From positions 62,001-126,000 of the forward strand of contig CANQXF010000005.1 of NCBI GenBank assembly GCA_947627695.1: a stretch of DNA of 64,000 nucleotides. Reading direction: 5' to 3'. The position numbers and the translations under genes are program-made. The notes beneath the pieces were generated by a model. The model saw only the letters and a program-made list of their open reading frames with translations, did no database searches and was not told the DNA's origin. Below are positions 1 to 64,000 of the stretch, piece after piece. Each line of letters begins with the position of its first letter. Positions within the stretch are counted from its first letter, which is position 1. The DNA comes from an uncultured Ruminiclostridium sp. (GTDB lineage Bacteria > Bacillota > Clostridia > Oscillospirales > Ruminococcaceae).

Positions 1-899
1 GCGGGAGTCACCTTGTCAAAATACTTGGTGGTCTCGTCAGATGAAAAATACTTATATTCAAAGACAATGCTGGGATTTTGCTTGAACTCGTCGATGTCCT
101 TTATCATTTCGCCCGCCGTCTGGTAACGCTTGGAGGGCTCCTTCTGCATTGCCTTTTCGGTTATCTCCTCCAGTCCCTCGGGAATGTCGGGGTTTATCTC
201 GGACATTTTCTTCGCCTGGGACTGCATATGCATAAGGGCGATAGCAACAGGTCCGTCGCCATCAAAGGGCTTTTTCCCCGACAGCATTTCATACATCATA
301 ACGCCAACGGAGTAAATGTCGCTGCGCTCGTCGGTGACGTCGCCTCTCGCCTGCTCGGGGCTGATGTAATGAACAGAGCCTATCGCCTTTTCGGACATGG
401 TTTTGTCAGTCTCGCGATTAAAGCGGGCGATGCCGAAATCCATCACCTTTATCGTGCCGTCGGCAAGGAGCATAACGTTCTGGGGCTTAATATCACGGTG
501 GACTATTCCCCTGTCGTGAGCGTGCTGGAGCGCCTTTAGTATCTGAAGTGTGAAATGCACTACGTCCTTCCACTTCAGAACGCCGTTCTTTGCGATGTAA
601 TCAGTGAGGGTTATGCCGTCGATGTATTCCATCACGATAAATTGCAGCTTGTCGGTAAAGCCCACGTCAAATATCTTCACGATATTGGGGTGGGAAAGGA
701 GAGCTATCGCCTTGGACTCGTTCCTGAAGCGGCGGATAAAGTCCTCGCTGCCGATAAACTCGGTCTTGAGTATCTTTACCGCAACTATCCTGTCCTCGGT
801 TATATCTCTGGCCTTGTAAATATCCGCCATTCCGCCCATTCCGATAAGCTCCAGCAGCTCGTATCTGCCGTCGAGCTTTTTGCCGATATTATTGTCCAT
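1..899 (-). CDS. prkC: Serine/threonine protein kinase, PrkC/Stk type (C-terminal part beyond window start)
   Basis: Reverse-strand translation from ATG at 899: MDNNIGKKLDGRYELLELIGMGGMADIYKA...HRDIKPQNVML...MDFGIA; truncated by the window edge; next to a PP2C phosphatase. Confidence 0.9.
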   Translation of the reverse strand, partial: MDNNIGKKLDGRYELLELIGMGGMADIYKARDITEDRIVAVKILKTEFIGSEDFIRRFRNESKAIALLSHPNIVKIFDVGFTDKLQFIVMEYIDGITLTDYIAKNGVLKWKDVVHFTLQILKALQHAHDRGIVHRDIKPQNVMLLADGTIKVMDFGIARFNRETDKTMSEKAIGSVHYISPEQARGDVTDERSDIYSVGVMMYEMLSGKKPFDGDGPVAIALMHMQSQAKKMSEINPDIPEGLEEITEKAMQKEPSKRYQTAGEMIKDIDEFKQNPSIVFEYKYFSSDETTKYFDKVTP

Positions 900-978
900 T
901 TCGTTATCCGCTTTCTCCGCACGTTCAGATTTATCCTCGGCTCTCCCCGTGCGGCGGGTGAGCCTGTTCAAATCAAGA

Positions 979-1713
979 TCAGCACTGCAAAAGGGCAACG
1001 GTGACGTTGTCGCGTCCGCCGTTCGCCAAAGCGTAATCTATAAGCATATCACAGCATTTCTGCACGGGATTGTTCACGATTATACCTGCTATCTCCGCAT
1101 CGTCCCCGTAGGAGTGAAGTCCGTCGGAGCAAAGAAGCAGGTGATGTCCCGCCTCAAGGTCTATCTCAAAATAATCGGGGGTTATGTCACGGGACGCTCC
1201 CACTGCTCTTGTGATACGGCTGCGCAGGGGGTGGGTCCTGCTTTCCTCCTCGGTTATCCTGCCCTGCTCGATAAGGCGGCGTATCTCGGTGTGGTCCTTG
1301 GTTATCTGCTGCATATTCCTGTCAAATATATGATAGCAACGGCTGTCGCCCACATTTATTATGTACGCTCTTTGCTCATATACGACTGCCGCAACGCAGG
1401 TTGTACCCATTCCTCTCTTGTCAGGCTCGCTGTTGGAACGGTCGTAGACAAGACTGTTTGCGGCGGTGACTGAGGTGATAAGCAGGTTTCTTATGAAATT
1501 GCGGTTGTTGCTTACACGAAAACCGTCCTTTATCCTGCTGCTCATCAGGTCGACTGTCATCTGGCTGGCACAGCTCCCCGCATTCTCACCGCCCATTCCG
1601 TCGCAAACTACCAATGCAACGGCTTCGTCGTTCTCACCGATAGTCTGCGCCCAGACTCTGTCCTGATTTTCGTCACGGCAAAGCCCTATATCCGTTTTGG
1701 TAAAGAATTTCAA
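979..1713 (-). CDS. stp: PP2C-family protein serine/threonine phosphatase (Stp/PrpC)
   Basis: TDIGLCRDENQDRVW, VCDGMGGENAG, CSDGLHSYGDD motifs; adjacent to the Ser/Thr kinase. Confidence 0.93.
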   Translation of the reverse strand: MKFFTKTDIGLCRDENQDRVWAQTIGENDEAVALVVCDGMGGENAGSCASQMTVDLMSSRIKDGFRVSNNRNFIRNLLITSVTAANSLVYDRSNSEPDKRGMGTTCVAAVVYEQRAYIINVGDSRCYHIFDRNMQQITKDHTEIRRLIEQGRITEEESRTHPLRSRITRAVGASRDITPDYFEIDLEAGHHLLLCSDGLHSYGDDAEIAGIIVNNPVQKCCDMLIDYALANGGRDNVTVALLQC

Positions 1714-1758
1714 GTTAAATTCTCCTTTTTATATTTCAAATATCATTTATTTTCAAAA

Positions 1759-2787
1759 TCACATATTGTCACGCCTGAGCTGTCCGCAGGCGGCCTCGAT
1801 GTCGGCGCCCAGTGTTCTGCGAACCGTGGCGTTTATCCCGCCGTCACAAAGGCGCTTGCAAAATTCTGCCGCTTTCGGGCTTTTGCTGTAGCCGCCCTCC
1901 CGTATCTCGTTTATGGGGATAAGGTTGACGTGGCACACGCCCAGCGGCTTTAACAAGGCTATCAGCTTATCCGCTGTGTCCTTGTCGTCGTTCACGTCTT
2001 TTATCAGGGCGAACTCAAAGCTGATACGTCTGCCTGTCTTTTTGAAATAATCGTCGCAGGCTTTTATCAGCCGTTCTATAGGGTATCTGTCGTTTATCGG
2101 CATTATCTCACTGCGCTTTTCGTTGTCGGGGGCGTGGAGAGATACCGAAAGGGTGAGCCCTAAGTTTTTCTCCGCAAGGTCGTATATCCTGTCGACAAGC
2201 CCGCAGGTGGAGAGGGAGACATGGCGCAGGCTCATATTCCGCCCGCTTTTGTGGGAAAGGAGGGAGAGAAACTTCATCACGTTGTCGTAATTGTCCAGCG
2301 GCTCGCCTATTCCCATAAGGACTATTGAATCCACCGTTTTCCCGCTGTCGCGCTCGGTCTCGTATATTTGAAGAAGTATCTCTGAGGGCTGGAGGTTCCG
2401 CACAAAGCCCGCCTTTGTGGAGGCGCAGAAGCGGCAGCCCATTTTGCAGCCCACCTGTGTGGAAAGGCAGATACTGTTTCCGTGGTGATATTCCATAAGC
2501 ACGGTCTCCACCTTGCCGCCGTCAGGCAGTACATATAAATATTTTACAGTATTGTCAGCCTTTGATACAAGTCTTTTTTGAATTTTCAGTGAATTTATAT
2601 AAAAATGTTCATTTAAAATTGCTTTTGTTTGTGCAGAAATATTAGTCATTTTGTCAAAGCTGTCCGCCTTGTTCACATGGAGCCACCTGAAAACCTGTCC
2701 CGCACGGTATTTTTTGTCACCGAATTGTAACATTTTCACTTCAAGCTCCTCAAGGGTCAGCGACAAAATATCTGTTTTTTCCTCCAT
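1759..2787 (-). CDS. rlmN: 23S rRNA (adenine2503-C2)-methyltransferase, radical SAM
   Basis: CKMGCRFCAS radical SAM motif, MGIGEPLDNYDNV, C-terminal NATVRRTLGADIEAACGQL. Confidence 0.97.
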   Translation of the reverse strand: MEEKTDILSLTLEELEVKMLQFGDKKYRAGQVFRWLHVNKADSFDKMTNISAQTKAILNEHFYINSLKIQKRLVSKADNTVKYLYVLPDGGKVETVLMEYHHGNSICLSTQVGCKMGCRFCASTKAGFVRNLQPSEILLQIYETERDSGKTVDSIVLMGIGEPLDNYDNVMKFLSLLSHKSGRNMSLRHVSLSTCGLVDRIYDLAEKNLGLTLSVSLHAPDNEKRSEIMPINDRYPIERLIKACDDYFKKTGRRISFEFALIKDVNDDKDTADKLIALLKPLGVCHVNLIPINEIREGGYSKSPKAAEFCKRLCDGGINATVRRTLGADIEAACGQLRRDNM

Positions 2788-4110
2788 TTATTTCACCCTC
2801 CTGAGCGTTGCGGCAAAAAATCCGTCCCCGCCTGTCACGGAGGGGATAAAGGTGCGCATACAGGCTTCCTCCACGCCCTTTAATCCCAAGGGGACGACCA
2901 CGGGCGCAAAATCGGGATTTTCCGACAGGAATTTTTCTACCACGCCCTGATTTTCGTCGGTGTTAAGGGTGCAGGTGGAGTAGATGAGCGTTCCGCCTTT
3001 TTTGACGTAATTCGAGGCGGTTTTCAGAATGTGGTATTGCAACAATGGGAGCTGTTCAAGCAGCTTCATTTCCTTGTATTTTATCTCGGGCTTGCGGCGG
3101 ATAACGCCAAGTCCAGAGCATACCACGTCGCACAGCACCTTGTCTGCTTTGGGGAGATTTTCGTCGTAAACGGTGGCGTCGTGAGTTTCGGCGATTATGT
3201 TTTTTATGCCGAGGCGTTCTGCGCCGCTTTTTATCATTGATACCCTGCCGTCATATACGTCGTAGCTGTACAGCTTTCCCCTGTCCGCCATAAGCTCCGC
3301 CATGGTGAAGCTCTTTCCTCCGGGGGCGGCGCATACGTCCATAACAGTTTCGTTAAAAATCGGGTGAGCGATAAGACAGCAAAGCTGAGAGGAAACGTCC
3401 TGCACGTGAAAAAGCCCGTCACGGTAGGCTTTTGTGCTTTCTATGCGGGTTATCCTGCCAAGCTCAAGACATTCGGGGAGAAGGGCGTTACGCTTTGCTT
3501 CTATCCCCTCCTTCGCCAGCTTTGAGATAAGCTCGTCAGGGGTGCATTTCAAGGTATTCACGCGAATGAAAAGAGGGGGTCTGCCAAAGCTGCTGTTTAA
3601 AATTTCCACTGTTTTTTCTTCACCGAACGTTCCCACCCACTTCTTGACAAGCCAGCGGGGGCAGGAATATTCAACGGACAGCTTTGGGATACCTTGCAGG
3701 TCCTTGTAATCGATAGTTTTGCCGCTTCGGATAAAGCTGCGGAGTATGCCGTTCACAAAGCCTTTACGATTATTTGGAGCAAGCTCAACGGATTCGTTCA
3801 CGGCGGCGCTTTCGGGAACGGCGGTGTATAGGAGCTGATACAGCCCCATTCTCAGCGGCTGTAAAACGTCGGCGTCTATCTTGTCAAATTCGGCGGAGGA
3901 GTAAAGTCTGATTATGTAATCCAGGGTCATTCTTCGCTCGATAACGCCGTAAAAAAGCATTGCGGCGAACGCCCTGTCCCGCTGAGGCAGCTTTTCCCTG
4001 CTGAGGGCGTTGTCAAGAGCGATGTTGGAATATGTGCCGTTTTTATGCATTGATATCAAAAGCTCGTTGACTACCTGTCTTGCGGTCTTCATAACAGCTC
4101 CTCCTTTCAT
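2788..4110 (-). CDS. rsmB: 16S rRNA m5C967 methyltransferase (Sun/RsmB)
   Basis: NusB-like N-terminus, DVCAAPGGKSF, DVVCSGLGVIRRKPEIKY, YSTCTLNTDENQ. Confidence 0.95.
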   Translation of the reverse strand: MKGGAVMKTARQVVNELLISMHKNGTYSNIALDNALSREKLPQRDRAFAAMLFYGVIERRMTLDYIIRLYSSAEFDKIDADVLQPLRMGLYQLLYTAVPESAAVNESVELAPNNRKGFVNGILRSFIRSGKTIDYKDLQGIPKLSVEYSCPRWLVKKWVGTFGEEKTVEILNSSFGRPPLFIRVNTLKCTPDELISKLAKEGIEAKRNALLPECLELGRITRIESTKAYRDGLFHVQDVSSQLCCLIAHPIFNETVMDVCAAPGGKSFTMAELMADRGKLYSYDVYDGRVSMIKSGAERLGIKNIIAETHDATVYDENLPKADKVLCDVVCSGLGVIRRKPEIKYKEMKLLEQLPLLQYHILKTASNYVKKGGTLIYSTCTLNTDENQGVVEKFLSENPDFAPVVVPLGLKGVEEACMRTFIPSVTGGDGFFAATLRRVK

Positions 4111-4128
4111 TGAAATGTGAAAATGCGC

Positions 4129-4842
4129 TTAATTCCTTCTTCTGCGGGACATCAGTATCAGCCTGAAAAGCTGAGCCATAGCTACCATAAGTCCCGTAAT
4201 ATAGGTCATAGCGGCGGCGGAAAGGGTCTTTCTCGCTCCCGCCTGCTCGTCTGCTCCCAAAAGGAACTGATCCTTTATGGTTCTCATCGCTCTGCGGCTG
4301 GCGTCAAGCTCCACGGGAAGAGTCAACACCTGAAACAAAACGATAAGGGCAAAAAGTATAACTCCCACGTCCACAAGGAAGGGGATACTTGCGAACATTC
4401 CTATAAGGAAGAAATATATCCAGGTGCTTGAGCCGAACTGTGCAACGGGCACAAATATCGCTCTCAGACGTATGGGGAGATAATTCGTGTTGTACTGCAC
4501 GGCGTGTCCCACCTCGTGAGCCGCTACGCCGATAGATGCGATGGTGGGATTGTCAAAAACAGAATCGGACAGGGCGACTATGTTGGTCTTGGGGTCATAG
4601 TGGTCGGTGAGATTTCCGCTTACGCGCATCACCTGAACATTGTAAAGACCGTAGCTGTCAAGTATCTGCCTTGCTATAACGTTGGCTGGAACACGGCTCG
4701 TTGTCACAACGCCGTTGTATTTGCGGAAAACGGAATTTACACGCCACTGGGCGATATAGGCAAACAAGGTGACTATTATCACAAGCATATACGCAAAGAA
4801 GTCGTTGTTCAGAAAAAATTCGTAAAACATAGTTCCTCCCAA
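4129..4842 (-). CDS. Zinc metallopeptidase, YugP family (DUF2232-type membrane peptidase)
   Basis: HEVGHAVQY motif, hydrophobic helices, position between rsmB and fmt. Confidence 0.88.
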   Translation of the reverse strand: MGGTMFYEFFLNNDFFAYMLVIIVTLFAYIAQWRVNSVFRKYNGVVTTSRVPANVIARQILDSYGLYNVQVMRVSGNLTDHYDPKTNIVALSDSVFDNPTIASIGVAAHEVGHAVQYNTNYLPIRLRAIFVPVAQFGSSTWIYFFLIGMFASIPFLVDVGVILFALIVLFQVLTLPVELDASRRAMRTIKDQFLLGADEQAGARKTLSAAAMTYITGLMVAMAQLFRLILMSRRRRN

Positions 4843-4843
4843 A

Positions 4844-5779
4844 TCAGCCTAAAAGCGTTCCCGCAGGGACGTTTCTCCCGCGGAGAAAGTCGCTGTCGCT
4901 CATTCTTTTTCCGCCCTCGGGCTGAATGTCGGTAAGGCGAAGAACGCCTTTTCCGCAGGCAATGCATAGTCCCTCGCCCGCCGTTACCGTTCCTGCGGGG
5001 GCATTTGCGGCAAGGTCAAGACGCTTGGCAAAATATACCTTCAGCCGCTTGCCCCCAAGAAATGTGTATGCGCAGGGGCTTTGGGACAGTCCTCTTATCT
5101 TGTTGTATATATTATCCGCCGTATCGCTGAAATCTATGCGGCACTCTTCCTTGGTGAGCATAGCGGCGTAGCAGGTGTTTTCATCGGTCTGTGGTATCCT
5201 TGGGGCAGTTCCCGCTTCAATGAGGGAGAGGGCTTTTACAATCAGTTTTCCGCCCATTTGAGAAAGGACGTCGTGAAGCTGGGAGGCGGTCATATCATCG
5301 GATATTTCCGTCTTTTCGCTGATTATCATATCGCCTGTGTCAAGTCCCTCCGCCATATGCATTATGGTGACGCCGCTTTCCTTTTCGCCGTTCATTATAC
5401 AGCGGTTTAATGGGGCGGCTCCTCTGTATCGGGGCAGTAATGAGGCGTGTATGTTGATACAGCCGTATTTCGGCAGGTCCAGGACGGCTTTGGGGAGTAT
5501 CTGACCGTATGCCGCAACTACTATGCAGTCGGGGTTTATCTCTGTGAGAATTTCAAGGGATTTTTCCCCGTCCTCGCCCCTGCGCAGGGAAAGGGGCTGG
5601 TAAACGGGTATTTCCCGTTCCACGGCGTATTCTTTTACAGGGGGCATTTGCATTTTGTGTCCTCTGTTCTTCGGCTTGTCAGGCTGAGTGAATACGGCGG
5701 CGACGTTATGTCCCGCCTTTATCAGTGCATCAAGGCAGGGTACGGCGAAGTCGGGAGTTCCCATAAAAACTATATTCAA
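4844..5779 (-). CDS. fmt: Methionyl-tRNA formyltransferase; likely TTG start inside the longer ORF
   Basis: LNIVFMGTPDFAVPCLDAL, NIHASLLPRYRGAAP; overlaps def. Confidence 0.95.
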   Translation of the reverse strand: MNIVFMGTPDFAVPCLDALIKAGHNVAAVFTQPDKPKNRGHKMQMPPVKEYAVEREIPVYQPLSLRRGEDGEKSLEILTEINPDCIVVAAYGQILPKAVLDLPKYGCINIHASLLPRYRGAAPLNRCIMNGEKESGVTIMHMAEGLDTGDMIISEKTEISDDMTASQLHDVLSQMGGKLIVKALSLIEAGTAPRIPQTDENTCYAAMLTKEECRIDFSDTADNIYNKIRGLSQSPCAYTFLGGKRLKVYFAKRLDLAANAPAGTVTAGEGLCIACGKGVLRLTDIQPEGGKRMSDSDFLRGRNVPAGTLLG

Positions 5780-5801
5780 GGGCGCTGCTCCTTTCGGAAA
5801 A

Positions 5802-6266
5802 TTATTGTTCCTTGCGTTTATCCACCATTTCGTCCGCAAGGTCGGTGAAGATTATGCCGTTAAGATGGTCTATCTCATGGCAGAAAGCCCGCGCAAGAAG
5901 CTCCGTTCCCTCAAATTTCACTTCCTTGCCGTAACGGTTCTGCGCAGTTACCTTTACCTTGGCGGGGCGCTGAACGTAGCCCCAGGTGTCGGGGCAGGAC
6001 AGACAGCCCTCCACCTCGTGCTGTTTTCCCTTGGCGGAGGTGATGACGGGATTTATCAGCTCTATCTTTCCGTCGCCTACGTCTATTACCACAACGCGTC
6101 TGAGTATCCCCACCTGAGGGGCGGCAAGACCGATACCGTCTGCGGCGCGCATAGTTTCGTACATATCGTCCAGAAGTACCCACAGCTTGTCGTCAAACAC
6201 CGTGACTTCCCTGCTTTTTTTGCGGAGTATCTCGTCTCCGAATTTTACGATATTCCTTTTTGCCAT
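5802..6266 (-). CDS. def: Peptide deformylase
   Basis: [28 protein letters not shown]. Confidence 0.96.
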
Positions 6267-6333
6267 ATTTTTACCTTTCCTTTTATGATTTTATCCTTTC
6301 TTTGTGTAAGGAATGTGAATACTGTCGGAATTT

Positions 6334-8805
6334 TCAGGTTATTTCCCCGTTTATGTCTATGTAAAGGCTGACGTTGGTGAAAGCGGGGTCCTTGTATGCT
6401 TTCATCAGCACTTCGTGCATAAAGCGGCGGAAGGTCTTGTTAAAGCGGCATTTTATAACCAGCTTGTATCTGAAGCGCCCGCCCAGTCTGCCGGTTCCCA
6501 TTTTGGTGGGACCGAGTATGCGCAGGGGGAGCTTTTCAGTTTCCTCCTGCGCCTGCTGTGAGATAAGCTGAGAAAAACGCTTTGCGGCGTTGATACAAGG
6601 CTCGTTCATCAGGGAGGAAAATCCCGCAAGGCAAATGTCGCAGTAGGGCGGGAACAAAAGCGCCTGCCTTATTTCATTCTCCTGATAGTAAAATTCCTCA
6701 TAATCCTGCCTTGCAGCAAGCTCAAGCACATAATGCTCGGGGGAGAAGGTCTGTATGTAGGCTCTGCCTGTCTTGCTCCCTCTGCCAGAGCGTCCAACCA
6801 CCTGCGTCACAAGGGAAAAGGTGCGCTCGTAGCCCATATAATCCCCTGAATACAGGGATTTATCTATCATCAGCACTCCCACAAGAGTGACGTTTTCAAA
6901 ATCCAGCCCCTTGGCTATCATCTGAGTTCCCACCATAATGTCGTATTCCCTGTTGCGAAAGCGGGTGAATTTTTCGGAAAATGCATTCTTTGACATAGTG
7001 GTGTCGGCGTCCATACGCAATATCCTCGCATTTGGAAAATATTCCTTTATCTCGTCCTCAATGCGCTGAGTTCCCGTTCCTGTGGACAGAATGTATTTGC
7101 TTTTGCATTTGGGGCAGAAATCGGGCATTTTCTGCGTGTAGCCGCAGTAGTGGCAGATAATGCTGTTGTTCGCCTTGTGATATGTTAAGGGTATACCGCA
7201 GGCGGGACATTCCATAACGTCGCCGCAGTTTATACAGCTTATGTGGGTGTAATAGCCCCGTCGGTTGAGCAGGAGGAGGCTTTGCTCGCCCTTTTCAAGA
7301 TTTGCTTTAAGCTCGTTTAACAGCGCCTCGCTGAAATTCCCCCTGTTGCCGCTTTCATATTCCGCTTTCATATCCACGATGTATACCTGAGGGAGCGACG
7401 CTTTGTTGAAACGCTCGCTAAGGGTGAAAAGGCTGTATCGCCCTCTTTTTGCGTTGTAGTAGCTGTCTATCGAGGGGGTGGCGGAAGCGAGGAGCAAAAG
7501 CGAATTGTGTCTGAAAGCCCTTTGCTTTGCCACGTTTCTTGCGTGGTAGCGGGGGGAACGGTCGGATTTATAGGTATGCTCGCCTTCCTCGTCTATGACG
7601 ATTATCCCTATATTGTCAAGGGGAGCGAAAACGGCGCTGCGTGTGCCTATGACTATCTTTGCCTCGCCGCCGCTTATTCTTCTGTATTCATCAGCTCTTT
7701 TGCCCATAGAAAGGTTGCTGTGGATTATAGCCACGTCGCTGCCGAAAAGCCGCCTGAAATTTTCCACCGTCTGAGGGGTGAGAGAGATTTCGGGGACTAA
7801 CATCAGGGCAGTTCTGCCGTTTGACAAAGCCTGCTCTATCAGCTTGATGAAAACGCTGGTCTTGCCGCTTCCCGTAACGCCGTGAAGCAAGGCGCAATGC
7901 GGTTCTTTCCCGTCCATAAGGGCGCTTATGCCGTCGAATACCTTTTGCTGTTCATCTGAAAGAGTTATGGCGGCGGCGCTGTCCTCGGCTCTGAAATCGG
8001 CGCTGTCACTGCGGGAAACGGTGTAGGTAAATTCCTCCAAAAGTCCGTATTTTACCATTGTCTTTATTACGGTGGAGGTGATGCCGCAGATGTAGCAAAG
8101 CTCCTTGACTGAGGCGGAATCGTAATCCGCAAGGGCGTTTATCACGCTTTTCTGCCGTGAGGTGAGCTTTGACATTCGGTCGTTTTGCTCAAAGTCCTCC
8201 GCAAGTCTTACCATATTTTCCGTTTCGTCGCCCACGCCCCGTTTTACCTGTTCGTTTTTCAGCAGAAAGCCTTTTTCCTCAAGGGAGGAAATTATCTTCT
8301 TCCCTGCGGGGGAGGAATAGCTTTCAATCAGCTTGGACTGGGCGGCGGCGCTTTTTGCGGCAAGAAAGCCGTCGTATGCCGTGCGCTCCTCCTCGGTAAG
8401 CGTGGAAACGTCCATATCCTGACGGGGAGAATACTCCGCTTTTATGCTGAAGGTAAGTCCCGGAGGGAGAATAGTGCGTATTGCGTCAAAATAGGTGCAG
8501 AAGGTGTTTTCTTTCAGCCATACCGACAGATCAAGCAGCTCCTCGCTTATCCTGACGCTGTCATTTGGAACGCTGTATATGGGTTTCAGCTTTGAGGGAT
8601 CGCACTGTTTTTCCTCTACGGAATAGACCATAGCCATACGCTTTTTGTTCCCGCCGCCGAAAGGGACCATTACAAATCTTCCCTTGTCAACGCCGTTAAG
8701 TCCGTCGGGGACGATATAATCGTAAAGCGTGTCAAAGGCGTAAAGGCATTTGTCAACGGCGACTGACGCAACGGTAAGCGTGGCTGTTCTGTCATTATCG
8801 GTCAA
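6334..8805 (-). CDS. priA: Primosomal protein N' (PriA helicase)
   Basis: GVTGSGKTSVF, DEEGEHTYKSD, zinc-binding CINCGDVMECPACGIPLTYHK. Confidence 0.96.
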   Translation of the reverse strand: MTDNDRTATLTVASVAVDKCLYAFDTLYDYIVPDGLNGVDKGRFVMVPFGGGNKKRMAMVYSVEEKQCDPSKLKPIYSVPNDSVRISEELLDLSVWLKENTFCTYFDAIRTILPPGLTFSIKAEYSPRQDMDVSTLTEEERTAYDGFLAAKSAAAQSKLIESYSSPAGKKIISSLEEKGFLLKNEQVKRGVGDETENMVRLAEDFEQNDRMSKLTSRQKSVINALADYDSASVKELCYICGITSTVIKTMVKYGLLEEFTYTVSRSDSADFRAEDSAAAITLSDEQQKVFDGISALMDGKEPHCALLHGVTGSGKTSVFIKLIEQALSNGRTALMLVPEISLTPQTVENFRRLFGSDVAIIHSNLSMGKRADEYRRISGGEAKIVIGTRSAVFAPLDNIGIIVIDEEGEHTYKSDRSPRYHARNVAKQRAFRHNSLLLLASATPSIDSYYNAKRGRYSLFTLSERFNKASLPQVYIVDMKAEYESGNRGNFSEALLNELKANLEKGEQSLLLLNRRGYYTHISCINCGDVMECPACGIPLTYHKANNSIICHYCGYTQKMPDFCPKCKSKYILSTGTGTQRIEDEIKEYFPNARILRMDADTTMSKNAFSEKFTRFRNREYDIMVGTQMIAKGLDFENVTLVGVLMIDKSLYSGDYMGYERTFSLVTQVVGRSGRGSKTGRAYIQTFSPEHYVLELAARQDYEEFYYQENEIRQALLFPPYCDICLAGFSSLMNEPCINAAKRFSQLISQQAQEETEKLPLRILGPTKMGTGRLGGRFRYKLVIKCRFNKTFRRFMHEVLMKAYKDPAFTNVSLYIDINGEIT

Positions 8806-8830
8806 TTTATATCAACTCCTTTTGGGAGCG

Positions 8831-9436
8831 TTACCCGTTTATTATCCTGTCTATAAGCTCGGTATTAAGGCTTTCCCTGAAGCCCTCGGCGCAAACTATC
8901 GCCGCAAGGTCGTCCACCGCCTTTTCAAGCTCGCCGTTTACGATAACGTAATCATATTCCTTGGCGTGGGAAAGCTCGGTCCTTGCCTGCAAAAGGCGCT
9001 TTTGTATGGTTTCCTCGTCCTCAGTTCCCCGCTTGTGCAGGCGGCGGGAAAGCTCCTCCATCGAGGGAGGGAGAATGAATATCAAAACGGCTTCGGGAAA
9101 CATTTTTTTCACGTTGGCGGCGCCCTCTATCTCGATTTTCAGCACCACGTTCTTTCCCTCGGAAAGCATATCTTCAACTGCCTTGCGGGGAGTGCCGTAA
9201 AAGTTACCGCAGTATTCGGTATGCTCCAAAAGCTGGTTTTCAGCTATCATCTGCTGAAATTCCTCACGGGTCTTGAAGTGATAGCTTACCCCGTCAACTT
9301 CTCCCACTCGCATCGCCCTCGTGGTGGCAGAAACGGAATAATGCAGGTTTATGTCGCGCTTTAACGCCTGCTCCAGAATGGTGTCCTTGCCGCAGCCCGC
9401 GGGGGCGGATACCACGAACAAAATTCCTCTTTTCAT
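8831..9436 (-). CDS. gmk: Guanylate kinase
   Basis: FVVSAPAGCGKDTI P-loop, SATTRAMRVGEVDGVSYHF. Confidence 0.96.
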   Translation of the reverse strand: MKRGILFVVSAPAGCGKDTILEQALKRDINLHYSVSATTRAMRVGEVDGVSYHFKTREEFQQMIAENQLLEHTEYCGNFYGTPRKAVEDMLSEGKNVVLKIEIEGAANVKKMFPEAVLIFILPPSMEELSRRLHKRGTEDEETIQKRLLQARTELSHAKEYDYVIVNGELEKAVDDLAAIVCAEGFRESLNTELIDRIING

Positions 9437-9681
9437 TGCTGTTCCCCGTCCTTCTCCGAATTTTTCAGCAGTCTGTCCGTTTCCTTGGCGGAAAGTACTA
9501 TGTGACCGCTGTCCATTACGATAACGGATTTTGTCTTTCTGCCGCAGGTGGCGTCCACCGCCAGATTTTTTTCCTTAGCCGCAGAGATCATTCTTTTGGC
9601 GGGAGCGGCGTCCGCCGCGGTGACGGCTATTATCCTGTCGGCGTTCACAAGGTTGCCGAAGCCTATGTCAAGTAATATCAT
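9433..9681 (-). CDS. remA: DUF370/RemA-family extracellular matrix regulator
   Basis: MILLDIGFGNLVNADRIIAV, conserved linkage to gmk. Confidence 0.88.
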   Translation of the reverse strand: MILLDIGFGNLVNADRIIAVTAADAAPAKRMISAAKEKNLAVDATCGRKTKSVIVMDSGHIVLSAKETDRLLKNSEKDGEQQ

Positions 9682-9751
9682 TGCTTGTCCTCATTTTGAA
9701 AATAAAAAGTTTATCATATTATTATAGCATTTTTCACTTAATAAATCAAGG

Positions 9752-10339
9752 TCAGCCGCCGAAAAAGGTGTGCTCGATAAATACCTTTAATCCGATAGCA
9801 ACAAGTATCACGCCGCCTAAAATTTCCGCCCTGCTTCCTAAAAGCTGACCGAACTTCTTGCCGAAAAATACTCCCGCAAGGCTGATGACAAAGGTGGTGA
9901 GCCCTATCAGAGATACCGCCGTCCAGATATTCACATCGGGCAGGGCGGCAAAGCTGACCCCCACTATCAGGGCGTCTATGCTGGTGGCTATCGCCTGTAT
10001 CAGCAGGGCGGGGAGGGTGAGTTTAAACTCGGCGGGAGGTTCTTCACCCTTTTTCTTGGCACGAAGCTCCTTTATGCCGTCGAATATCATTTTCCCGCCG
10101 ATAAATCCCAGAAAAATTAAGGCGATATAATGGTCGAACCGCCTTATGACGCTTTCAAAGGCTGTTCCCAGAAAATAGCCCAGAGTGGGCATAAGCGCCT
10201 GAAAAAGTCCGAAAGAAAAGGCGGTGGCAAGCGCCGCCTTTACGTTCAGCTTTTTCATCGCAAGACCGTTTCCGATAGAAACGGCGAAAGCGTCCATTGA
10301 AAGCCCTACGGCGATGAGGAGCAGCTCGATAATTCCCAT
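9752..10339 (-). CDS. mntP: Manganese efflux pump MntP
   Basis: LIAVGLSMDAFAVSIGNG, SIDALIVGVSF, six hydrophobic segments. Confidence 0.93.
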   Translation of the reverse strand: MGIIELLLIAVGLSMDAFAVSIGNGLAMKKLNVKAALATAFSFGLFQALMPTLGYFLGTAFESVIRRFDHYIALIFLGFIGGKMIFDGIKELRAKKKGEEPPAEFKLTLPALLIQAIATSIDALIVGVSFAALPDVNIWTAVSLIGLTTFVISLAGVFFGKKFGQLLGSRAEILGGVILVAIGLKVFIEHTFFGG

Positions 10340-10359
10340 AAAAATTCCTTTCCGAAAAT

Positions 10360-11490
10360 TTACGCCTTCTGCGACAAAAGCTCTGAGTATTCTTTGCGAA
10401 ATTCCTCAAAGGTGCCGTTGTCAAGGGCGTTTCTTATCCTTTCAAGGAGAGTGTTGTAAAAATAAAGATTGTGCTGTACCGCCAGTCGCCCGCCCAGCAT
10501 TTCCCCGCTTTTGAACAGGTGGCGGATATAGGAGCGCGAGAATTGGCGGCAGGTGGGACAGTCGCACTCCTCGTCGATAGGTCTGTCGTCAAGGCGATAA
10601 CATTCGTTTGTCATATGAGTTATGCCTTTCCATGTGAAAACGGTGGCGTGGCGGGCGTTTCGGCTGGGCATAACACAGTCGAACATATCGATACCTCTTG
10701 CAACTCCCTCGATTATGTTGGAGGGAGTTCCCACGCCCATAAGGTAGCGGGGCTTGTTTACAGGCATATGCTCGGTGAGTACGTCAAGAATGTGGTACAT
10801 GACCTCCGTCGGCTCTCCCACCGCAAGCCCGCCCACGGCGTAGCCGTCGGTGTCAAGCTCAGCTATGTCCTTCATATGCTGTATTCTTATATCGTCGTAA
10901 GTTCCGCCCTGATTTATGGCAAAAAGGAGCTGAGAACGGTTTATGGTGCTTTCAAGGGAGTTAAGCCGCTTCATCTCCTCCTTACAGCGGATAAGCCAGC
11001 GGGTGGTGCGTTCGGTGGACGCCTTGACGTAATCGTAAGGGGCGGGATTTTCAATACATTCGTCAAACGCCATAGCTATCGTGGAGGCAAGGTGGGACTG
11101 TATCTGCATACTCTGCTCGGGTCCCATAAATATCTTTCTGCCGTCGATATGACTGCTGAAGTACACGCCCTCCTCTTTGATTTTACGCAGCTTGGCAAGA
11201 GAAAAGACCTGAAATCCGCCGCTGTCGGTGAGAATTGGCTTTTGCCAGTTCATAAACTTGTGAAGTCCGCCCATCTGGTAGATAACGTCGTCGCCGGGGC
11301 GCAGGTGAAGGTGATAGGTGTTGCAAAGCTCCACCTGACATTTAAGGTCTGCAAGCTCGGGGGAGGAAATCCCGCCCTTTATTGCGGCGGAGGTCCCCAC
11401 GTTCATAAAAAACGGGGTCTGTATAACGCCGTGAGGGGTTATGAATTCCCCTCGCCTTGCAAGATTTTCGGTTTTTATCAGCTTAAACAT
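10360..11490 (-). CDS. tgt: Queuine tRNA-ribosyltransferase
   Basis: TDSGGFQVFSL, GGLAVGEP, FDCVMPSRNARHA, zinc ligands CDCPTC. Confidence 0.97.
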   Translation of the reverse strand: MFKLIKTENLARRGEFITPHGVIQTPFFMNVGTSAAIKGGISSPELADLKCQVELCNTYHLHLRPGDDVIYQMGGLHKFMNWQKPILTDSGGFQVFSLAKLRKIKEEGVYFSSHIDGRKIFMGPEQSMQIQSHLASTIAMAFDECIENPAPYDYVKASTERTTRWLIRCKEEMKRLNSLESTINRSQLLFAINQGGTYDDIRIQHMKDIAELDTDGYAVGGLAVGEPTEVMYHILDVLTEHMPVNKPRYLMGVGTPSNIIEGVARGIDMFDCVMPSRNARHATVFTWKGITHMTNECYRLDDRPIDEECDCPTCRQFSRSYIRHLFKSGEMLGGRLAVQHNLYFYNTLLERIRNALDNGTFEEFRKEYSELLSQKA

Positions 11491-11501
11491 ATTTCTTTCC
11501 T

Positions 11502-12593
11502 TTAACTGTTTTTTATGCAGGAGCGTGGGATAAAGCCAACTTTTCCGCTTTGCGCTATGCCGAAGAGGTAATTTTCCGTTCCGGAGACGACAAAGAATTT
11601 TTCTCCCGCCTTAACGGTGGGAAAGCTGTCCAGGTGTATCCAGGAGTGAAGTCCGTTCCACTCCCCTGTGAAGGAGGCGGGAACAAGTCCCTTTTCGCCT
11701 GTCGTCACGTTTTCGGCAAGCATAAAATCTCCCTGCTGTTCGATGAATTTTATTACGTGATTTTCCCAGTCAACGTATTTGGGGGACTTGTCCGAGGTGA
11801 AGTCTGAAATTATTTCTGTTTCTTCGCCTGCGGGGACGTATGTTACGTCAAAATCGTAACTGCCGCCGTTGACGTTTATTATAAGGGCGTTTATCTGCCC
11901 TGCGTATTTGGTGTTCATACCGCCGTCTATGTCTATGATACGCTTTTCCCTGTCGAAAATGGGGAGATTGGTGAAGTTTCCTCTGCGGAAGTTGTAGGTG
12001 GGATAATGCCCGCAGATAACGGTTTTGCTTTGCTGGTGCTTAAGGCGCAAATACCACGGAGTTGTCAGAGCGAACCATTCGTCTTTACCGTTTTCCCAAT
12101 CGGGGCGGTCCTCTATCCCCGCATGGACGAAGATGAAATGCGGTGTCTCTATCGCCATGGGAGCGTTTTGAAGAAAGTCAAGGTCAGGCTTATAGGCGTT
12201 GATTACCTTTTGCCGCTTCGCCTCAAAATCTTCGCTGAAATCGGTTATGCCCAGGGTCTGTGCCATCTGGAGAAAGGTGTTGACAGGGCGGTATTGTATG
12301 CGGTGGAGAAATTGCTCTTTGCTGTCCTTGTAAGCCATATGGTACGGCATTGTGTCGTTGTTGCCTTTGATAAAAAGGGCTTTGGGATTTTTGCAAAGCT
12401 CCCTGACGTATTGCAGGGTCTCAAGATTTTCTGTTCCCTTTTCCACTATGTCGCCAAGGATAAAAAGATAGTCGGTCTCGGGGGCGTAGTTGCACTTGTC
12501 AAGCAGCTTTCTGAAATGCTCAAGCGAGCCGTGTATGTCGCTGACGCAGATAATTCGGCAGGGGTCGGGGAGAGACGGTCGCACTATGTTCAT
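11502..12593 (-). CDS. Metallophosphoesterase (Ser/Thr phosphatase-like) with C-terminal SH3-like region
   Basis: CVSDIHGSLEHF, LGDIVEKGTEN, IKGNNDTMP, CGHYPTY; C-terminal KGLVPASF and VGFIPRSCI. Confidence 0.85.
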   Translation of the reverse strand: MNIVRPSLPDPCRIICVSDIHGSLEHFRKLLDKCNYAPETDYLFILGDIVEKGTENLETLQYVRELCKNPKALFIKGNNDTMPYHMAYKDSKEQFLHRIQYRPVNTFLQMAQTLGITDFSEDFEAKRQKVINAYKPDLDFLQNAPMAIETPHFIFVHAGIEDRPDWENGKDEWFALTTPWYLRLKHQQSKTVICGHYPTYNFRRGNFTNLPIFDREKRIIDIDGGMNTKYAGQINALIINVNGGSYDFDVTYVPAGEETEIISDFTSDKSPKYVDWENHVIKFIEQQGDFMLAENVTTGEKGLVPASFTGEWNGLHSWIHLDSFPTVKAGEKFFVVSGTENYLFGIAQSGKVGFIPRSCIKNS

Positions 12594-12760
12594 CAGTATT
12601 CCCTCGTGATAATGTGTTTTATTTCATTTGACGGGTTTAGTAATTCTGTTCTGAAAAATTCGGGATACAGCTCGCCTTGGGGCAGGCGGTTTTCGTCAAG
12701 AATTATCGCGCCAACTCGGTAGTTGAACGTGCCTTGATCGGTGGTGAAGGTGCAGTCCAT
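12593..12760 (-). pseudogene. Internally deleted NUDIX hydrolase remnant (55 codons, in frame)
   Basis: Manual translation MDCTFTTDQGTFNYRVGAIILDENRLPQGELYPEFFRTELLNPSNEIKHIITREY; resembles NUDIX N- and C-termini joined without the Nudix box; TGATG overlap with downstream CDS. Confidence 0.65.
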
Positions 12761-12941
12761 AAAAGCTCCTTTCGGCGGCGGGTGTCTTTTTTTACATAAG
12801 TAAAGTATATTATAACATATATTCCCGCCGTAATCAATACCGAAAATCTCTTTTCATATGGTTACTTTTGCGGAAAATCCATTGACAAAAACCGTCAAAA
12901 GAGTTACAATATTAAACAAGAAAACAAAACAGGAGGACAAT

Positions 12942-13394
12942 ATGGCAGACGAAAAAAAGAAAAAGTTAGGCATAATCGGTGAGTTCAAGGCGTTCATCTC
13001 AAGAGGAAACGTGCTTGATATGGCGGTAGGTCTTATCATCGGCTCGGCTTTCACGGCGATTGTCAATTCGCTGGTAGGCGACCTGCTGATGCCGCTGCTG
13101 GGCATTGTGACAGGCGGAATAAACTTTTCCGATATGAAATGGGTATTGCAGGAAGCGGTAATGGAGGGTGAAGAGATCTTAACTCCCGAAGTTGCCGTGA
13201 ATTACGGCGCCTTTATCCAGTACATAATCAACTTCCTGCTTATTGCGGTTTCCGTGTTCCTGCTGGTAAAGGGCATAAATGCGGTGAGAGCAAGAGCAGA
13301 GAAGAAAAAGAAGGAGGAAGAGGAGGCTGCTCCTCCCGATCCTCAGCTTGTTTTGCTTGAGGAGATAAGAGATCTGCTGAAGGAAAAGAAATAA
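12942..13394 (+). CDS. mscL: Large-conductance mechanosensitive channel MscL
   Basis: EFKAFISRGNVLDMAVGLIIGSAFTAIVNSLVGDLLMP; SD aggagg upstream of ATG 12942. Confidence 0.97.
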   Translation: MADEKKKKLGIIGEFKAFISRGNVLDMAVGLIIGSAFTAIVNSLVGDLLMPLLGIVTGGINFSDMKWVLQEAVMEGEEILTPEVAVNYGAFIQYIINFLLIAVSVFLLVKGINAVRARAEKKKKEEEEAAPPDPQLVLLEEIRDLLKEKK

Positions 13395-13455
13395 TAAAAA
13401 TGCAGGCACTTTCCGAAGGGAGAGTGCCTGATCTATTTTGTTTTACGAACAGTAT

Positions 13456-13956
13456 TTACAGTTGCCGCTGTGCTACGATAACGGTATAGTTATCCGTATC
13501 GTAAGTAACGCCCGTTTCCGCAAATCCGTTCTTGTGCCAGAAATGCTCTGCCTGGGAATTGCCTTTGACCCAGCCCAGTCTTACAGCCGAAAGCCCGTAT
13601 TCTTTCAGATATGCGCACAGCTCGTGAATGATCTCACTTCCCACCCCTTTGTTCTGAACGGAAATATCTGTCATAAAGAAACCGATAAACGCCGTTTTGT
13701 CATTGGGAAATTTATTTATAAAATCCATTACGGCGATGAGCTTATCCTCATCATAATAACCTATGTAGTATTTATCGGAATAGTCCTTCTTCGGCGGCAG
13801 GGCTTTAATATCGTCGGCTATGCTTTGTTCGGTGACGAAGGGAGGGCAATGTTTATAATACAGGGCATTATTCCTGCACAGCGCGTATATTTCCGCAATA
13901 TCTTTTTCTGTCATACATCGCACAAAGTAATGATTTGAAAAAAGTGAAACGTCCAT
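13456..13956 (-). CDS. GNAT-family N-acetyltransferase
   Basis: VQNKGVGSEIIHELCAYLKEYGLSAVRLGWVKGNSQAEHFWHKNGF. Confidence 0.88.
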   Translation of the reverse strand: MDVSLFSNHYFVRCMTEKDIAEIYALCRNNALYYKHCPPFVTEQSIADDIKALPPKKDYSDKYYIGYYDEDKLIAVMDFINKFPNDKTAFIGFFMTDISVQNKGVGSEIIHELCAYLKEYGLSAVRLGWVKGNSQAEHFWHKNGFAETGVTYDTDNYTVIVAQRQL

Positions 13957-14005
13957 TGTATGCCTGCCTTTAAATTTATCTAATTGAATGCCGTAAGTAC
14001 AGTTT

Positions 14006-15844
14006 TTATTTTGTTGACATCGTTCTCATAGAATTAAGCACTGCAAGCACGCAAACGCCTACGTCGGCGAATACCGCTTCCCACATATTTGCAACGCCTA
14101 ATGCGCCTAAAACCATTACCGCCAGCTTTACCGCAAGGGCGAAGATTATGTTCTGCCAGACTATGCGCATTGTCTTTCTTGATATTTTCAAGGCGGCGGC
14201 AATTTTTGAGGGCTTGTCGTCCATAAGCACTATGTCGGCCGCCTCTATCGCCGCGTCTGAGCCCATTGCGCCCATAGCTATGCCTACGTCTGCTCTTGAA
14301 AGGACGGGAGCGTCGTTTATTCCGTCACCGACGAATACCAAAGTGCCGCCGCTTTTTTCGGCTAACAGCGCTTCCACCCTCTCCACCTTTTCGGCGGGGA
14401 GCAGCTTTGTGTAGACCTTATCCAGCTTCAGCGCGTTTGCGACAGCTTCGCCTGCCGCTTTTTCGTCGCCTGTGAGCATTACAGTATTTTTTATTCCAGC
14501 AGATTTAAGGTCTTGTATCGCCTTGGCGCTGTCCTCCTTTATCCTGTCGGAAATAAGAAGGTGTCCCATATATTTCCCATTAACGGCAACGTGAACTGCG
14601 GTACCTTTTGTTTCTTCGCTGTATTCAATGTCTGCTTCTTTCATCAGCTTGTCGTTGCCTGCGAAAACCTGCTTTCCGTCTATCAGGGCAAATACTCCTC
14701 TGCCTGCAAGCTCTTTGACATCGCTTATCCTTTCCTGTGGTATCGGCTTGCCGTAGGCGTCCTTTACCGAACGGGCTATGGGGTGGTCGGAGTAGCTTTC
14801 CGCCAACGCTGCATATTCGATAAGCTCCTTTTCATCACAGTTCACGGGATATATCGCCGTTACGTCGAACACGCCCTTGGTGAGAGTGCCTGTTTTGTCG
14901 AACACCACCGTTTCCGCTTTGGAAAGGGCTTCAAGGTAGTTCCCGCCCTTGACGAGAACGCCTTGCCGTGAGGCTCCGCCGATCCCGCCGAAAAAGCTGA
15001 GAGGAACGGAGATGACAAGGGCGCAGGGGCAGGAGATAACGAGAAAGATAAGCGCGCGCTCTATCCATTCGCTCCAGGAAAGTCCCAGCAAAAGAGGGGG
15101 CAGGATAGCCAGCAGGACTGCTCCGAAAACGACGCAGGGGGTGTAATATTTTGCAAATTTTGTGATGAAATTTTCCGTTCTCGCTTTTTTTGCGGAGGAG
15201 TTTTCCACAAGCTCCAGAATTTTTGAAACGGTGGACTGACCAAATTCTTTTGTTACCTTTATTTCAAGCAGTCCCTCCATATTGACGCAGCCGCTTATCA
15301 CCTCGTCCCCCTCGCAGACCGTTCTGGGGAGGGATTCGCCTGTCAGGGCGGCGGTATTCAGGGAGGAAGTCCCGCTTGTCACGATGCCGTCAAGGGGTAT
15401 CTTTTCTCCGGGCTTTACTACGATCACGTCGTCTATTTTGACCTCGTCAGGCTCCACCTGTACAAGCTCGCCGTCACGCCTTACGTTGGAGTAATCGGGG
15501 CAGATGTCCATAAGCTGAGTTATCGAACGGCGGGACTTTCCAACGGCGTAGCTCTGGAACAGCTCTCCCACCTGATAAAACAGCATTACGAAAACGCCCT
15601 CGGGATATTCTCCCAGAACGAAAGCTCCTATCGTGGCGATGGACATAAGAAAATTTTCGTCAAATATCTGACCGTGAGCGATATTCCTGATCGCTTTCCA
15701 CAAAACGTCCCAGCCTATCAGCAGGTATGGCACCAGAAACGCCGCTAATTTCCACCAATGCTCAAGGGGCAGGAGGTACGCCGCAACCAGCAGAACGCCG
15801 CTTAAAATTATGCGGGCAAGGGTCATTTTCTGTTTTTTAGTCAT
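14006..15844 (-). CDS. Heavy-metal translocating P-type ATPase (Zn/Cd/Co type)
   Basis: ISCPCALVIS, FDKTGTLTKG, GDGINDAPVLSRADVGIAMG. Confidence 0.96.
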   Translation of the reverse strand: MTKKQKMTLARIILSGVLLVAAYLLPLEHWWKLAAFLVPYLLIGWDVLWKAIRNIAHGQIFDENFLMSIATIGAFVLGEYPEGVFVMLFYQVGELFQSYAVGKSRRSITQLMDICPDYSNVRRDGELVQVEPDEVKIDDVIVVKPGEKIPLDGIVTSGTSSLNTAALTGESLPRTVCEGDEVISGCVNMEGLLEIKVTKEFGQSTVSKILELVENSSAKKARTENFITKFAKYYTPCVVFGAVLLAILPPLLLGLSWSEWIERALIFLVISCPCALVISVPLSFFGGIGGASRQGVLVKGGNYLEALSKAETVVFDKTGTLTKGVFDVTAIYPVNCDEKELIEYAALAESYSDHPIARSVKDAYGKPIPQERISDVKELAGRGVFALIDGKQVFAGNDKLMKEADIEYSEETKGTAVHVAVNGKYMGHLLISDRIKEDSAKAIQDLKSAGIKNTVMLTGDEKAAGEAVANALKLDKVYTKLLPAEKVERVEALLAEKSGGTLVFVGDGINDAPVLSRADVGIAMGAMGSDAAIEAADIVLMDDKPSKIAAALKISRKTMRIVWQNIIFALAVKLAVMVLGALGVANMWEAVFADVGVCVLAVLNSMRTMSTK

Positions 15845-16056
15845 ACCAATATCTCGCAGTCAGGCTCAATTTTTTTGCATATCTTTGCGGCTTGCTTTAC
15901 CATTTCATCAAAGCGGTCGTCGGGGGCGGTTATCGTGATTTTCTGGGTCATAAAATTAACGGTGGCGTCAACGCCCTCCAGCTTGTTTATGGCACATTCC
16001 ATTTTTGCAGCGCAGTTTGCGCAGTCAAGGTCTTTCAGCTTGTAGGTCTTTTTCAT
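15841..16056 (-). CDS. Heavy-metal-associated (HMA) domain protein
   Basis: LKDLDCANCAAKMECAI (CxxC HMA motif), coupled to the P-type ATPase. Confidence 0.92.
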   Translation of the reverse strand: MKKTYKLKDLDCANCAAKMECAINKLEGVDATVNFMTQKITITAPDDRFDEMVKQAAKICKKIEPDCEILV

Positions 16057-16072
16057 AATTTTTCTCCTTATA

Positions 16073-16435
16073 TTATTCTTCGATATGCTCCATTCCCTGT
16101 CCGATTATCTTGTAAACGTGGTCGTCGGAAAGGGAGTAGAATATCAGCTTGCCCTCCTTGCGGGCTTTTACCAGCTTGTTCACTTTTAAAACTCTGAGCT
16201 GGTGCGACGCCGCCGTCTGGGTTATACCCAGCAGGAGAGCGATGTCGTTCACGCAAAGCTCCGACTCGAACAGGGCGTAAAGTATTTTTATCCTTGTGGA
16301 GTCGCCGAACACTTTGAAAAGCTCCGCCAAGTCGTACAGCATTTCGTCAGCGGGCATTTGTTCAAGCACGGTCTTTATGGTGCTGTCCTGCGCGCGGAGG
16401 TATTCGTTTTCAGCCATATCTGTTCGTCCTTTCAT
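16073..16435 (-). CDS. ArsR/SmtB-family metal-responsive repressor
   Basis: LFKVFGDSTRIKILYALFESELCVNDIALLLGITQTAASHQLRVLK. Confidence 0.95.
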   Translation of the reverse strand: MKGRTDMAENEYLRAQDSTIKTVLEQMPADEMLYDLAELFKVFGDSTRIKILYALFESELCVNDIALLLGITQTAASHQLRVLKVNKLVKARKEGKLIFYSLSDDHVYKIIGQGMEHIEE

Positions 16436-16633
16436 AAAAACATATGTTTATTTGTTCATATATTAACATATAATATTCCGTTTGTCAATAGGGTCATGGG
16501 AAATTTTTTTGAGATTATCGGAGAAAATTTGCGAAACGGCTTTTACAGCGGATTTATGGGAAAATATTTTTTCAAAAAGCAAACAGCCCTCTGTCTTTAA
16601 ATACAGAGGGCTGCTCCTTACAGCGCAAAGATG

Positions 16634-16822
16634 TTACTTATTGCTGTTCTCGTAAGATTCGATCATCTTCTTGACCATCTGACCACCGACAGAACCAACC
16701 TGTCTTGCGGTAAGATCGCCGTTGTAGCCGTCCTTCAGAGGCACGCCTACTTCATTGGCAGCCTGCATCTTGATAGAGTTAAGAGCAGGGTTGTTTCTGT
16801 TGCCGTTCTTATTGTTAGCCAT
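16634..16822 (-). CDS. Alpha/beta-type small acid-soluble spore protein (SASP)
   Basis: NPALNSIKMQAANEVGVPLKDGYNGDLTARQVGSVGGQMVKKMI. Confidence 0.93.
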   Translation of the reverse strand: MANNKNGNRNNPALNSIKMQAANEVGVPLKDGYNGDLTARQVGSVGGQMVKKMIESYENSNK

Positions 16823-17048
16823 CTTATTATTCCTCCGTTTAAAATAAATGGATCGTTATATCCTGAAGGGTATTGGCAAGAGCTTTTGCCCTTGCGTTAA
16901 TATTATATCTCTTGCAAAATCCAATATGTGAGGAAATTTTTTCATAGGACGGCAAAAATCGTTAAATCGTTTTTGCATTGATTATCATTATATTTTGTGT
17001 TATAATTTATTAAATATTATGATTTTAATGATTTGAGGAGGTGGGATT

Positions 17049-19391
17049 TTGAAAGTCCGTATCACAAAAACCCAAAATTCAAAAAATTACAGAGGAATGG
17101 GAGTAATAAGCGGGAACGGCTCTTCACGGCTGCTTCTGGATTATAAATACGAATGTCCTCAGAAATATGACGAGATAATGAATTTGATTTTTGCGCCTGA
17201 TGAAAGGGGCTTGGGGATCGCTCATCTGAAAATCGAAATGGGCTCGGACATAAATTCCTCCTCGGGGACGGAACCGTGCGTAAAAAGATATGCCGACGAA
17301 AAGGCGGACGTGTCAAGAGGGGCGGGATTTATCATTGCCGCCGACGCAAAGAAAATAAATCCTGAGCTTACTCTGGATATGCTTTACTGGAGCGAGCCTG
17401 CGTGGGTCACAGGGTCGGACGACGTTTACGCCGCAAGATACGAATGGTATATGGAAAATCTTACGGCGGCGTATGAAAAATACGGGCTGAAATTTGATTT
17501 TGTCAGCGTGAACCGCAACGAGCGTGAGGTGGAGGCGGAATGGATAAAGTATTTTGCAAAAAGGCTGAGAAGTGAAAAGGGGCGTCCCTACGATTTTTCC
17601 GGAATAAAAATAGTCGCCGCTGACGAGGAGAACGCCTGGCATATCGGAGAAAAAATGATGGCGGACGAGGAGCTGAGGAACGCTGTCGACATTATCGGCT
17701 CGCACTACACAAGTCACGCAACAAAGGATATAATCACGCTTTCAAGGGAATACGGCAAGGAGATATGGTTCTCCGAGGGAAGTCCGCCTATGACTTTTGC
17801 AAAGGGGGTAAACCGCTTTGACGGCAGCGGACTGACGGGGATAAACGGAGTGCTTGACGTAGCCTGCCGAATTGCCGCAATGTACCCCTGCGGGCAGATG
17901 ACGATGTATGAATTTCAGCCTGCTGTCGCCGCTTATTATGACGGGGTCACCTACTGCCACAAGCAGCTTATTGACGCCTGTCAGCCCTGGTGCGGATATT
18001 ATGAGATAGACAGCGGGTATTATATGGCTTTGCACCTGTCGGGATTTTTCAGAAAAGGGTGGAAATTCTGCGATACCGCCTGCTTTTGCGACGGGGAAAA
18101 GGGCGGCGACGGTCACGCTCTTGTAAATGCAAAACACGTCGCTATGACTGCTTATGACGATAAAACGGGGGATTACAGCGTGTTTATCGTAAATCCCACG
18201 GATAAAGAAATAAAGTATGAATTTCAAGTTGAGGGAATGAAAAATTCCCCGCTGAATTTGTGGGAAACGAGGGGAAACAGCGAGGGAGAGTTTGACGAAA
18301 ATTATTTCAGGAAGATAGGCACGGCTGCGCCTGTAAACGGAAAATTTTCTGTCAGCGCAAAGCCTTATTCCCTGCTGACGATCTCTACGTTGGATACGCA
18401 AAGACCTGTGTTTGAAAAGCAGGCTTCAAAGATACTTCCCCTGCCCTACGACGAGGATTTTTCATACAGCGAAAAATATCTCAGGGAAAGAGGAAACGCC
18501 CCGCGTTACACCGCCGACCAAGGGGGAGCGTTCGAGGTGAGGAATGTCGGCGGGAAAAATCTGCTCATGCAGGTGATAGTGCCTGAGACAAAGGCGGAGG
18601 AATGGGGATATACGCCGCTTCCCACCACCAGCCTTGGTGACGACCGCTGGTATAACTATGAGGTCTCGGCAAAGGTGATTTTTGCAAAAAGCGCTGCTCC
18701 CGATGCAAATTTTGCGGGGATAGGGCTGAGGTACAGCCTTGCGTCGGTTGGGACAAGCGGTTATTCCCTGCTGATATTTCAAAGCGGAAAATGGCTGTTA
18801 AGGCGAAATGACGAAGCGGTCTGCCAGGGGAAATACGCTTTCAGGGGGCTTTCTCCAAGGCTGAGGATAAGGGCTGAAAATAACAAAGTCAGCGCTTACA
18901 TAAATGATAAAAAAATAGTTTCACACGTCGAGGGCGGAGCAGGAATAAGCGCAGGGAGAGCCGCGCTTTACAGCTCCTATCATCAGAACTGCTTTGAATA
19001 TATCCATATCGCTCCCGCGGGGAAAGCGCCTTACGTTATGCGAGCCGACGACACGGACGAGTGCTTTTCCTACGGCGGGGAGTGGAAGAGAGAATTTATG
19101 AGCAGCTTTAAAAATTACAAGCGGACTGTTTCATCAACCGTTAATGGAGAATTTACGCTTGAATTTTATGGTATCAGCTGCGGCGTTTTCGGTGAAAATA
19201 AGGAAAGCTGCACGGTATGCATAAGCATAGACGGCGGCGAGGAAAAAGAAATGCTCCTGCAAAAAAGCGGGAGCAGAGAGATATTCTATTCAGTTTATGG
19301 GCTGAAAGAGGGAAAACATTTTCTGAAAATGCGGGTGATCGAGGGGGAGCTTTTTTTGGACGGAGCGCAGGTAAATAAAAAAGCCGACTGA
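17049..19391 (+). CDS. Glycoside hydrolase, GH59 (galactocerebrosidase)-like
   Basis: GMGVISGNGSSRLLLDY, LKIEMGSDINSSSGTEP, LYWSEPAW, VNRNEREVE, DIIGSHYTSHATKD, IWFSEGS; no obvious signal peptide. Confidence 0.75.
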   Translation: MKVRITKTQNSKNYRGMGVISGNGSSRLLLDYKYECPQKYDEIMNLIFAPDERGLGIAHLKIEMGSDINSSSGTEPCVKRYADEKADVSRGAGFIIAADAKKINPELTLDMLYWSEPAWVTGSDDVYAARYEWYMENLTAAYEKYGLKFDFVSVNRNEREVEAEWIKYFAKRLRSEKGRPYDFSGIKIVAADEENAWHIGEKMMADEELRNAVDIIGSHYTSHATKDIITLSREYGKEIWFSEGSPPMTFAKGVNRFDGSGLTGINGVLDVACRIAAMYPCGQMTMYEFQPAVAAYYDGVTYCHKQLIDACQPWCGYYEIDSGYYMALHLSGFFRKGWKFCDTACFCDGEKGGDGHALVNAKHVAMTAYDDKTGDYSVFIVNPTDKEIKYEFQVEGMKNSPLNLWETRGNSEGEFDENYFRKIGTAAPVNGKFSVSAKPYSLLTISTLDTQRPVFEKQASKILPLPYDEDFSYSEKYLRERGNAPRYTADQGGAFEVRNVGGKNLLMQVIVPETKAEEWGYTPLPTTSLGDDRWYNYEVSAKVIFAKSAAPDANFAGIGLRYSLASVGTSGYSLLIFQSGKWLLRRNDEAVCQGKYAFRGLSPRLRIRAENNKVSAYINDKKIVSHVEGGAGISAGRAALYSSYHQNCFEYIHIAPAGKAPYVMRADDTDECFSYGGEWKREFMSSFKNYKRTVSSTVNGEFTLEFYGISCGVFGENKESCTVCISIDGGEEKEMLLQKSGSREIFYSVYGLKEGKHFLKMRVIEGELFLDGAQVNKKAD

Positions 19392-19404
19392 AAATCAGAA
19401 CGCG

Positions 19405-19863
19405 TCAATCGAGGGACATTCCAAGTCCTGCGCCTGTTGCCACAATGCTGAATATAAATATCATTATCAATATGGCAACGCCTAACGCTATTGCCTCAAA
19501 GATAAGCATAGCGCGGCAGTAATTCTTCTTGGCGAGGGGAACGTCGTTGCTGAATCCCCAGACGAACAGCAGGATTATGCTGATTATGCCCAGACATTGA
19601 GTGAGGAGTATGGTTCCTACCCACTGTCCAAGAGTCATTGGCGGGTCGGCGGGAACAGTATATGTGGGCTGACGGTAGGGCTGGGAATACTGATTGTATT
19701 GCTGGTTTGAGTATTGGCTCTGCTGGCTGTACTGAGTGGGAGGGGTCTGCTGAGCAGGCTGCTGAGGCTGAGGGGCGGGCTGCTCTATGTACTGGGTGCC
19801 GCAGCGGGTGCAGAACTTAAAGCTATCGTCAAACACATTTCCGCAATTCTGACAGGTTTTCAT
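19405..19863 (-). CDS. Zinc-ribbon domain membrane protein with Gln/Pro-rich linker
   Basis: MKTCQNCGNVFDDSFKFCTRCGTQY plus two hydrophobic C-terminal segments. Confidence 0.8.
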   Translation of the reverse strand: MKTCQNCGNVFDDSFKFCTRCGTQYIEQPAPQPQQPAQQTPPTQYSQQSQYSNQQYNQYSQPYRQPTYTVPADPPMTLGQWVGTILLTQCLGIISIILLFVWGFSNDVPLAKKNYCRAMLIFEAIALGVAILIMIFIFSIVATGAGLGMSLD

Positions 19864-19971
19864 AATTACTCTCCTAAAAAATATATTGTGAGATCTTCAC
19901 CTTTTTTATAGTATCACAAATTCCCTTTTCTGTCAAGGAGGATTTATTTACCTTTTGCTTTCGGAGGAAAA

Positions 19972-21342
19972 ATGAAAAAATTATTCTTTCTTTTCGGGCT
20001 GTGCTGTGCGGCGTTGCTTTTCGGCGGAGCGTACGCAAGTGCGGAAGAAATAACGGCGGATTTTCCCGATCTTTCAGCGGAGCAGGCGGCTTTGCTCACC
20101 GACGGAGATTACAGTACGGTTTATCAAAGCGAAAAGCTGTCTTTGACAGTGAAAAGCGATGCTCCAATCAAGGCGGCTTATATCATATGGAACGAAGATC
20201 CTAACGATTATACCATTTCGGCGGGAGAGGAGAGCTTTTCCTTTGACGGAGAGATACTTCACAAGCTGATAATTTTTAAGAAAGCCGAGGAAAAGTTCAC
20301 GATAGACTGCCCCGAGGGCGGCAGTATCTGCGATATTTACGTTTTTGAAAGCACTGAGTTCCCCGATTTCGTTCAGCGGTGGGAGAAGCCTTGCAAGCAG
20401 GCGGATATGCTGATACTCACTGCTCACGCGGACGATGAATTTCTGATGTTCGGCGGAACTATCCCCTATTATGCGGGAGAGCTGGGGCTGAAGGTGCAGG
20501 TGGCGTATATGACCGCGCATTTTGAGGAACAGCCCCGCCCGCACGAGCTTCTGGACGGGCTGTGGGCGGCGGGAGTGAGGAATTATCCTGTTATCGGAAT
20601 AATTCCCGATATTCCTTACAAGCCGATATGGACGCTGAATGAGGCGAAAAGCATTTACGATTACGACAGCGTGCTGGAGTGGTTCACAGGGCAGATAAGG
20701 CGGTTCAGACCCTCCGTCATAGTTACTCACGACCAAAACGGAGAATACGGTCACGGCGCGCATAAAATGGCGGCAAGCATAGTTATGGACGCTGTTGAGA
20801 TATCAAACGACCCTGAGCAGTTCCCTGCTTCGGCGGAAAAGTACGGAGTTTGGGACGTGCCGAAAACCTATCTTCATTTCTGTGAAGAAAATGCCATCAC
20901 AATGGACTGGGAAAGGACCTTGGACAGCTTTGGCGGAATGACGGCGAGAGAGGCGGCGGAATACTGCTACGGCTTTCACAAGTCGCAGCAATACCTGGGT
21001 TATTCGGTGAATTATCTGGAGGACTGGGACTGTCGGCAGTTCGGACTGTACAGGACGCTGGTGGGCGCTGATGAAAAGGCGGACTTTATGGATCATATAG
21101 AGCCGCTACCAGAGGAGACCACTGTTCCCGAAACACAGCCGCCTGAAACGTCAATCACTGAACAGCAGACCACAATTTTCGAAACAATGGTAACAACAGC
21201 AGAAGAAACCGCACAGACAACTGCGGAGGAGGGCAATAAAACGGGACGCATACTTTTGTACGTGATCGTGGGGTTATTTGTTGTGATAATAATTATCGCA
21301 TTTATCACGGTGGGGAGAAAGGACGTTAAAGGGCACAGATAG
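19972..21342 (+). CDS. Secreted/membrane-anchored PIG-L (LmbE-like) deacetylase
   Basis: N-terminal signal, LILTAHADDEFLMFGGTI, GEYGHGAHKM, Thr/Glu/Pro-rich linker and C-terminal TM segment. Confidence 0.85.
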   Translation: MKKLFFLFGLCCAALLFGGAYASAEEITADFPDLSAEQAALLTDGDYSTVYQSEKLSLTVKSDAPIKAAYIIWNEDPNDYTISAGEESFSFDGEILHKLIIFKKAEEKFTIDCPEGGSICDIYVFESTEFPDFVQRWEKPCKQADMLILTAHADDEFLMFGGTIPYYAGELGLKVQVAYMTAHFEEQPRPHELLDGLWAAGVRNYPVIGIIPDIPYKPIWTLNEAKSIYDYDSVLEWFTGQIRRFRPSVIVTHDQNGEYGHGAHKMAASIVMDAVEISNDPEQFPASAEKYGVWDVPKTYLHFCEENAITMDWERTLDSFGGMTAREAAEYCYGFHKSQQYLGYSVNYLEDWDCRQFGLYRTLVGADEKADFMDHIEPLPEETTVPETQPPETSITEQQTTIFETMVTTAEETAQTTAEEGNKTGRILLYVIVGLFVVIIIIAFITVGRKDVKGHR

Positions 21343-21414
21343 AGTTATACAAGAATAAAATAAAAATTGCCGGTATTCCTTGCGGAGTATCGGCAAAATT
21401 TATTTATTCTGTAT

Positions 21415-23673
21415 TTACAGCTTTATTCTCTCAACTCTTTCGGTGGCGACAGCGTGTTCCTCTTCACGGCGTCCGCACTTGGGGCAGATGTCCCCGATAA
21501 TGCCTGTGTAGCCGCAGATAGAGTCACGGTCAACGGGGTGGTTGATAGAGCCGTAGCCTATGCCGTTTTCTTTCATACAACGGATAACCTGCTCGAAAGC
21601 GTCAAGGTTGTTCAGCGGGTCGCCGTCAAGCTCAATATAGCTGATGTGTCCTGCGTTGGTGAGAGCGTGGTAGGGGGCCTCCAGCTTTATCTTGGAGAAA
21701 GCGTCGATGTGGTAGTATACGGGAATGTGGAAGGAGTTGGTGTAGTATTCCTTATCGGTTATGCCCTTTATCTCACCGAAACGCTTTTTATCCTTTTTGA
21801 TAAACGTTCCCGAAAGTCCCTCGGCGGGAGTTGCAAGCAAGGAGAAATTCATTCCCGTCTTCTTGCTTTCCTCGTCCATACGCTGTCTCATTCTGGTGAT
21901 TATGCGAAGACCAAGCTCCTGAGCTTCCTTGCTCTCGCCGTGGTGAACGCCGATAAGCGCTATCAGGCACTCCGCAAGTCCGATAAAGCCCATGGAAAGA
22001 GTTCCGTGCTTGAGTATCTCGCCCACGGTGTCGTCTGCGCCCAGCTTTTCGGAATCTATCCATACGCCCTGTCCCATAAGGAAGGGATAGTTGCGGACTT
22101 TCTTCTGAGCCTGAATTTTGTAGCGGTATTTAAGCTGTTCAACTACCAGATCCATTTTCTCTTCAAGCAGCTCGAAGAAGCGCACTACATCATGCTCCGC
22201 AAGGATACCCAGGCGGGGCAGGTTGATAGAGGTGAAGCTGAGGTTCCCTCTGCCGCAGACTATCTCACGGCTTGGGTCGTAAACGTTGCCGATAACACGG
22301 GTGCGGCAGCCCATATAAGCTATCTCGGTGCTGTAATCGCCGGGCTTGTAGTATTGCAGGTTGTAGGGGGCGTCAATAAAGGAGAAGTTGGGAAACAGGC
22401 GCTTTGCGCTGACTCTGCACGCCAGCTTGAAAAGCTGATAGTTGGGGTCGCCCTCGTTGTAGTTTACTCCCTCTTTTACTTTAAATATGTGAATAGGGAA
22501 GATAGGAGTTTCGCCGTTGCCAAGTCCCGCTTCCTCCGCCAAGAGGATATTCTTGATGACCATTTGTCCCTCAAGGCTGGTGTCGGTGCCGTAGTTTATG
22601 GAGCTGAAAGGAGTCTGTGCGCCTGCGCGGCTGTTCATAGTGTTAAGGTTATGAACGAGGGCTTCCATCGCCTGATAGGTGGCTCTGTCAGTTTCCTTGA
22701 AGGTGAGCTTTTTGGTGTACTGCTGAATGTTCTGCGCCAGCTTTTCGTCGCCCAGTATCTCGGTGAGGGCGGCTTTTTCCTTTGCCTCAAAAGCAGGGTC
22801 GCCTGCAAGGACGGGGAAAAGTCCCTCCTCGGCGAGAGCGTCCATATAGGCGTTTACCTTCTTTTCTATCTCGTCGGCTTCGGTGCTGCCTGTTTTAAAG
22901 CCTATGCCTCTGATTATGTTCTTGCGGTAAAGCTGCTTGTAGCTTTTTTTAACGCCCTCCGCCATAGCGTAGTCGAAGTTTGGCAGGGACTGACCGCCGT
23001 GCTGGTCGTTCTGGTTGCTCTGTATCGCTATGCAGGCGAGAGCAGAGTAGCTTCCTATATTATTTGGCTCACGCAGATAGCCGTGTCCTGTGGAAAAGCC
23101 GTTTTTGAACAGCTTTATCAGATCTATCTGACAGCAGGTGGTGGTGAGGGTGAAAAAGTCAAGGTCGTGAATATGTATATCGCCGTCGATATGCGCCTTG
23201 GACTGCTCGGGAGGGAGGACGTACATCTCGTTGAACTGCTTTGCGCCCTCGGAGCCGTATTTCAGCATAGTTCCCATAGCGGTATCGCCGTCGATGTTTG
23301 CGTTTTCACGCTTCATATCACTTTCCTTGGCGGGCTTGAAGGTGAGGTCCTCATATATCTTCATCAGCGCCGTGTTCATCTCACGGATACGGGTCCTGTC
23401 TGCCCTGTAAAGGATATACGCCTTTGCGGTGCGGGCGTGGCCGTTTTCTACAAGGACCTTTTCAACGGTGTCCTGAACCTGTTCTACCGTGGGGGGATTT
23501 GCGCTGTCGAAATTCTGCTTTTCCAGCATATCGCAGACCTTTTCCGCCAGCTCCGCCGCCGAGTCGTAGTCGTTTCCTCCTACTGCTCTCGCAGCCTTGT
23601 AAATAGCGTCGGCTATCTTGTCAACGCTGAATGGTACCGTTCTTCCGTCACGTTTTTGAATTTTTGTTATCAT
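21415..23673 (-). CDS. nrdD: Anaerobic ribonucleoside-triphosphate reductase
   Basis: ATP-cone N-terminus RDGRTVPFSVDKIADAI; C-terminal CGYTGIIGDICPKCG zinc site region. Confidence 0.96.
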   Translation of the reverse strand: MITKIQKRDGRTVPFSVDKIADAIYKAARAVGGNDYDSAAELAEKVCDMLEKQNFDSANPPTVEQVQDTVEKVLVENGHARTAKAYILYRADRTRIREMNTALMKIYEDLTFKPAKESDMKRENANIDGDTAMGTMLKYGSEGAKQFNEMYVLPPEQSKAHIDGDIHIHDLDFFTLTTTCCQIDLIKLFKNGFSTGHGYLREPNNIGSYSALACIAIQSNQNDQHGGQSLPNFDYAMAEGVKKSYKQLYRKNIIRGIGFKTGSTEADEIEKKVNAYMDALAEEGLFPVLAGDPAFEAKEKAALTEILGDEKLAQNIQQYTKKLTFKETDRATYQAMEALVHNLNTMNSRAGAQTPFSSINYGTDTSLEGQMVIKNILLAEEAGLGNGETPIFPIHIFKVKEGVNYNEGDPNYQLFKLACRVSAKRLFPNFSFIDAPYNLQYYKPGDYSTEIAYMGCRTRVIGNVYDPSREIVCGRGNLSFTSINLPRLGILAEHDVVRFFELLEEKMDLVVEQLKYRYKIQAQKKVRNYPFLMGQGVWIDSEKLGADDTVGEILKHGTLSMGFIGLAECLIALIGVHHGESKEAQELGLRIITRMRQRMDEESKKTGMNFSLLATPAEGLSGTFIKKDKKRFGEIKGITDKEYYTNSFHIPVYYHIDAFSKIKLEAPYHALTNAGHISYIELDGDPLNNLDAFEQVIRCMKENGIGYGSINHPVDRDSICGYTGIIGDICPKCGRREEEHAVATERVERIKL

Positions 23674-23707
23674 TCCGACTTCCTCTGCTTTCCTGTCTGA
23701 TTATTTA

Positions 23708-23754
23708 ACACTACATATTGTGCTTTAAAGTTCAGTAATATATATTATATTGCG
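23708..23754. promoter_or_regulatory. Putative NrdR operator (one good box plus a weaker second one)
   Basis: acactacatattgtgc at 23708-23723; degenerate tatatattatattgcg at 23739-23754 (31-bp periodicity), just upstream of the nrdD start. Confidence 0.55.
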
Positions 23755-23919
23755 TTTAAGGCGGTTTGTCAATACGTTTTGGAATTTATCCTTGTCTAAA
23801 ATAAGGGCTGAATTTTGTATATATTTTACAAATAAGGCACAATATGTTGCGGTAGGGTTGATCAGAAAAGGAAAAAATGATATAATTGTAAAGCAGATAA
23901 AGGTGAAACGGAGATAAAA

Positions 23920-24330
23920 ATGGAAATATACGAACTAAACGAGGTTGATAAAAAGCTGATAAAGCTGGGGCTGGAAGTGCTGGCAAAAAATTTTGACGAC
24001 GGGGTGTATAATCACACGGTGGGGTGCGCTCTCCTTTGCAAAAACGGAAAAATCTATACGGGAGTGAACTGCGACGGGATACACGGCTCCTGCGCCGAGT
24101 ATATAACGATGGGAACGGCTATTTCTGCGGGCGAAAGAGAGTTTGACACCATCGTCGCTGTTCACGAAAAACAGCCTGACTACGTCATTTCTCCCTGCGG
24201 AAACTGTCGGCAGATGCTGTATGAATATTGCCCCGATATAAAGGTCATTGTCAATGACGGGAACGGAAAGCTGATAAAGGTCAGGGCAAGGGACCTGCTG
24301 CCGTTCGTGTGGGAGCCTGTGATATGCTGA
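23920..24330 (+). CDS. Cytidine deaminase-like protein
   Basis: GSCAEYITMGTAI (H/CAE) and SPCGNCRQML (PCxxC). Confidence 0.88.
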   Translation: MEIYELNEVDKKLIKLGLEVLAKNFDDGVYNHTVGCALLCKNGKIYTGVNCDGIHGSCAEYITMGTAISAGEREFDTIVAVHEKQPDYVISPCGNCRQMLYEYCPDIKVIVNDGNGKLIKVRARDLLPFVWEPVIC

Positions 24331-24346
24331 CGTTTTGACTGAAAAT

Positions 24347-24387
24347 AAAAAGACCGTCCTGCGCTAAGTCAGGACGGTTTTTGTTTT
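24347..24387. terminator. Bidirectional terminator hairpin
   Basis: accgtcctg-cgctaagt-caggacggt followed by a T-rich tract, between convergent genes. Confidence 0.8.
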
Positions 24388-24744
24388 TTACTGCGGCAGG
24401 GCGGTGTAGTAATCCGCTAAAATTACTGCCGCTAAAATCACGTCAAAGGCGATACACCCCACCATATACGGCACTCGCGCCTTTCTTTTCTGTAGCAGGG
24501 TCGCCGCAAGAAAGCCTATCCAGGTGCAGGAGGCGATAAGGGCGGTCATTATTGCGATAACGGCGCCGATAAACCTGAACTCCACCTTCAGCATATATTC
24601 GCACACCAATCCCGCAAGACTGCTTACAACAGGCAGGACCATAAGGGGCAGTATAGCCATTGCCCACTTCCTGCGTTTTGCCCGCAAAAGCGCTAAGGCA
24701 GCAAAGATGAGCAGCAGAGTTATGATGACACATTCTCCCGTCAT
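24388..24744 (-). CDS. Small multi-spanning membrane protein, unknown function
   Basis: ORF with four hydrophobic segments. Confidence 0.6.
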   Translation of the reverse strand: MTGECVIITLLLIFAALALLRAKRRKWAMAILPLMVLPVVSSLAGLVCEYMLKVEFRFIGAVIAIMTALIASCTWIGFLAATLLQKRKARVPYMVGCIAFDVILAAVILADYYTALPQ

Positions 24745-24784
24745 TTGCCTTACCTCCTGTCGATTACGATAACTGCGGCAAAAA

Positions 24785-25261
24785 TCAGCCGTTCAGTTTT
24801 CCGTCGATTATCTCCTGTGCCTTGTCGTTGTCGGACAGGGCGATATAAATTGCATAATTTCCCTTGGTGTAGACCTTTGCTCCCTCCAGCTTGTACATTT
24901 CTGCGGGGGTGTAGTCGGTGAACAGCTTTATTTGATCCTCAAGCCTGTCTTGCAGGGCCTCCTTTGCCTTGGCGGCGTCCTCGGAGGTCTTGCACTTGAT
25001 AACGGCTACCGCGTCGGGATATGCGCCTGACGCGCAAAGGCTGAAAGCGGCGCTTTCAACGGTATCTGCGTCGATGTGGCTGTCAAAGATGTCAAGACTG
25101 CTTTCATCATTTTCAATGCCTGAAGTTATGGGGACCTCGGCAATAACGGCTTTCACCGCATCGGAGGGGTCGATATCCGCTACCTGTTCTCCTCCTGACG
25201 CACAGCCTGCCAGCAAAGCGGCAGGGATAAGCGCTGCTGCAAGTATTTTCAGAATTTTCAT
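24785..25261 (-). CDS. DUF4358-like lipoprotein
   Basis: MKILKILAAALIPAALLAGCASGG lipobox; ...AYPDAVAVIKCKTSEDAAKAKEALQDRLEDQ. Confidence 0.75.
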   Translation of the reverse strand: MKILKILAAALIPAALLAGCASGGEQVADIDPSDAVKAVIAEVPITSGIENDESSLDIFDSHIDADTVESAAFSLCASGAYPDAVAVIKCKTSEDAAKAKEALQDRLEDQIKLFTDYTPAEMYKLEGAKVYTKGNYAIYIALSDNDKAQEIIDGKLNG

Positions 25262-25298
25262 TTTATTTTTTCCTTTCTTTTTCCTTTTTATATTTATG

Positions 25299-26174
25299 TT
25301 ACTGAGCGCACTGCTCAACATAATTCAACATTCTGATGTATGCCGCGCTGAGGAAGTGAAGTCCGTCAGCCTCGGCGTAATTTGCGGAAAGATAACCCGT
25401 TTCGTCCTGGAGCACGGAGCAAAGGTCGATATAGGTAAATCCGCCCTGCTGACACATAGATTTCAGCGCGTTGTTGTACGCTAAGACCTTGGTCATAGTC
25501 TCGTTCCCCTCCGCCTCGTGAACGGCGGTGACGGGAGGAATGGAGATAACGTATATCTTCGCCGTGGGGCAGGCGGTTTCAAGCTGAGCGATAAGCTCCA
25601 CCAGCTTGTTGCACATATACTGTCCGTCAAGGAAAGCAAGACCGTTCGTTCCCAGCATAATGTAAATATTTCTGGGTTGGAGCAGCTGCGCCTTGCCCGC
25701 ACAGGTAAGTCCGTCCTTCTCATAGGTCAGGGCGCTTTCGGGGTTAAGTCCCGTTTCCGCAAAGACGTTATCCTGATCAAGGAAGCCGTAAAGATACAGT
25801 CCCGTTGAAATGCTGTCTCCTATGAACATATCGTCCTTGAAAAATTCCTTATTATAATTAAGGGGATTTACGTTTACCGACGGAGTCGTGGTGGTATCGG
25901 AAACGGGGGCGTCCGTTCCGGTCGACGAAGAGTCTGATACGGGGGTATCGGTTTCGGAAGTATTTTGGGTGTTTGGTTCGGCGGGAGTTGTTGTTGAGGT
26001 CTCGCCGCTTTCGGTCATTGTGGGGCTGAGAGAGCCGTCTCTGCCGTTGTCCACTTCCTCCTTCATATGCATATAAACGAGCACGATAAGGAGTATTATT
26101 ATTCCCACTATAACTATATTCAACGCAACTATCGCTACCGACAGCCCGTTCGCTTTCTTGTTTGTCCTTGCCAA
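25299..26174 (-). CDS. Membrane-anchored SGNH/GDSL-type hydrolase
   Basis: N-terminal TM, FIGDSISTGLYLYG, MLGTNGL, C-terminal DGLHFL. Confidence 0.82.
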   Translation of the reverse strand: MARTNKKANGLSVAIVALNIVIVGIIILLIVLVYMHMKEEVDNGRDGSLSPTMTESGETSTTTPAEPNTQNTSETDTPVSDSSSTGTDAPVSDTTTTPSVNVNPLNYNKEFFKDDMFIGDSISTGLYLYGFLDQDNVFAETGLNPESALTYEKDGLTCAGKAQLLQPRNIYIMLGTNGLAFLDGQYMCNKLVELIAQLETACPTAKIYVISIPPVTAVHEAEGNETMTKVLAYNNALKSMCQQGGFTYIDLCSVLQDETGYLSANYAEADGLHFLSAAYIRMLNYVEQCAQ

Positions 26175-26405
26175 TTATACGTCCTCTCAATCTCCTCCCC
26201 GGGGAGGGGGTGTAAAATATCCTTGTGCACTTTTCGTCTATTATACACTTATTTTCCGTTTTAGTCAAGAAGGGTGGAAAAATGTAACCAAATTGTAATA
26301 ATTCAAGGCGCTTTGAAAAAAAGATGTGAAAAAATTTTGCTTTTCTCTTGACAAGCTAACATCAAAATAGTATAATATGTAAAGTGTTCTGCAAAAATGA
26401 TATTT

Positions 26406-26482
26406 GCGCCAATAGCTCAGCTGGATAGAGTGACTGGCTACGAACCAGTAGGTCGGGGGTTCGAATCCCTCTTGGCGTGCCA
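26406..26482 (+). tRNA. tRNA-Arg (anticodon ACG), CCA encoded
   Basis: GCGCCAATAGCTCAGCTGGATAGAGTGACTGGCTACGAACCAGTAGGTCGGGGGTTCGAATCCCTCTTGGCGTGCCA; cloverleaf pairing checked by eye. Confidence 0.96.
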
Positions 26483-27066
26483 CTGCATTAGGAAAAATCC
26501 CCCTCGTTTCACGAGGGGGATTTTTTGCAAATGGGAAAAGGCTTCGTCCGTCGCCTGACGGCTCGTCCTCAGCTCTTTTCCTTGCACGGTTTTTTCTTGA
26601 ATTGCCCTAAAGGCAATTCATTTTGCTTCGCAAAACCGAAAAAACCGTGAGGTGGCATTAAGAGAAGTCCCCTCGTTTAACAAGGGAATTTTTTGCAAAT
26701 GGGAAAAGGCTTCGTCCGTCGCCTGTCGGCTCGGACTCGGCTCTTTTCCTTGCACGGTTTTTTCTTGAATTGCCCTTAAGGCAATTCATTTTGCTTACGC
26801 AAAACCGAAAAAACCATGAGGCTGCATTAGGAAAAATCCCCTCGTTTAACAAGGGGATTTTTTGCAAATGGGAAAAGGCTTCGTCCGTCGCCTGTCGGCT
26901 CGTCTTTGCCTCTTTTCCTTGCACGGTTTTTTCTTGAATTGCCCTAAAGGCAATTCATTTTGCTGACGCAAAACCACGGGATTGGACACGTTGTGCGGTC
27001 AGGTAGGAGGTTCTTGTCGTCCGTCGCCTGACGGCTCGGACTCGGCTCTTTTCCTTGCACGGTTTC
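26483..27066. repeat. Three tandem copies (period about 170 bp) plus a partial copy of a multi-hairpin repeat
   Basis: gcatta(a/g)ga.. anchors at 26485, 26655 and 26824; each unit has a terminator-like hairpin, a ggaaaag/cttttcc stem, and cacggttttttc/gaaaaaaccgtg enclosing two hairpins. Confidence 0.93.
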
Positions 27067-27172
27067 AGAAAATGGATTGGGATTTTTGAGGGAATTTCAC
27101 GGCGGGTTTTATCGCATTTTAAACAGGGGCAAAAGATAATGCAAATTTTGACTGAAAAATTTGCCAGACCTC

Positions 27173-27201
27173 TTGATTATTCGGAAAATTTTTAGTATAA
27201 T
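27173..27201 (+). promoter_or_regulatory. Sigma-A type promoter for gap
   Basis: TTGATT-17 bp-TATAAT. Confidence 0.75.
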
Positions 27202-27258
27202 AGATACAGGATACAAATACTCAAGTATCAAAATACAAAATTCAGGAGGAATATTCCA

Positions 27259-28296
27259 ATGGCTGTTAAAGTTGCAATCAACGGTTTCGGTCGTATCGGC
27301 AGACTTGCGTTCCGTCAGATGTTCGGCGCAGAAGGCTACGAGATAGTTGCTATCAACGACCTGACCAAGCCCTCTATGCTGGCTCACCTGCTCAAGTACG
27401 ACACTGCTCAGGGCGGTTACTGCGGAAGGATCGGCGACAATCTTCACACTGTTGCCGCTGACGATGAGGCAGGCACTATCACCGTAGACGGCAAGACCCT
27501 CAAAATTTACGCTGAGAAGGACGCTAAGGACCTTCCCTGGGGCGACCTGGGCGTAGACGTTGTTCTGGAATGCACAGGCTTCTACTGCTCCAAGGACAAG
27601 AGCATGGCTCACATCAACGCAGGCGCTAAGAAAGTCGTTATCTCTGCTCCCGCAGGCAACGACCTGAAGACTATCGTTTACAGCGTAAACGAGAACACTC
27701 TTACCAAGGACGACCAGATCATTTCTGCCGCTTCCTGCACCACAAACTGCCTTGCTCCTATGGCTAAGGCTCTTAACGATTACGCTCCTATCCAGAGTGG
27801 TATCATGTCCACCATTCACGCTTACACCGGCGACCAGATGATCCTCGACGGTCCTCACAGAAAGGGCGACCTGAGAAGAGCAAGAGCAGGCGCTGCCAAC
27901 ATCGTTCCTAACAGCACCGGTGCTGCTAAGGCTATCGGTCTCGTTATCCCCGAACTGAACGGCAAGCTCATCGGTTCTGCTCAGCGTGTTCCTGTTCCCA
28001 CAGGTTCCACCACTATCCTGACCGCTGTTGTCAAGAAGGCTGACGTTACCAAGGAAGCTATCAACGCCGCTATGAAGGCTGCCGCTTCCGCTTCCTACGG
28101 CTACAACGAGGATCCTATCGTTTCCTCCGACGTAATCGGTATGACCTACGGCTCTCTGTTTGACGCTACTCAGACTATGGTTTCCCATATCGCTGATGAC
28201 CTGTACGAGGTTCAGGTAGTTTCCTGGTACGACAACGAGAACTCCTACACCTCCCAGATGGTAAGAACCATCAAGTATTTTGCTGAACTCGACTGA
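27259..28296 (+). CDS. gap: Glyceraldehyde-3-phosphate dehydrogenase, type I
   Basis: [46 protein letters not shown]. Confidence 0.98.
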
Positions 28297-28316
28297 TAAA
28301 CGGTTGATAAGGTAAT

Positions 28317-28357
28317 AAAAGATCCCCGCTTTTATACAAAGCGGGGATCTTTGTTTG
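28317..28357 (+). terminator. Rho-independent terminator after gap
   Basis: gatccccgcttt-tatac-aaagcggggatc-tttgttt. Confidence 0.88.
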
Positions 28358-28417
28358 TTAAAACGGCATAAAATTCTAAAGCGTCGGAAAGCGGCGCTTT
28401 AGCTTCTTATACAAATA

Positions 28418-28864
28418 TTACTTGCGTTTCAGGGCTATCCTTGCCTTTTTGATGTCGGCGGCGTCCTTGGTGAGCAGCTCCTCAACACGGGTGAGCATAG
28501 AATCCACGTACTCGTTTGTGGTGTTGCAAAGCTCGGTGTATTTGGTCTGGGCGTTTGTCATTATCTGATTTGCCTTTTCGTTCGCCTGACGGGTTATCTC
28601 CTGCTGAGATACCAGCTTGGCGGCTCTGTCCTCCGCCTTGCGGATTATGCGGTCAGCCTCCTGCTTGGCGTCGCTGATTATCACCTTGCGGTCGTTTACA
28701 AGATTTCTCGCCTGAGTTATCTCATTGGGCAGGTTAAATCTTATGTCGTCAATAAGCTCACGCAAAGCCTCCACGTCCACCAATCCCTTCTTGTTGGATA
28801 AAGGGACCTGAATGGCTTTGTCCAGTATTTCGTCCATTGATTCCAGTGCGTCTTCGATGTTCAT
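28418..28864 (-). CDS. Conserved coiled-coil protein, unknown function
   Basis: Long helical ORF MNIEDALESMDEILDKAIQVP...; co-oriented with coaD. Confidence 0.7.
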   Translation of the reverse strand: MNIEDALESMDEILDKAIQVPLSNKKGLVDVEALRELIDDIRFNLPNEITQARNLVNDRKVIISDAKQEADRIIRKAEDRAAKLVSQQEITRQANEKANQIMTNAQTKYTELCNTTNEYVDSMLTRVEELLTKDAADIKKARIALKRK

Positions 28865-28880
28865 TGTTTTATTTTCCTTT

Positions 28881-29393
28881 CTATAAAATTTCCTTTTTGT
28901 TTTTATCTGATGCGATGCGCTGTACGCCGCGCTTTATATCCTCTTCTATCTCGGTGGGGACGTAGGAGCTTATGTCGCCGTTGAAAAGGGCTATCTGCTT
29001 TACCATACTGGACGACAGGAAGGTCCCCGGAAGGTCGGCGGGGAGAAATACTGTTTCCGCATTGAAGCAAAGGTCCTTGTTCACAAGGGACATCTGAAAC
29101 TCGTACTCAAAGTCGGACATTGCCCGCAATCCTTTTACTATCACGTTTGCGCCGCTTTTTTTGAAATAGTCGGTGAGCAGTCCGTCAAAGCTGTCCACCT
29201 GTATGTTTGTCAGGTGCGTGGTGACCCGTCTGATAAACTCTATTCTCTCCTCACGGGTGAAGCAGGTCTGCTTCAGGGGATTGACGGATACCAGCACTAT
29301 AAGCTTGTCAAACAGCTTTGACGCTCTCTCGATTATATCAAGATGACCGCAGGTAACAGGGTCAAAGCTACCGGGGTAAATTGCAGTTCTCAT
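28881..29393 (-). CDS. coaD: Pantetheine-phosphate adenylyltransferase
   Basis: [26 protein letters not shown]. Confidence 0.96.
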
Positions 29394-29944
29394 TCCTCTT
29401 CAGTGTCATTTTCCTTTCTGTATACTGTCAAAGTCACCTTTCCGTGACGGTGTATCTTGCTCACCTTAAAATCTCCGAAGCTTTCGGGAAGCACCGTTTC
29501 ACGCTCATGCTCGCAAAGTATTATCCCGTGTTCCGACATTTTTTCCGCCAGCTTGGGCATAGTTTTGTGTATCAGCTTGTGCCCGTAGGGCGGGTCGAGG
29601 ATAGCTATATCAAAGGTCTCACGGGTGCTGTTTAAAAAGACGTTGTTGGGCATATTCACCACTTCCGCCTTATCGGCAAGCCTTGTATGCTCAAGATTTT
29701 CCCTGATTATTCTGATTGATTCCTTGGAGTTGTCAACAAAGACCGCTTTTTTGGCGCCTCTGCTCAATGCTTCTATCCCAAGCTGTCCCGAACCTGCGAA
29801 AAGATCCAGAACAACTGCTCCCTCTATATCAAACTGAACTATGCTGAATATCGCCTCTTTTACTCTTTCAACGGTGGGACGCACGTCGTTCCCGGGCAGG
29901 GTGACCAGCCGCATTCCCTTTGCCGTTCCTGTTATAACTCTCAT
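29390..29944 (-). CDS. rsmD: 16S rRNA (guanine966-N2)-methyltransferase
   Basis: [37 protein letters not shown]. Confidence 0.94.
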
Positions 29945-31764
29945 AATATCTCCTGTATAAACAAATATAATTCCTTTGCCGTTTCTTCATTTACTCCCGC
30001 AGTCTTTGCAAGCTGCTCCTGCGTTGCCGCTTTAAGGGCTTTTTTCGTCTTATACTCCTTGAGCAGCTTTATGGCTTTCGCTTCGCCTATGCCCTTTACA
30101 CGGGTCAGCTCTAAGGTCTGCTGTTTTTTGCCGTGGCTCTGCCGCTGGAAATTGATGGAAAAGCGGTGGACTTCGTCCTGTATCTGTGTTATCAGGGAAA
30201 AGACCTTTTTGTTGCCGTTCACCTGTATTTCCCCGCCCTCGGTGGCTATGGCGCGGGTGCGGTGCTTGTCGTCCTTGACAAGTCCGAAAAGGCTCACTTC
30301 TATGCCCATTCGGTCAAGGACTTCCTTTACTGCGGAAACGTGACCTTTGCCGCCGTCAAGAAGTATCAGGTCAGGGAGGGGAGAAAAACTCTCGTCCCCG
30401 TCAAGATAATGCTGAAAACGACGCTCTATCACTTCCTGCATACAGGCGTAGTCGTCTATCCCCTCAACGTATTTGATGTTGAATTTTTTATAGCCCTGCT
30501 TGTAAGGCCTGCCGTTGCGGTAGACTATCATTCCCGCAACACGGGTGGTCTCGCCCATATTTGAAATATCGTAGCTTTCGATTACGCTTGGGGTCCTGGG
30601 AAGTCCCAGAATGTTTTTCAGATCCTCTAAAGCCGCTATCTCCTTGGCTGTTCTTCCCACACGAAGGGCGAGATATTCGCTGGCGTTTCCCGCCGCAAGG
30701 GTGACCTGAGTCAGCCCCTCGCCCCGCTTGGGATAAACTATCGTGACCCTGTGCTTGAAGCGGTCGGTGAAGTAGCTTTCAAGAAGCTCTTTCCCCTCTA
30801 TCTCACCTGCAAGGTACAGCTCTTTCGGCATTTCCGTCTTTTCGGAATAGTATTCCACCAGAAAATCCTCAACTGCCTGCTCCTTGTCAAGAGTTTCGCC
30901 GATAAAAATGTTTTCCTTGTCCACCAATCTGCCGCCGCGGTATTTCACCACAGCAACGCTGAGCAGCTCCCCGTTCAAGGCGGATGCGATAACGTCATAA
31001 TCCGTCTTTTTGGAGGAATAAATGTGCTGTGACAGCTCCGCCTTCTGAATGGCGGCTATCCTGTCACGCACCTCAGCCGCTTTCTCAAATTCCAGCTTTT
31101 CGGCGTATTCCTCCATTTCGGCGGTAAGACGTTCTATGCTTTGCTTGCTGCCGTGCTTGATGTAATTTATTGCTTCGTCAACGTGCTTGCGGTATTCGTC
31201 TGGGGTCAGCTTTCCCATACAAACGCCCATACAGCGCCCGATGTGATAGTTGAGGCAGGGGCGTTCCTTGCCGAAATCACGGGGGAATTTCCTGTTGCAG
31301 GTGGGGAGCTTGAACAGCTTGTTCGCTTCCTCAACAGCCTGCTTCACCGTGTAGCCGCCTGTGTAGGGACCGATGTATTCGGCGGACTTGTCGTCGGTTT
31401 GCAGGGCGTAGGTTATGCGGGGATAATCTCCGCCGCTTATCTTGATATAATTGTAGCCCTTGTCGTCCTTTAAAAGAATGTTGTACTTGGGACTGTGGAG
31501 CTTTATCAGGCTCGCCTCCAGCACAAGGGCGTCAAGCTCAGTGGCGGTGACGATAAAGTCGAAGTCGTTGATGTTCTGCACAAGGCGGTAGGTTTTGGCG
31601 TTGTGGCTCTCGATGGCTCTGAAATAGCTTGACACACGGTTTTTCAGGGCTTTTGCCTTGCCGATATATATTATTTTTCCGCCGCTGTCCTTCATCTGGT
31701 AAACGCCCGGGGACAGGGGGAGCTTGTTGGCTTTTTCACGAAGATACGGTATTCTCTCGTTCAT
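29941..31764 (-). CDS. uvrC: Excinuclease ABC subunit C
   Basis: LPLSPGVYQMKDSGGKIIYIGKAKALKNRVSSYF; C-terminal HhH. Confidence 0.97.
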   Translation of the reverse strand: MNERIPYLREKANKLPLSPGVYQMKDSGGKIIYIGKAKALKNRVSSYFRAIESHNAKTYRLVQNINDFDFIVTATELDALVLEASLIKLHSPKYNILLKDDKGYNYIKISGGDYPRITYALQTDDKSAEYIGPYTGGYTVKQAVEEANKLFKLPTCNRKFPRDFGKERPCLNYHIGRCMGVCMGKLTPDEYRKHVDEAINYIKHGSKQSIERLTAEMEEYAEKLEFEKAAEVRDRIAAIQKAELSQHIYSSKKTDYDVIASALNGELLSVAVVKYRGGRLVDKENIFIGETLDKEQAVEDFLVEYYSEKTEMPKELYLAGEIEGKELLESYFTDRFKHRVTIVYPKRGEGLTQVTLAAGNASEYLALRVGRTAKEIAALEDLKNILGLPRTPSVIESYDISNMGETTRVAGMIVYRNGRPYKQGYKKFNIKYVEGIDDYACMQEVIERRFQHYLDGDESFSPLPDLILLDGGKGHVSAVKEVLDRMGIEVSLFGLVKDDKHRTRAIATEGGEIQVNGNKKVFSLITQIQDEVHRFSINFQRQSHGKKQQTLELTRVKGIGEAKAIKLLKEYKTKKALKAATQEQLAKTAGVNEETAKELYLFIQEIL

Positions 31765-31985
31765 ATTTTTTCTTTCAGAAATAAGTCTTTATATTTACAC
31801 ATTGTATATTATAACACATCAATATATAAAAAGCAACCGCAAAAATCGCTTTTTAAGCTGATATTTATGTGAATATTTTCGGTTAGTATTGACTTATTTT
31901 CTTATTGACAAATGCTTATAACAGTGATATAATTTCCTATATAAATAAATTAGCGTTGTGCAACTTCATAAAAGGAGAGAATAAA

Positions 31986-32243
31986 ATGGAGAAAATAACC
32001 GTTGAAATCAAGGGTATGATGTGCGGAATGTGCGAGGCGCACGTAAACGACGGGGTGAGGAACGCCTTTAAGGTGAAAAAGGTAACTTCCTCAAGGAGCA
32101 AGAACCAGACGGTCATTCTCACCGAAGAGGACATTCCCGACGAAAAGATCAGGGAGGTCATTTCAAAAACAGGTTATGAGGTGGGGGAAATAAGCCGTGA
32201 AAGCGGCGAAAAGAAAGGTTTTTTCTCTTCGCTGAAAAAATAG
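31986..32243 (+). CDS. HMA-domain (copper-chaperone-like) protein
   Basis: MEKITVEIKGMMCGMCEAHVNDGVRNAF. Confidence 0.88.
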   Translation: MEKITVEIKGMMCGMCEAHVNDGVRNAFKVKKVTSSRSKNQTVILTEEDIPDEKIREVISKTGYEVGEISRESGEKKGFFSSLKK

Positions 32244-32297
32244 CTCGCCGCACTTGAAAAATTCCAAAAAATGTGGTATTATATATAATTAAAAGAG

Positions 32298-32741
32298 GTG
32301 AGCTCATTGAAGATTTCAACAAAGGGACGGTACGCTCTGCGTATGCTCCTGGATCTTGCGGAGCATCGGAACAGCGGCTTTATCGCACTCAAAGACATCG
32401 CCGAGCGCCAGCACATCTCAAAAAAATATCTGGAACAGATAATACCTTTGTTCAACAAAAGCGGGATACTCAAGACGAACCGAGGCTTTCAAGGCGGTTA
32501 TCAGCTTGCCAGCACCCCTGACAAATACACCGTGGGGCAGATACTGAGGCTGACTGAAGGAAGTCTTGCGCCTGTTAGCTGCCTTGACCACGAGCCAAAC
32601 GAATGCGAGCGACAACACGATTGTCTGACCCTGCCCGTGTGGGAGGGGCTGTACAAGGTGATAACGGAGTATCTTGACAGCGTGACGCTCCAGGACATTC
32701 TGGACAAGCATTCCGCAAAAGCAGACGATTACGTCATCTGA
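32298..32741 (+). CDS. Rrf2-family transcriptional regulator
   Basis: MKISTKGRYALRMLLDLAEH, IAERQHISKKYLEQI; upstream of and convergent with cysK. Confidence 0.9.
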   Translation: MSSLKISTKGRYALRMLLDLAEHRNSGFIALKDIAERQHISKKYLEQIIPLFNKSGILKTNRGFQGGYQLASTPDKYTVGQILRLTEGSLAPVSCLDHEPNECERQHDCLTLPVWEGLYKVITEYLDSVTLQDILDKHSAKADDYVI

Positions 32742-32816
32742 AAAAAAGAAAAAACAAAGTCCTGTAAAATGCTTTCCTGCCGCATTTTACAGGGCTTTGC
32801 CTTTTTATTTGTTATC

Positions 32817-33746
32817 TCAGTCGGAGAACATGGGTGTTGAGAGGTAGCGCTCGCCTGTGTCGGGGAGCACGGCGACTATGTTCTTTCCCTGATTTTCAGG
32901 ACGGAGGGCAAGCTGAGTTGCCGCCCACACCGCCGCGCCTGAGGAAATTCCCACAAGAACGCCTTCTGTTCTTGCGATGAGCTTTCCTGTGGCAAAAGCG
33001 TCGTCGTTTTCAACAGGGATTATCTCGTCATACACGGAGGTGTCAAGAGTGTCGGGGACAAAGCCTGCGCCTATGCCTTGTATCTTGTGAGGTCCTGACG
33101 TTCCCTTTGAAAGCACGGGGGAGCTTGCAGGCTCTACTGCAACAACCTTCAGATCGGGATTTTTGCTTTTCAGGAAATTGCCCACGCCTGACAAAGTGCC
33201 GCCTGTTCCTACGCCTGCGACGAAAAAGTCCACCTTGCCGTCGGTGTCAGCCCAGATCTCAGGACCTGTGGTCTTGAAATGGATTGCGGGGTTGGCGGGA
33301 TTTACAAACTGCCCCGGAATAAAGCTGCCCGGCGTTTCGGCGGCAAGCTCGTTTGCCTTGGCTATTGCGCCACTCATTCCCTTTGCGCCCTCGGTAAGCA
33401 CGAGCTGTGCGCCGTATGCTTTAAGCAGGTTCCTACGCTCAACGCTCATAGTTTCAGGCATGGTAAGTATTATCTTGTATCCTCTTGCCGCGGCCACCGA
33501 TGCAAGTCCTATACCTGTGTTTCCGCTGGTGGGCTCGATTATAACGGCGCCGGGCTTTAAAAGTCCCTTTTCCTCGGCGTCGTCTATCATAGCTTTGGCT
33601 ATCCTGTCCTTTACGCTTCCTGCGGGATTGAAATACTCCAGCTTGGCTATAATGGGAGCGCTCAGTCCCTTTTCAGCGGAATAGTTGTTCAGCTTGAGAA
33701 GCGGTGTTTTTCCGATAAGGTCTGTGATTTTTTCTGCAATAGGCAT
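32817..33746 (-). CDS. cysK: Cysteine synthase A
   Basis: [39 protein letters not shown]. Confidence 0.96.
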
Positions 33747-34057
33747 CGTTTTCTCCTTTCAGGTCAAAACCTATAAAACCTACGTTTATTATAGGCATTA
33801 TTATATCACTTTATCTGCCATTTGTCAACAGCTTTTTTTAAAATTTATGCAAAAAATTTTCATTTATATGGGACAAGACCCTATATTTTATTTGACAAGG
33901 GGAAATTTTGGTGTTATAATTAACTTATGCAAGAGTAAATCAAAATTATTGCAAAAAATAAAGATAAAATTCAGCCTGTGTTTGCCCGTGTCATTTTCTT
34001 TTCTTCACTCTTTTCGCAGTAAAGCAGGCGCTATCACGTTTTTTCGGAGGAAGGAAT

Positions 34058-34636
34058 ATGAAAGACAACCTGCACGAACTGATTTTTGTTCTTGACCAGA
34101 GCACGTCCATAAAGGAGCATTATGACAGCGCAGTTGAAAATCTCAGAAAGCTGATAACTTCACAGAAAAAGCTGTCAGAGTCGGCGAACGTTACCATAAC
34201 CGCTTTCGGCAACGATTATATCCCCGTATTTGACGGAAAGCCTATCAGCAAGGTCAAATTTGTAAAAAAGCTGTTCCCTGACAGCGGCGTATGCCCGATG
34301 ATAGATTCCGTTATGAGGACTATCGACAGCGTTGGAGAAAGGCTGAGTCAGACTCCTGAGGAGGAGCGCCCCTCAAAGGTGATAGTCACAATAGTGACCT
34401 TCGGCCGTGACAACGCAAGCAAAAAGCACACCTACGACGAGCTTGCAAGAAAGATACAGGAGCAAAGCGGCATTTATAAATGGAGCTTTTTCCTTGTAAC
34501 CGACTTTTCAATAAATATGGAAAAGCTGGGGATAAAGGAGGACAATACCATAATCATACACAGGGACGACGCTGATACCTTTAAGACCGCTTATGCGGAG
34601 CTGGACAAAAAGATAGCACAGATAAGAAATTCGTAA
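34058..34636 (+). CDS. VWA (von Willebrand factor A) domain protein
   Basis: ELIFVLDQSTSIKEHYDSAVENL (MIDAS-like DxSxS); no obvious TerY/Tel neighbours. Confidence 0.75.
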   Translation: MKDNLHELIFVLDQSTSIKEHYDSAVENLRKLITSQKKLSESANVTITAFGNDYIPVFDGKPISKVKFVKKLFPDSGVCPMIDSVMRTIDSVGERLSQTPEEERPSKVIVTIVTFGRDNASKKHTYDELARKIQEQSGIYKWSFFLVTDFSINMEKLGIKEDNTIIIHRDDADTFKTAYAELDKKIAQIRNS

Positions 34637-34646
34637 AAGAAAAAAT

Positions 34647-34680
34647 AAAGAGCAGCTTTAAGCTGCTCTTTTTGTTTTTT
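34647..34680. terminator. Terminator hairpin
   Basis: aagagcagcttt-aagctgctcttttt. Confidence 0.85.
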
Positions 34681-34707
34681 ACAGACAATATTCAATTGTT
34701 AAGAGAC

Positions 34708-34887
34708 TTAGCAGCAGCCCTGCTTGGGAGCGAAGGACTGGCAGTCGGTGCAGTGGAGCTTGGTCGTGTCGTTGTCACGAGCGCCCACCTTGATCTTTTC
34801 AAGGCTGCAATAATCGGCGCAGCAGCAGTGGTGTTTGCAGTTTTCTATTGAACATTCTATGGCTTTGTTGGCAAATTCGGTTCCCAT
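34708..34887 (-). CDS. Small Cys-rich DUF1540-like protein
   Basis: Manual translation MGTEFANKAIECSIENCKHHCCCADYCSLEKIKVGARDNDTTKLHCTDCQSFAPKQGCC (59 aa, below the ORF track cutoff). Confidence 0.8.
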   Translation of the reverse strand: MGTEFANKAIECSIENCKHHCCCADYCSLEKIKVGARDNDTTKLHCTDCQSFAPKQGCC

Positions 34888-35000
34888 AAGTCTTTCCTCC
34901 GTAAAAGAAAATTAAGGCAACGCCCCGCAAAAAATATGTTTTTGCGAGGTACTGCCTTAATATTTTTTATTCAATTTTCTTTTTTATGCAATGAAAAAAC

Positions 35001-35648
35001 TTACAGGATAAAATCAGCGACCTTGCGCATATTTTCAGCTATGTATGATGCACCGTGGGAGGAAAGCTCCTCTTCACTGCCGTAGCCGCTGAGAACGCCC
35101 ACAGAAGCTATGCCGTTCTCTTTTGCTCCGTCTATGTCGTGGAACCTGTCGCCCACCATAACGACGGAGCTTTTGTCGGTTATTTTCAGGTTTTCCAGAA
35201 CGTACTTTATAATTTCAGACTTGGAGTTTCTGCCGCCGTGGTCAAGCTCTGCGCCGCCGATAAAGTCAAAATATTTCGCAATGTCAAAATATTCCAGAAT
35301 AGGGACAGCAAAGCATTCGGGCTTGGAGGTGGCGAGGGCTGTAATTTTTCCCGCCGCTTTCAGATTTTGGAGCAGCTCCCTGGTGCCGTTTACCAGAGTG
35401 CATTCCTTCCAGCCTGTTTTTGAGTAGCGTTCTCTGTACTTTGCCACCGCTTTTTCCGCCTGAGCGTCGTCAAAGCCGCAGAACGCTTTAAACTGGTCAA
35501 AAAGAGGAGGTCCGATAAAGGAGGAAAGACTGCTTTTGTCCTCCACGGTGATATTAAAGCTGTCAAGAGCGTAGATAACGCAGTTGGAGATCCCCTCAAA
35601 GGGGTCGGTTATAGTTCCGTCAAGGTCAAAAAGTATGTATTTATACAT
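35001..35648 (-). CDS. HAD-superfamily phosphatase (phosphoglycolate phosphatase-like)
   Basis: ILFDLDGTITDPFEGI, VMVGDRFHDIDGA. Confidence 0.9.
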   Translation of the reverse strand: MYKYILFDLDGTITDPFEGISNCVIYALDSFNITVEDKSSLSSFIGPPLFDQFKAFCGFDDAQAEKAVAKYRERYSKTGWKECTLVNGTRELLQNLKAAGKITALATSKPECFAVPILEYFDIAKYFDFIGGAELDHGGRNSKSEIIKYVLENLKITDKSSVVMVGDRFHDIDGAKENGIASVGVLSGYGSEEELSSHGASYIAENMRKVADFIL

Positions 35649-36154
35649 TACTGCTTGCCCTTTCTTTTTTTCTTTTCGGGTATCTCCATGGAATATTCCC
35701 CGCCGAGAACGGAGGGAGCCGCCTCGTACTTCTTTTCCCTTGAGGAGTTAAGGTGTTCCTTTATCTTATCACGGTTGGCGATGATCGCTATTGCCAGCGT
35801 TATGAAAAAGACGAAGATTATGGGCATATAAAGCTGGGCGGGGCTTTGCTCCGCTATTCCCCTTTCGCTGTATATCCCTCTGAAAATTCCATAAATTACT
35901 ATGGAAATTATCATTCCAACTGTATGAAAGCAAAGGGCGATCTTGTAGTGCTTCAGCATTACGATAACGGTGCCTGTGATGTAAAATACCACCGAATTTA
36001 TCAGCCACAGCTTTAACACAAAGTGGTTTGCTATCGTTTCGTCCACAAGTCCGCCGCCCATAAGGGCGATGGGAGTGAGTATCCCGAAAATTATGCCCCA
36101 GATAGAGGTTATTATCAATTCAACTGCTTTTAAGATATTTATTACGATTTTCAT
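35648..36154 (-). CDS. Four-TM membrane protein, unknown
   Basis: Hydrophobic ORF MKIVINILKAVELIITSIWGIIFG... Confidence 0.65.
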   Translation of the reverse strand: MKIVINILKAVELIITSIWGIIFGILTPIALMGGGLVDETIANHFVLKLWLINSVVFYITGTVIVMLKHYKIALCFHTVGMIISIVIYGIFRGIYSERGIAEQSPAQLYMPIIFVFFITLAIAIIANRDKIKEHLNSSREKKYEAAPSVLGGEYSMEIPEKKKRKGKQ

Positions 36155-36324
36155 TTTTTTGCCTTTCCTTTGGCTTGCTGAGAATAATGATAGCATATTT
36201 TTTCAGAAAAGGCAATATAAAATTTAAAAAACTTCCTATCATAATGACTTTGCTTTTTGCAGATATTATCATTGCGGCGGGATTTTGGGATACCGCCGCA
36301 ATACGTGAAAAAGGGAATTTTACA

Positions 36325-37548
36325 ATGAAAAAAATTTTATGTTTATATATTCCGATATTTTGTTTAACGATATTATTATTCCTGCAAATCTCATTCTATT
36401 ACACCGCCGTGCCTGACAATTTCTTCCGTGAGGAAGAGGGAAAATTTGCGCTGAAGGCGTATCCTATGATAACCGTCAAGGAAACGGGAGAGAGCGTTCC
36501 CACCGTGCGGACGGGCGGCGAACGGACAATGACGGCGACGCTTTACGGGATAATCCCGATAAAAAACGTTACGGTAACAAGTACGGCGGCGCCCCGTCTT
36601 ATACCCTCGGGAGAGGCGTTCGGACTGAAAATGCTGACGGAGGGGATATATGTGACAGATTACGGCTACGTTGACGGCGTACTGGGAATACGCTCTCCTG
36701 CAAAGGAGGCGGGGCTTGAGATAGGGGACGTGATAATTTCCGCCAACGGAAAAAAGCTGTCTTCCGCAAACGAGCTTTCCGACGCAGTGCAGGCGGACGG
36801 CAAAAGGACGGTGCTTACCGTAAGAAGGGACGGCAGGGATATGACGATTGAGATAACGCCTGAATGTTCAAAGGCGGACGGATTGTTCAAGCTGGGTATC
36901 TGGACAAGGGACAGCTGTGCGGGGATAGGAACGCTTACCTACTATGACGAGGAAAACTGCACCTTCGGCGGGCTGGGTCATTCGGTGTGCGATGTGGATA
37001 CGGGAACGGTGCTTTCGCTTTCAAAGGGGGAGACTGTGCCTGTAAGGATAAACAGAGTGGTGAAAGGCGTTGACGGAAGTCCGGGAGAATTGTGCGGCAG
37101 CTTTATGTCCGCCTCCCCCAGCGGGAGCATTGCGCTGAACACCGACTGCGGAGTGTTCGGGTATTACAGCGGCTCTCCCACAGGAGAAAGCCTGCCCGTT
37201 GCGTTCAAGCAGGATATCGAGGTGGGGGCGGCGCAGATAATAACTACGATAGACGGAATGACGCCGCAGTATTTTGATATCGAGATAGAAAAGGTGAACT
37301 ACAACAGCGACACCGCCGTGAAAAATATGGTGATAAGGATAACGGACGAGGAACTGCTTTCCAAGGCGGGAGGAATAGTTCAGGGTATGAGTGGAAGTCC
37401 CATAATCCAGAACGGAAAAATTGCGGGAGCAGTTACTCACGTTTTTGTGAACGACGTTTCAAGGGGCTACGCAATTTTTGCAGAAAATATGTATGGAGTT
37501 TCATCAAAGCTGGAAAAGGGAGAAGTAAGCAATCTTAATGCAGCTTGA
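36325..37548 (+). CDS. spoIVB: SpoIVB-like S55 peptidase with PDZ domain
   Basis: VTDYGYVDGVLGIRSPAKEAGLEIGDVIISANG (PDZ), GLGHSVCDVDTG, IVQGMSGSPIIQNGKIAGAVTHVFVND. Confidence 0.88.
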   Translation: MKKILCLYIPIFCLTILLFLQISFYYTAVPDNFFREEEGKFALKAYPMITVKETGESVPTVRTGGERTMTATLYGIIPIKNVTVTSTAAPRLIPSGEAFGLKMLTEGIYVTDYGYVDGVLGIRSPAKEAGLEIGDVIISANGKKLSSANELSDAVQADGKRTVLTVRRDGRDMTIEITPECSKADGLFKLGIWTRDSCAGIGTLTYYDEENCTFGGLGHSVCDVDTGTVLSLSKGETVPVRINRVVKGVDGSPGELCGSFMSASPSGSIALNTDCGVFGYYSGSPTGESLPVAFKQDIEVGAAQIITTIDGMTPQYFDIEIEKVNYNSDTAVKNMVIRITDEELLSKAGGIVQGMSGSPIIQNGKIAGAVTHVFVNDVSRGYAIFAENMYGVSSKLEKGEVSNLNAA

Positions 37549-37661
37549 ACGGCATTTGCGGCGAAAACACACTTCGCCGCTTTTGCGTTTTTTGTATTGA
37601 CAAAGCTGAAATAAAAAAATATAATTGAATAAAAGGATTTGCTTTGGAGGAACGCCTGTAA

Positions 37662-38309
37662 ATGAATAAATTCATGGTTTTCGGCGGCGGCACAAATTAC
37701 GGACATATTCCCGAAATAAATAAGGGGGATCTTGTGGTCGCGGCGGACAAGGGGTATTACAACTGTATAAAAGCGGGGATAAAGCCTGATATTGCGGTGG
37801 GCGACTGGGATTCCGCAAGCGCGCCCGACGATTGCGAGAGGATAGACCTGGCGGTGGAAAAGGACGATACCGACACTCTCGCCGCGCTGAGAGAGGGGAT
37901 AAAGCGGGGCTTTTCCGAATTTCACATTTACTGCGGGACTGGCGGGGACAGGTTCGACCACACCCTTGCCAATCTGCAAAGCCTTGCGTTTTTATCAAAG
38001 CAGGGGAAAACAGGCTATCTTTACGATAACGCCTGCGTTATCACGGCCGTGACTGACGGCAGGCTTTTCTTCCCTCCAGCAGATGGCGGGGACATAAGCG
38101 TTTTTGCCGCTGACGGAACGGCGCAGGGCGTTACGATAAGGGGACTGAAATATTCCCTTTCCGAGGGGGAGCTGAAATGCGATTTTCCGCTTGGGGTGAG
38201 CAATTCTTTTGTGGGAAAAGCGGCGGAAATTTCAGTCAAGAAAGGTACGCTGCTGGTGGTGTTCCCGATAAGCAATTTTCCCGCAAAAGGAGAAGAAAAT
38301 GGAGTTTGA
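37662..38309 (+). CDS. thiN: Thiamine diphosphokinase
   Basis: VVAADKGYYNCIKAGIKPDIAVGDWDSA, DTDTLAALREGI, GTGGDRFDHTLANL. Confidence 0.92.
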   Translation: MNKFMVFGGGTNYGHIPEINKGDLVVAADKGYYNCIKAGIKPDIAVGDWDSASAPDDCERIDLAVEKDDTDTLAALREGIKRGFSEFHIYCGTGGDRFDHTLANLQSLAFLSKQGKTGYLYDNACVITAVTDGRLFFPPADGGDISVFAADGTAQGVTIRGLKYSLSEGELKCDFPLGVSNSFVGKAAEISVKKGTLLVVFPISNFPAKGEENGV

Positions 38310-38940
38310 GGGATATATTTTCGATCTGGACGGAACGCTGCTGGAGTCGGGGGACGTGTGGAGAGAGATAGACGAGGAGTTTCTCGGCAGCAGAGGACTG
38401 ACGCTGACCGAGGGGTACATAAAGGCGGTGGCGTCGTTAAGGCTGTCGGACGCCGCGGAATTTACCGTCAGGGAATACTCTCTGGAAGAAAAGGCGGAGG
38501 ATATAGCAAGGCTGTGGGTATCAATGGCGGAGAAAAAGTACGCCGAGGAGGTAACGCTGAAGCCTTTTGCAAAGGAGCTTTTGCACAAGCTGAAAAGCGA
38601 GGGGAAAAAGCTGGGCATTGCAACCACCGCACACAAAAATCTTTACGTTCCCGCGATGAAAAGAAACGGGATATACGGTCTGTTCGATACGATAATCGAC
38701 GCAGATACTGTCAATGCGGGAAAGGACAGCCCGCTGATATTTCTTAAAGCGGCGCAGGCGCTGGGGAAAAAGCCGTGCGAATGCGCGGTGTTCGAGGATA
38801 CGCTACAAGGGCTCAGGTCGGCCGCTTCCTGCGGATTTTTCACCGTGGCGATAATGGACAAATTCAACAGCGGCAGCTTTGCGGAGATAGAAAAAACGGC
38901 GGATATGACCGCCGTGGATTTTGAAATATTTTTAAAATAA
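38299..38940 (+). CDS. HAD-superfamily hydrolase (beta-phosphoglucomutase-like)
   Basis: GYIFDLDGTLLESG, AVFEDTLQGLRSA. Confidence 0.9.
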   Translation: MEFEGYIFDLDGTLLESGDVWREIDEEFLGSRGLTLTEGYIKAVASLRLSDAAEFTVREYSLEEKAEDIARLWVSMAEKKYAEEVTLKPFAKELLHKLKSEGKKLGIATTAHKNLYVPAMKRNGIYGLFDTIIDADTVNAGKDSPLIFLKAAQALGKKPCECAVFEDTLQGLRSAASCGFFTVAIMDKFNSGSFAEIEKTADMTAVDFEIFLK

Positions 38941-40563
38941 CGGAGTGGGGCAAAGCCTGTAAAAATAGGCGCTGCCCTTTTTTCCTATCCTTTCGGTAAC
39001 TCCCATATAGCCTGTTATCTCAAGCATAATGCTGGGGTCGGTGGTTTTCATCAGCTTTCCCAGCTCCGCGAGGGTAAATTCCTCACTCAGTCCGTCGGGG
39101 AGGAAAAAGCTGTAATCCTGCGGCTTTTGCAGGTATATTTCGCGGCGCAGGGCGGTGGGAGTTTTGGAGTATTTCCCTCTGCCGCTTCGCCGCATCGTTT
39201 TTCTGCTGACGTAATTCACTCGCTCCACGTCAAGCTCCGCTATGCAGATCGTAAGATTGGGATCGGTGAGAAAGCTCTTTATGCGGTAAAGCTCAAGGAA
39301 AAATTTCGTGTAGCTGCTGAAATAGCGATAATTTCCCTCTGTGAGTATCTCGCCCGTCTTTGCGTCGGCGTTCAGCGTCCTTACACGGCGCTCAAAGGGG
39401 TATACCACCGTGACGTGGCAGGCTTGAAGCATTTTTTCCAGCTTTTTGTTAAGGCGGGAGAAGTTGGCGGTCTGTATCTCGTAAATTCCGTTTTCCGTCA
39501 CCACGTCGGCGTAAAAATCCCCTATCTTTGCCTCCTGGTCGCAGTCCTCGCCGTAATAATATTTCAGGGCGGAATGTATGCATTTTTCGTTGAGAGTGCC
39601 GATGTTCGTGTACTCGCGGCTTTTCGCCTTTTTCACGGCGGCGGCAAAGCGTTCGGCGTCAGGCTCCTTTATCACGCTTTCCTCGGCTTTGTAGGAGAAA
39701 ATTTCCGCCTGCTCGTTCTCAACAAAGGCGGGAACGCTGATACATTCGCTGCTCCCGATAATTCCGTCCGCAACGGCTTTAAGCTCGTCAAGGGCGTTGC
39801 TGACGGCGTAGCAGCGATCAGCCGCCCTGAACATTGAAGCGTCGTTGACGTTGTCACCAAAGCAGACAAGCTCGTCAGCTCCCAGCATTTCCTTGAGCTG
39901 CAAGGCGGCGTTGGCTTTGGACGCCTTGGCGGAAAACACCTCGTACCAAAATTCGTCCTTGTGGTATGTATCCATCTGCCCGTTGACGGCAAAGCCCTTT
40001 TCGGCGGAAAAAACGCCGTTCAGCGTTTCAATGGGGATAATGGAATTGAAAAAAGTGAAATAGTATATCCTGCCCTCGAAAAGCTGTTCGTAGCTGTCGC
40101 AGGGGCGCAGGGTGGTGTCGCCTTTTCTGTCCTTTAAATAGGTCTTGGTGCGGGCGGTATCGTAGGAAAGATAGCTGACCCGCTGTTCGCCGTCTATAAA
40201 TGCGTAGACGAGGGGAGTTTCGCCGTATTGCATTATCATTTGCTTTGCTTCTTCAAGGCTTTCGGGTTCAAAGTCGTTCATGGCGATAATCTCGCCTGTG
40301 TCGCCTTTCACTATGGCAACGCCGTTCTGAGTGATAACAGGGATAGATATTCCAGCCTTTTGCATTATGGGTCCTGCGCTGACAAAGCGTCTTGCCGTGG
40401 CGTAGGTGAACAGCACGTCCTGCTCTGAAAGCCGCCTGATAAGCTCCGCCGCCCTGTCCTTCAAGCCCGCTTTCATAGTCAGCAAGGTGCCGTCAAGGTC
40501 GGTGACGTAAAGAGTTTTGCGGGAGGGAGAGCCTGTGCGGTTTTTTAACTGTCCTTCCTTCAT
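38932..40563 (-). CDS. Cof-type HAD phosphatase fused to a C-terminal PD-(D/E)XK-like (DUF8091-like) domain
   Basis: N-term TLYVTDLDGTLLT...CFGDNVNDASMF; C-term IGTLNEKCIHSALKYYYGED...KIGDFYADVVTENGIYEIQTANFSRLNKKLEKML. Confidence 0.78.
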   Translation of the reverse strand: MKEGQLKNRTGSPSRKTLYVTDLDGTLLTMKAGLKDRAAELIRRLSEQDVLFTYATARRFVSAGPIMQKAGISIPVITQNGVAIVKGDTGEIIAMNDFEPESLEEAKQMIMQYGETPLVYAFIDGEQRVSYLSYDTARTKTYLKDRKGDTTLRPCDSYEQLFEGRIYYFTFFNSIIPIETLNGVFSAEKGFAVNGQMDTYHKDEFWYEVFSAKASKANAALQLKEMLGADELVCFGDNVNDASMFRAADRCYAVSNALDELKAVADGIIGSSECISVPAFVENEQAEIFSYKAEESVIKEPDAERFAAAVKKAKSREYTNIGTLNEKCIHSALKYYYGEDCDQEAKIGDFYADVVTENGIYEIQTANFSRLNKKLEKMLQACHVTVVYPFERRVRTLNADAKTGEILTEGNYRYFSSYTKFFLELYRIKSFLTDPNLTICIAELDVERVNYVSRKTMRRSGRGKYSKTPTALRREIYLQKPQDYSFFLPDGLSEEFTLAELGKLMKTTDPSIMLEITGYMGVTERIGKKGSAYFYRLCPTPLF

Positions 40564-40985
40564 ACGCAGATAAGCTCCTTTATATCGTCGAATTTTCCCT
40601 CGCCTATGCCGCTGACTTCCATTATCTCCTCTATGTCGTCAAAGCCGCCGTTTTCCTCACGGTAGGCGATTATCTTTTCCGCCGTGGCTTCGCCTATTCC
40701 CGGGAGGGTGGAAAGCTCCTCGGCGGTGGCGGTGTTTATGTTCACCAAAGCGGCGGGAGAGGTGGTTTGCTGAGAGGCAGAGGGCGCTTCCGCTTTCTGG
40801 ATCGGCGTCGTTATTTCAGCTATCGCCATAACTCCATGATCGGCTCTGCTTACCGCCACGATGCAGACGCATACTGCGGTAAACAAGGCGCAAAGCAGCC
40901 AGAAAAATATGCTTTGTTTCACGTTTATCAGCCCCTTAATCAGTTCATTCAGTGATTCAGAAGTATTTATAATATCTTTAGGCAT
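40560..40985 (-). CDS. ComEA-like helix-hairpin-helix membrane protein
   Basis: N-terminal TM; VNINTATAEELSTLPGIGEATAEKIIAYREENGGFDDIEEIMEVSGIG. Confidence 0.88.
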   Translation of the reverse strand: MPKDIINTSESLNELIKGLINVKQSIFFWLLCALFTAVCVCIVAVSRADHGVMAIAEITTPIQKAEAPSASQQTTSPAALVNINTATAEELSTLPGIGEATAEKIIAYREENGGFDDIEEIMEVSGIGEGKFDDIKELICV

Positions 40986-41115
40986 TGATTTGCCGTTTTT
41001 TATATTTTGTTACATAAAATCCTTGTCCAAAATCTAAATCAGCCCTGCCTATATCATCTTCAGGACTTTTTATTACTTCAATAGAACCATGGTACATAAT
41101 TTCATTATCTTCCAT
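40978..41115 (-). pseudogene. Truncated DUF3990-like (ADP-ribosyltransferase-fold) protein
   Basis: Manual translation MEDNEIMYHGSIEVIKSPEDDIGRADLDFGQGFYVTKYKKRQINA*; ends just after the conserved LDFGxGFYVT motif. Confidence 0.65.
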
Positions 41116-41167
41116 CTATTATTGCCTCTATGATTTTATTCAATGACTATATTGTTTTATTTATGGA

Positions 41168-41281
41168 TTAAATAAATCCACCTATGACGTTGATCTCAAA
41201 AGGAACGGCTCCTTTTCTGAATAATATTTCATCAAGCTCTTCTAACGCTTTGCAAACTGTATACGATATATTATTTTCCAT
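41168..41281 (-). pseudogene. Truncated DUF6036-like nucleotidyltransferase N-terminus
   Basis: Manual translation MENNISYTVCKALEELDEILFRKGAVPFEINVIGGFI*; stops right at the family GGFA motif. Confidence 0.55.
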
Positions 41282-41304
41282 TCAGACAACAACCTGATCG
41301 ATCG

Positions 41305-41781
41305 TCAATCAATAAACTCATTAATATCAACGTTTTTCTTCCCTATAACGTTATAAGCATAATTGATTTCTTTATCAGTAAAACGGCTTTCATTTGCTTT
41401 GATAAATCTGTAGGTAAAATGAACATTTATTTTCTTTGCTTTAGTGAACCAAAGGATCCATTCATCAAAATCATCAGCTTTTTCAAGCATATGATCGCAG
41501 ATCATTTTACAATCCTTAAGTTGGCTTAACGAGTCTGTGTTTTTCTGTCTTATAACGTTATAAGCATAATTGATTTCTTTATCAGTAAAACGGCTTTCAT
41601 TTGCTTTGATAAATCTGTAAGTAAAATGAACATTTATTTTCTTTGCTTTAGTGAACCAAAGGATCCATTCATCAAAATCATCAGCTTTTTCAAGCATATG
41701 ATCGCAGATCATTTTACAATCCTTAAGTTGACTAACAAGTTCGCTAAACGAGTCTGTTTTTTTAAGTGGTTTATATGACAT
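41305..41781 (-). CDS. Unknown protein with near-perfect internal tandem duplication
   Basis: QLKDCKMICDHMLEKADDFDEWILWFTKAKKINVHFTYRFIKANESRFTDKEINYAYNVI occurs twice, offset 69 aa/207 bp. Confidence 0.7.
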   Translation of the reverse strand: MSYKPLKKTDSFSELVSQLKDCKMICDHMLEKADDFDEWILWFTKAKKINVHFTYRFIKANESRFTDKEINYAYNVIRQKNTDSLSQLKDCKMICDHMLEKADDFDEWILWFTKAKKINVHFTYRFIKANESRFTDKEINYAYNVIGKKNVDINEFID

Positions 41782-42162
41782 GATATTTCATACTCCCCTT
41801 TTTCTGAATTTTCTATAATTTTTTAAACTCTTTTAACTGAATAAGCAAAGGACCTGTTTTAAATCATCTTCCTAAAAGTCTGTATATTTTCATTGACAAG
41901 TTTCAATCCACTCTTCCAGATCACTAAGGGTTTGATTTGACCGTTTTGGTCAACGTAAAACTTGATCTTCTTCGGCTTTCAGTCGGAGCAGTTAGGTGTA
42001 TTCGCTCATGGGGTTTCACTTACCATGTCCTCTATTTTAATTTCGTTGAAATACGTCTGTTTTTATCATTATAGCATACTTTGTCAAAAATTGCACTATA
42101 AGTTTATAATTTTCCGCAAAACGCTGACGGTTATTACAATACAAAAAACGCTTCCGATCGCG

Positions 42163-42197
42163 TATATAAAAACACGCTCCTGTGTTAAAGGAGCGTG
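42163..42197 (-). terminator. Terminator of the ABC/ECF operon (minus strand)
   Basis: cacgctcct-gtgtta-aaggagcgtg; T-run in minus orientation. Confidence 0.8.
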
Positions 42198-42248
42198 AGG
42201 GTTCGGCGCACTGATCATATAATGCAGGCAAACCGTTTAAAATATTTC

Positions 42249-43313
42249 TCAGTTTTCTAAGCAGGACAGCTTATTCAGCCAGCGGCTTAGCAGAAGATAC
42301 GTAAGACCTATCAGCAAGACCGCAAGAAGGCAGGAAACAATTATGCTCAAGGCGCTGAAAGAGCCGCCTCCCGACAGCAGGTCAAACAGCAATAAGCCGA
42401 CTATCGAAACTGCAAGGCTTATAACAAGCTGAAACAGCTTTATGACGGCTCCGCACTTTAGAAAAGTTTTCTTTTTTCCGCCGACGGTCATAAGGGCGCG
42501 ATAATATTTTCGCTTGCTCCCGAAAACGAGATAGCAGTTTATTATAACTCCGAAAAGCGAGATGACAAAGGTTATTATTCCGATAACAGAAAGGGTTATT
42601 GAATTTGAAAAATCTGCGGCGAGGGACTTTAACGGGTCGAAATCCATAACGGCGAATTTATCGGAGTTTGTTTCCGTTCTGAATTTTTCTTTGTCCGTGC
42701 CGTCGGACAGCTTTGTAAACATAATGGGACCCGTCACAGGCGTCAACGCTGTGAATTGCCCGTTATCCAAGGCTATGGCAAATTTTTCATATCTTGACGT
42801 GAAAAAAAGAAAATACTGAACGTCGTCGTTGTCGATAATTCCTACTATCTCATATTTGCTTCCGTCTGAAAGGGTGCCTGTCTGACCGACCTCAAAGCCT
42901 GTGGCTTCGCTCACTAACAAGGGAACGCTATCCGAACCGATTTTGTTTTTTACCGCGTCAATATTGCTTTTGCTCAAAAAGGGCAGGTTTTCGTCAAATA
43001 ATTTCTCTGATACCCCGTAAAGAGCGCAGAGACGTTCATTGTAATCTGTGACTTTGATCCCGTATTCCACACGAGGGTCGTCCTTTATACTGCTGAAATC
43101 ACCGAGGGCGCTTTCGTCATATATTTTTACGGCGTTTCCCGCCTTCGAATCTATCAGGTAAACCAGCGTCCCGATGTAATCGCCTATTGCTCCTGTCATA
43201 ATATTTGCGCAAATCATCATAACGGTAAGCATAAGAACGATGACAATTTCACCGCCTGTATTGCTTTTTAATTCGCTTTTTACCAACGCGGCGGTTTTCT
43301 TTAAATTATCCAT
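42249..43313 (-). CDS. FtsX-like ABC transporter permease
   Basis: N-terminal TM, extracytoplasmic domain, three C-terminal TM segments; coupled to the next permease. Confidence 0.75.
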   Translation of the reverse strand: MDNLKKTAALVKSELKSNTGGEIVIVLMLTVMMICANIMTGAIGDYIGTLVYLIDSKAGNAVKIYDESALGDFSSIKDDPRVEYGIKVTDYNERLCALYGVSEKLFDENLPFLSKSNIDAVKNKIGSDSVPLLVSEATGFEVGQTGTLSDGSKYEIVGIIDNDDVQYFLFFTSRYEKFAIALDNGQFTALTPVTGPIMFTKLSDGTDKEKFRTETNSDKFAVMDFDPLKSLAADFSNSITLSVIGIITFVISLFGVIINCYLVFGSKRKYYRALMTVGGKKKTFLKCGAVIKLFQLVISLAVSIVGLLLFDLLSGGGSFSALSIIVSCLLAVLLIGLTYLLLSRWLNKLSCLEN

Positions 43314-44496
43314 TATATACCTCCTCGGAGGGCTGAGCCTTTGCCATTTTCAGCATTGGCGGAGCTATGGCTATTGCCGCCACAAACAGGAATATTACTG
43401 CGGAAAAGATGAAATACATATTTTTAAGCTCGTAGTCCAAAAGGCTCCTTGAAAAAATGTCCTCGGTAAGTATCAATACGGCGGACGCTGCTCCGAAGGA
43501 AACGGCTAAGCAGGCGAGGAGCGACAGCGAGAGCAGTCCCAGAACGGGCAGCATACGCATACCGCACAGCTTCAGCACGGAAAGCATAGGCATCGTGTCC
43601 CTGCAAAGCCGTAAGGCGGGATAGTATATGCCGAAAACGGAAAACAAGGCGATAAGCGTTCCCAGAACGCCCATAAATAACGTGTAAGCCATAGTCGGGT
43701 CGGCGGGGAGCATATTTTGTTTGTAATGGTCTATTTCTTTTCCCGTGGATCCATATACAGCCTGATTCAGGACGTTATAGGTCTCATCGGTCATCTTCCT
43801 GTCAAAATCCACATTGCCGATTATGTAAAGAACGCCGCCTTTTGTAAAAGCTGAGCTTTCTAAAAAAATCGAGGGGATACGCACATAATCGTCAAGGGTT
43901 ATCCCCACAACGGTAAATTCCGTACCGAATAAATTTACCTTTTCCCCCACTTCAACACCAAATCCCTCGGGCAGAACGATAACGCTGTCACCGTTTTCAA
44001 GCTCCTGCCCCGTTATTTCTCGGCCCTGAGCAATATTCTGCTCGGAAAGATAAGGCTCGTCATAATAGATGAAGGTTTTACCATTCCATGACGTAAACCG
44101 CAGTCGTTCATCTCGGTTTTCTTTAAAAAGCGGCATAAATTTTATATTATTTATGCTTTTTGTTTCTGTTTTTATCTCTGCCTTTTCATATATGATATGT
44201 ATATCTATGGCGTCTATCTGATTGCTGTTCAGGGAAAAAAGAGAATCTATAATACGTTCGCTTACCGCTATACAGTTTTCGTCCTCTTCACCGACTCCGC
44301 AATAAAAATAATATGTGGTGTTTGCCCTGTCCTCTTCTTCGTTGCTGAAAAGGACGTCGCTTCCCATAACAGATGCGGCAAACAGCATAAGAAAAGAGGA
44401 GAAAAAGAACATCAGCATAGCGGAAAGGGTGTATTTCCGCTGTTCTCTGCCAAAATGGCTTTGCAAAACGGAGCATAACAAATACAGATATTTCAT
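43306..44496 (-). CDS. FtsX/MacB-like ABC transporter permease
   Basis: TM-MacB_PCD-like-3TM layout; overlaps the ATPase gene. Confidence 0.78.
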   Translation of the reverse strand: MKYLYLLCSVLQSHFGREQRKYTLSAMLMFFFSSFLMLFAASVMGSDVLFSNEEEDRANTTYYFYCGVGEEDENCIAVSERIIDSLFSLNSNQIDAIDIHIIYEKAEIKTETKSINNIKFMPLFKENRDERLRFTSWNGKTFIYYDEPYLSEQNIAQGREITGQELENGDSVIVLPEGFGVEVGEKVNLFGTEFTVVGITLDDYVRIPSIFLESSAFTKGGVLYIIGNVDFDRKMTDETYNVLNQAVYGSTGKEIDHYKQNMLPADPTMAYTLFMGVLGTLIALFSVFGIYYPALRLCRDTMPMLSVLKLCGMRMLPVLGLLSLSLLACLAVSFGAASAVLILTEDIFSRSLLDYELKNMYFIFSAVIFLFVAAIAIAPPMLKMAKAQPSEEVYNG

Positions 44497-45179
44497 TGTG
44501 CTTTGTCCTCCGCCCCGCCGTCTGTAAGCTGTCCGTCTGAAATATAGTATATCTTATTGCATTTTTTGGCTACCCTCCTGTCATGGGTGACTATTACCAC
44601 CGTACGACCCTCACCGTTAAGCTGTCTGAAAAGCTCCATTATATCCTCGGCGGTTTTGCTGTCTAAGGCGGCGGTAGGCTCGTCGGCAAGGATCACTTCG
44701 GGATTTCCCACAATGGCTCTCGCTATGGCGGCTCTCTGCCGCTGACCGCCTGATATCCTGCCTGCGCGTCTGTCTGCCAGCTCGGAAATTCCAACTCGTT
44801 TCAAAGCGTACAAAGCATACTTTTTTATCTTGGCAAAAGGAACGTCCTTGCTTACCAAAAGAGGATAGGAAACGTTTTCCAGCACGGTTTTGTCTGGGAG
44901 GAGCCCTATGCTTTGCAGTACAAAACCCACAAGGCGGTTCCGTATGTCGAAAACGTCAAATCTGTCCAATATTTCGCCGTCAATGGTATATCTGCCCGTG
45001 GTGGCGCGGTCAAGACAGCCTATAATATTAAGCAAAGTGGATTTTCCCGAGCCTGATACTCCCATAAGGGCTATGTAATCACCCTGATTTATTGTAAGGC
45101 TTACGTCACTCAGAGCCTGAACGGAAAAATCGGTTTTCGGGTTGTAGATCTTGGTTATGTTTTCAAGCTTGATGTTCAC
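44493..45179 (-). CDS. ABC transporter ATP-binding protein (LolD/MacB type)
   Basis: LMGVSGSGKSTLLNIIGCLDRATTGRY, ISGGQRQRAAIARAIVGNPEVILADEPTAALD. Confidence 0.95.
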   Translation of the reverse strand: MNIKLENITKIYNPKTDFSVQALSDVSLTINQGDYIALMGVSGSGKSTLLNIIGCLDRATTGRYTIDGEILDRFDVFDIRNRLVGFVLQSIGLLPDKTVLENVSYPLLVSKDVPFAKIKKYALYALKRVGISELADRRAGRISGGQRQRAAIARAIVGNPEVILADEPTAALDSKTAEDIMELFRQLNGEGRTVVIVTHDRRVAKKCNKIYYISDGQLTDGGAEDKAQ

Positions 45180-45200
45180 TGTGCGTTTCGCTCCTTTCGT

Positions 45201-45794
45201 TTATATTTTCGATTTCTTTTTCTTTATCCGTAGGCATTTTTTAACAATAAACAAAAGCAGACTGCAAAGTAAATATCCGACAATATAGCAAATAATGCCG
45301 AAATATATCTGCGGCAATCTCACGTAATCCACCAGGCCGCCCCAGAGTCTGTTTTCATAAAGGGGAAACCAAATGAATAACGACGTGTTTGCAAGGCAGG
45401 CGACCAATGCCAACTTTATCTTCCTGTGCCATTCAAAGCCTAACGTATAGGCAAATGAAACGCCTGCCATTGCCAGAACGGGCAGCCATTCTTCATACAA
45501 ATACCACTCTAACAGCTCCGGGTCGTTAAAAATATAAATCAAATCATAATTGCTCAGAAGATCCCATTCCGAAATTCCTTTTTCCATCATCATACTAAAG
45601 CTGATCATAGGAGTGTGATTGGCAACGGGTATGTGGATAAAGAGCTGATTGAAATACCAGAAATATAAAATATTGCCGATCAGAATAAACGGTATCTGCC
45701 TGCCTTTGATGACCTTCAATTTTAAAAATATTAAAAGAACGATAAGAGCGAGAATGGAAAGGATAATCGTAAGATCTTCCGAGTCCCAATACAC
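45201..45794 (-). CDS. Multi-TM membrane protein of the ABC/ECF operon, unknown
   Basis: Hydrophobic ORF in operon context. Confidence 0.65.
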   Translation of the reverse strand: MYWDSEDLTIILSILALIVLLIFLKLKVIKGRQIPFILIGNILYFWYFNQLFIHIPVANHTPMISFSMMMEKGISEWDLLSNYDLIYIFNDPELLEWYLYEEWLPVLAMAGVSFAYTLGFEWHRKIKLALVACLANTSLFIWFPLYENRLWGGLVDYVRLPQIYFGIICYIVGYLLCSLLLFIVKKCLRIKKKKSKI

Positions 45795-45911
45795 TTGTTC
45801 ATCACTCCTTTATCGGCGGTGTATTTTGTAATGCTGTGACTGTGATCAATTTTCTCACTTTGTAAAGGAAACAACGGTATATGACAAAACGTGAAGCTTT
45901 TCCGATATTTT

Positions 45912-46595
45912 TTATTGTTCTGCTTTTTGTACAGAATTACATATTGCAATTATTTCATTTTGACTAAATTCCTTGCTTGCAACGAACTCGATAAAATAAT
46001 CGCCGTTATCAAAAAGAACGTAATGCGAACCGTTATGCTCCTGAAAATACATTCCCTCACAGCCGTTTACGTCAATTGCATAAGGCGCCTGCAAAAAGCT
46101 CTCGGTGTTTAATCTTTTTCCCTGAACAGAACCCTTTGTCATCTGACAAAAACGAAATTCTTTTTCTGCATTGTACAAATCAGTATAGAGAATTTCAACT
46201 ATATGCTCTTCGTCCAGCATTATCTCATAGCTATACCCGCTAAGGTCCGCCCCTATCTCATATCTTTCCTCCAGAGTCAGGGGCGCATCTGAAATATCTG
46301 TCGTTTTGATGAGCGAATATGTATCGTACGATTCAACTTTAAAGCTGCTGTGGCTTATTGCCGCATACGCAGCCGTCGACAGCGACGCAAGGATAACAAC
46401 TAAAAAAGCAAGCTGGACGAGTTTTTTCAGCGGAACGCTATGTCCATAAAATACAGTTCTGCCGTCCATACTTTTTATAAGCCGATTGGCTTTTCTTTCA
46501 AAGCTTCTGGAAAATTCACAGCTTTCCGTATCCTTTTCGTATTCTTCAAGCTGACGGTTCATCGCGTTTTCCAACGCCGTTTTAAGTTCATTCAT
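45912..46595 (-). CDS. Putative anti-sigma factor (DUF4367-like, single TM)
   Basis: Single TM near residue 80, C-terminal DUF4367-like stretch, overlaps the sigma gene. Confidence 0.7.
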   Translation of the reverse strand: MNELKTALENAMNRQLEEYEKDTESCEFSRSFERKANRLIKSMDGRTVFYGHSVPLKKLVQLAFLVVILASLSTAAYAAISHSSFKVESYDTYSLIKTTDISDAPLTLEERYEIGADLSGYSYEIMLDEEHIVEILYTDLYNAEKEFRFCQMTKGSVQGKRLNTESFLQAPYAIDVNGCEGMYFQEHNGSHYVLFDNGDYFIEFVASKEFSQNEIIAICNSVQKAEQ

Positions 46596-47139
46596 ATCCG
46601 TTCTCCTTCAAAATAGCCGCCAGCTTTGCTCTCCCGCGCCTCAGCCGCTTTTTTGCGTTTTCATAGCTTATGCCCAGCAGCTTTGCCGCTTCTTTTAAAC
46701 TGTTATCCATATATGAGGTCAGGTATATTATGTCGAAATAATTTGGCGGAAGCTGCTGTAAAGCCTTTTCAAGCTGCTCTGCGCTGTATTTTTTATCTAA
46801 CTCTTCGTCAGGGAGAGGGCTTTTATCCGAAGCTTCAAGCTCCTCAATATCTATGTCGGCTTCATAACGGCGGATTATCCTTTTCAGCATATTGTAAGAC
46901 GCGTTCCTGACAATAATAACCACGAAAGCCTTAGTCCGGGGACAATTTATTTCGGATATTTTTGAAAAATTCTTTGCGATACTGATAAAGGCGTCCTGTA
47001 ATGCGTCCTCGGCGTCCTGCTGATTTTTCAGTATATCAAAAGCTACCTTGTACATAAGGTTCCTGTATGCGTAATACAGTTCTTCAAATCGCTTTTTGTC
47101 CTCGTTTGCGCAGATGTATCCCAACGCTGCCGCAAGCAT
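46588..47139 (-). CDS. ECF-type RNA polymerase sigma factor
   Basis: FEELYYAYRNLMYKVAFDILKNQQDAEDALQDAFISIAKNF; LPPNYFDIIYLTSYMDNSLKEAAKLLGISYENAKKRLRRGR; SD aaaggaggcg before ATG 47139. Confidence 0.92.
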   Translation of the reverse strand: MLAAALGYICANEDKKRFEELYYAYRNLMYKVAFDILKNQQDAEDALQDAFISIAKNFSKISEINCPRTKAFVVIIVRNASYNMLKRIIRRYEADIDIEELEASDKSPLPDEELDKKYSAEQLEKALQQLPPNYFDIIYLTSYMDNSLKEAAKLLGISYENAKKRLRRGRAKLAAILKENGYE

Positions 47140-47219
47140 ACGAACGCCTCCTTTTTTGTTGATGGCGGAAAGAACGCTTTCCGCAGAGCTTATCGTTAAA
47201 TGAATTATAGCATAATTGC

Positions 47220-47370
47220 AGGGGGAGTTGTCAATATATTCTGATAATAATAACAACGAAAGACTTGGTTTGGGGACACTTTTTTCGGATTTTTTTGAAA
47301 AATTTTTTGGGGTGATGATAAGGGCGGACTGCTGTTTTTGCAGTATATCAAGGGCTGACTTGTATATCAA
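47220..47370 (-). pseudogene. Decayed partial duplicate of the ECF sigma region-2 coding sequence
   Basis: MIYKSALDILQKQQSALIITPKNFSKKSEKSVPKPSLSLLLL parallels LMYKVAFDILKNQQDAEDALQDAFISIAKNFSKISEINCPRTKAFVVII; DNA also similar. Confidence 0.7.
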
Positions 47371-47421
47371 TTAAAACTGCATAACATAAAAACACGCTCC
47401 CGTGAATTGGGAGCGTGTTGA
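47370..47421. repeat. 52-bp direct repeat, left copy; contains the putative cas operon terminator
   Basis: attaaaactgcataacataaaaacacgctcccgtgaattgggagcgtgttga, identical to 53904-53955. Confidence 0.95.
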
Positions 47422-47517
47422 GGCGAGTCGGTTGATGTGGTGTTTGAAAAAAAACAGATTTCCCTGTAGTCGAGAGCTATGAAGTTACCGCCGATTATGC
47501 CCGAGCTGCAGTCCGCC

Positions 47518-49725
47518 TCAAGCATTCAGAAAACCCGTTTCAAATCTCCGCTTATCAAGCACGCCGCGCATATATCCCAGAAAATCATCATAGCCAAGCG
47601 TCCAGCGGTATACTTCGGGTATGATCTCGGATAATTCATACTTTGCTGCTCTGCTGCGGCGTATGGTCACGGAGCATTCTTGGATCATGCGCGGACCTCC
47701 GCCGCCGCGAGCGATCATATCGGCGATATGATCATCTGTTACAGCAATTACAGCGTCGTTTTCAATAGGCTCAAATTCTTCGTCCATACTTTTGAAGCTC
47801 ATATCTTCTTCAAGGCTGATAAAATGCTTGATATGTCTTAACGTCACACCGCCCTCAATAGTTATTTCATCTTCAAGAGAGCTTGTGCTGAGTTCGGGAT
47901 TTATCTTGACCCCGTTTTTTAAATACCTTTCAAGCACCAAAGCAGAATATTTCAGGTTTTTATTCTGAGTGAGCATTTCATCATCAGCAAACGAAAAGCT
48001 CCACATTTCTGCGCTATCGCACTTACCGTCACGGTTTACTCTGCCTGCCGCCTGCAAAAGCGAGAGTAGCGAAGAGTTTTCGCGAAAGCCCGTTCTGAAC
48101 GAAAAATCCATGCCTGCCTCAACACATGAGGTCGCCACCAGTGTCCAGTTTGTGTCGTTTTTGTCATTCTTCAAACGCGTCATTATGTGATTTAAAGCTG
48201 AAGCTCTGTCCTTTGGGGTAAGAGCTGTTGACAAATGCTCTACGCATTGCCGCCCGTATTCAGTGCAAATATCATTTGCTATCACCGCCGCCGACTGCAC
48301 CGTGTTGACAATCAAAAGGCGCGGTCCTGCGCTTTCCTGCACGATCTTTATAAGTTCACCGCGGGAAAGCGCGTTTGGCAAAGTGCGAAACGTCACTCTT
48401 CCCGCCTCGTAATCGGCAAGCTTTTTATGCAATTCACTGTCCGTCAGCTCCGCTATCTCAGGGTGCGGCAATTTAAGGGAATATAAGCTTCTGAGTTCCC
48501 AAAACCGAACAAGCGAACCCGATGCCAACACCCATCTGCAATTCCAGTCTTCGGCGAGGGTATTCATCCACTGCCACGCCAGCGGCATCAGTTTTATCGG
48601 CAGCGAGCAGTGCGCCTCATCAAGAAAAATCACACTTCCGGGCAGTTCGTGAAGTCGTCTCAGGGCGGACGGCTTTGAAGATGAAAGCGTTCCGAAAAAT
48701 GCCGCCGCAGTTGTCACAATAATAGGTGCGCGCCAAAGAGAGGTCAGGTGACGGGTTTCTTTGCTCTGAAAATCCGCACGAAAATGCAGCTCAGCCACAA
48801 CATCTTCGGGATTTTCGTCTGGCAGTATCAACGCTTTTCTGTACACGTTTACCGATTGTTGTATGATGTTTGTAAACGGCAGGATCACGAATATTCTCCG
48901 CGCATTATTCTCTATCGCCTGCCTTAAAAGATTAGCCATAACAGCGGTGGTTTTCCCTGAGCCTACGGGGCTGTCGCAAACAGAAAACGGTGTGTCCACA
49001 CTTATATTGCGGCACACATTGTACATTTCCCGGCGAAGTCTGTTGCGAGAGTCATTGCGGTCATTACCGCCGAGGAAATTAACATACCTATCGAGCGCTT
49101 CAAGACGTTCTTTCGCTCTTAGCGGAGGTATGTTGTTTTCATTTACTGTGTTTCCGTAAACTGCCGCCGTGTCTGAATGGTCTGCGTCGGCAAGACAAGA
49201 CAATGCCATTCGTAAAAACATAGGGTTTCCGTTAACGCGAGGTTCAGGTTTAGCGGTTTCATTCGGGCAAAGAGTTTTGTGCGTCAAGAGAAGTTCGGGA
49301 AGAGATTTTTCAGCAGCTTTGCGCACGTCAGCTTTATTGTCACGAAAAATCAGATTTCCACGGCTTTGCTCTGCGGATATATCGGGAAGTCCCCTGTGAT
49401 GGGAATAAACCGCAAGTGCGGAATACATCGCACCATTTGAAAGCAATTCTGCGCATCCCGCATCAACGTGATTTATAGGAAGACGTGCGTGTTTTTCATC
49501 ATTCGTGTGAAGCACCGCTTGATTTTCTCCGAGAAGCTTGCCAAGGTCATGGAGCGCGGCTGCGTTTCTCACGATACATTCAAGCTCGCCGCTGAATTTC
49601 TTCGAGTATTCCTCCGCTTTAGCGGCATAACCGGCGGCGGTTTCGGTGACTGCAGTTATATGTGCTTGATATGACTGTGCCTTAAATCCGTCCTTTTCAC
49701 TGTGAGCAAGGTATTTTTCTTTCAT
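47518..49725 (-). CDS. cas3: CRISPR-associated helicase/nuclease Cas3 (HD + DExH)
   Basis: AALHDLGKLLGE, YSHHRGLPD, SPVGSGKTTAV, VIFLDEAHCSLP, LLQAAGRVNRDG. Confidence 0.95.
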   Translation of the reverse strand: MKEKYLAHSEKDGFKAQSYQAHITAVTETAAGYAAKAEEYSKKFSGELECIVRNAAALHDLGKLLGENQAVLHTNDEKHARLPINHVDAGCAELLSNGAMYSALAVYSHHRGLPDISAEQSRGNLIFRDNKADVRKAAEKSLPELLLTHKTLCPNETAKPEPRVNGNPMFLRMALSCLADADHSDTAAVYGNTVNENNIPPLRAKERLEALDRYVNFLGGNDRNDSRNRLRREMYNVCRNISVDTPFSVCDSPVGSGKTTAVMANLLRQAIENNARRIFVILPFTNIIQQSVNVYRKALILPDENPEDVVAELHFRADFQSKETRHLTSLWRAPIIVTTAAAFFGTLSSSKPSALRRLHELPGSVIFLDEAHCSLPIKLMPLAWQWMNTLAEDWNCRWVLASGSLVRFWELRSLYSLKLPHPEIAELTDSELHKKLADYEAGRVTFRTLPNALSRGELIKIVQESAGPRLLIVNTVQSAAVIANDICTEYGRQCVEHLSTALTPKDRASALNHIMTRLKNDKNDTNWTLVATSCVEAGMDFSFRTGFRENSSLLSLLQAAGRVNRDGKCDSAEMWSFSFADDEMLTQNKNLKYSALVLERYLKNGVKINPELSTSSLEDEITIEGGVTLRHIKHFISLEEDMSFKSMDEEFEPIENDAVIAVTDDHIADMIARGGGGPRMIQECSVTIRRSRAAKYELSEIIPEVYRWTLGYDDFLGYMRGVLDKRRFETGFLNA

Positions 49726-50594
49726 CTTACTGTAAGGTCAACGCAGCTCTCAACACGGCTCAGCAAATTTTCAGGGAGAGCAGTCACATCCTCATAATCG
49801 CTCCATGAAGTTGAAGGCTCTTTCGGATCGCCGAGTTTTTTCGGTGTAAGCGCCTCTATAAGCAAATGTTCAGGGCAGCTTCCAAGCAAGTTTTTATGCT
49901 CTATATACCATGCGTGACGTATGCGTACATCGGGGCGAATAGCAGATCGGTTCATATCGTAAGCATACGGAATAAGCAGCTTTAACAGTTCAATGTCGTC
50001 CGCTGTACAGCCTGTTTTATGGGCAAAATTCGGATTTACAAAGAAACTCATTGTATATACTCCATGTTCTGCCACTCTGAAAGCAAGCGGCGCCATACCC
50101 GAATTTTTACCCTCCTGAACACCTGCTTTATTGGTATTAGATTCACGAAGAATGTTTATCGGGGCAAGCGAAACACCAACGCCGAACTGGACAACACCGC
50201 TTTTTATAAATCCTTTATCGCTTTCACCTTCAAGGAATGTATTTCCGAAAACGCGAGCGTCCCAGTATTTGCTTACAAATTCGCTTTCCATGAATTTAGA
50301 AGGGTCGTTTCCCATTTCGTTTTTTATTGTTTTACGGTCGCGTCCGCGCTGTTCAAGAATATTATAGCGACTTTCGTTGTTCAAAAACTTCTCAGGGAGC
50401 GACTTGAAGAACGGCGAGCTGTGATCCTCCAAAAGGTCGCGAAGTTTTCGCTTGAACGACACAGGCGAGATCTCTCCGCAGCCGCTGCTGTCTCGCTGGC
50501 GCGGGTCGCTTTCGCGATCGGGGTCACCGTTAGGGTTTGAGTTTACTGTTTCAATTACAAGCTGTCCTGTTGCTCTTTTTATTTCATTATTCAT
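49722..50594 (-). CDS. cas7: Cas7 (Csd2-like, type I-C family)
   Basis: GQLVIETVNSNPNGDPDRESDPRQRDSSGCGEISPVSFKRKLRDLLE, DARVFGNTF. Confidence 0.9.
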   Translation of the reverse strand: MNNEIKRATGQLVIETVNSNPNGDPDRESDPRQRDSSGCGEISPVSFKRKLRDLLEDHSSPFFKSLPEKFLNNESRYNILEQRGRDRKTIKNEMGNDPSKFMESEFVSKYWDARVFGNTFLEGESDKGFIKSGVVQFGVGVSLAPINILRESNTNKAGVQEGKNSGMAPLAFRVAEHGVYTMSFFVNPNFAHKTGCTADDIELLKLLIPYAYDMNRSAIRPDVRIRHAWYIEHKNLLGSCPEHLLIEALTPKKLGDPKEPSTSWSDYEDVTALPENLLSRVESCVDLTVR

Positions 50595-51015
50595 TGATAA
50601 TATCCTCCGTTACATTATTGTTTTCTGTATTTTCTTTTTTCGGGAATTTTGCAAGGTAGCCTATAAAAAGCTGCGCTTTCTCCTCATCGCCAAAGCGTAC
50701 GTCGGACTGCCATGCCTTATGCAGCTTCGTTGCTGTATTTTCATACAATGATAAGAGCCAAGCTGCCCGCCAGCTTTCTTTTCCTTCGGCTGTTTCATTC
50801 TTTGCACGATAAGACTTTGCCCAGGTAATATACGGATTCATTCTTGTACCGAGCGTATTCAGCGTGCGGACGGGATACTCTGCCGCAGACCGGTACATTC
50901 CGCTTCCTGCAAGCTGCGTCGGCAGATCGCCGTCGCGAACAACTTTGCAATACAATGCATGAAGTTCATCTGACACTTTTAAAAGCTGTCCTAAAAGGTA
51001 TGGTAGGTTATCCAT
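50587..51015 (-). CDS. Predicted internal Cas11-like small subunit, translated from within cas8c (142 aa)
   Basis: AAAAGGAGAATTATATGGATAACC: strong SD correctly spaced from an in-frame internal ATG at 51015; size and position match known Cas11c. Confidence 0.55.
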   Translation of the reverse strand: MDNLPYLLGQLLKVSDELHALYCKVVRDGDLPTQLAGSGMYRSAAEYPVRTLNTLGTRMNPYITWAKSYRAKNETAEGKESWRAAWLLSLYENTATKLHKAWQSDVRFGDEEKAQLFIGYLAKFPKKENTENNNVTEDIINE

Positions 51016-52671
51016 ATAATTCTCCTTTTGTATGCCCGCACGATAGAGTAAAATTCCCATAAGCGAGAGCATTTCTTTTATGTAGTTTATAAATGTATGG
51101 CTGTTCTTTTCGTCATTTTTCCGCAGCTTTACAGCAGCCATTTGATTGCCGACAAATCCGCCAAGCGTTGTTGCCTGGTTCGCTGTAAGGTGCAGATCGG
51201 CGGCAGCTGATACAGAGGGTTCCAGCATAAGTTGGATCCCATGGTATTTCGGTATCAGTGTTATCTTCTTTTCTTTGGCATTTTTATCCTTTCGCTTTAT
51301 GAGTTCGCCGTTTTGCTTCCAAAAGCGGTTCAGAACATCTGCGGCGGTTGTCGGAAAAATAACACGAGGCTTTCCGAACGGAAATTCGGGGAGATTTTCT
51401 CCGCCCGCCGTCCATTGCTCACTCATCACTTCAAGCTCCCGCGCGTCGGTATGATGGGAATATATGACCTTTGTGCGCCCGTCGTCGATTTTCTTCAAAA
51501 TAAAAATCTGAAGTCCGTCAGCCTTTGAGTCTGAACCGATTCCCTTTCCATGCCTCAGTTCGTCTATAAGACTCTTTGCGCAGGCTGAAAAAACGCTGTC
51601 GCCGCTGCACGAAAATGTATTTACAAACGAAATCGGCGTTTTGGGAAGGTGCAGCGGATAAGCGAAAAGTATTTCAGATTTATCGGTATTTATCCAGGTT
51701 TTCCCCTTTTGTTCCTCGCTGCCCAGCCATTCTAAAGCCGCCTGAAGATTTTTTCGGTTTTCAGTGGAGATAGGATAGCTTGCACTTTCAAATCGCCCGT
51801 ATCTTTTTTGACATTCATGCTCTTTAAACATTGTGCGAAGTTTAACAGTAATACCCGACAGCTTTACTTGAGGCATAGGGTCTTTTATCGGCGAATACGG
51901 CGAACCGAAAGCATCTAAATCTCTCGCGTCAGCGTTTTGTGTGCCCTTGTTTTCAGCTTCAAGTAAAGCCTCATTCAATTCTGTCACAAACATATCGCTG
52001 ACGGCGGGAATGCCCATTTCTATGAGGCGAGGTGTTTCCAGCGCAACACTTATATTATCTTTGCTGGTTTTCTCCGTTTTTTCGTTATCCTTGCAAAGAA
52101 ACAAAATTCCGAGTGCGATCGAAATATCCTTGCGCTCCGCAAGCATTGCAAACGCTCTGCTTTCCAGTTCTTGATGAAGGACCTGCGGGTCGATAAACAT
52201 TCGGCTTTCCTCTGTCAGAATTTTCAGCGGCTCAAAATCCGGGACAAGTTTTTCGAGTTCGTTCGGCATTCTTTCCATGTGGCCTTTATATAAATCAAGG
52301 AAACTTTTTTTGCCCCAGTTGTTAATTTTACACCAACTGCGGATTTCATCGAGTTTATCAGTGTCCAACGACTCTGCAGTTAGTTTTGAAATATCGCCTT
52401 TAATTGAATCATCAGTCACGAGATAGAGAGGAGTAAGATTCATTATTGGAAAAGTACCGTGATTTGAGCCGTATTTTCTAAGAAGTTTGCCGAGTTCTTT
52501 GTCAACGGTCGATATTTCCAAAACCTTGCCGCCTTGTATGGTAATGTGATAGCAAGGCCGTTTTGCATTTATATTCGGAATTACAAGATATTTCCTGTTC
52601 CAGACATTCGCCTTGACGCCTGCGCCGTTCATCGCCTCAGACAAATTATACAGTTCATTTATCACAGACAA
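50587..52671 (-). CDS. cas8c: Cas8c-like large subunit (Csd1 type, 694 aa)
   Basis: Operon position between cas5 and cas7; ADLHLTANQATTLGGFVGNQMAAVKLRKND... and NLPYLLGQLLKVSDELHALY C-terminal helical region. Confidence 0.8.
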   Translation of the reverse strand: MSVINELYNLSEAMNGAGVKANVWNRKYLVIPNINAKRPCYHITIQGGKVLEISTVDKELGKLLRKYGSNHGTFPIMNLTPLYLVTDDSIKGDISKLTAESLDTDKLDEIRSWCKINNWGKKSFLDLYKGHMERMPNELEKLVPDFEPLKILTEESRMFIDPQVLHQELESRAFAMLAERKDISIALGILFLCKDNEKTEKTSKDNISVALETPRLIEMGIPAVSDMFVTELNEALLEAENKGTQNADARDLDAFGSPYSPIKDPMPQVKLSGITVKLRTMFKEHECQKRYGRFESASYPISTENRKNLQAALEWLGSEEQKGKTWINTDKSEILFAYPLHLPKTPISFVNTFSCSGDSVFSACAKSLIDELRHGKGIGSDSKADGLQIFILKKIDDGRTKVIYSHHTDARELEVMSEQWTAGGENLPEFPFGKPRVIFPTTAADVLNRFWKQNGELIKRKDKNAKEKKITLIPKYHGIQLMLEPSVSAAADLHLTANQATTLGGFVGNQMAAVKLRKNDEKNSHTFINYIKEMLSLMGILLYRAGIQKENYMDNLPYLLGQLLKVSDELHALYCKVVRDGDLPTQLAGSGMYRSAAEYPVRTLNTLGTRMNPYITWAKSYRAKNETAEGKESWRAAWLLSLYENTATKLHKAWQSDVRFGDEEKAQLFIGYLAKFPKKENTENNNVTEDIINE

Positions 52672-53336
52672 TCCTCCCTTCTCGGGAACTCAAGAACGCC
52701 TTTATGAATGACGATGTCAGTGTCATAAACCGCGCAATATTGCGAATTATAGCCGTCGTTAAACACGCTTCTGAGCATTGACGGAATACAAATGTCGGGA
52801 AGCTCGGCACATACACGTGTGCTTTCACGAAAAGGTCCGAAATACGACACTGTAAACTCGCTCCACCCGAGAGAAAGCGTTGCATAAGACTGCCCGCACG
52901 CCAAGCGGCGATTGAAGATCTCCTGGTAAGCATGACCCGGTGAAGTCGTTGAGCTGTCCCACTTTCTTGCAGATCGAGACAATTTGTCTTTATCAGGATT
53001 TGGGATCACATCGGCGTAAAGCCGATAGCAAACGTCAAGCAAGACAGTCGCAAACATCCGGTAATTATTGCCCTCTTTTACATCCTTAGCCTTGCGCAAA
53101 GGTCCGCCATAATTCGTGGCATATGAGTGGAAAACAGGCACACTGCACAGCTCAACTTTTCGAGGAATTACAAGTACGGCAGGTCCCCAGAGAACACTCT
53201 CAAAAAGCGCACGTACAGCGGAATACGTTGGTGCAGGATAACTGCACGGAGAATCTCCGCTGTCGGGCCTTGTCCATATCGCAGTGTTCCCTGCAACTTC
53301 CATTGCAACCGGATATGTTTTCTTTACCAAAAACAT
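52662..53336 (-). CDS. cas5c: Cas5 (type I-C family; likely crRNA-processing)
   Basis: PVAMEVAGNTAIWTRPDSGDSPCSYPAPTYSAVRALFESVLWGPAVLVIPRKVELCSVPVFHSYATNYGGP; SD aaaggag upstream. Confidence 0.88.
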   Translation of the reverse strand: MFLVKKTYPVAMEVAGNTAIWTRPDSGDSPCSYPAPTYSAVRALFESVLWGPAVLVIPRKVELCSVPVFHSYATNYGGPLRKAKDVKEGNNYRMFATVLLDVCYRLYADVIPNPDKDKLSRSARKWDSSTTSPGHAYQEIFNRRLACGQSYATLSLGWSEFTVSYFGPFRESTRVCAELPDICIPSMLRSVFNDGYNSQYCAVYDTDIVIHKGVLEFPRREDCL

Positions 53337-53699
53337 CATCTCCTTTCGTAATTTTTGGGATTTATAATTTTTAGTCAAATTATAACAAGAAGTTTTTTGT
53401 AATAAGGCGGGGATTTTTACTGCCTTATCATAAAGTCGTAAGTATGGTCTAACGGGTATTGTTTTCTTTTTTCAATCAGAAAATATCTGACCTTATAATA
53501 GCGCAATGAAATAAAAATGTCAAGAGGTATCTGTACATATTATCGGACTTGAAATTTCTTTTCAATATTTTTTCAAAGATGGTCGTTCCCGCTTGCAGAA
53601 AAATTCTAAAACAAAGCTGACAGGTATAATCGAAAACATGTTAGAAATTTGTTAGAAATCCGTATAAATTTTACACAAACGCAAAATAAAAAAAGCACC

Positions 53700-53885
53700 T
53701 CCATAGTTTGGGGCGCGCTGCGATTTTTCGGTTTTGCGTAAGCAAAATGAATTTCCTTAAGGGAAATTCAAGAAAAATCGCACATGGAAAAGAGCTGAGG
53801 GCAAGCCGTAAGGCGACGGACGAAGGCTTTTACCGTTTGAAAAAACGCCTTCGTAAAACGAGGGCGTTTTTCCTAACGACGTGTG
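53700..53885. repeat. Dispersed, inverted copy of the multi-hairpin repeat found at 26.5-27.1 kb
   Basis: cggttttgcgtaagcaaaatgaatttccttaagggaaattcaagaaaaatcg...ggaaaagagctgagggcaagccgtaaggcgacggacgaaggc; same hairpin order with compensatory changes. Confidence 0.88.
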
Positions 53886-53903
53886 GCATGTTACCAAAAA
53901 GAT

Positions 53904-53955
53904 ATTAAAACTGCATAACATAAAAACACGCTCCCGTGAATTGGGAGCGTGTTGA
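53904..53955. repeat. 52-bp direct repeat, right copy; also a terminator for the 54049-54468 gene
   Basis: Identical to 47370-47421. Confidence 0.95.
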
Positions 53956-54048
53956 AGCGGCTCAGCCGCTGTCTAAACATTACAAAAAAGATTTTTAAAT
54001 TTGTTCACAAAATTGAATTATATCATATTTTCTAAACCTGTCAACAAA

Positions 54049-54468
54049 TTATTTCAGTTTTATTACATCTCCACCGTCTTGTTCAGACATACCATAGCCG
54101 GTATCATTAATGATTTCATAGTCATCTCCCAGCAACTCGCAAAGCTTTTTATACACAAATCTGACCGCACCATCAAATCTCTGTTCGTCTTCTTTGTTGT
54201 CAAAGCCTTTGTAGGAGAATTCGTGCTCATTATTGATAAACAATTTGGGGTATTCCTCGTTAATATAATTGGTCATGCTTTCTGATTCGGATTGACCTAT
54301 TAATCTATCCTCATAATATTTAATTGCTTTATGAGTGCCATCAAGCGAATAGATATCATCTGCAAAATACCCATCGCTGCTTATTCTTACGGGTGAGGAA
54401 ATCTGCCCTTCTTCACATATCCACACAAAATACGAGCCATGATCAAAGAAGAGCCTTAACATTCTCAT
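54049..54468 (-). CDS. Candidate immunity protein / unknown 139-aa protein
   Basis: ORF MRMLRLFFDHGSYFVWICEEGQ...; ATGA overlap with an upstream toxin-tail remnant. Confidence 0.6.
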   Translation of the reverse strand: MRMLRLFFDHGSYFVWICEEGQISSPVRISSDGYFADDIYSLDGTHKAIKYYEDRLIGQSESESMTNYINEEYPKLFINNEHEFSYKGFDNKEDEQRFDGAVRFVYKKLCELLGDDYEIINDTGYGMSEQDGGDVIKLK

Positions 54469-54610
54469 TTTATAAAATTCTCCAAATGATTCGGATCAGC
54501 TCCAACAATGAAGTCGTTTGAACCAACAGTTATACCAACAACATAATCTTTGCCTTTAAAATTTACATGATAAGCTGTCGATTACCTTTAGCAACAGGAA
54601 TAAAATTTCC
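54465..54610 (-). pseudogene. Frameshifted C-terminal tail of a polymorphic-toxin-like protein
   Basis: GNFIPVAKGNR / (1-nt shift) / STAYHVNFKGKDYVVGITVGSNDFIVGADPNHLENFIK* in two frames, stop overlapping the next ATG. Confidence 0.55.
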
Positions 54611-54611
54611 T

Positions 54612-54698
54612 TGGTGCCGCTGACCGGACTTGAACCGGTACGGTATCGCTACCGAGGGATTTTAAGTCCCTTGTGTCTGCCTATTCCACCACAGCGGC
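54612..54698 (-). tRNA. tRNA-Leu (anticodon TAA), CCA encoded
   Basis: Reverse complement GCCGCTGTGGTGGAATAGGCAGACACAAGGGACTTAAAATCCCTCGGTAGCGATACCGTACCGGTTCAAGTCCGGTCAGCGGCACCA with long variable arm. Confidence 0.95.
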
Positions 54699-54789
54699 AA
54701 TTATTAGCTTTGATTATTATATCTCAATTTTACCGTTTTGTCAAGCAAAAACAGACTCACAATGCTGTGAGTCTGTTTTTTTATTTGGC

Positions 54790-56277
54790 TTATGCTATCC
54801 TCGTTATCACCAAATGCGCGGAAACAGGCTGAGTTCCTCCTGCGGAAGGCGTGATTATCAGCGACGAGGGATTGTCAGCGGGATTTCTGAGAGTTATAAC
54901 GGAGTTTACAGCAGTGGTGGTTATCAGGGAGATACCCGTTATTCCCGACGCTCCCGAGGCGCGCCCTGCAACGGTGTAGTCAAGCTCGTCGCCGTTAAGG
55001 GTCAGGACGAGTTGTCCCGCCTGATTTACGGGAACGCTGAATTCCACCTTATACGTTCCTATTTCGGGAAGATTGAAGGAGTCGTCAGTCACCCTCGTTA
55101 TAGTGCCGTCGTTTGAGGACGTTCTGGGGAAGCTGACGTCTGTTCCCGGAGCTACCGAGTCCGCATTGTCAGAGGGCATAAGAGCGTAGAAATCAGCGTA
55201 ACCCAATACGCCGCCAGGCTCGCCCTGAGGTCCTACGGGACCTTGGGGACCTGTTTCACCTTGAGGACCTGCGGGACCCGTTGCGCCTGTCGGGCCTGCG
55301 GGGCCTTGGGGGCCTGTTTCACCTTGTGGGCCTGCGGGACCTGTTGCACCTGTCGGGCCTGCAGGGCCTTGAGGTCCTGTTTCGCCTTGTGGACCTGCGG
55401 GGCCCGTTGCGCCTGTCGGGCCTGCAGGACCTTGGGGTCCTGTTTCGCCTTGTGGACCTTGGGGACCTGTTGCGCCTGTCGGACCTGCAGGGCCTTGGGG
55501 GCCTGTTTCACCCTGTGGGCCTGCGGGGCCTGTTGCGCCTGCTACGCCTGCGGGGCCTTGGGGTCCTGTTTCGCCTTGTGGACCTTGGGGACCTGCTGGG
55601 CCTATCTCGCCCTGAGGTCCTTGGGGTCCTGTTTCGCCTTGCGGGCCTGTGGGGCCTTGGGGTCCTACGGGACCTGTTTCGCCCTGCGGGCCTTGAGGAC
55701 CGACGGGACCTGTATCACCTTGGGGTCCCTGAGGACCTGCGGGTCCTGTTGCTCCTGTGGCTCCTGTGGGTCCCTGAGGTCCTACGGGTCCTGTTTCGCC
55801 TTGGGGCCCCTGAGGGCCTACGGGTCCTGTTTCACCCTGAGGGCCTTGGGGACCTTGCGGGCCTGTTTCACCTACGGGTCCTTGTGGACCTATAGGTCCT
55901 GTCGCACCTGTCGGACCTTCAACGCCCATTGGACCCTGAGGACCTACGGGGCCTGTTGCGCCCACCGGTCCTCTTGGTCCAGTTGCACCGGCAGGGCCGG
56001 GAAGTCCCATAGGTCCCTGCTCGCCGGCAGGTCCTGTTTCGCCCTGAGGTCCCTCGGGACCTCTTTCGCCCTCGGGTCCGGGAAATCCCATAGGTCCTCT
56101 CGGCCCTGCGGGTCCCATTGGTCCCATCGGTCCCATAGGACCCATTGGTCCGGGAGGACCGGGGATATACTCGGGACAGCAGGAATTGCCGTTATTGCTG
56201 CCGCAGCCGCAGTCGTTGTTACGGTTGTTTCTGCCGCAGCTGTTATTGTTATTGGAATTGTTATAGAACGAATTCAT
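54790..56277 (-). CDS. Collagen-like (Gly-X-Y) repeat surface protein with BclA/C1q-like C-terminal domain
   Basis: About 300 residues of GPxGPx/[12 protein letters not shown] triplets; Asn-rich N-terminus; C-terminal beta-rich domain ending AHLVITRIA. Confidence 0.93.
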
Positions 56278-56427
56278 TTTCTTCCTCCTGAAACTGTCGT
56301 TTCCGCCTGAAGCGGAACAGTTGACGCCGTGCGTCTATATATAATATGCGGCAGTATGAAAAACGACACTGTGATTTCCGCCTGCGAAAACAGATCTTAT
56401 TTGTCGCTTCTTTTATCCTGCATTTTG

Positions 56428-56456
56428 TTGACAAAAGACTGGAAAAGTATTACAAT
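56428..56456 (+). promoter_or_regulatory. Sigma-A type promoter (distal, upstream of Fe-ADH)
   Basis: TTGACA-17 bp-TACAAT. Confidence 0.65.
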
Positions 56457-56565
56457 ATAATATATAGACAAGCAGCTGCTAAGGTTGTGATTTCCGCAAG
56501 GATAAAGGAAGAGGAACGCTGATAAATTTCGTAACAGACCCTGTCCGTTTTTCGCAAAATTCCCC

Positions 56566-56594
56566 TTGAATATACGGCGAAGCAGGGTTATAAT
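56566..56594 (+). promoter_or_regulatory. Sigma-A type promoter (proximal, Fe-ADH)
   Basis: TTGAAT-17 bp-TATAAT. Confidence 0.65.
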
Positions 56595-56622
56595 TTAAAA
56601 AAAGCAGAACGGAGGAAACATA

Positions 56623-57777
56623 ATGGCAAACAGATTTATTCTTAACGAAACTTCCTACTTCGGAGCAGGCGCAAGAGAGACCCTTGCGGACGAGGTAAAG
56701 GCAAGAGGCTTTAAAAAGCTCCTTTTCGTAACGGACAAGACGCTTCTTGACTGCGGCGTGGCAGGCAAGGTCACCGAAGTGCTGGACAAGGCGGGCATAC
56801 CTTACGAGATCTATTCCGACATAAAAGCAAATCCCACCGTTAAAAACGTTCAGGACGGCGTTGAAGTTTTCAAAAACAGCGGTGCTGACGCTATCGTGGC
56901 AGTTGGCGGCGGTTCTGTAATGGATACCGCAAAGGGCATCGGCATTATCGTTGCCAACCCCGAATATGCGGACGTTGTATCGCTTGAAGGAGTTGCTCCC
57001 ACCAAAAACAAGAGCGTTCCCGTTATCGCGCTTCCCACAACCTCGGGAACGGCCGCCGAGGTAACTATAAACTATGTTATCACCGACGAAGTGAACAAGA
57101 AAAAAATGGTCTGCGTCGACCCTCACGATATCCCCGTTGTCGCCATAGTTGACAGCGACCTTATGATGGGAATGCCAAAGGGACTTTGCGCTTCTACCGG
57201 AATGGACGCGCTGACCCACGCTATCGAGGGATATATCACCGCAGGAGCTTGGGAAATGTCGGATATGGTGGAGCTGCGCGCTATCGAGCTTATCCATCAG
57301 AGCCTTTACGACAGCGTAAACGGCGACCCCAAAGCCCGCGAGACTATGGCACTGGCACAGTATGTGGCAGGTATGGGCTTCTCAAACGTAGGTCTGGGAA
57401 TAGTTCACTCCATGGCTCACCCTCTGGGCGCTTTCTATGACACTCCTCACGGCGTGGCAAACGCGCTGCTGCTGCCGTACGTGCTGGAATACAACGCCGA
57501 GAGCCCCGCAAAGCCGAAGTTCAGAGCTATCGCAAAGGCGATGGGCGTAAATCATACCGAGGAAATGAACGATGACGAATGTGTTGCCGCAGCCATAGAC
57601 GCTGTACGCAAGCTCTCCGTTTCTATCGACATTCCTCAGAAATTGTCTGAAATAGGCGTGAAAGAAGAGGATCTGGAGGCGTTGTCCGTGGCGGCGTTCA
57701 ACGACGTATGCACAGGCGGAAATCCCCGTCCCACTTCTCCCGAAGAAATTCTGGAAATTTACAAAAAGGCATATTGA
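56623..57777 (+). CDS. Iron-containing alcohol dehydrogenase
   Basis: VAVGGGSVMDTAKGIG, ALPTTSGTAAEVTINYVI, GIVHSMAHPLGAFYDTPHGVANALLLP. Confidence 0.96.
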   Translation: MANRFILNETSYFGAGARETLADEVKARGFKKLLFVTDKTLLDCGVAGKVTEVLDKAGIPYEIYSDIKANPTVKNVQDGVEVFKNSGADAIVAVGGGSVMDTAKGIGIIVANPEYADVVSLEGVAPTKNKSVPVIALPTTSGTAAEVTINYVITDEVNKKKMVCVDPHDIPVVAIVDSDLMMGMPKGLCASTGMDALTHAIEGYITAGAWEMSDMVELRAIELIHQSLYDSVNGDPKARETMALAQYVAGMGFSNVGLGIVHSMAHPLGAFYDTPHGVANALLLPYVLEYNAESPAKPKFRAIAKAMGVNHTEEMNDDECVAAAIDAVRKLSVSIDIPQKLSEIGVKEEDLEALSVAAFNDVCTGGNPRPTSPEEILEIYKKAY

Positions 57778-57790
57778 GTCTACGCTCCTT

Positions 57791-57829
57791 AAAAAGGGCT
57801 GCACATACGGCGTGCAGCCCTTATTTTTT
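57791..57829 (+). terminator. Rho-independent terminator
   Basis: gggctgcac-atacggc-gtgcagccc-ttatttttt. Confidence 0.88.
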
Positions 57830-57936
57830 GCGGTTATGGCAAAATGCTTATTCCCTCTTGATATTTTTGGAAAAATGGTGTAAAATGTATAGAAGAATAA
57901 ACCGCCGTCATTTTTGCGGCGGGAAGGGAGAGAGCA

Positions 57937-59367
57937 ATGAGAGTTGCGCTTTTTACCGAGGTATATCTGCCCGCCGTCAACGGCGTGGTGACACATATAA
58001 AAACCTTAAAGGAAGGTCTGGAGCTGTTGGGGCATAAGGTGCTGATAGTCGCCGCCGACTCCAACGTGAAAAAAACCCAGACCAGCGAGGACATAGTTTA
58101 CTGTCCCGCAATAAAGCTGGAAAAGCTGTACGGCTACGACGTGGCTTCGCCTATCAGCGCAGACAGGCTGAAGGTCATAAAGGACTTTCACCCTGACGTT
58201 ATCCACATACACAACGAGTTCGGCATAGGGCTTTCGGGAGCGATAATGGCAAAGCTGCTGAAGGTGCCGTTGGTGTACACCATGCACACTATGTATGACG
58301 ACTACGTTTACTATGTGGCGAACAACGAGCATTTTAGGGAGATAGTAACTTCTGCGTCGCATAAATATGCCAAGATACTTGCTACCGCCGCCACTGCAAT
58401 AACAGGTCCGTCCAAAAAGGTGGAGGATTATTTCCGCCGCTGTGGGGTGGACAAGCCTGTTACCATAATCCCAAATTCAGTTGAGGTGGACGTTTTCGAC
58501 AGGGAGAGCGTGGACAAGGCTAAAACTGCGGAAATAAGGAAAAGCTTCGGCTTTGACGAAAACGACCTGGTGTTCTGCTTCTGCGGTAGAATGGGGCAGG
58601 AAAAGAATATTGAAACGCTGCTGGATTTCTGGGCGAAAAACGTAAAGCCCGACGACAGGATAAAGCTGCTGCTTATCGGCGGCGGTCCTCAGCTTGAGGA
58701 ATTTACCGAATACGCGCAAAAGTTGGGGGTAAGCGATACGGTAAAATTCAGCGGCAGAGTTGAGCATATAGATATACCGCCTTATTACGCCGCCTGCGAC
58801 TGCTACATCACGGCGTCCTTGACGGAGTGTCACTCCATTTCAATGATGGAGGGAATGTCTACGGGTATGCCTGTGCTTACCATATGGGACGAGCTGAACG
58901 CCGACCAGATAGAAGAGGGAATCAACGGCTTTTTCTTCCACGACGCCGACGAGATGTATAGTGTGATGAAAAAGCTGAGGGGATTGCCCAAGGAAGAGCT
59001 GCAAAAGCTGCAAAAGCAGGCGAGGGACACTATCGTTGCGTCAGGGGCGCAGACTATTGCGGAGCATTTGCTTAAGGTCTACGAACAGGCGATACACGAT
59101 TATGACGAAAAGCAGATGTACAAGGAGCTGACCCACAGCGAGAAGAAAGCCTATCAGGAGGAAAATCCCGAGCTTTACGCCCTGCTGATAAAGCCTAAGC
59201 CAAAGCGCAGGGTAAAGGTCAAAGCAAAGCGCGTGACTTCCGAGGAAAAGGCGCAGAAAAAGAAAGCCAAAAAATCTCTGCGGGCAAGGAAGATCGCCGC
59301 AAGGGCGGTATCAAAAAATCACAAAAATGCAAAAAGGAACGACAAGCCGTCCAATAAAAATAAATAA
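57937..59367 (+). CDS. GT4-family glycosyltransferase with Lys/Arg-rich C-terminal tail
   Basis: VALFTEVYLPAVNGVVTHIKTL, GRMGQEKNIETLL, ITASLTECHSISMMEGMSTGMPV; basic tail KPKPKRRVKVKAKRV... Confidence 0.92.
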   Translation: MRVALFTEVYLPAVNGVVTHIKTLKEGLELLGHKVLIVAADSNVKKTQTSEDIVYCPAIKLEKLYGYDVASPISADRLKVIKDFHPDVIHIHNEFGIGLSGAIMAKLLKVPLVYTMHTMYDDYVYYVANNEHFREIVTSASHKYAKILATAATAITGPSKKVEDYFRRCGVDKPVTIIPNSVEVDVFDRESVDKAKTAEIRKSFGFDENDLVFCFCGRMGQEKNIETLLDFWAKNVKPDDRIKLLLIGGGPQLEEFTEYAQKLGVSDTVKFSGRVEHIDIPPYYAACDCYITASLTECHSISMMEGMSTGMPVLTIWDELNADQIEEGINGFFFHDADEMYSVMKKLRGLPKEELQKLQKQARDTIVASGAQTIAEHLLKVYEQAIHDYDEKQMYKELTHSEKKAYQEENPELYALLIKPKPKRRVKVKAKRVTSEEKAQKKKAKKSLRARKIAARAVSKNHKNAKRNDKPSNKNK

Positions 59368-59387
59368 TTTCAAGGAAGAAAAAAGAA

Positions 59388-60392
59388 ATGTCGGACACGA
59401 TATTGAACTACCTCACGGGGCTGTTTCAGAACAACGCCGCCGCATCGGTGATAATTTCGGTGGTGTTTCTGGTCATCGGCTTCTGGGGACTTATAAAGGG
59501 CGCGGATATTTTCGTTGACAGCGCCTCGCAGATAGCGGCAAAGCTGAAAGTGCCGCTGATAGTTATAGGACTTACGATCGTTGCTTTCGGGACGAGCGCT
59601 CCCGAGGCAGCGATAAGCATAACCTCCGCCGTGCAGAACAATGCGGGCATTGCGGTGGGAAACGTTTTCGGCAGTAATATAATGAACATACTGCTTATTC
59701 TGGGCGTTTCCGCTATGATATGCAAGCTGCCTGTGAAGAAAACCACCTTCCGCTGGGAAATTCCCTTTGTGGCGATAATCACGGCGGTAATGCTGGGGCT
59801 GGGGCTTTGGAACAACGATCTGAACAGGTTGGACGGAGTTGTGCTTGCTCTGCTGTTTGCGGTGTTTATGGGGTATCTGATAAAGCTGTCGAAAAGCGGA
59901 GATACCTCGGCGGCGGACGACGTTCCCGAGATCGATGAAAATGCGTCTATCCCGAAAATGATACTGCTGGTAATACTGGGGCTTGCAATGGTGGTGCTGG
60001 GAAGTGATTTTACAGTCAGCGGCGCTACAAGGATAGCGGAGGTCATCGGGCTTGACGACAGAGTTATCGGGCTTACCGTGGTGGCGTTCGGCACTTCCCT
60101 GCCTGAGCTTGTCACCTGTATACAGGCGGCAAGAAAGGGGAAGGTGGATATTGCTATCGGAAACATAATCGGCAGCAATATTTTCAACATTCTGTTCGTT
60201 GTGGGAATTTCCGCTTTGGTTTCACCCAATCCTATCGCTTTCCCGAATTCGTTCATCGTGGACGCGGTCGCTGCGATAGCCGCCGCCGTTCTGCTGTGGC
60301 TGCTGGTGCTGAAAAACAAGCAGATAAGCAGGCTTGGCGGCGGGATAATGTTGGTTTGCTATGCGGGATATTTCGTTTATCTTTTCCTGTAA
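59388..60392 (+). CDS. Calcium/sodium antiporter, CaCA family (YrbG-like)
   Basis: Duplicated alpha repeats TIVAFGTSAPEAAISI...GNVFGSNIMN and VVAFGTSLPELVTCI...GNIIGSNIFN. Confidence 0.95.
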   Translation: MSDTILNYLTGLFQNNAAASVIISVVFLVIGFWGLIKGADIFVDSASQIAAKLKVPLIVIGLTIVAFGTSAPEAAISITSAVQNNAGIAVGNVFGSNIMNILLILGVSAMICKLPVKKTTFRWEIPFVAIITAVMLGLGLWNNDLNRLDGVVLALLFAVFMGYLIKLSKSGDTSAADDVPEIDENASIPKMILLVILGLAMVVLGSDFTVSGATRIAEVIGLDDRVIGLTVVAFGTSLPELVTCIQAARKGKVDIAIGNIIGSNIFNILFVVGISALVSPNPIAFPNSFIVDAVAAIAAAVLLWLLVLKNKQISRLGGGIMLVCYAGYFVYLFL

Positions 60393-60399
60393 AAACCGC

Positions 60400-60428
60400 T
60401 TGACAGAAAACGGTGAGGATATTATAAT
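60400..60428 (+). promoter_or_regulatory. Perfect-consensus sigma-A promoter for the hydrogenase-maturation cluster
   Basis: TTGACA-17 bp-TATAAT. Confidence 0.85.
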
Positions 60429-60434
60429 ATAAGT

Positions 60435-60559
60435 GCTGAGGTGCGAGAGCTTCTTTCACCGAAGCGGGAATTTTACTGACGCTGAAAAAATTTTAAGGCG
60501 AAAGGGCTTGTAAAATACGAAGCTATGCCCTTTTGCGTCTTGCGAAAGGGCTTTTTCTT
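60435..60559 (+). promoter_or_regulatory. Candidate cis-regulatory leader (attenuator/riboswitch-like)
   Basis: GCGAAAGGGCTT occurs at 60498 and 60542, flanking GCCCTTTTGC (60527-60536); the 3' copy makes a 10-bp terminator stem followed by TTTTTCTT, ending at the ATG. Confidence 0.7.
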
Positions 60560-60829
60560 ATGGATTCGAGAGTTGCCGTTATAGGGATAATCGTGGAGGA
60601 CGAAAACTCCGTGGATAAGCTGAACAGCCTGCTCCACGGCTACGGAAAGTATATCGTGGGGAGAATGGGTATTCCCTACCGCAGTCGGGGAATAAATATC
60701 ATAAGTATAGTTATCGATGCGCCGCAGGACGTTATCAGCGCCCTGTCGGGGAAGATAGGCGCATTGAAGGGCGTCAGCGCAAAGGCCGCCTATTCCGCCG
60801 TGAAAACAGGAGAAAACGATGCAGGATAA
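60560..60829 (+). CDS. TM1266-family iron-only hydrogenase system regulator
   Basis: MDSRVAVIGIIVEDENSVDKLNSLLHGYGKYIVGRMGIPYRSRGINIISIVIDAP; upstream of hydE. Confidence 0.9.
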   Translation: MDSRVAVIGIIVEDENSVDKLNSLLHGYGKYIVGRMGIPYRSRGINIISIVIDAPQDVISALSGKIGALKGVSAKAAYSAVKTGENDAG

Positions 60830-61859
60830 GCTGATACAAAAGCTGTACGATAATGCCGATCTGTCCGCAGAGGAGCTGAAAGTGCTGATAGAAAACCGCA
60901 GTGACGAGGACTTTAAGCTGCTCAGCGGCTTTGCAAGAAAAAGATGCGAGGAAAGCTACGGGGACAGGGTGTTCACACGAGGGCTTATTGAGTTTTCCTC
61001 CTGCTGTAAGAACGACTGCCTTTACTGCGGGCTGAGAAGGAGCAACAAAAATGCGGAGCGTTACAGGCTGACGGAAGATGAAATCCTTTCCTGCTGTGAC
61101 AGCGGGTATGAGCTGGGCTTTCGCACCTTCGTACTGCAAGGCGGGGAGGACGCGCATTTTACCGACGATATTTTCTGCAATATAATAAAAAAGATAAAGG
61201 AAAAATATCCCGACTGCGCCGTTACGCTGTCCCTTGGAGAGAGGAGCAGGGACAGTTTTCAGCGGCTGTTTGACGCGGGGGCGGACAGGTATCTGTTAAG
61301 GCACGAGACCGCCGACAAGGAGCATTATTCCAAGCTTCACCCGACTGAGATGTCTTTTGATGATCGTATGCGCTGTCTGAAAGATCTGAAAGAGATAGGT
61401 TATCAGGTGGGGTGCGGGTTTATGGTGGGCTCGCCCTATCAGACTGTGGACTGTCTTGTAAAGGACCTGCGGTTCATCAAGGAGTTTCAGCCGCATATGG
61501 TGGGGATAGGTCCGTTTATACGGCACAAGGACACGCCATTTCATGATAAACCTGACGGAACGCTGGAGCTGACGCTGTTTTTGCTGTCGGTGATAAGGCT
61601 GTTATTGCCTAAGGTTTTATTGCCCGCTACAACGGCGCTGGGAACGATAAGTCCCAACGGACGGGAGCAGGGGCTTATGGCGGGAGCTAATGTTGTTATG
61701 CCCAATCTTTCCCCTGTCAGCGTAAGAAAAAAATATCTGCTGTATGACAACAAGATATGCACGGGCGAGGAGGCCGCAGAGTGCAGAGGCTGTCTGCAAA
61801 GGAGAGTTGAAAGCGTAGGCAGGCGGCTGGTGTGCGAGAGGGGAGATTATGGGAGCTGA
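60819..61859 (+). CDS. hydE: [FeFe]-hydrogenase H-cluster maturase HydE
   Basis: GLIEFSSCCKNDCLYCGLR radical SAM motif; RHETADKEHYSKLHP; linkage to hydG. Confidence 0.93.
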   Translation: MQDKLIQKLYDNADLSAEELKVLIENRSDEDFKLLSGFARKRCEESYGDRVFTRGLIEFSSCCKNDCLYCGLRRSNKNAERYRLTEDEILSCCDSGYELGFRTFVLQGGEDAHFTDDIFCNIIKKIKEKYPDCAVTLSLGERSRDSFQRLFDAGADRYLLRHETADKEHYSKLHPTEMSFDDRMRCLKDLKEIGYQVGCGFMVGSPYQTVDCLVKDLRFIKEFQPHMVGIGPFIRHKDTPFHDKPDGTLELTLFLLSVIRLLLPKVLLPATTALGTISPNGREQGLMAGANVVMPNLSPVSVRKKYLLYDNKICTGEEAAECRGCLQRRVESVGRRLVCERGDYGS

Positions 61860-61933
61860 TCGAAACTATCAGGTCTTTTGCGGCGGCGCAGATAAAGCGA
61901 GGTATAACTAAATGAAAGTAGGAGTAATTTCAA

Positions 61934-62527
61934 ATGGAAAAACAGAAGGTAACAATTCAACCGCTTCGCCCTGAACTATGCGAGGATTGGCTCGGTTTTT
62001 TTGAAAAAATTGCGTTTGGCGATCATGTGGAGTGGGCATCTTGCTATTGTCTCGAGGGGCATTTGGATTCAGAAACTAACGATAAATTGGCAGATCCAAG
62101 AAAGCGCAGAGAAAAAGCTGTTGAATTAATTAAAACGGGTGAAATGCAAGGGTATCTTGCTTACTCAGATAATATGGTTATCGGTTGGTGCAACACCAAT
62201 GACCGAAAAAATTACAAATACATTACCGAAATGTTTCAGAAAATCGGTTATCAGACAGATGATAAGGCAGACGCAAAGATAAAGTCTGTTTATTGCTTTT
62301 TAATCGCTCCTGAATATCGAGGTAAAGGAGTCGCTCAAAGTCTGCTTAAACGTGTATGTGAAGACGCGGCACAGGACGGATATTCCTGCGTAGAGGCATA
62401 TCCGTTTTCAGATAAAAAGTTTGAGTATCAGTATCACGGAACTTCCGATATGTATGAGAGAAACGGCTTTTTTCAAATTGCAGATTTGAATTATGTGAAA
62501 GTTATGCGAAAAAATTTATTTTGCTGA
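61934..62527 (+). CDS. GNAT-family N-acetyltransferase located between hydE and hydG
   Basis: FLIAPEYRGKGVAQSLLKRVCEDAAQDGYSCVEAYPF. Confidence 0.88.
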   Translation: MEKQKVTIQPLRPELCEDWLGFFEKIAFGDHVEWASCYCLEGHLDSETNDKLADPRKRREKAVELIKTGEMQGYLAYSDNMVIGWCNTNDRKNYKYITEMFQKIGYQTDDKADAKIKSVYCFLIAPEYRGKGVAQSLLKRVCEDAAQDGYSCVEAYPFSDKKFEYQYHGTSDMYERNGFFQIADLNYVKVMRKNLFC

Positions 62528-62609
62528 TAAATTCCAATTTATCACAGAAAACATTTTGCAAAAAAATTAAATATACTTTACAAAAATATAAGGAAAAGGA
62601 GAAAAAACA

Positions 62610-64000
62610 ATGTACGACCCCAAATCAATGAAGGCTGAGGAATTCATCAGCGACGAGGAGATAAGAGAGACCCTTGACTACGCCGAGAAAAACAAGGATA
62701 ACCTTGAGCTTATCGACAGCATTATCGAAAAGGCAAAGCTGAGAAAGGGACTTTCACACAGAGAAGCCTCAGTCCTGCTCGCCTGCGAGAACGAAGAAAA
62801 AATTCAGGAGGTCTACGACCTGGCGGAGCAGATAAAGAAGGATTTCTACGGGAACAGGATAGTTATGTTTGCGCCGCTGTATTTGTCAAACTACTGCGTG
62901 AACGGCTGTCTTTACTGCCCCTATCATCTCAAGAACAAGCACATTCCCCGCAAAAAGCTGACTCAGGAGGAGATAAAAAACGAGGTCATCGCTTTGCAGG
63001 ATATGGGTCACAAGCGCCTTGCGATAGAGGCGGGGGAGGACCCTATCAACAATCCTATCGAGTACATTCTGGAATGCATAAACACCATTTACAGCATAAA
63101 GCATAAAAACGGCGCGATCAGGCGTGTAAACGTGAATATCGCCGCCACCACCGTTGAGAATTACAGAAAGCTCCACGAGGCGGGGATAGGAACGTACATT
63201 CTGTTTCAGGAAACGTATCACAAGGAAAGCTACGAGCGTCTGCACCCAACGGGTCCAAAGCACAACTACGCTTACCACACCGAGGCGATGGACAGAGCTA
63301 TGGAGGGCGGAATCGACGACGTGGGACTGGGCGTTTTGTTCGGGCTGGAGCTGTACAAGTATGAATTTGCGGGACTGCTTATGCACGCAGAGCATCTTGA
63401 AGCGGTCCACGGCGTAGGTCCTCACACAATAAGCGTTCCCAGAGTTAAGCACGCCGATGACATTGACCCTGACGAATTCGACAACGGTATCAGCGACGAT
63501 ACTTTCGCAAAGATATGCGCTTGTATCAGAGTGGCTGTTCCCTATACGGGAATGATAATTTCCACCCGCGAGAGCAAGGCGGTGAGGGAAAAGGTGATAC
63601 GCCTGGGCGTTTCGCAGATAAGCGGCGGCTCAAAGACGAGCGTTGGCGGCTACTACGAGCCTGAGCCTGAGGAGGAGAGCAGCGAGCAGTTCGACGTTTC
63701 CGACAAGAGAACATTGGACGAGGTGGTAAGGTGGCTTATGGAGATAGGCTACATTCCCAGCTTCTGCACCGCCTGCTACCGTGAGGGCAGAACGGGCGAC
63801 CGCTTTATGAGCCTTTGCAAAAGCGGGCAGATACAAAACTGCTGTCACCCCAATGCGCTGATGACGCTGAAGGAATACCTGGTGGACTACGCAAGCCCCG
63901 AAACAAGAGCGATAGGCGAAAAGCTGATCGAAAAAGAGCTGGATAATATCCCTAAGGAAAAGGTAAGGCAGATAGCTAAGGAGTACCTTGAGTCCATTGA
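62610..64000 (+). CDS. hydG: [FeFe]-hydrogenase H-cluster maturase HydG (3' end beyond window)
   Basis: ATG 62610 after aaaaggag; APLYLSNYCVNGCLYCPYH radical SAM motif, GEDPINNPIEYI; C-terminal FCTACYREGRTGDRFM. Confidence 0.96.
   Translation, partial: MYDPKSMKAEEFISDEEIRETLDYAEKNKDNLELIDSIIEKAKLRKGLSHREASVLLACENEEKIQEVYDLAEQIKKDFYGNRIVMFAPLYLSNYCVNGCLYCPYHLKNKHIPRKKLTQEEIKNEVIALQDMGHKRLAIEAGEDPINNPIEYILECINTIYSIKHKNGAIRRVNVNIAATTVENYRKLHEAGIGTYILFQETYHKESYERLHPTGPKHNYAYHTEAMDRAMEGGIDDVGLGVLFGLELYKYEFAGLLMHAEHLEAVHGVGPHTISVPRVKHADDIDPDEFDNGISDDTFAKICACIRVAVPYTGMIISTRESKAVREKVIRLGVSQISGGSKTSVGGYYEPEPEEESSEQFDVSDKRTLDEVVRWLMEIGYIPSFCTACYREGRTGDRFMSLCKSGQIQNCCHPNALMTLKEYLVDYASPETRAIGEKLIEKELDNIPKEKVRQIAKEYLESI

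Follow-up and report, generated by a model that had tools for sequence, protein, structure and literature searches.

A variant type I-C CRISPR interference module without array or adaptation genes in an uncultured Ruminiclostridium, and a candidate source of its guides

Results

A four-gene variant of the type I-C effector operon

The window analyzed here is a stretch of 64,000 nucleotides (G000:C5:62001-126000) from a genome, G000, that is assembled into 67 contigs totaling 2.70 Mb. On its minus strand, between positions 53330 and 47518, lies an operon of four intact open reading frames in the order cas5-cas8-cas7-cas3, each neighboring pair overlapping or abutting. An earlier note, made from the sequence alone, had taken these overlapping frames for an I-C-like effector module, and PADLOC profiles agree with that reading. 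The features of the locus are as follows.

54612..54698, minus strand: tRNA-Leu(TAA), lying upstream of the module; at locus L010 this tRNA forms the left border of the element that carries the module
53904..53955, minus strand: upstream copy of a 52-bp perfect direct repeat, a terminator-like hairpin
52662..53330, minus strand: cas5 (Cas5c-like, 222 aa from TTG); PADLOC Cas5c, E = 8.6e-19
50587..52671, minus strand: cas8 (Cas8c variant, 694 aa); PADLOC Cas8c PDLC01562, E = 1e-204 over 4-688
50587..51015, minus strand: putative internal Cas11c-like frame within cas8 (142 aa), with a Shine-Dalgarno sequence and ATG
49722..50594, minus strand: cas7 (Cas7c-like, 290 aa); PADLOC Cas7b, 1.5e-51, and Cas7c, 1.6e-34
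47518..49725, minus strand: cas3 (HD nuclease and helicase, 735 aa), the last gene of the operon; PADLOC Cas3c, 1.5e-99
47370..47421, minus strand: downstream copy of the 52-bp perfect direct repeat

The cas5 gene starts at a TTG that follows AAAGGAG (ATG codons at 53336 and 53339 are possible alternatives), and its relatives have a TTG start at the same place. The signature large subunit of type I-C, Cas8c, is recognized by PDLC01562, and a Cas5c and Cas7c backbone is present without Cas6 or any additional Cas gene in the operon. The NCBIfam matches to I-C families are mostly below threshold for Cas5 and Cas7 (Cas7 matches Csd2 at 6e-34, under the curated cutoff), and Cas8 matches no NCBIfam model, that of Csd1 included, no Pfam family, and no PDB sequence. 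A second PADLOC Cas8c profile, PDLC01647, reaches it only weakly (9e-5), and hhalign against canonical Cas8c gives a very weak match (E = 0.002, probability 13%). An AlphaFold2 model of Cas8 built from four close sequences had a pLDDT of 33, too low for a fold search. The 694 aa of this Cas8 had been thought unusually long, but they are ordinary within the lineage described below, where related proteins have 678 to 713 aa.

The module also departs from canonical type I-C in its surroundings. It lacks the order cas3-5-8-7-4-1-2, and tblastn gave no sign of cas4, cas1, or cas2 anywhere in the 64-kb window. Apart from a collagen-like gene, repeat searches of the window returned only unrelated repeats; the tail of the I-C repeat is no more frequent there than expected by chance, and Rfam has no match at the module locus. 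The absence of adaptation genes and of an array, as the earlier note had it, therefore holds for the window. Nor does the module resemble the I-C CAST systems, in which Cas3 is lost and Tns genes are linked: here Cas3 is intact, and no Tns gene is apparent among the open reading frames neighboring the module.

Conservation, a putative Cas11, and the Cas5 active site

The HD residues, Walker A, DEAH, and QxxGRxxR motifs of Cas3, reported as intact in the earlier note, are conserved in the eight variant Cas3 proteins compared (one has DESH), and motif III reads SGS instead of SAT throughout the lineage. Among the four close copies of the module, dN/dS is 0.04 to 0.21 in all four genes (dS about 0.2 to 1.2); judged by these substitution rates, the array-less copies are under purifying selection.

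Known I-C systems make Cas11c from an internal start in cas8 (PMC7684278). The variant cas8 has AAAGGAG-N6-ATG at codon 553 (51015), with a predicted C-terminal product of 142 aa, and the same internal Shine-Dalgarno sequence and ATG occur in all four close copies (the window, L009, L010, and L011), with a weaker form in L023 and L038. We regard this internal frame as encoding a putative Cas11c-like small subunit.

Whether Cas5 still processes crRNA is less clear. At the alignment positions of Tyr46, Lys116, and His117 of Bacillus halodurans Cas5d, which we take to be catalytic, the Cas5 of the window has Leu, Gly, and His; since two of the three positions are changed, processing by the module itself is uncertain. 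We rejected the idea that these changes prove reliance on a resident Cas5c, because genome G180 (88% complete) shares them and shows no other Cas5.

A rare lineage with its own gene order

Searches of genome contigs and whole genomes found nine further loci of this lineage, ten with the window. Three are close (L009 in G001, from the genus of G000 and on the same contig as G715; L010 in G002; L011 in G003), with Cas8 80 to 83% identical. Four belong to other members of the family (G180, G151, G249, and G093, 4 of the 397 other genomes sampled), and one, G755, to a different family of the same order. The last, MT837094, is an unannotated faecal scaffold of 9.8 kb, possibly bacterial or an element fragment, that carries all four genes (Cas8 38%) and, on this short fragment, neither cas4/1/2 nor an array; it was the sole match of the lineage Cas8 among phages, and viral contigs and plasmids gave none.

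The order cas5-8-7-3 is found in all ten loci as far as the contigs extend, and it is thus a trait of the lineage. The earlier description of a cas3 moved to the operon end is right in that cas3 comes last, but no local rearrangement took place. Cas4, cas1, cas2, and an array adjoin the effector genes in G180, which has a complete locus (cas5-8-7-3-cas4-1-2-array) of the same effector lineage (Cas8 54%), and apparently in G002. The modules in G000, G001, G003, G249, and G755 stand alone, with no repeat pair near any of them; the G151 and G093 loci are cut by contig ends. Because a complete form exists in G180, cas4-1-2 and the array were probably lost from the stand-alone copies. The lineage is a rare gut-bacterial variant of type I-C, present mostly as stand-alone copies. 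It had been asked whether such an order was already catalogued. In the literature that we searched, which covers the field in part, we found neither this I-C gene order nor any stand-alone I-C module described, but the Cas8 lineage itself is already modeled by a PADLOC profile.

Insertion sites and signs of mobility

The copies of the module occupy different insertion sites. L009 and L010 share DNA (84% identical) that leads into a serine recombinase gene with Resolvase and Recombinase domains. In L009 the shared stretch begins precisely at the 3' end of the tmRNA, and in L010 at that of tRNA-Leu(TAA). In L011, the C-terminal part of a recombinase lies 280 bp before cas5. The module of the window lies 1.3 kb downstream of tRNA-Leu(TAA) and is flanked by the 52-bp repeats, the sole exact pair in the genome; no recombinase remains beside it, and no empty site was found for an element bounded by these repeats. 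Nor did a search at tRNA-Leu, where neighborhoods differ between members of the genus, yield an exact empty site. Mobility is well supported for the lineage by the recombinase linkage in relatives and no more than suggested for the window copy, beside which no recombinase is left. The tRNA-Leu looks like a defense hot spot.

Other genes and repeats were seen around these sites. In L010, an AAA_21 ATPase (AbiEii-like; L010:5674-6939) between the recombinase and the Cas module is likely further defense cargo of the element, and another genus member has a type I restriction-modification-like cluster on the 3' side of the same tRNA-Leu (L057:2-6565, G384:C7). In the window, a collagen-like protein of GPxGPx repeats (495 aa; 54790-56277, minus strand) is encoded directly upstream of tRNA-Leu, and a sigma-70-family frame (46588-47370, minus strand), whose N-terminal part looks like a decayed duplicate of its own region 2, begins right at the downstream 52-bp repeat. 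A dispersed repeat (TCGTCCGTCGCCTGACGGCTCG..CTCTTTTCC) occurs in four copies about 136 to 169 bp apart at 26516-27065, with a related further copy upstream of the Cas module at 53780-53830.

Other CRISPR loci in the same genome

The earlier note had called the module array-less, which is true of the locus but not of the genome. Cas1 searches found two adaptation loci in G000. The canonical I-C locus on contig C2 is complete, with cas3-5-8-7-4-1-2 and then an array, and all 36 occurrences of the repeat tail GTGGATTGAAAT in the whole genome lie inside this array. C12 carries an I-C effector set in canonical order, without adaptation genes, immediately upstream of a mini-array of roughly three copies of a different repeat, ending ..GTGTGAGTTGAAAT, and C11 has a II-A locus. 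Arrays elsewhere were sought through Cas1, Cas7, Cas8c, and the repeat tail, a strategy that could miss orphan arrays whose repeats are unrelated. Of the 35 spacers of C2, 20 were searched against phages, and none matched.

These loci were examined for two outcomes raised by the earlier note. One was that a complete I-C locus elsewhere would make the module a simple duplicate. Such a locus and array do exist, but the module does not duplicate them: its Cas7 is only 29% and 38% identical to those of the two other I-C loci, and its Cas8 is nearly unrecognizable beside canonical Cas8c, with a weak result in the profile comparison of the two groups. The other was that crRNAs would come from a distant array, an idea favored by the complete canonical locus with its 36-repeat array on another contig, although its use by the module is our inference.

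Within these loci, the canonical Cas7 on C2 has a highly charged low-complexity insertion (KNKTDKDKDKNKGKGKESENETEKEEEEKG; L003:10894-11949), and the repeats of the C2 array (L003:6400-8730) have a constant tail but a G/C stem and a T loop of varying length (CCCCCTTG, CCCCCTTTG, CCCCCCTTTTG). In the C12 mini-array (repeat GTCACGCCCCACACGGGGCGTGTGAGTTGAAAT), which follows cas3-5-8-7 at L012:4563-10600, the last repeat is degenerate.

Repeat tails and co-occurrence with canonical arrays

The complete relative G180 points to the kind of repeat that this effector lineage uses. Its own array has the repeat GTCGCTCCCCACACGGGGAGCGTGGATTGAAAT with the tail GTGGATTGAAAT; repeats of this class thus serve the lineage, and the C2 array of G000 has the same tail. 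Cas5 of type I-C leaves an 11-nt 5' handle (PMC3727216); given the common tail, the handle would be identical. Tail identity is nevertheless weakly discriminating, since tails of this type are common in I-C.

Canonical I-C arrays ending in GTGGATTGAAAT occur in G000, G001, G003, G249, G151, and G755, and thus elsewhere in the genome for all five of the clearly stand-alone modules. No canonical Cas8c was seen in G180, which has its own array. G093 is an exception, with a lineage module (contig cut) and neither cas1 nor a second Cas5. Canonical Cas8c was found in 128 of 398 family genomes and in 6 of the 7 other sampled genomes of the genus, and because it is so frequent there, co-occurrence is phylogenetically confounded and the association of module and canonical array is no more than suggestive.

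An apparent effector exchange in G002

In G002, cas4 starts on the same contig 96 bp after the variant cas3, and it is 85% identical to the canonical cas4 of G000 and 74% to the cas4 of G180. This contig stops within cas4 and has an exact 77-bp overlap with a second contig, on which cas4 is completed and cas1, cas2, and an array are present. The Cas1 encoded there is 87% identical to the canonical Cas1 of G001 and 55% to that of G180. We found no canonical effector in G002 for this array; the only other Cas5 in G002 adjoins an array with a different repeat. The simplest reading of these sequences is that the variant effector in G002 now serves an array of the canonical lineage. The two contigs are joined by an overlap in the assembly, and other paths through it may exist. 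In L010, the short interval that separates cas3 from cas4 was considered as a scar of a replaced cas7, but its match was insignificant (E = 0.5) and the idea was rejected.

Discussion

We consider it probable that the module is a mobile interference cassette of a type I-C variant, without memory genes and horizontally spread, that draws on the memory of the resident I-C system. From the presence of its four genes, their conservation, and their co-residence with the canonical system, we infer that crRNAs would be shared and that the PAM requirements would fit. Pre-crRNA from the C2 array would be cut by a Cas5, either the resident Cas5c or the one that the module encodes, and the crRNA would be loaded through the common 11-nt 5' handle onto a complex of Cas5, Cas7, Cas8, and possibly Cas11. 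Target recognition would then recruit the module's own Cas3 and lead to degradation of the DNA. One memory would thereby be read by two effectors of divergent sequence, and anti-CRISPRs or PAM escape that stop the canonical one could be overcome.

Other explanations are less probable. A decaying remnant of a formerly complete locus, without present function, would fit the existence of the complete form in G180, but the intact frames and low dN/dS of the close array-less copies, together with the conserved catalytic motifs, make this very improbable. It is also possible, if unlikely, that the guides come from another source, such as the C12 mini-array, other RNAs, or hidden single repeats, perhaps in the service of gene regulation. 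The mini-array does exist, and regulatory roles of Cascades are known more generally, yet C12 has effector genes of its own directly upstream, the stand-alone copies lack nearby repeat pairs, the locus has no Rfam match, and a conserved Cas3 nuclease speaks against pure regulation. The earlier suggestions of regulation, plasmid control, and self-guide RNAs found no positive evidence in our searches, and the intact Cas3 argues for DNA degradation.

About equally unlikely is a selfish role, in which the complex, carried by an element, would use resident crRNAs chiefly to its carrier's advantage, either by clearing rival elements or by diverting guides from the canonical effector. The module is indeed found on recombinase-bearing elements in relatives, and as it has no memory of its own, any guide must be derived from the host. 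Against this stand the intact Cas3, which a pure decoy would not need, the G002 locus, where the module seems to be joined to a canonical-lineage array as its apparent effector, and the present lack of a recombinase next to the window copy. The interference cassette using resident memory remains our preferred reading.

The module shares with type I-C the Cas5c, Cas7c, and Cas3c homologs, the lack of Cas6, a putative internal Cas11-like start in cas8, and, in its complete relative G180, repeats of the I-C type. It differs in that cas3 comes last rather than first, Cas8 is out of reach of the canonical Csd1 model, most copies lack cas4/1/2 or an array, and Cas5 active-site positions are altered. 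One precedent is in Marinomonas, where a horizontally acquired III-B system uses type I-F crRNAs (PMC5576922). There too an acquired interference module supplements a resident type I system through resident crRNAs, but the sharing was shown experimentally and runs between types, whereas the sharing proposed here would occur within type I-C. Provirus-borne I-B systems of haloarchaea (PMC12596717) are likewise element-borne effectors without cas1/2/4 beside a complete system of the same subtype; they have their own spacers, whereas in our module the array is missing as well. Type III-G loci, for which trans recruitment of crRNAs is predicted (PMC12669027), resemble it in lacking both adaptation genes and arrays, but their effector is of type III, not type I with Cas3. 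Finally, the I-C systems on the integrative and conjugative element pKLC102 of Pseudomonas aeruginosa (PMC7913775) are also carried by a mobile element, but they mostly have arrays, and they have cas1 (frameshifted in some lineages), neither of which accompanies the window module.

A broader reading, which we put forward tentatively and hold to be somewhat short of an even bet, is that these modules are a class of mobile "memory-free" I-C effectors that move between gut Clostridia on serine-recombinase elements, live off the canonical I-C arrays of their hosts, and are able, as in G002, to replace the canonical effector before cas4-cas1-cas2 and the array. Effector and memory would then be exchangeable modules within one subtype. 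If this is true, type I-C, a subtype that ranks among the commonest in CRISPR, includes a mobile effector that needs no memory of its own and offers a second, divergent way of acting on the same spacers, and one could test whether type I systems that share crRNAs thereby counter anti-CRISPRs or escape mutants, as has been proposed for type III. It would also be a warning that "orphan" cas loci labeled defective by annotation tools may work in trans.
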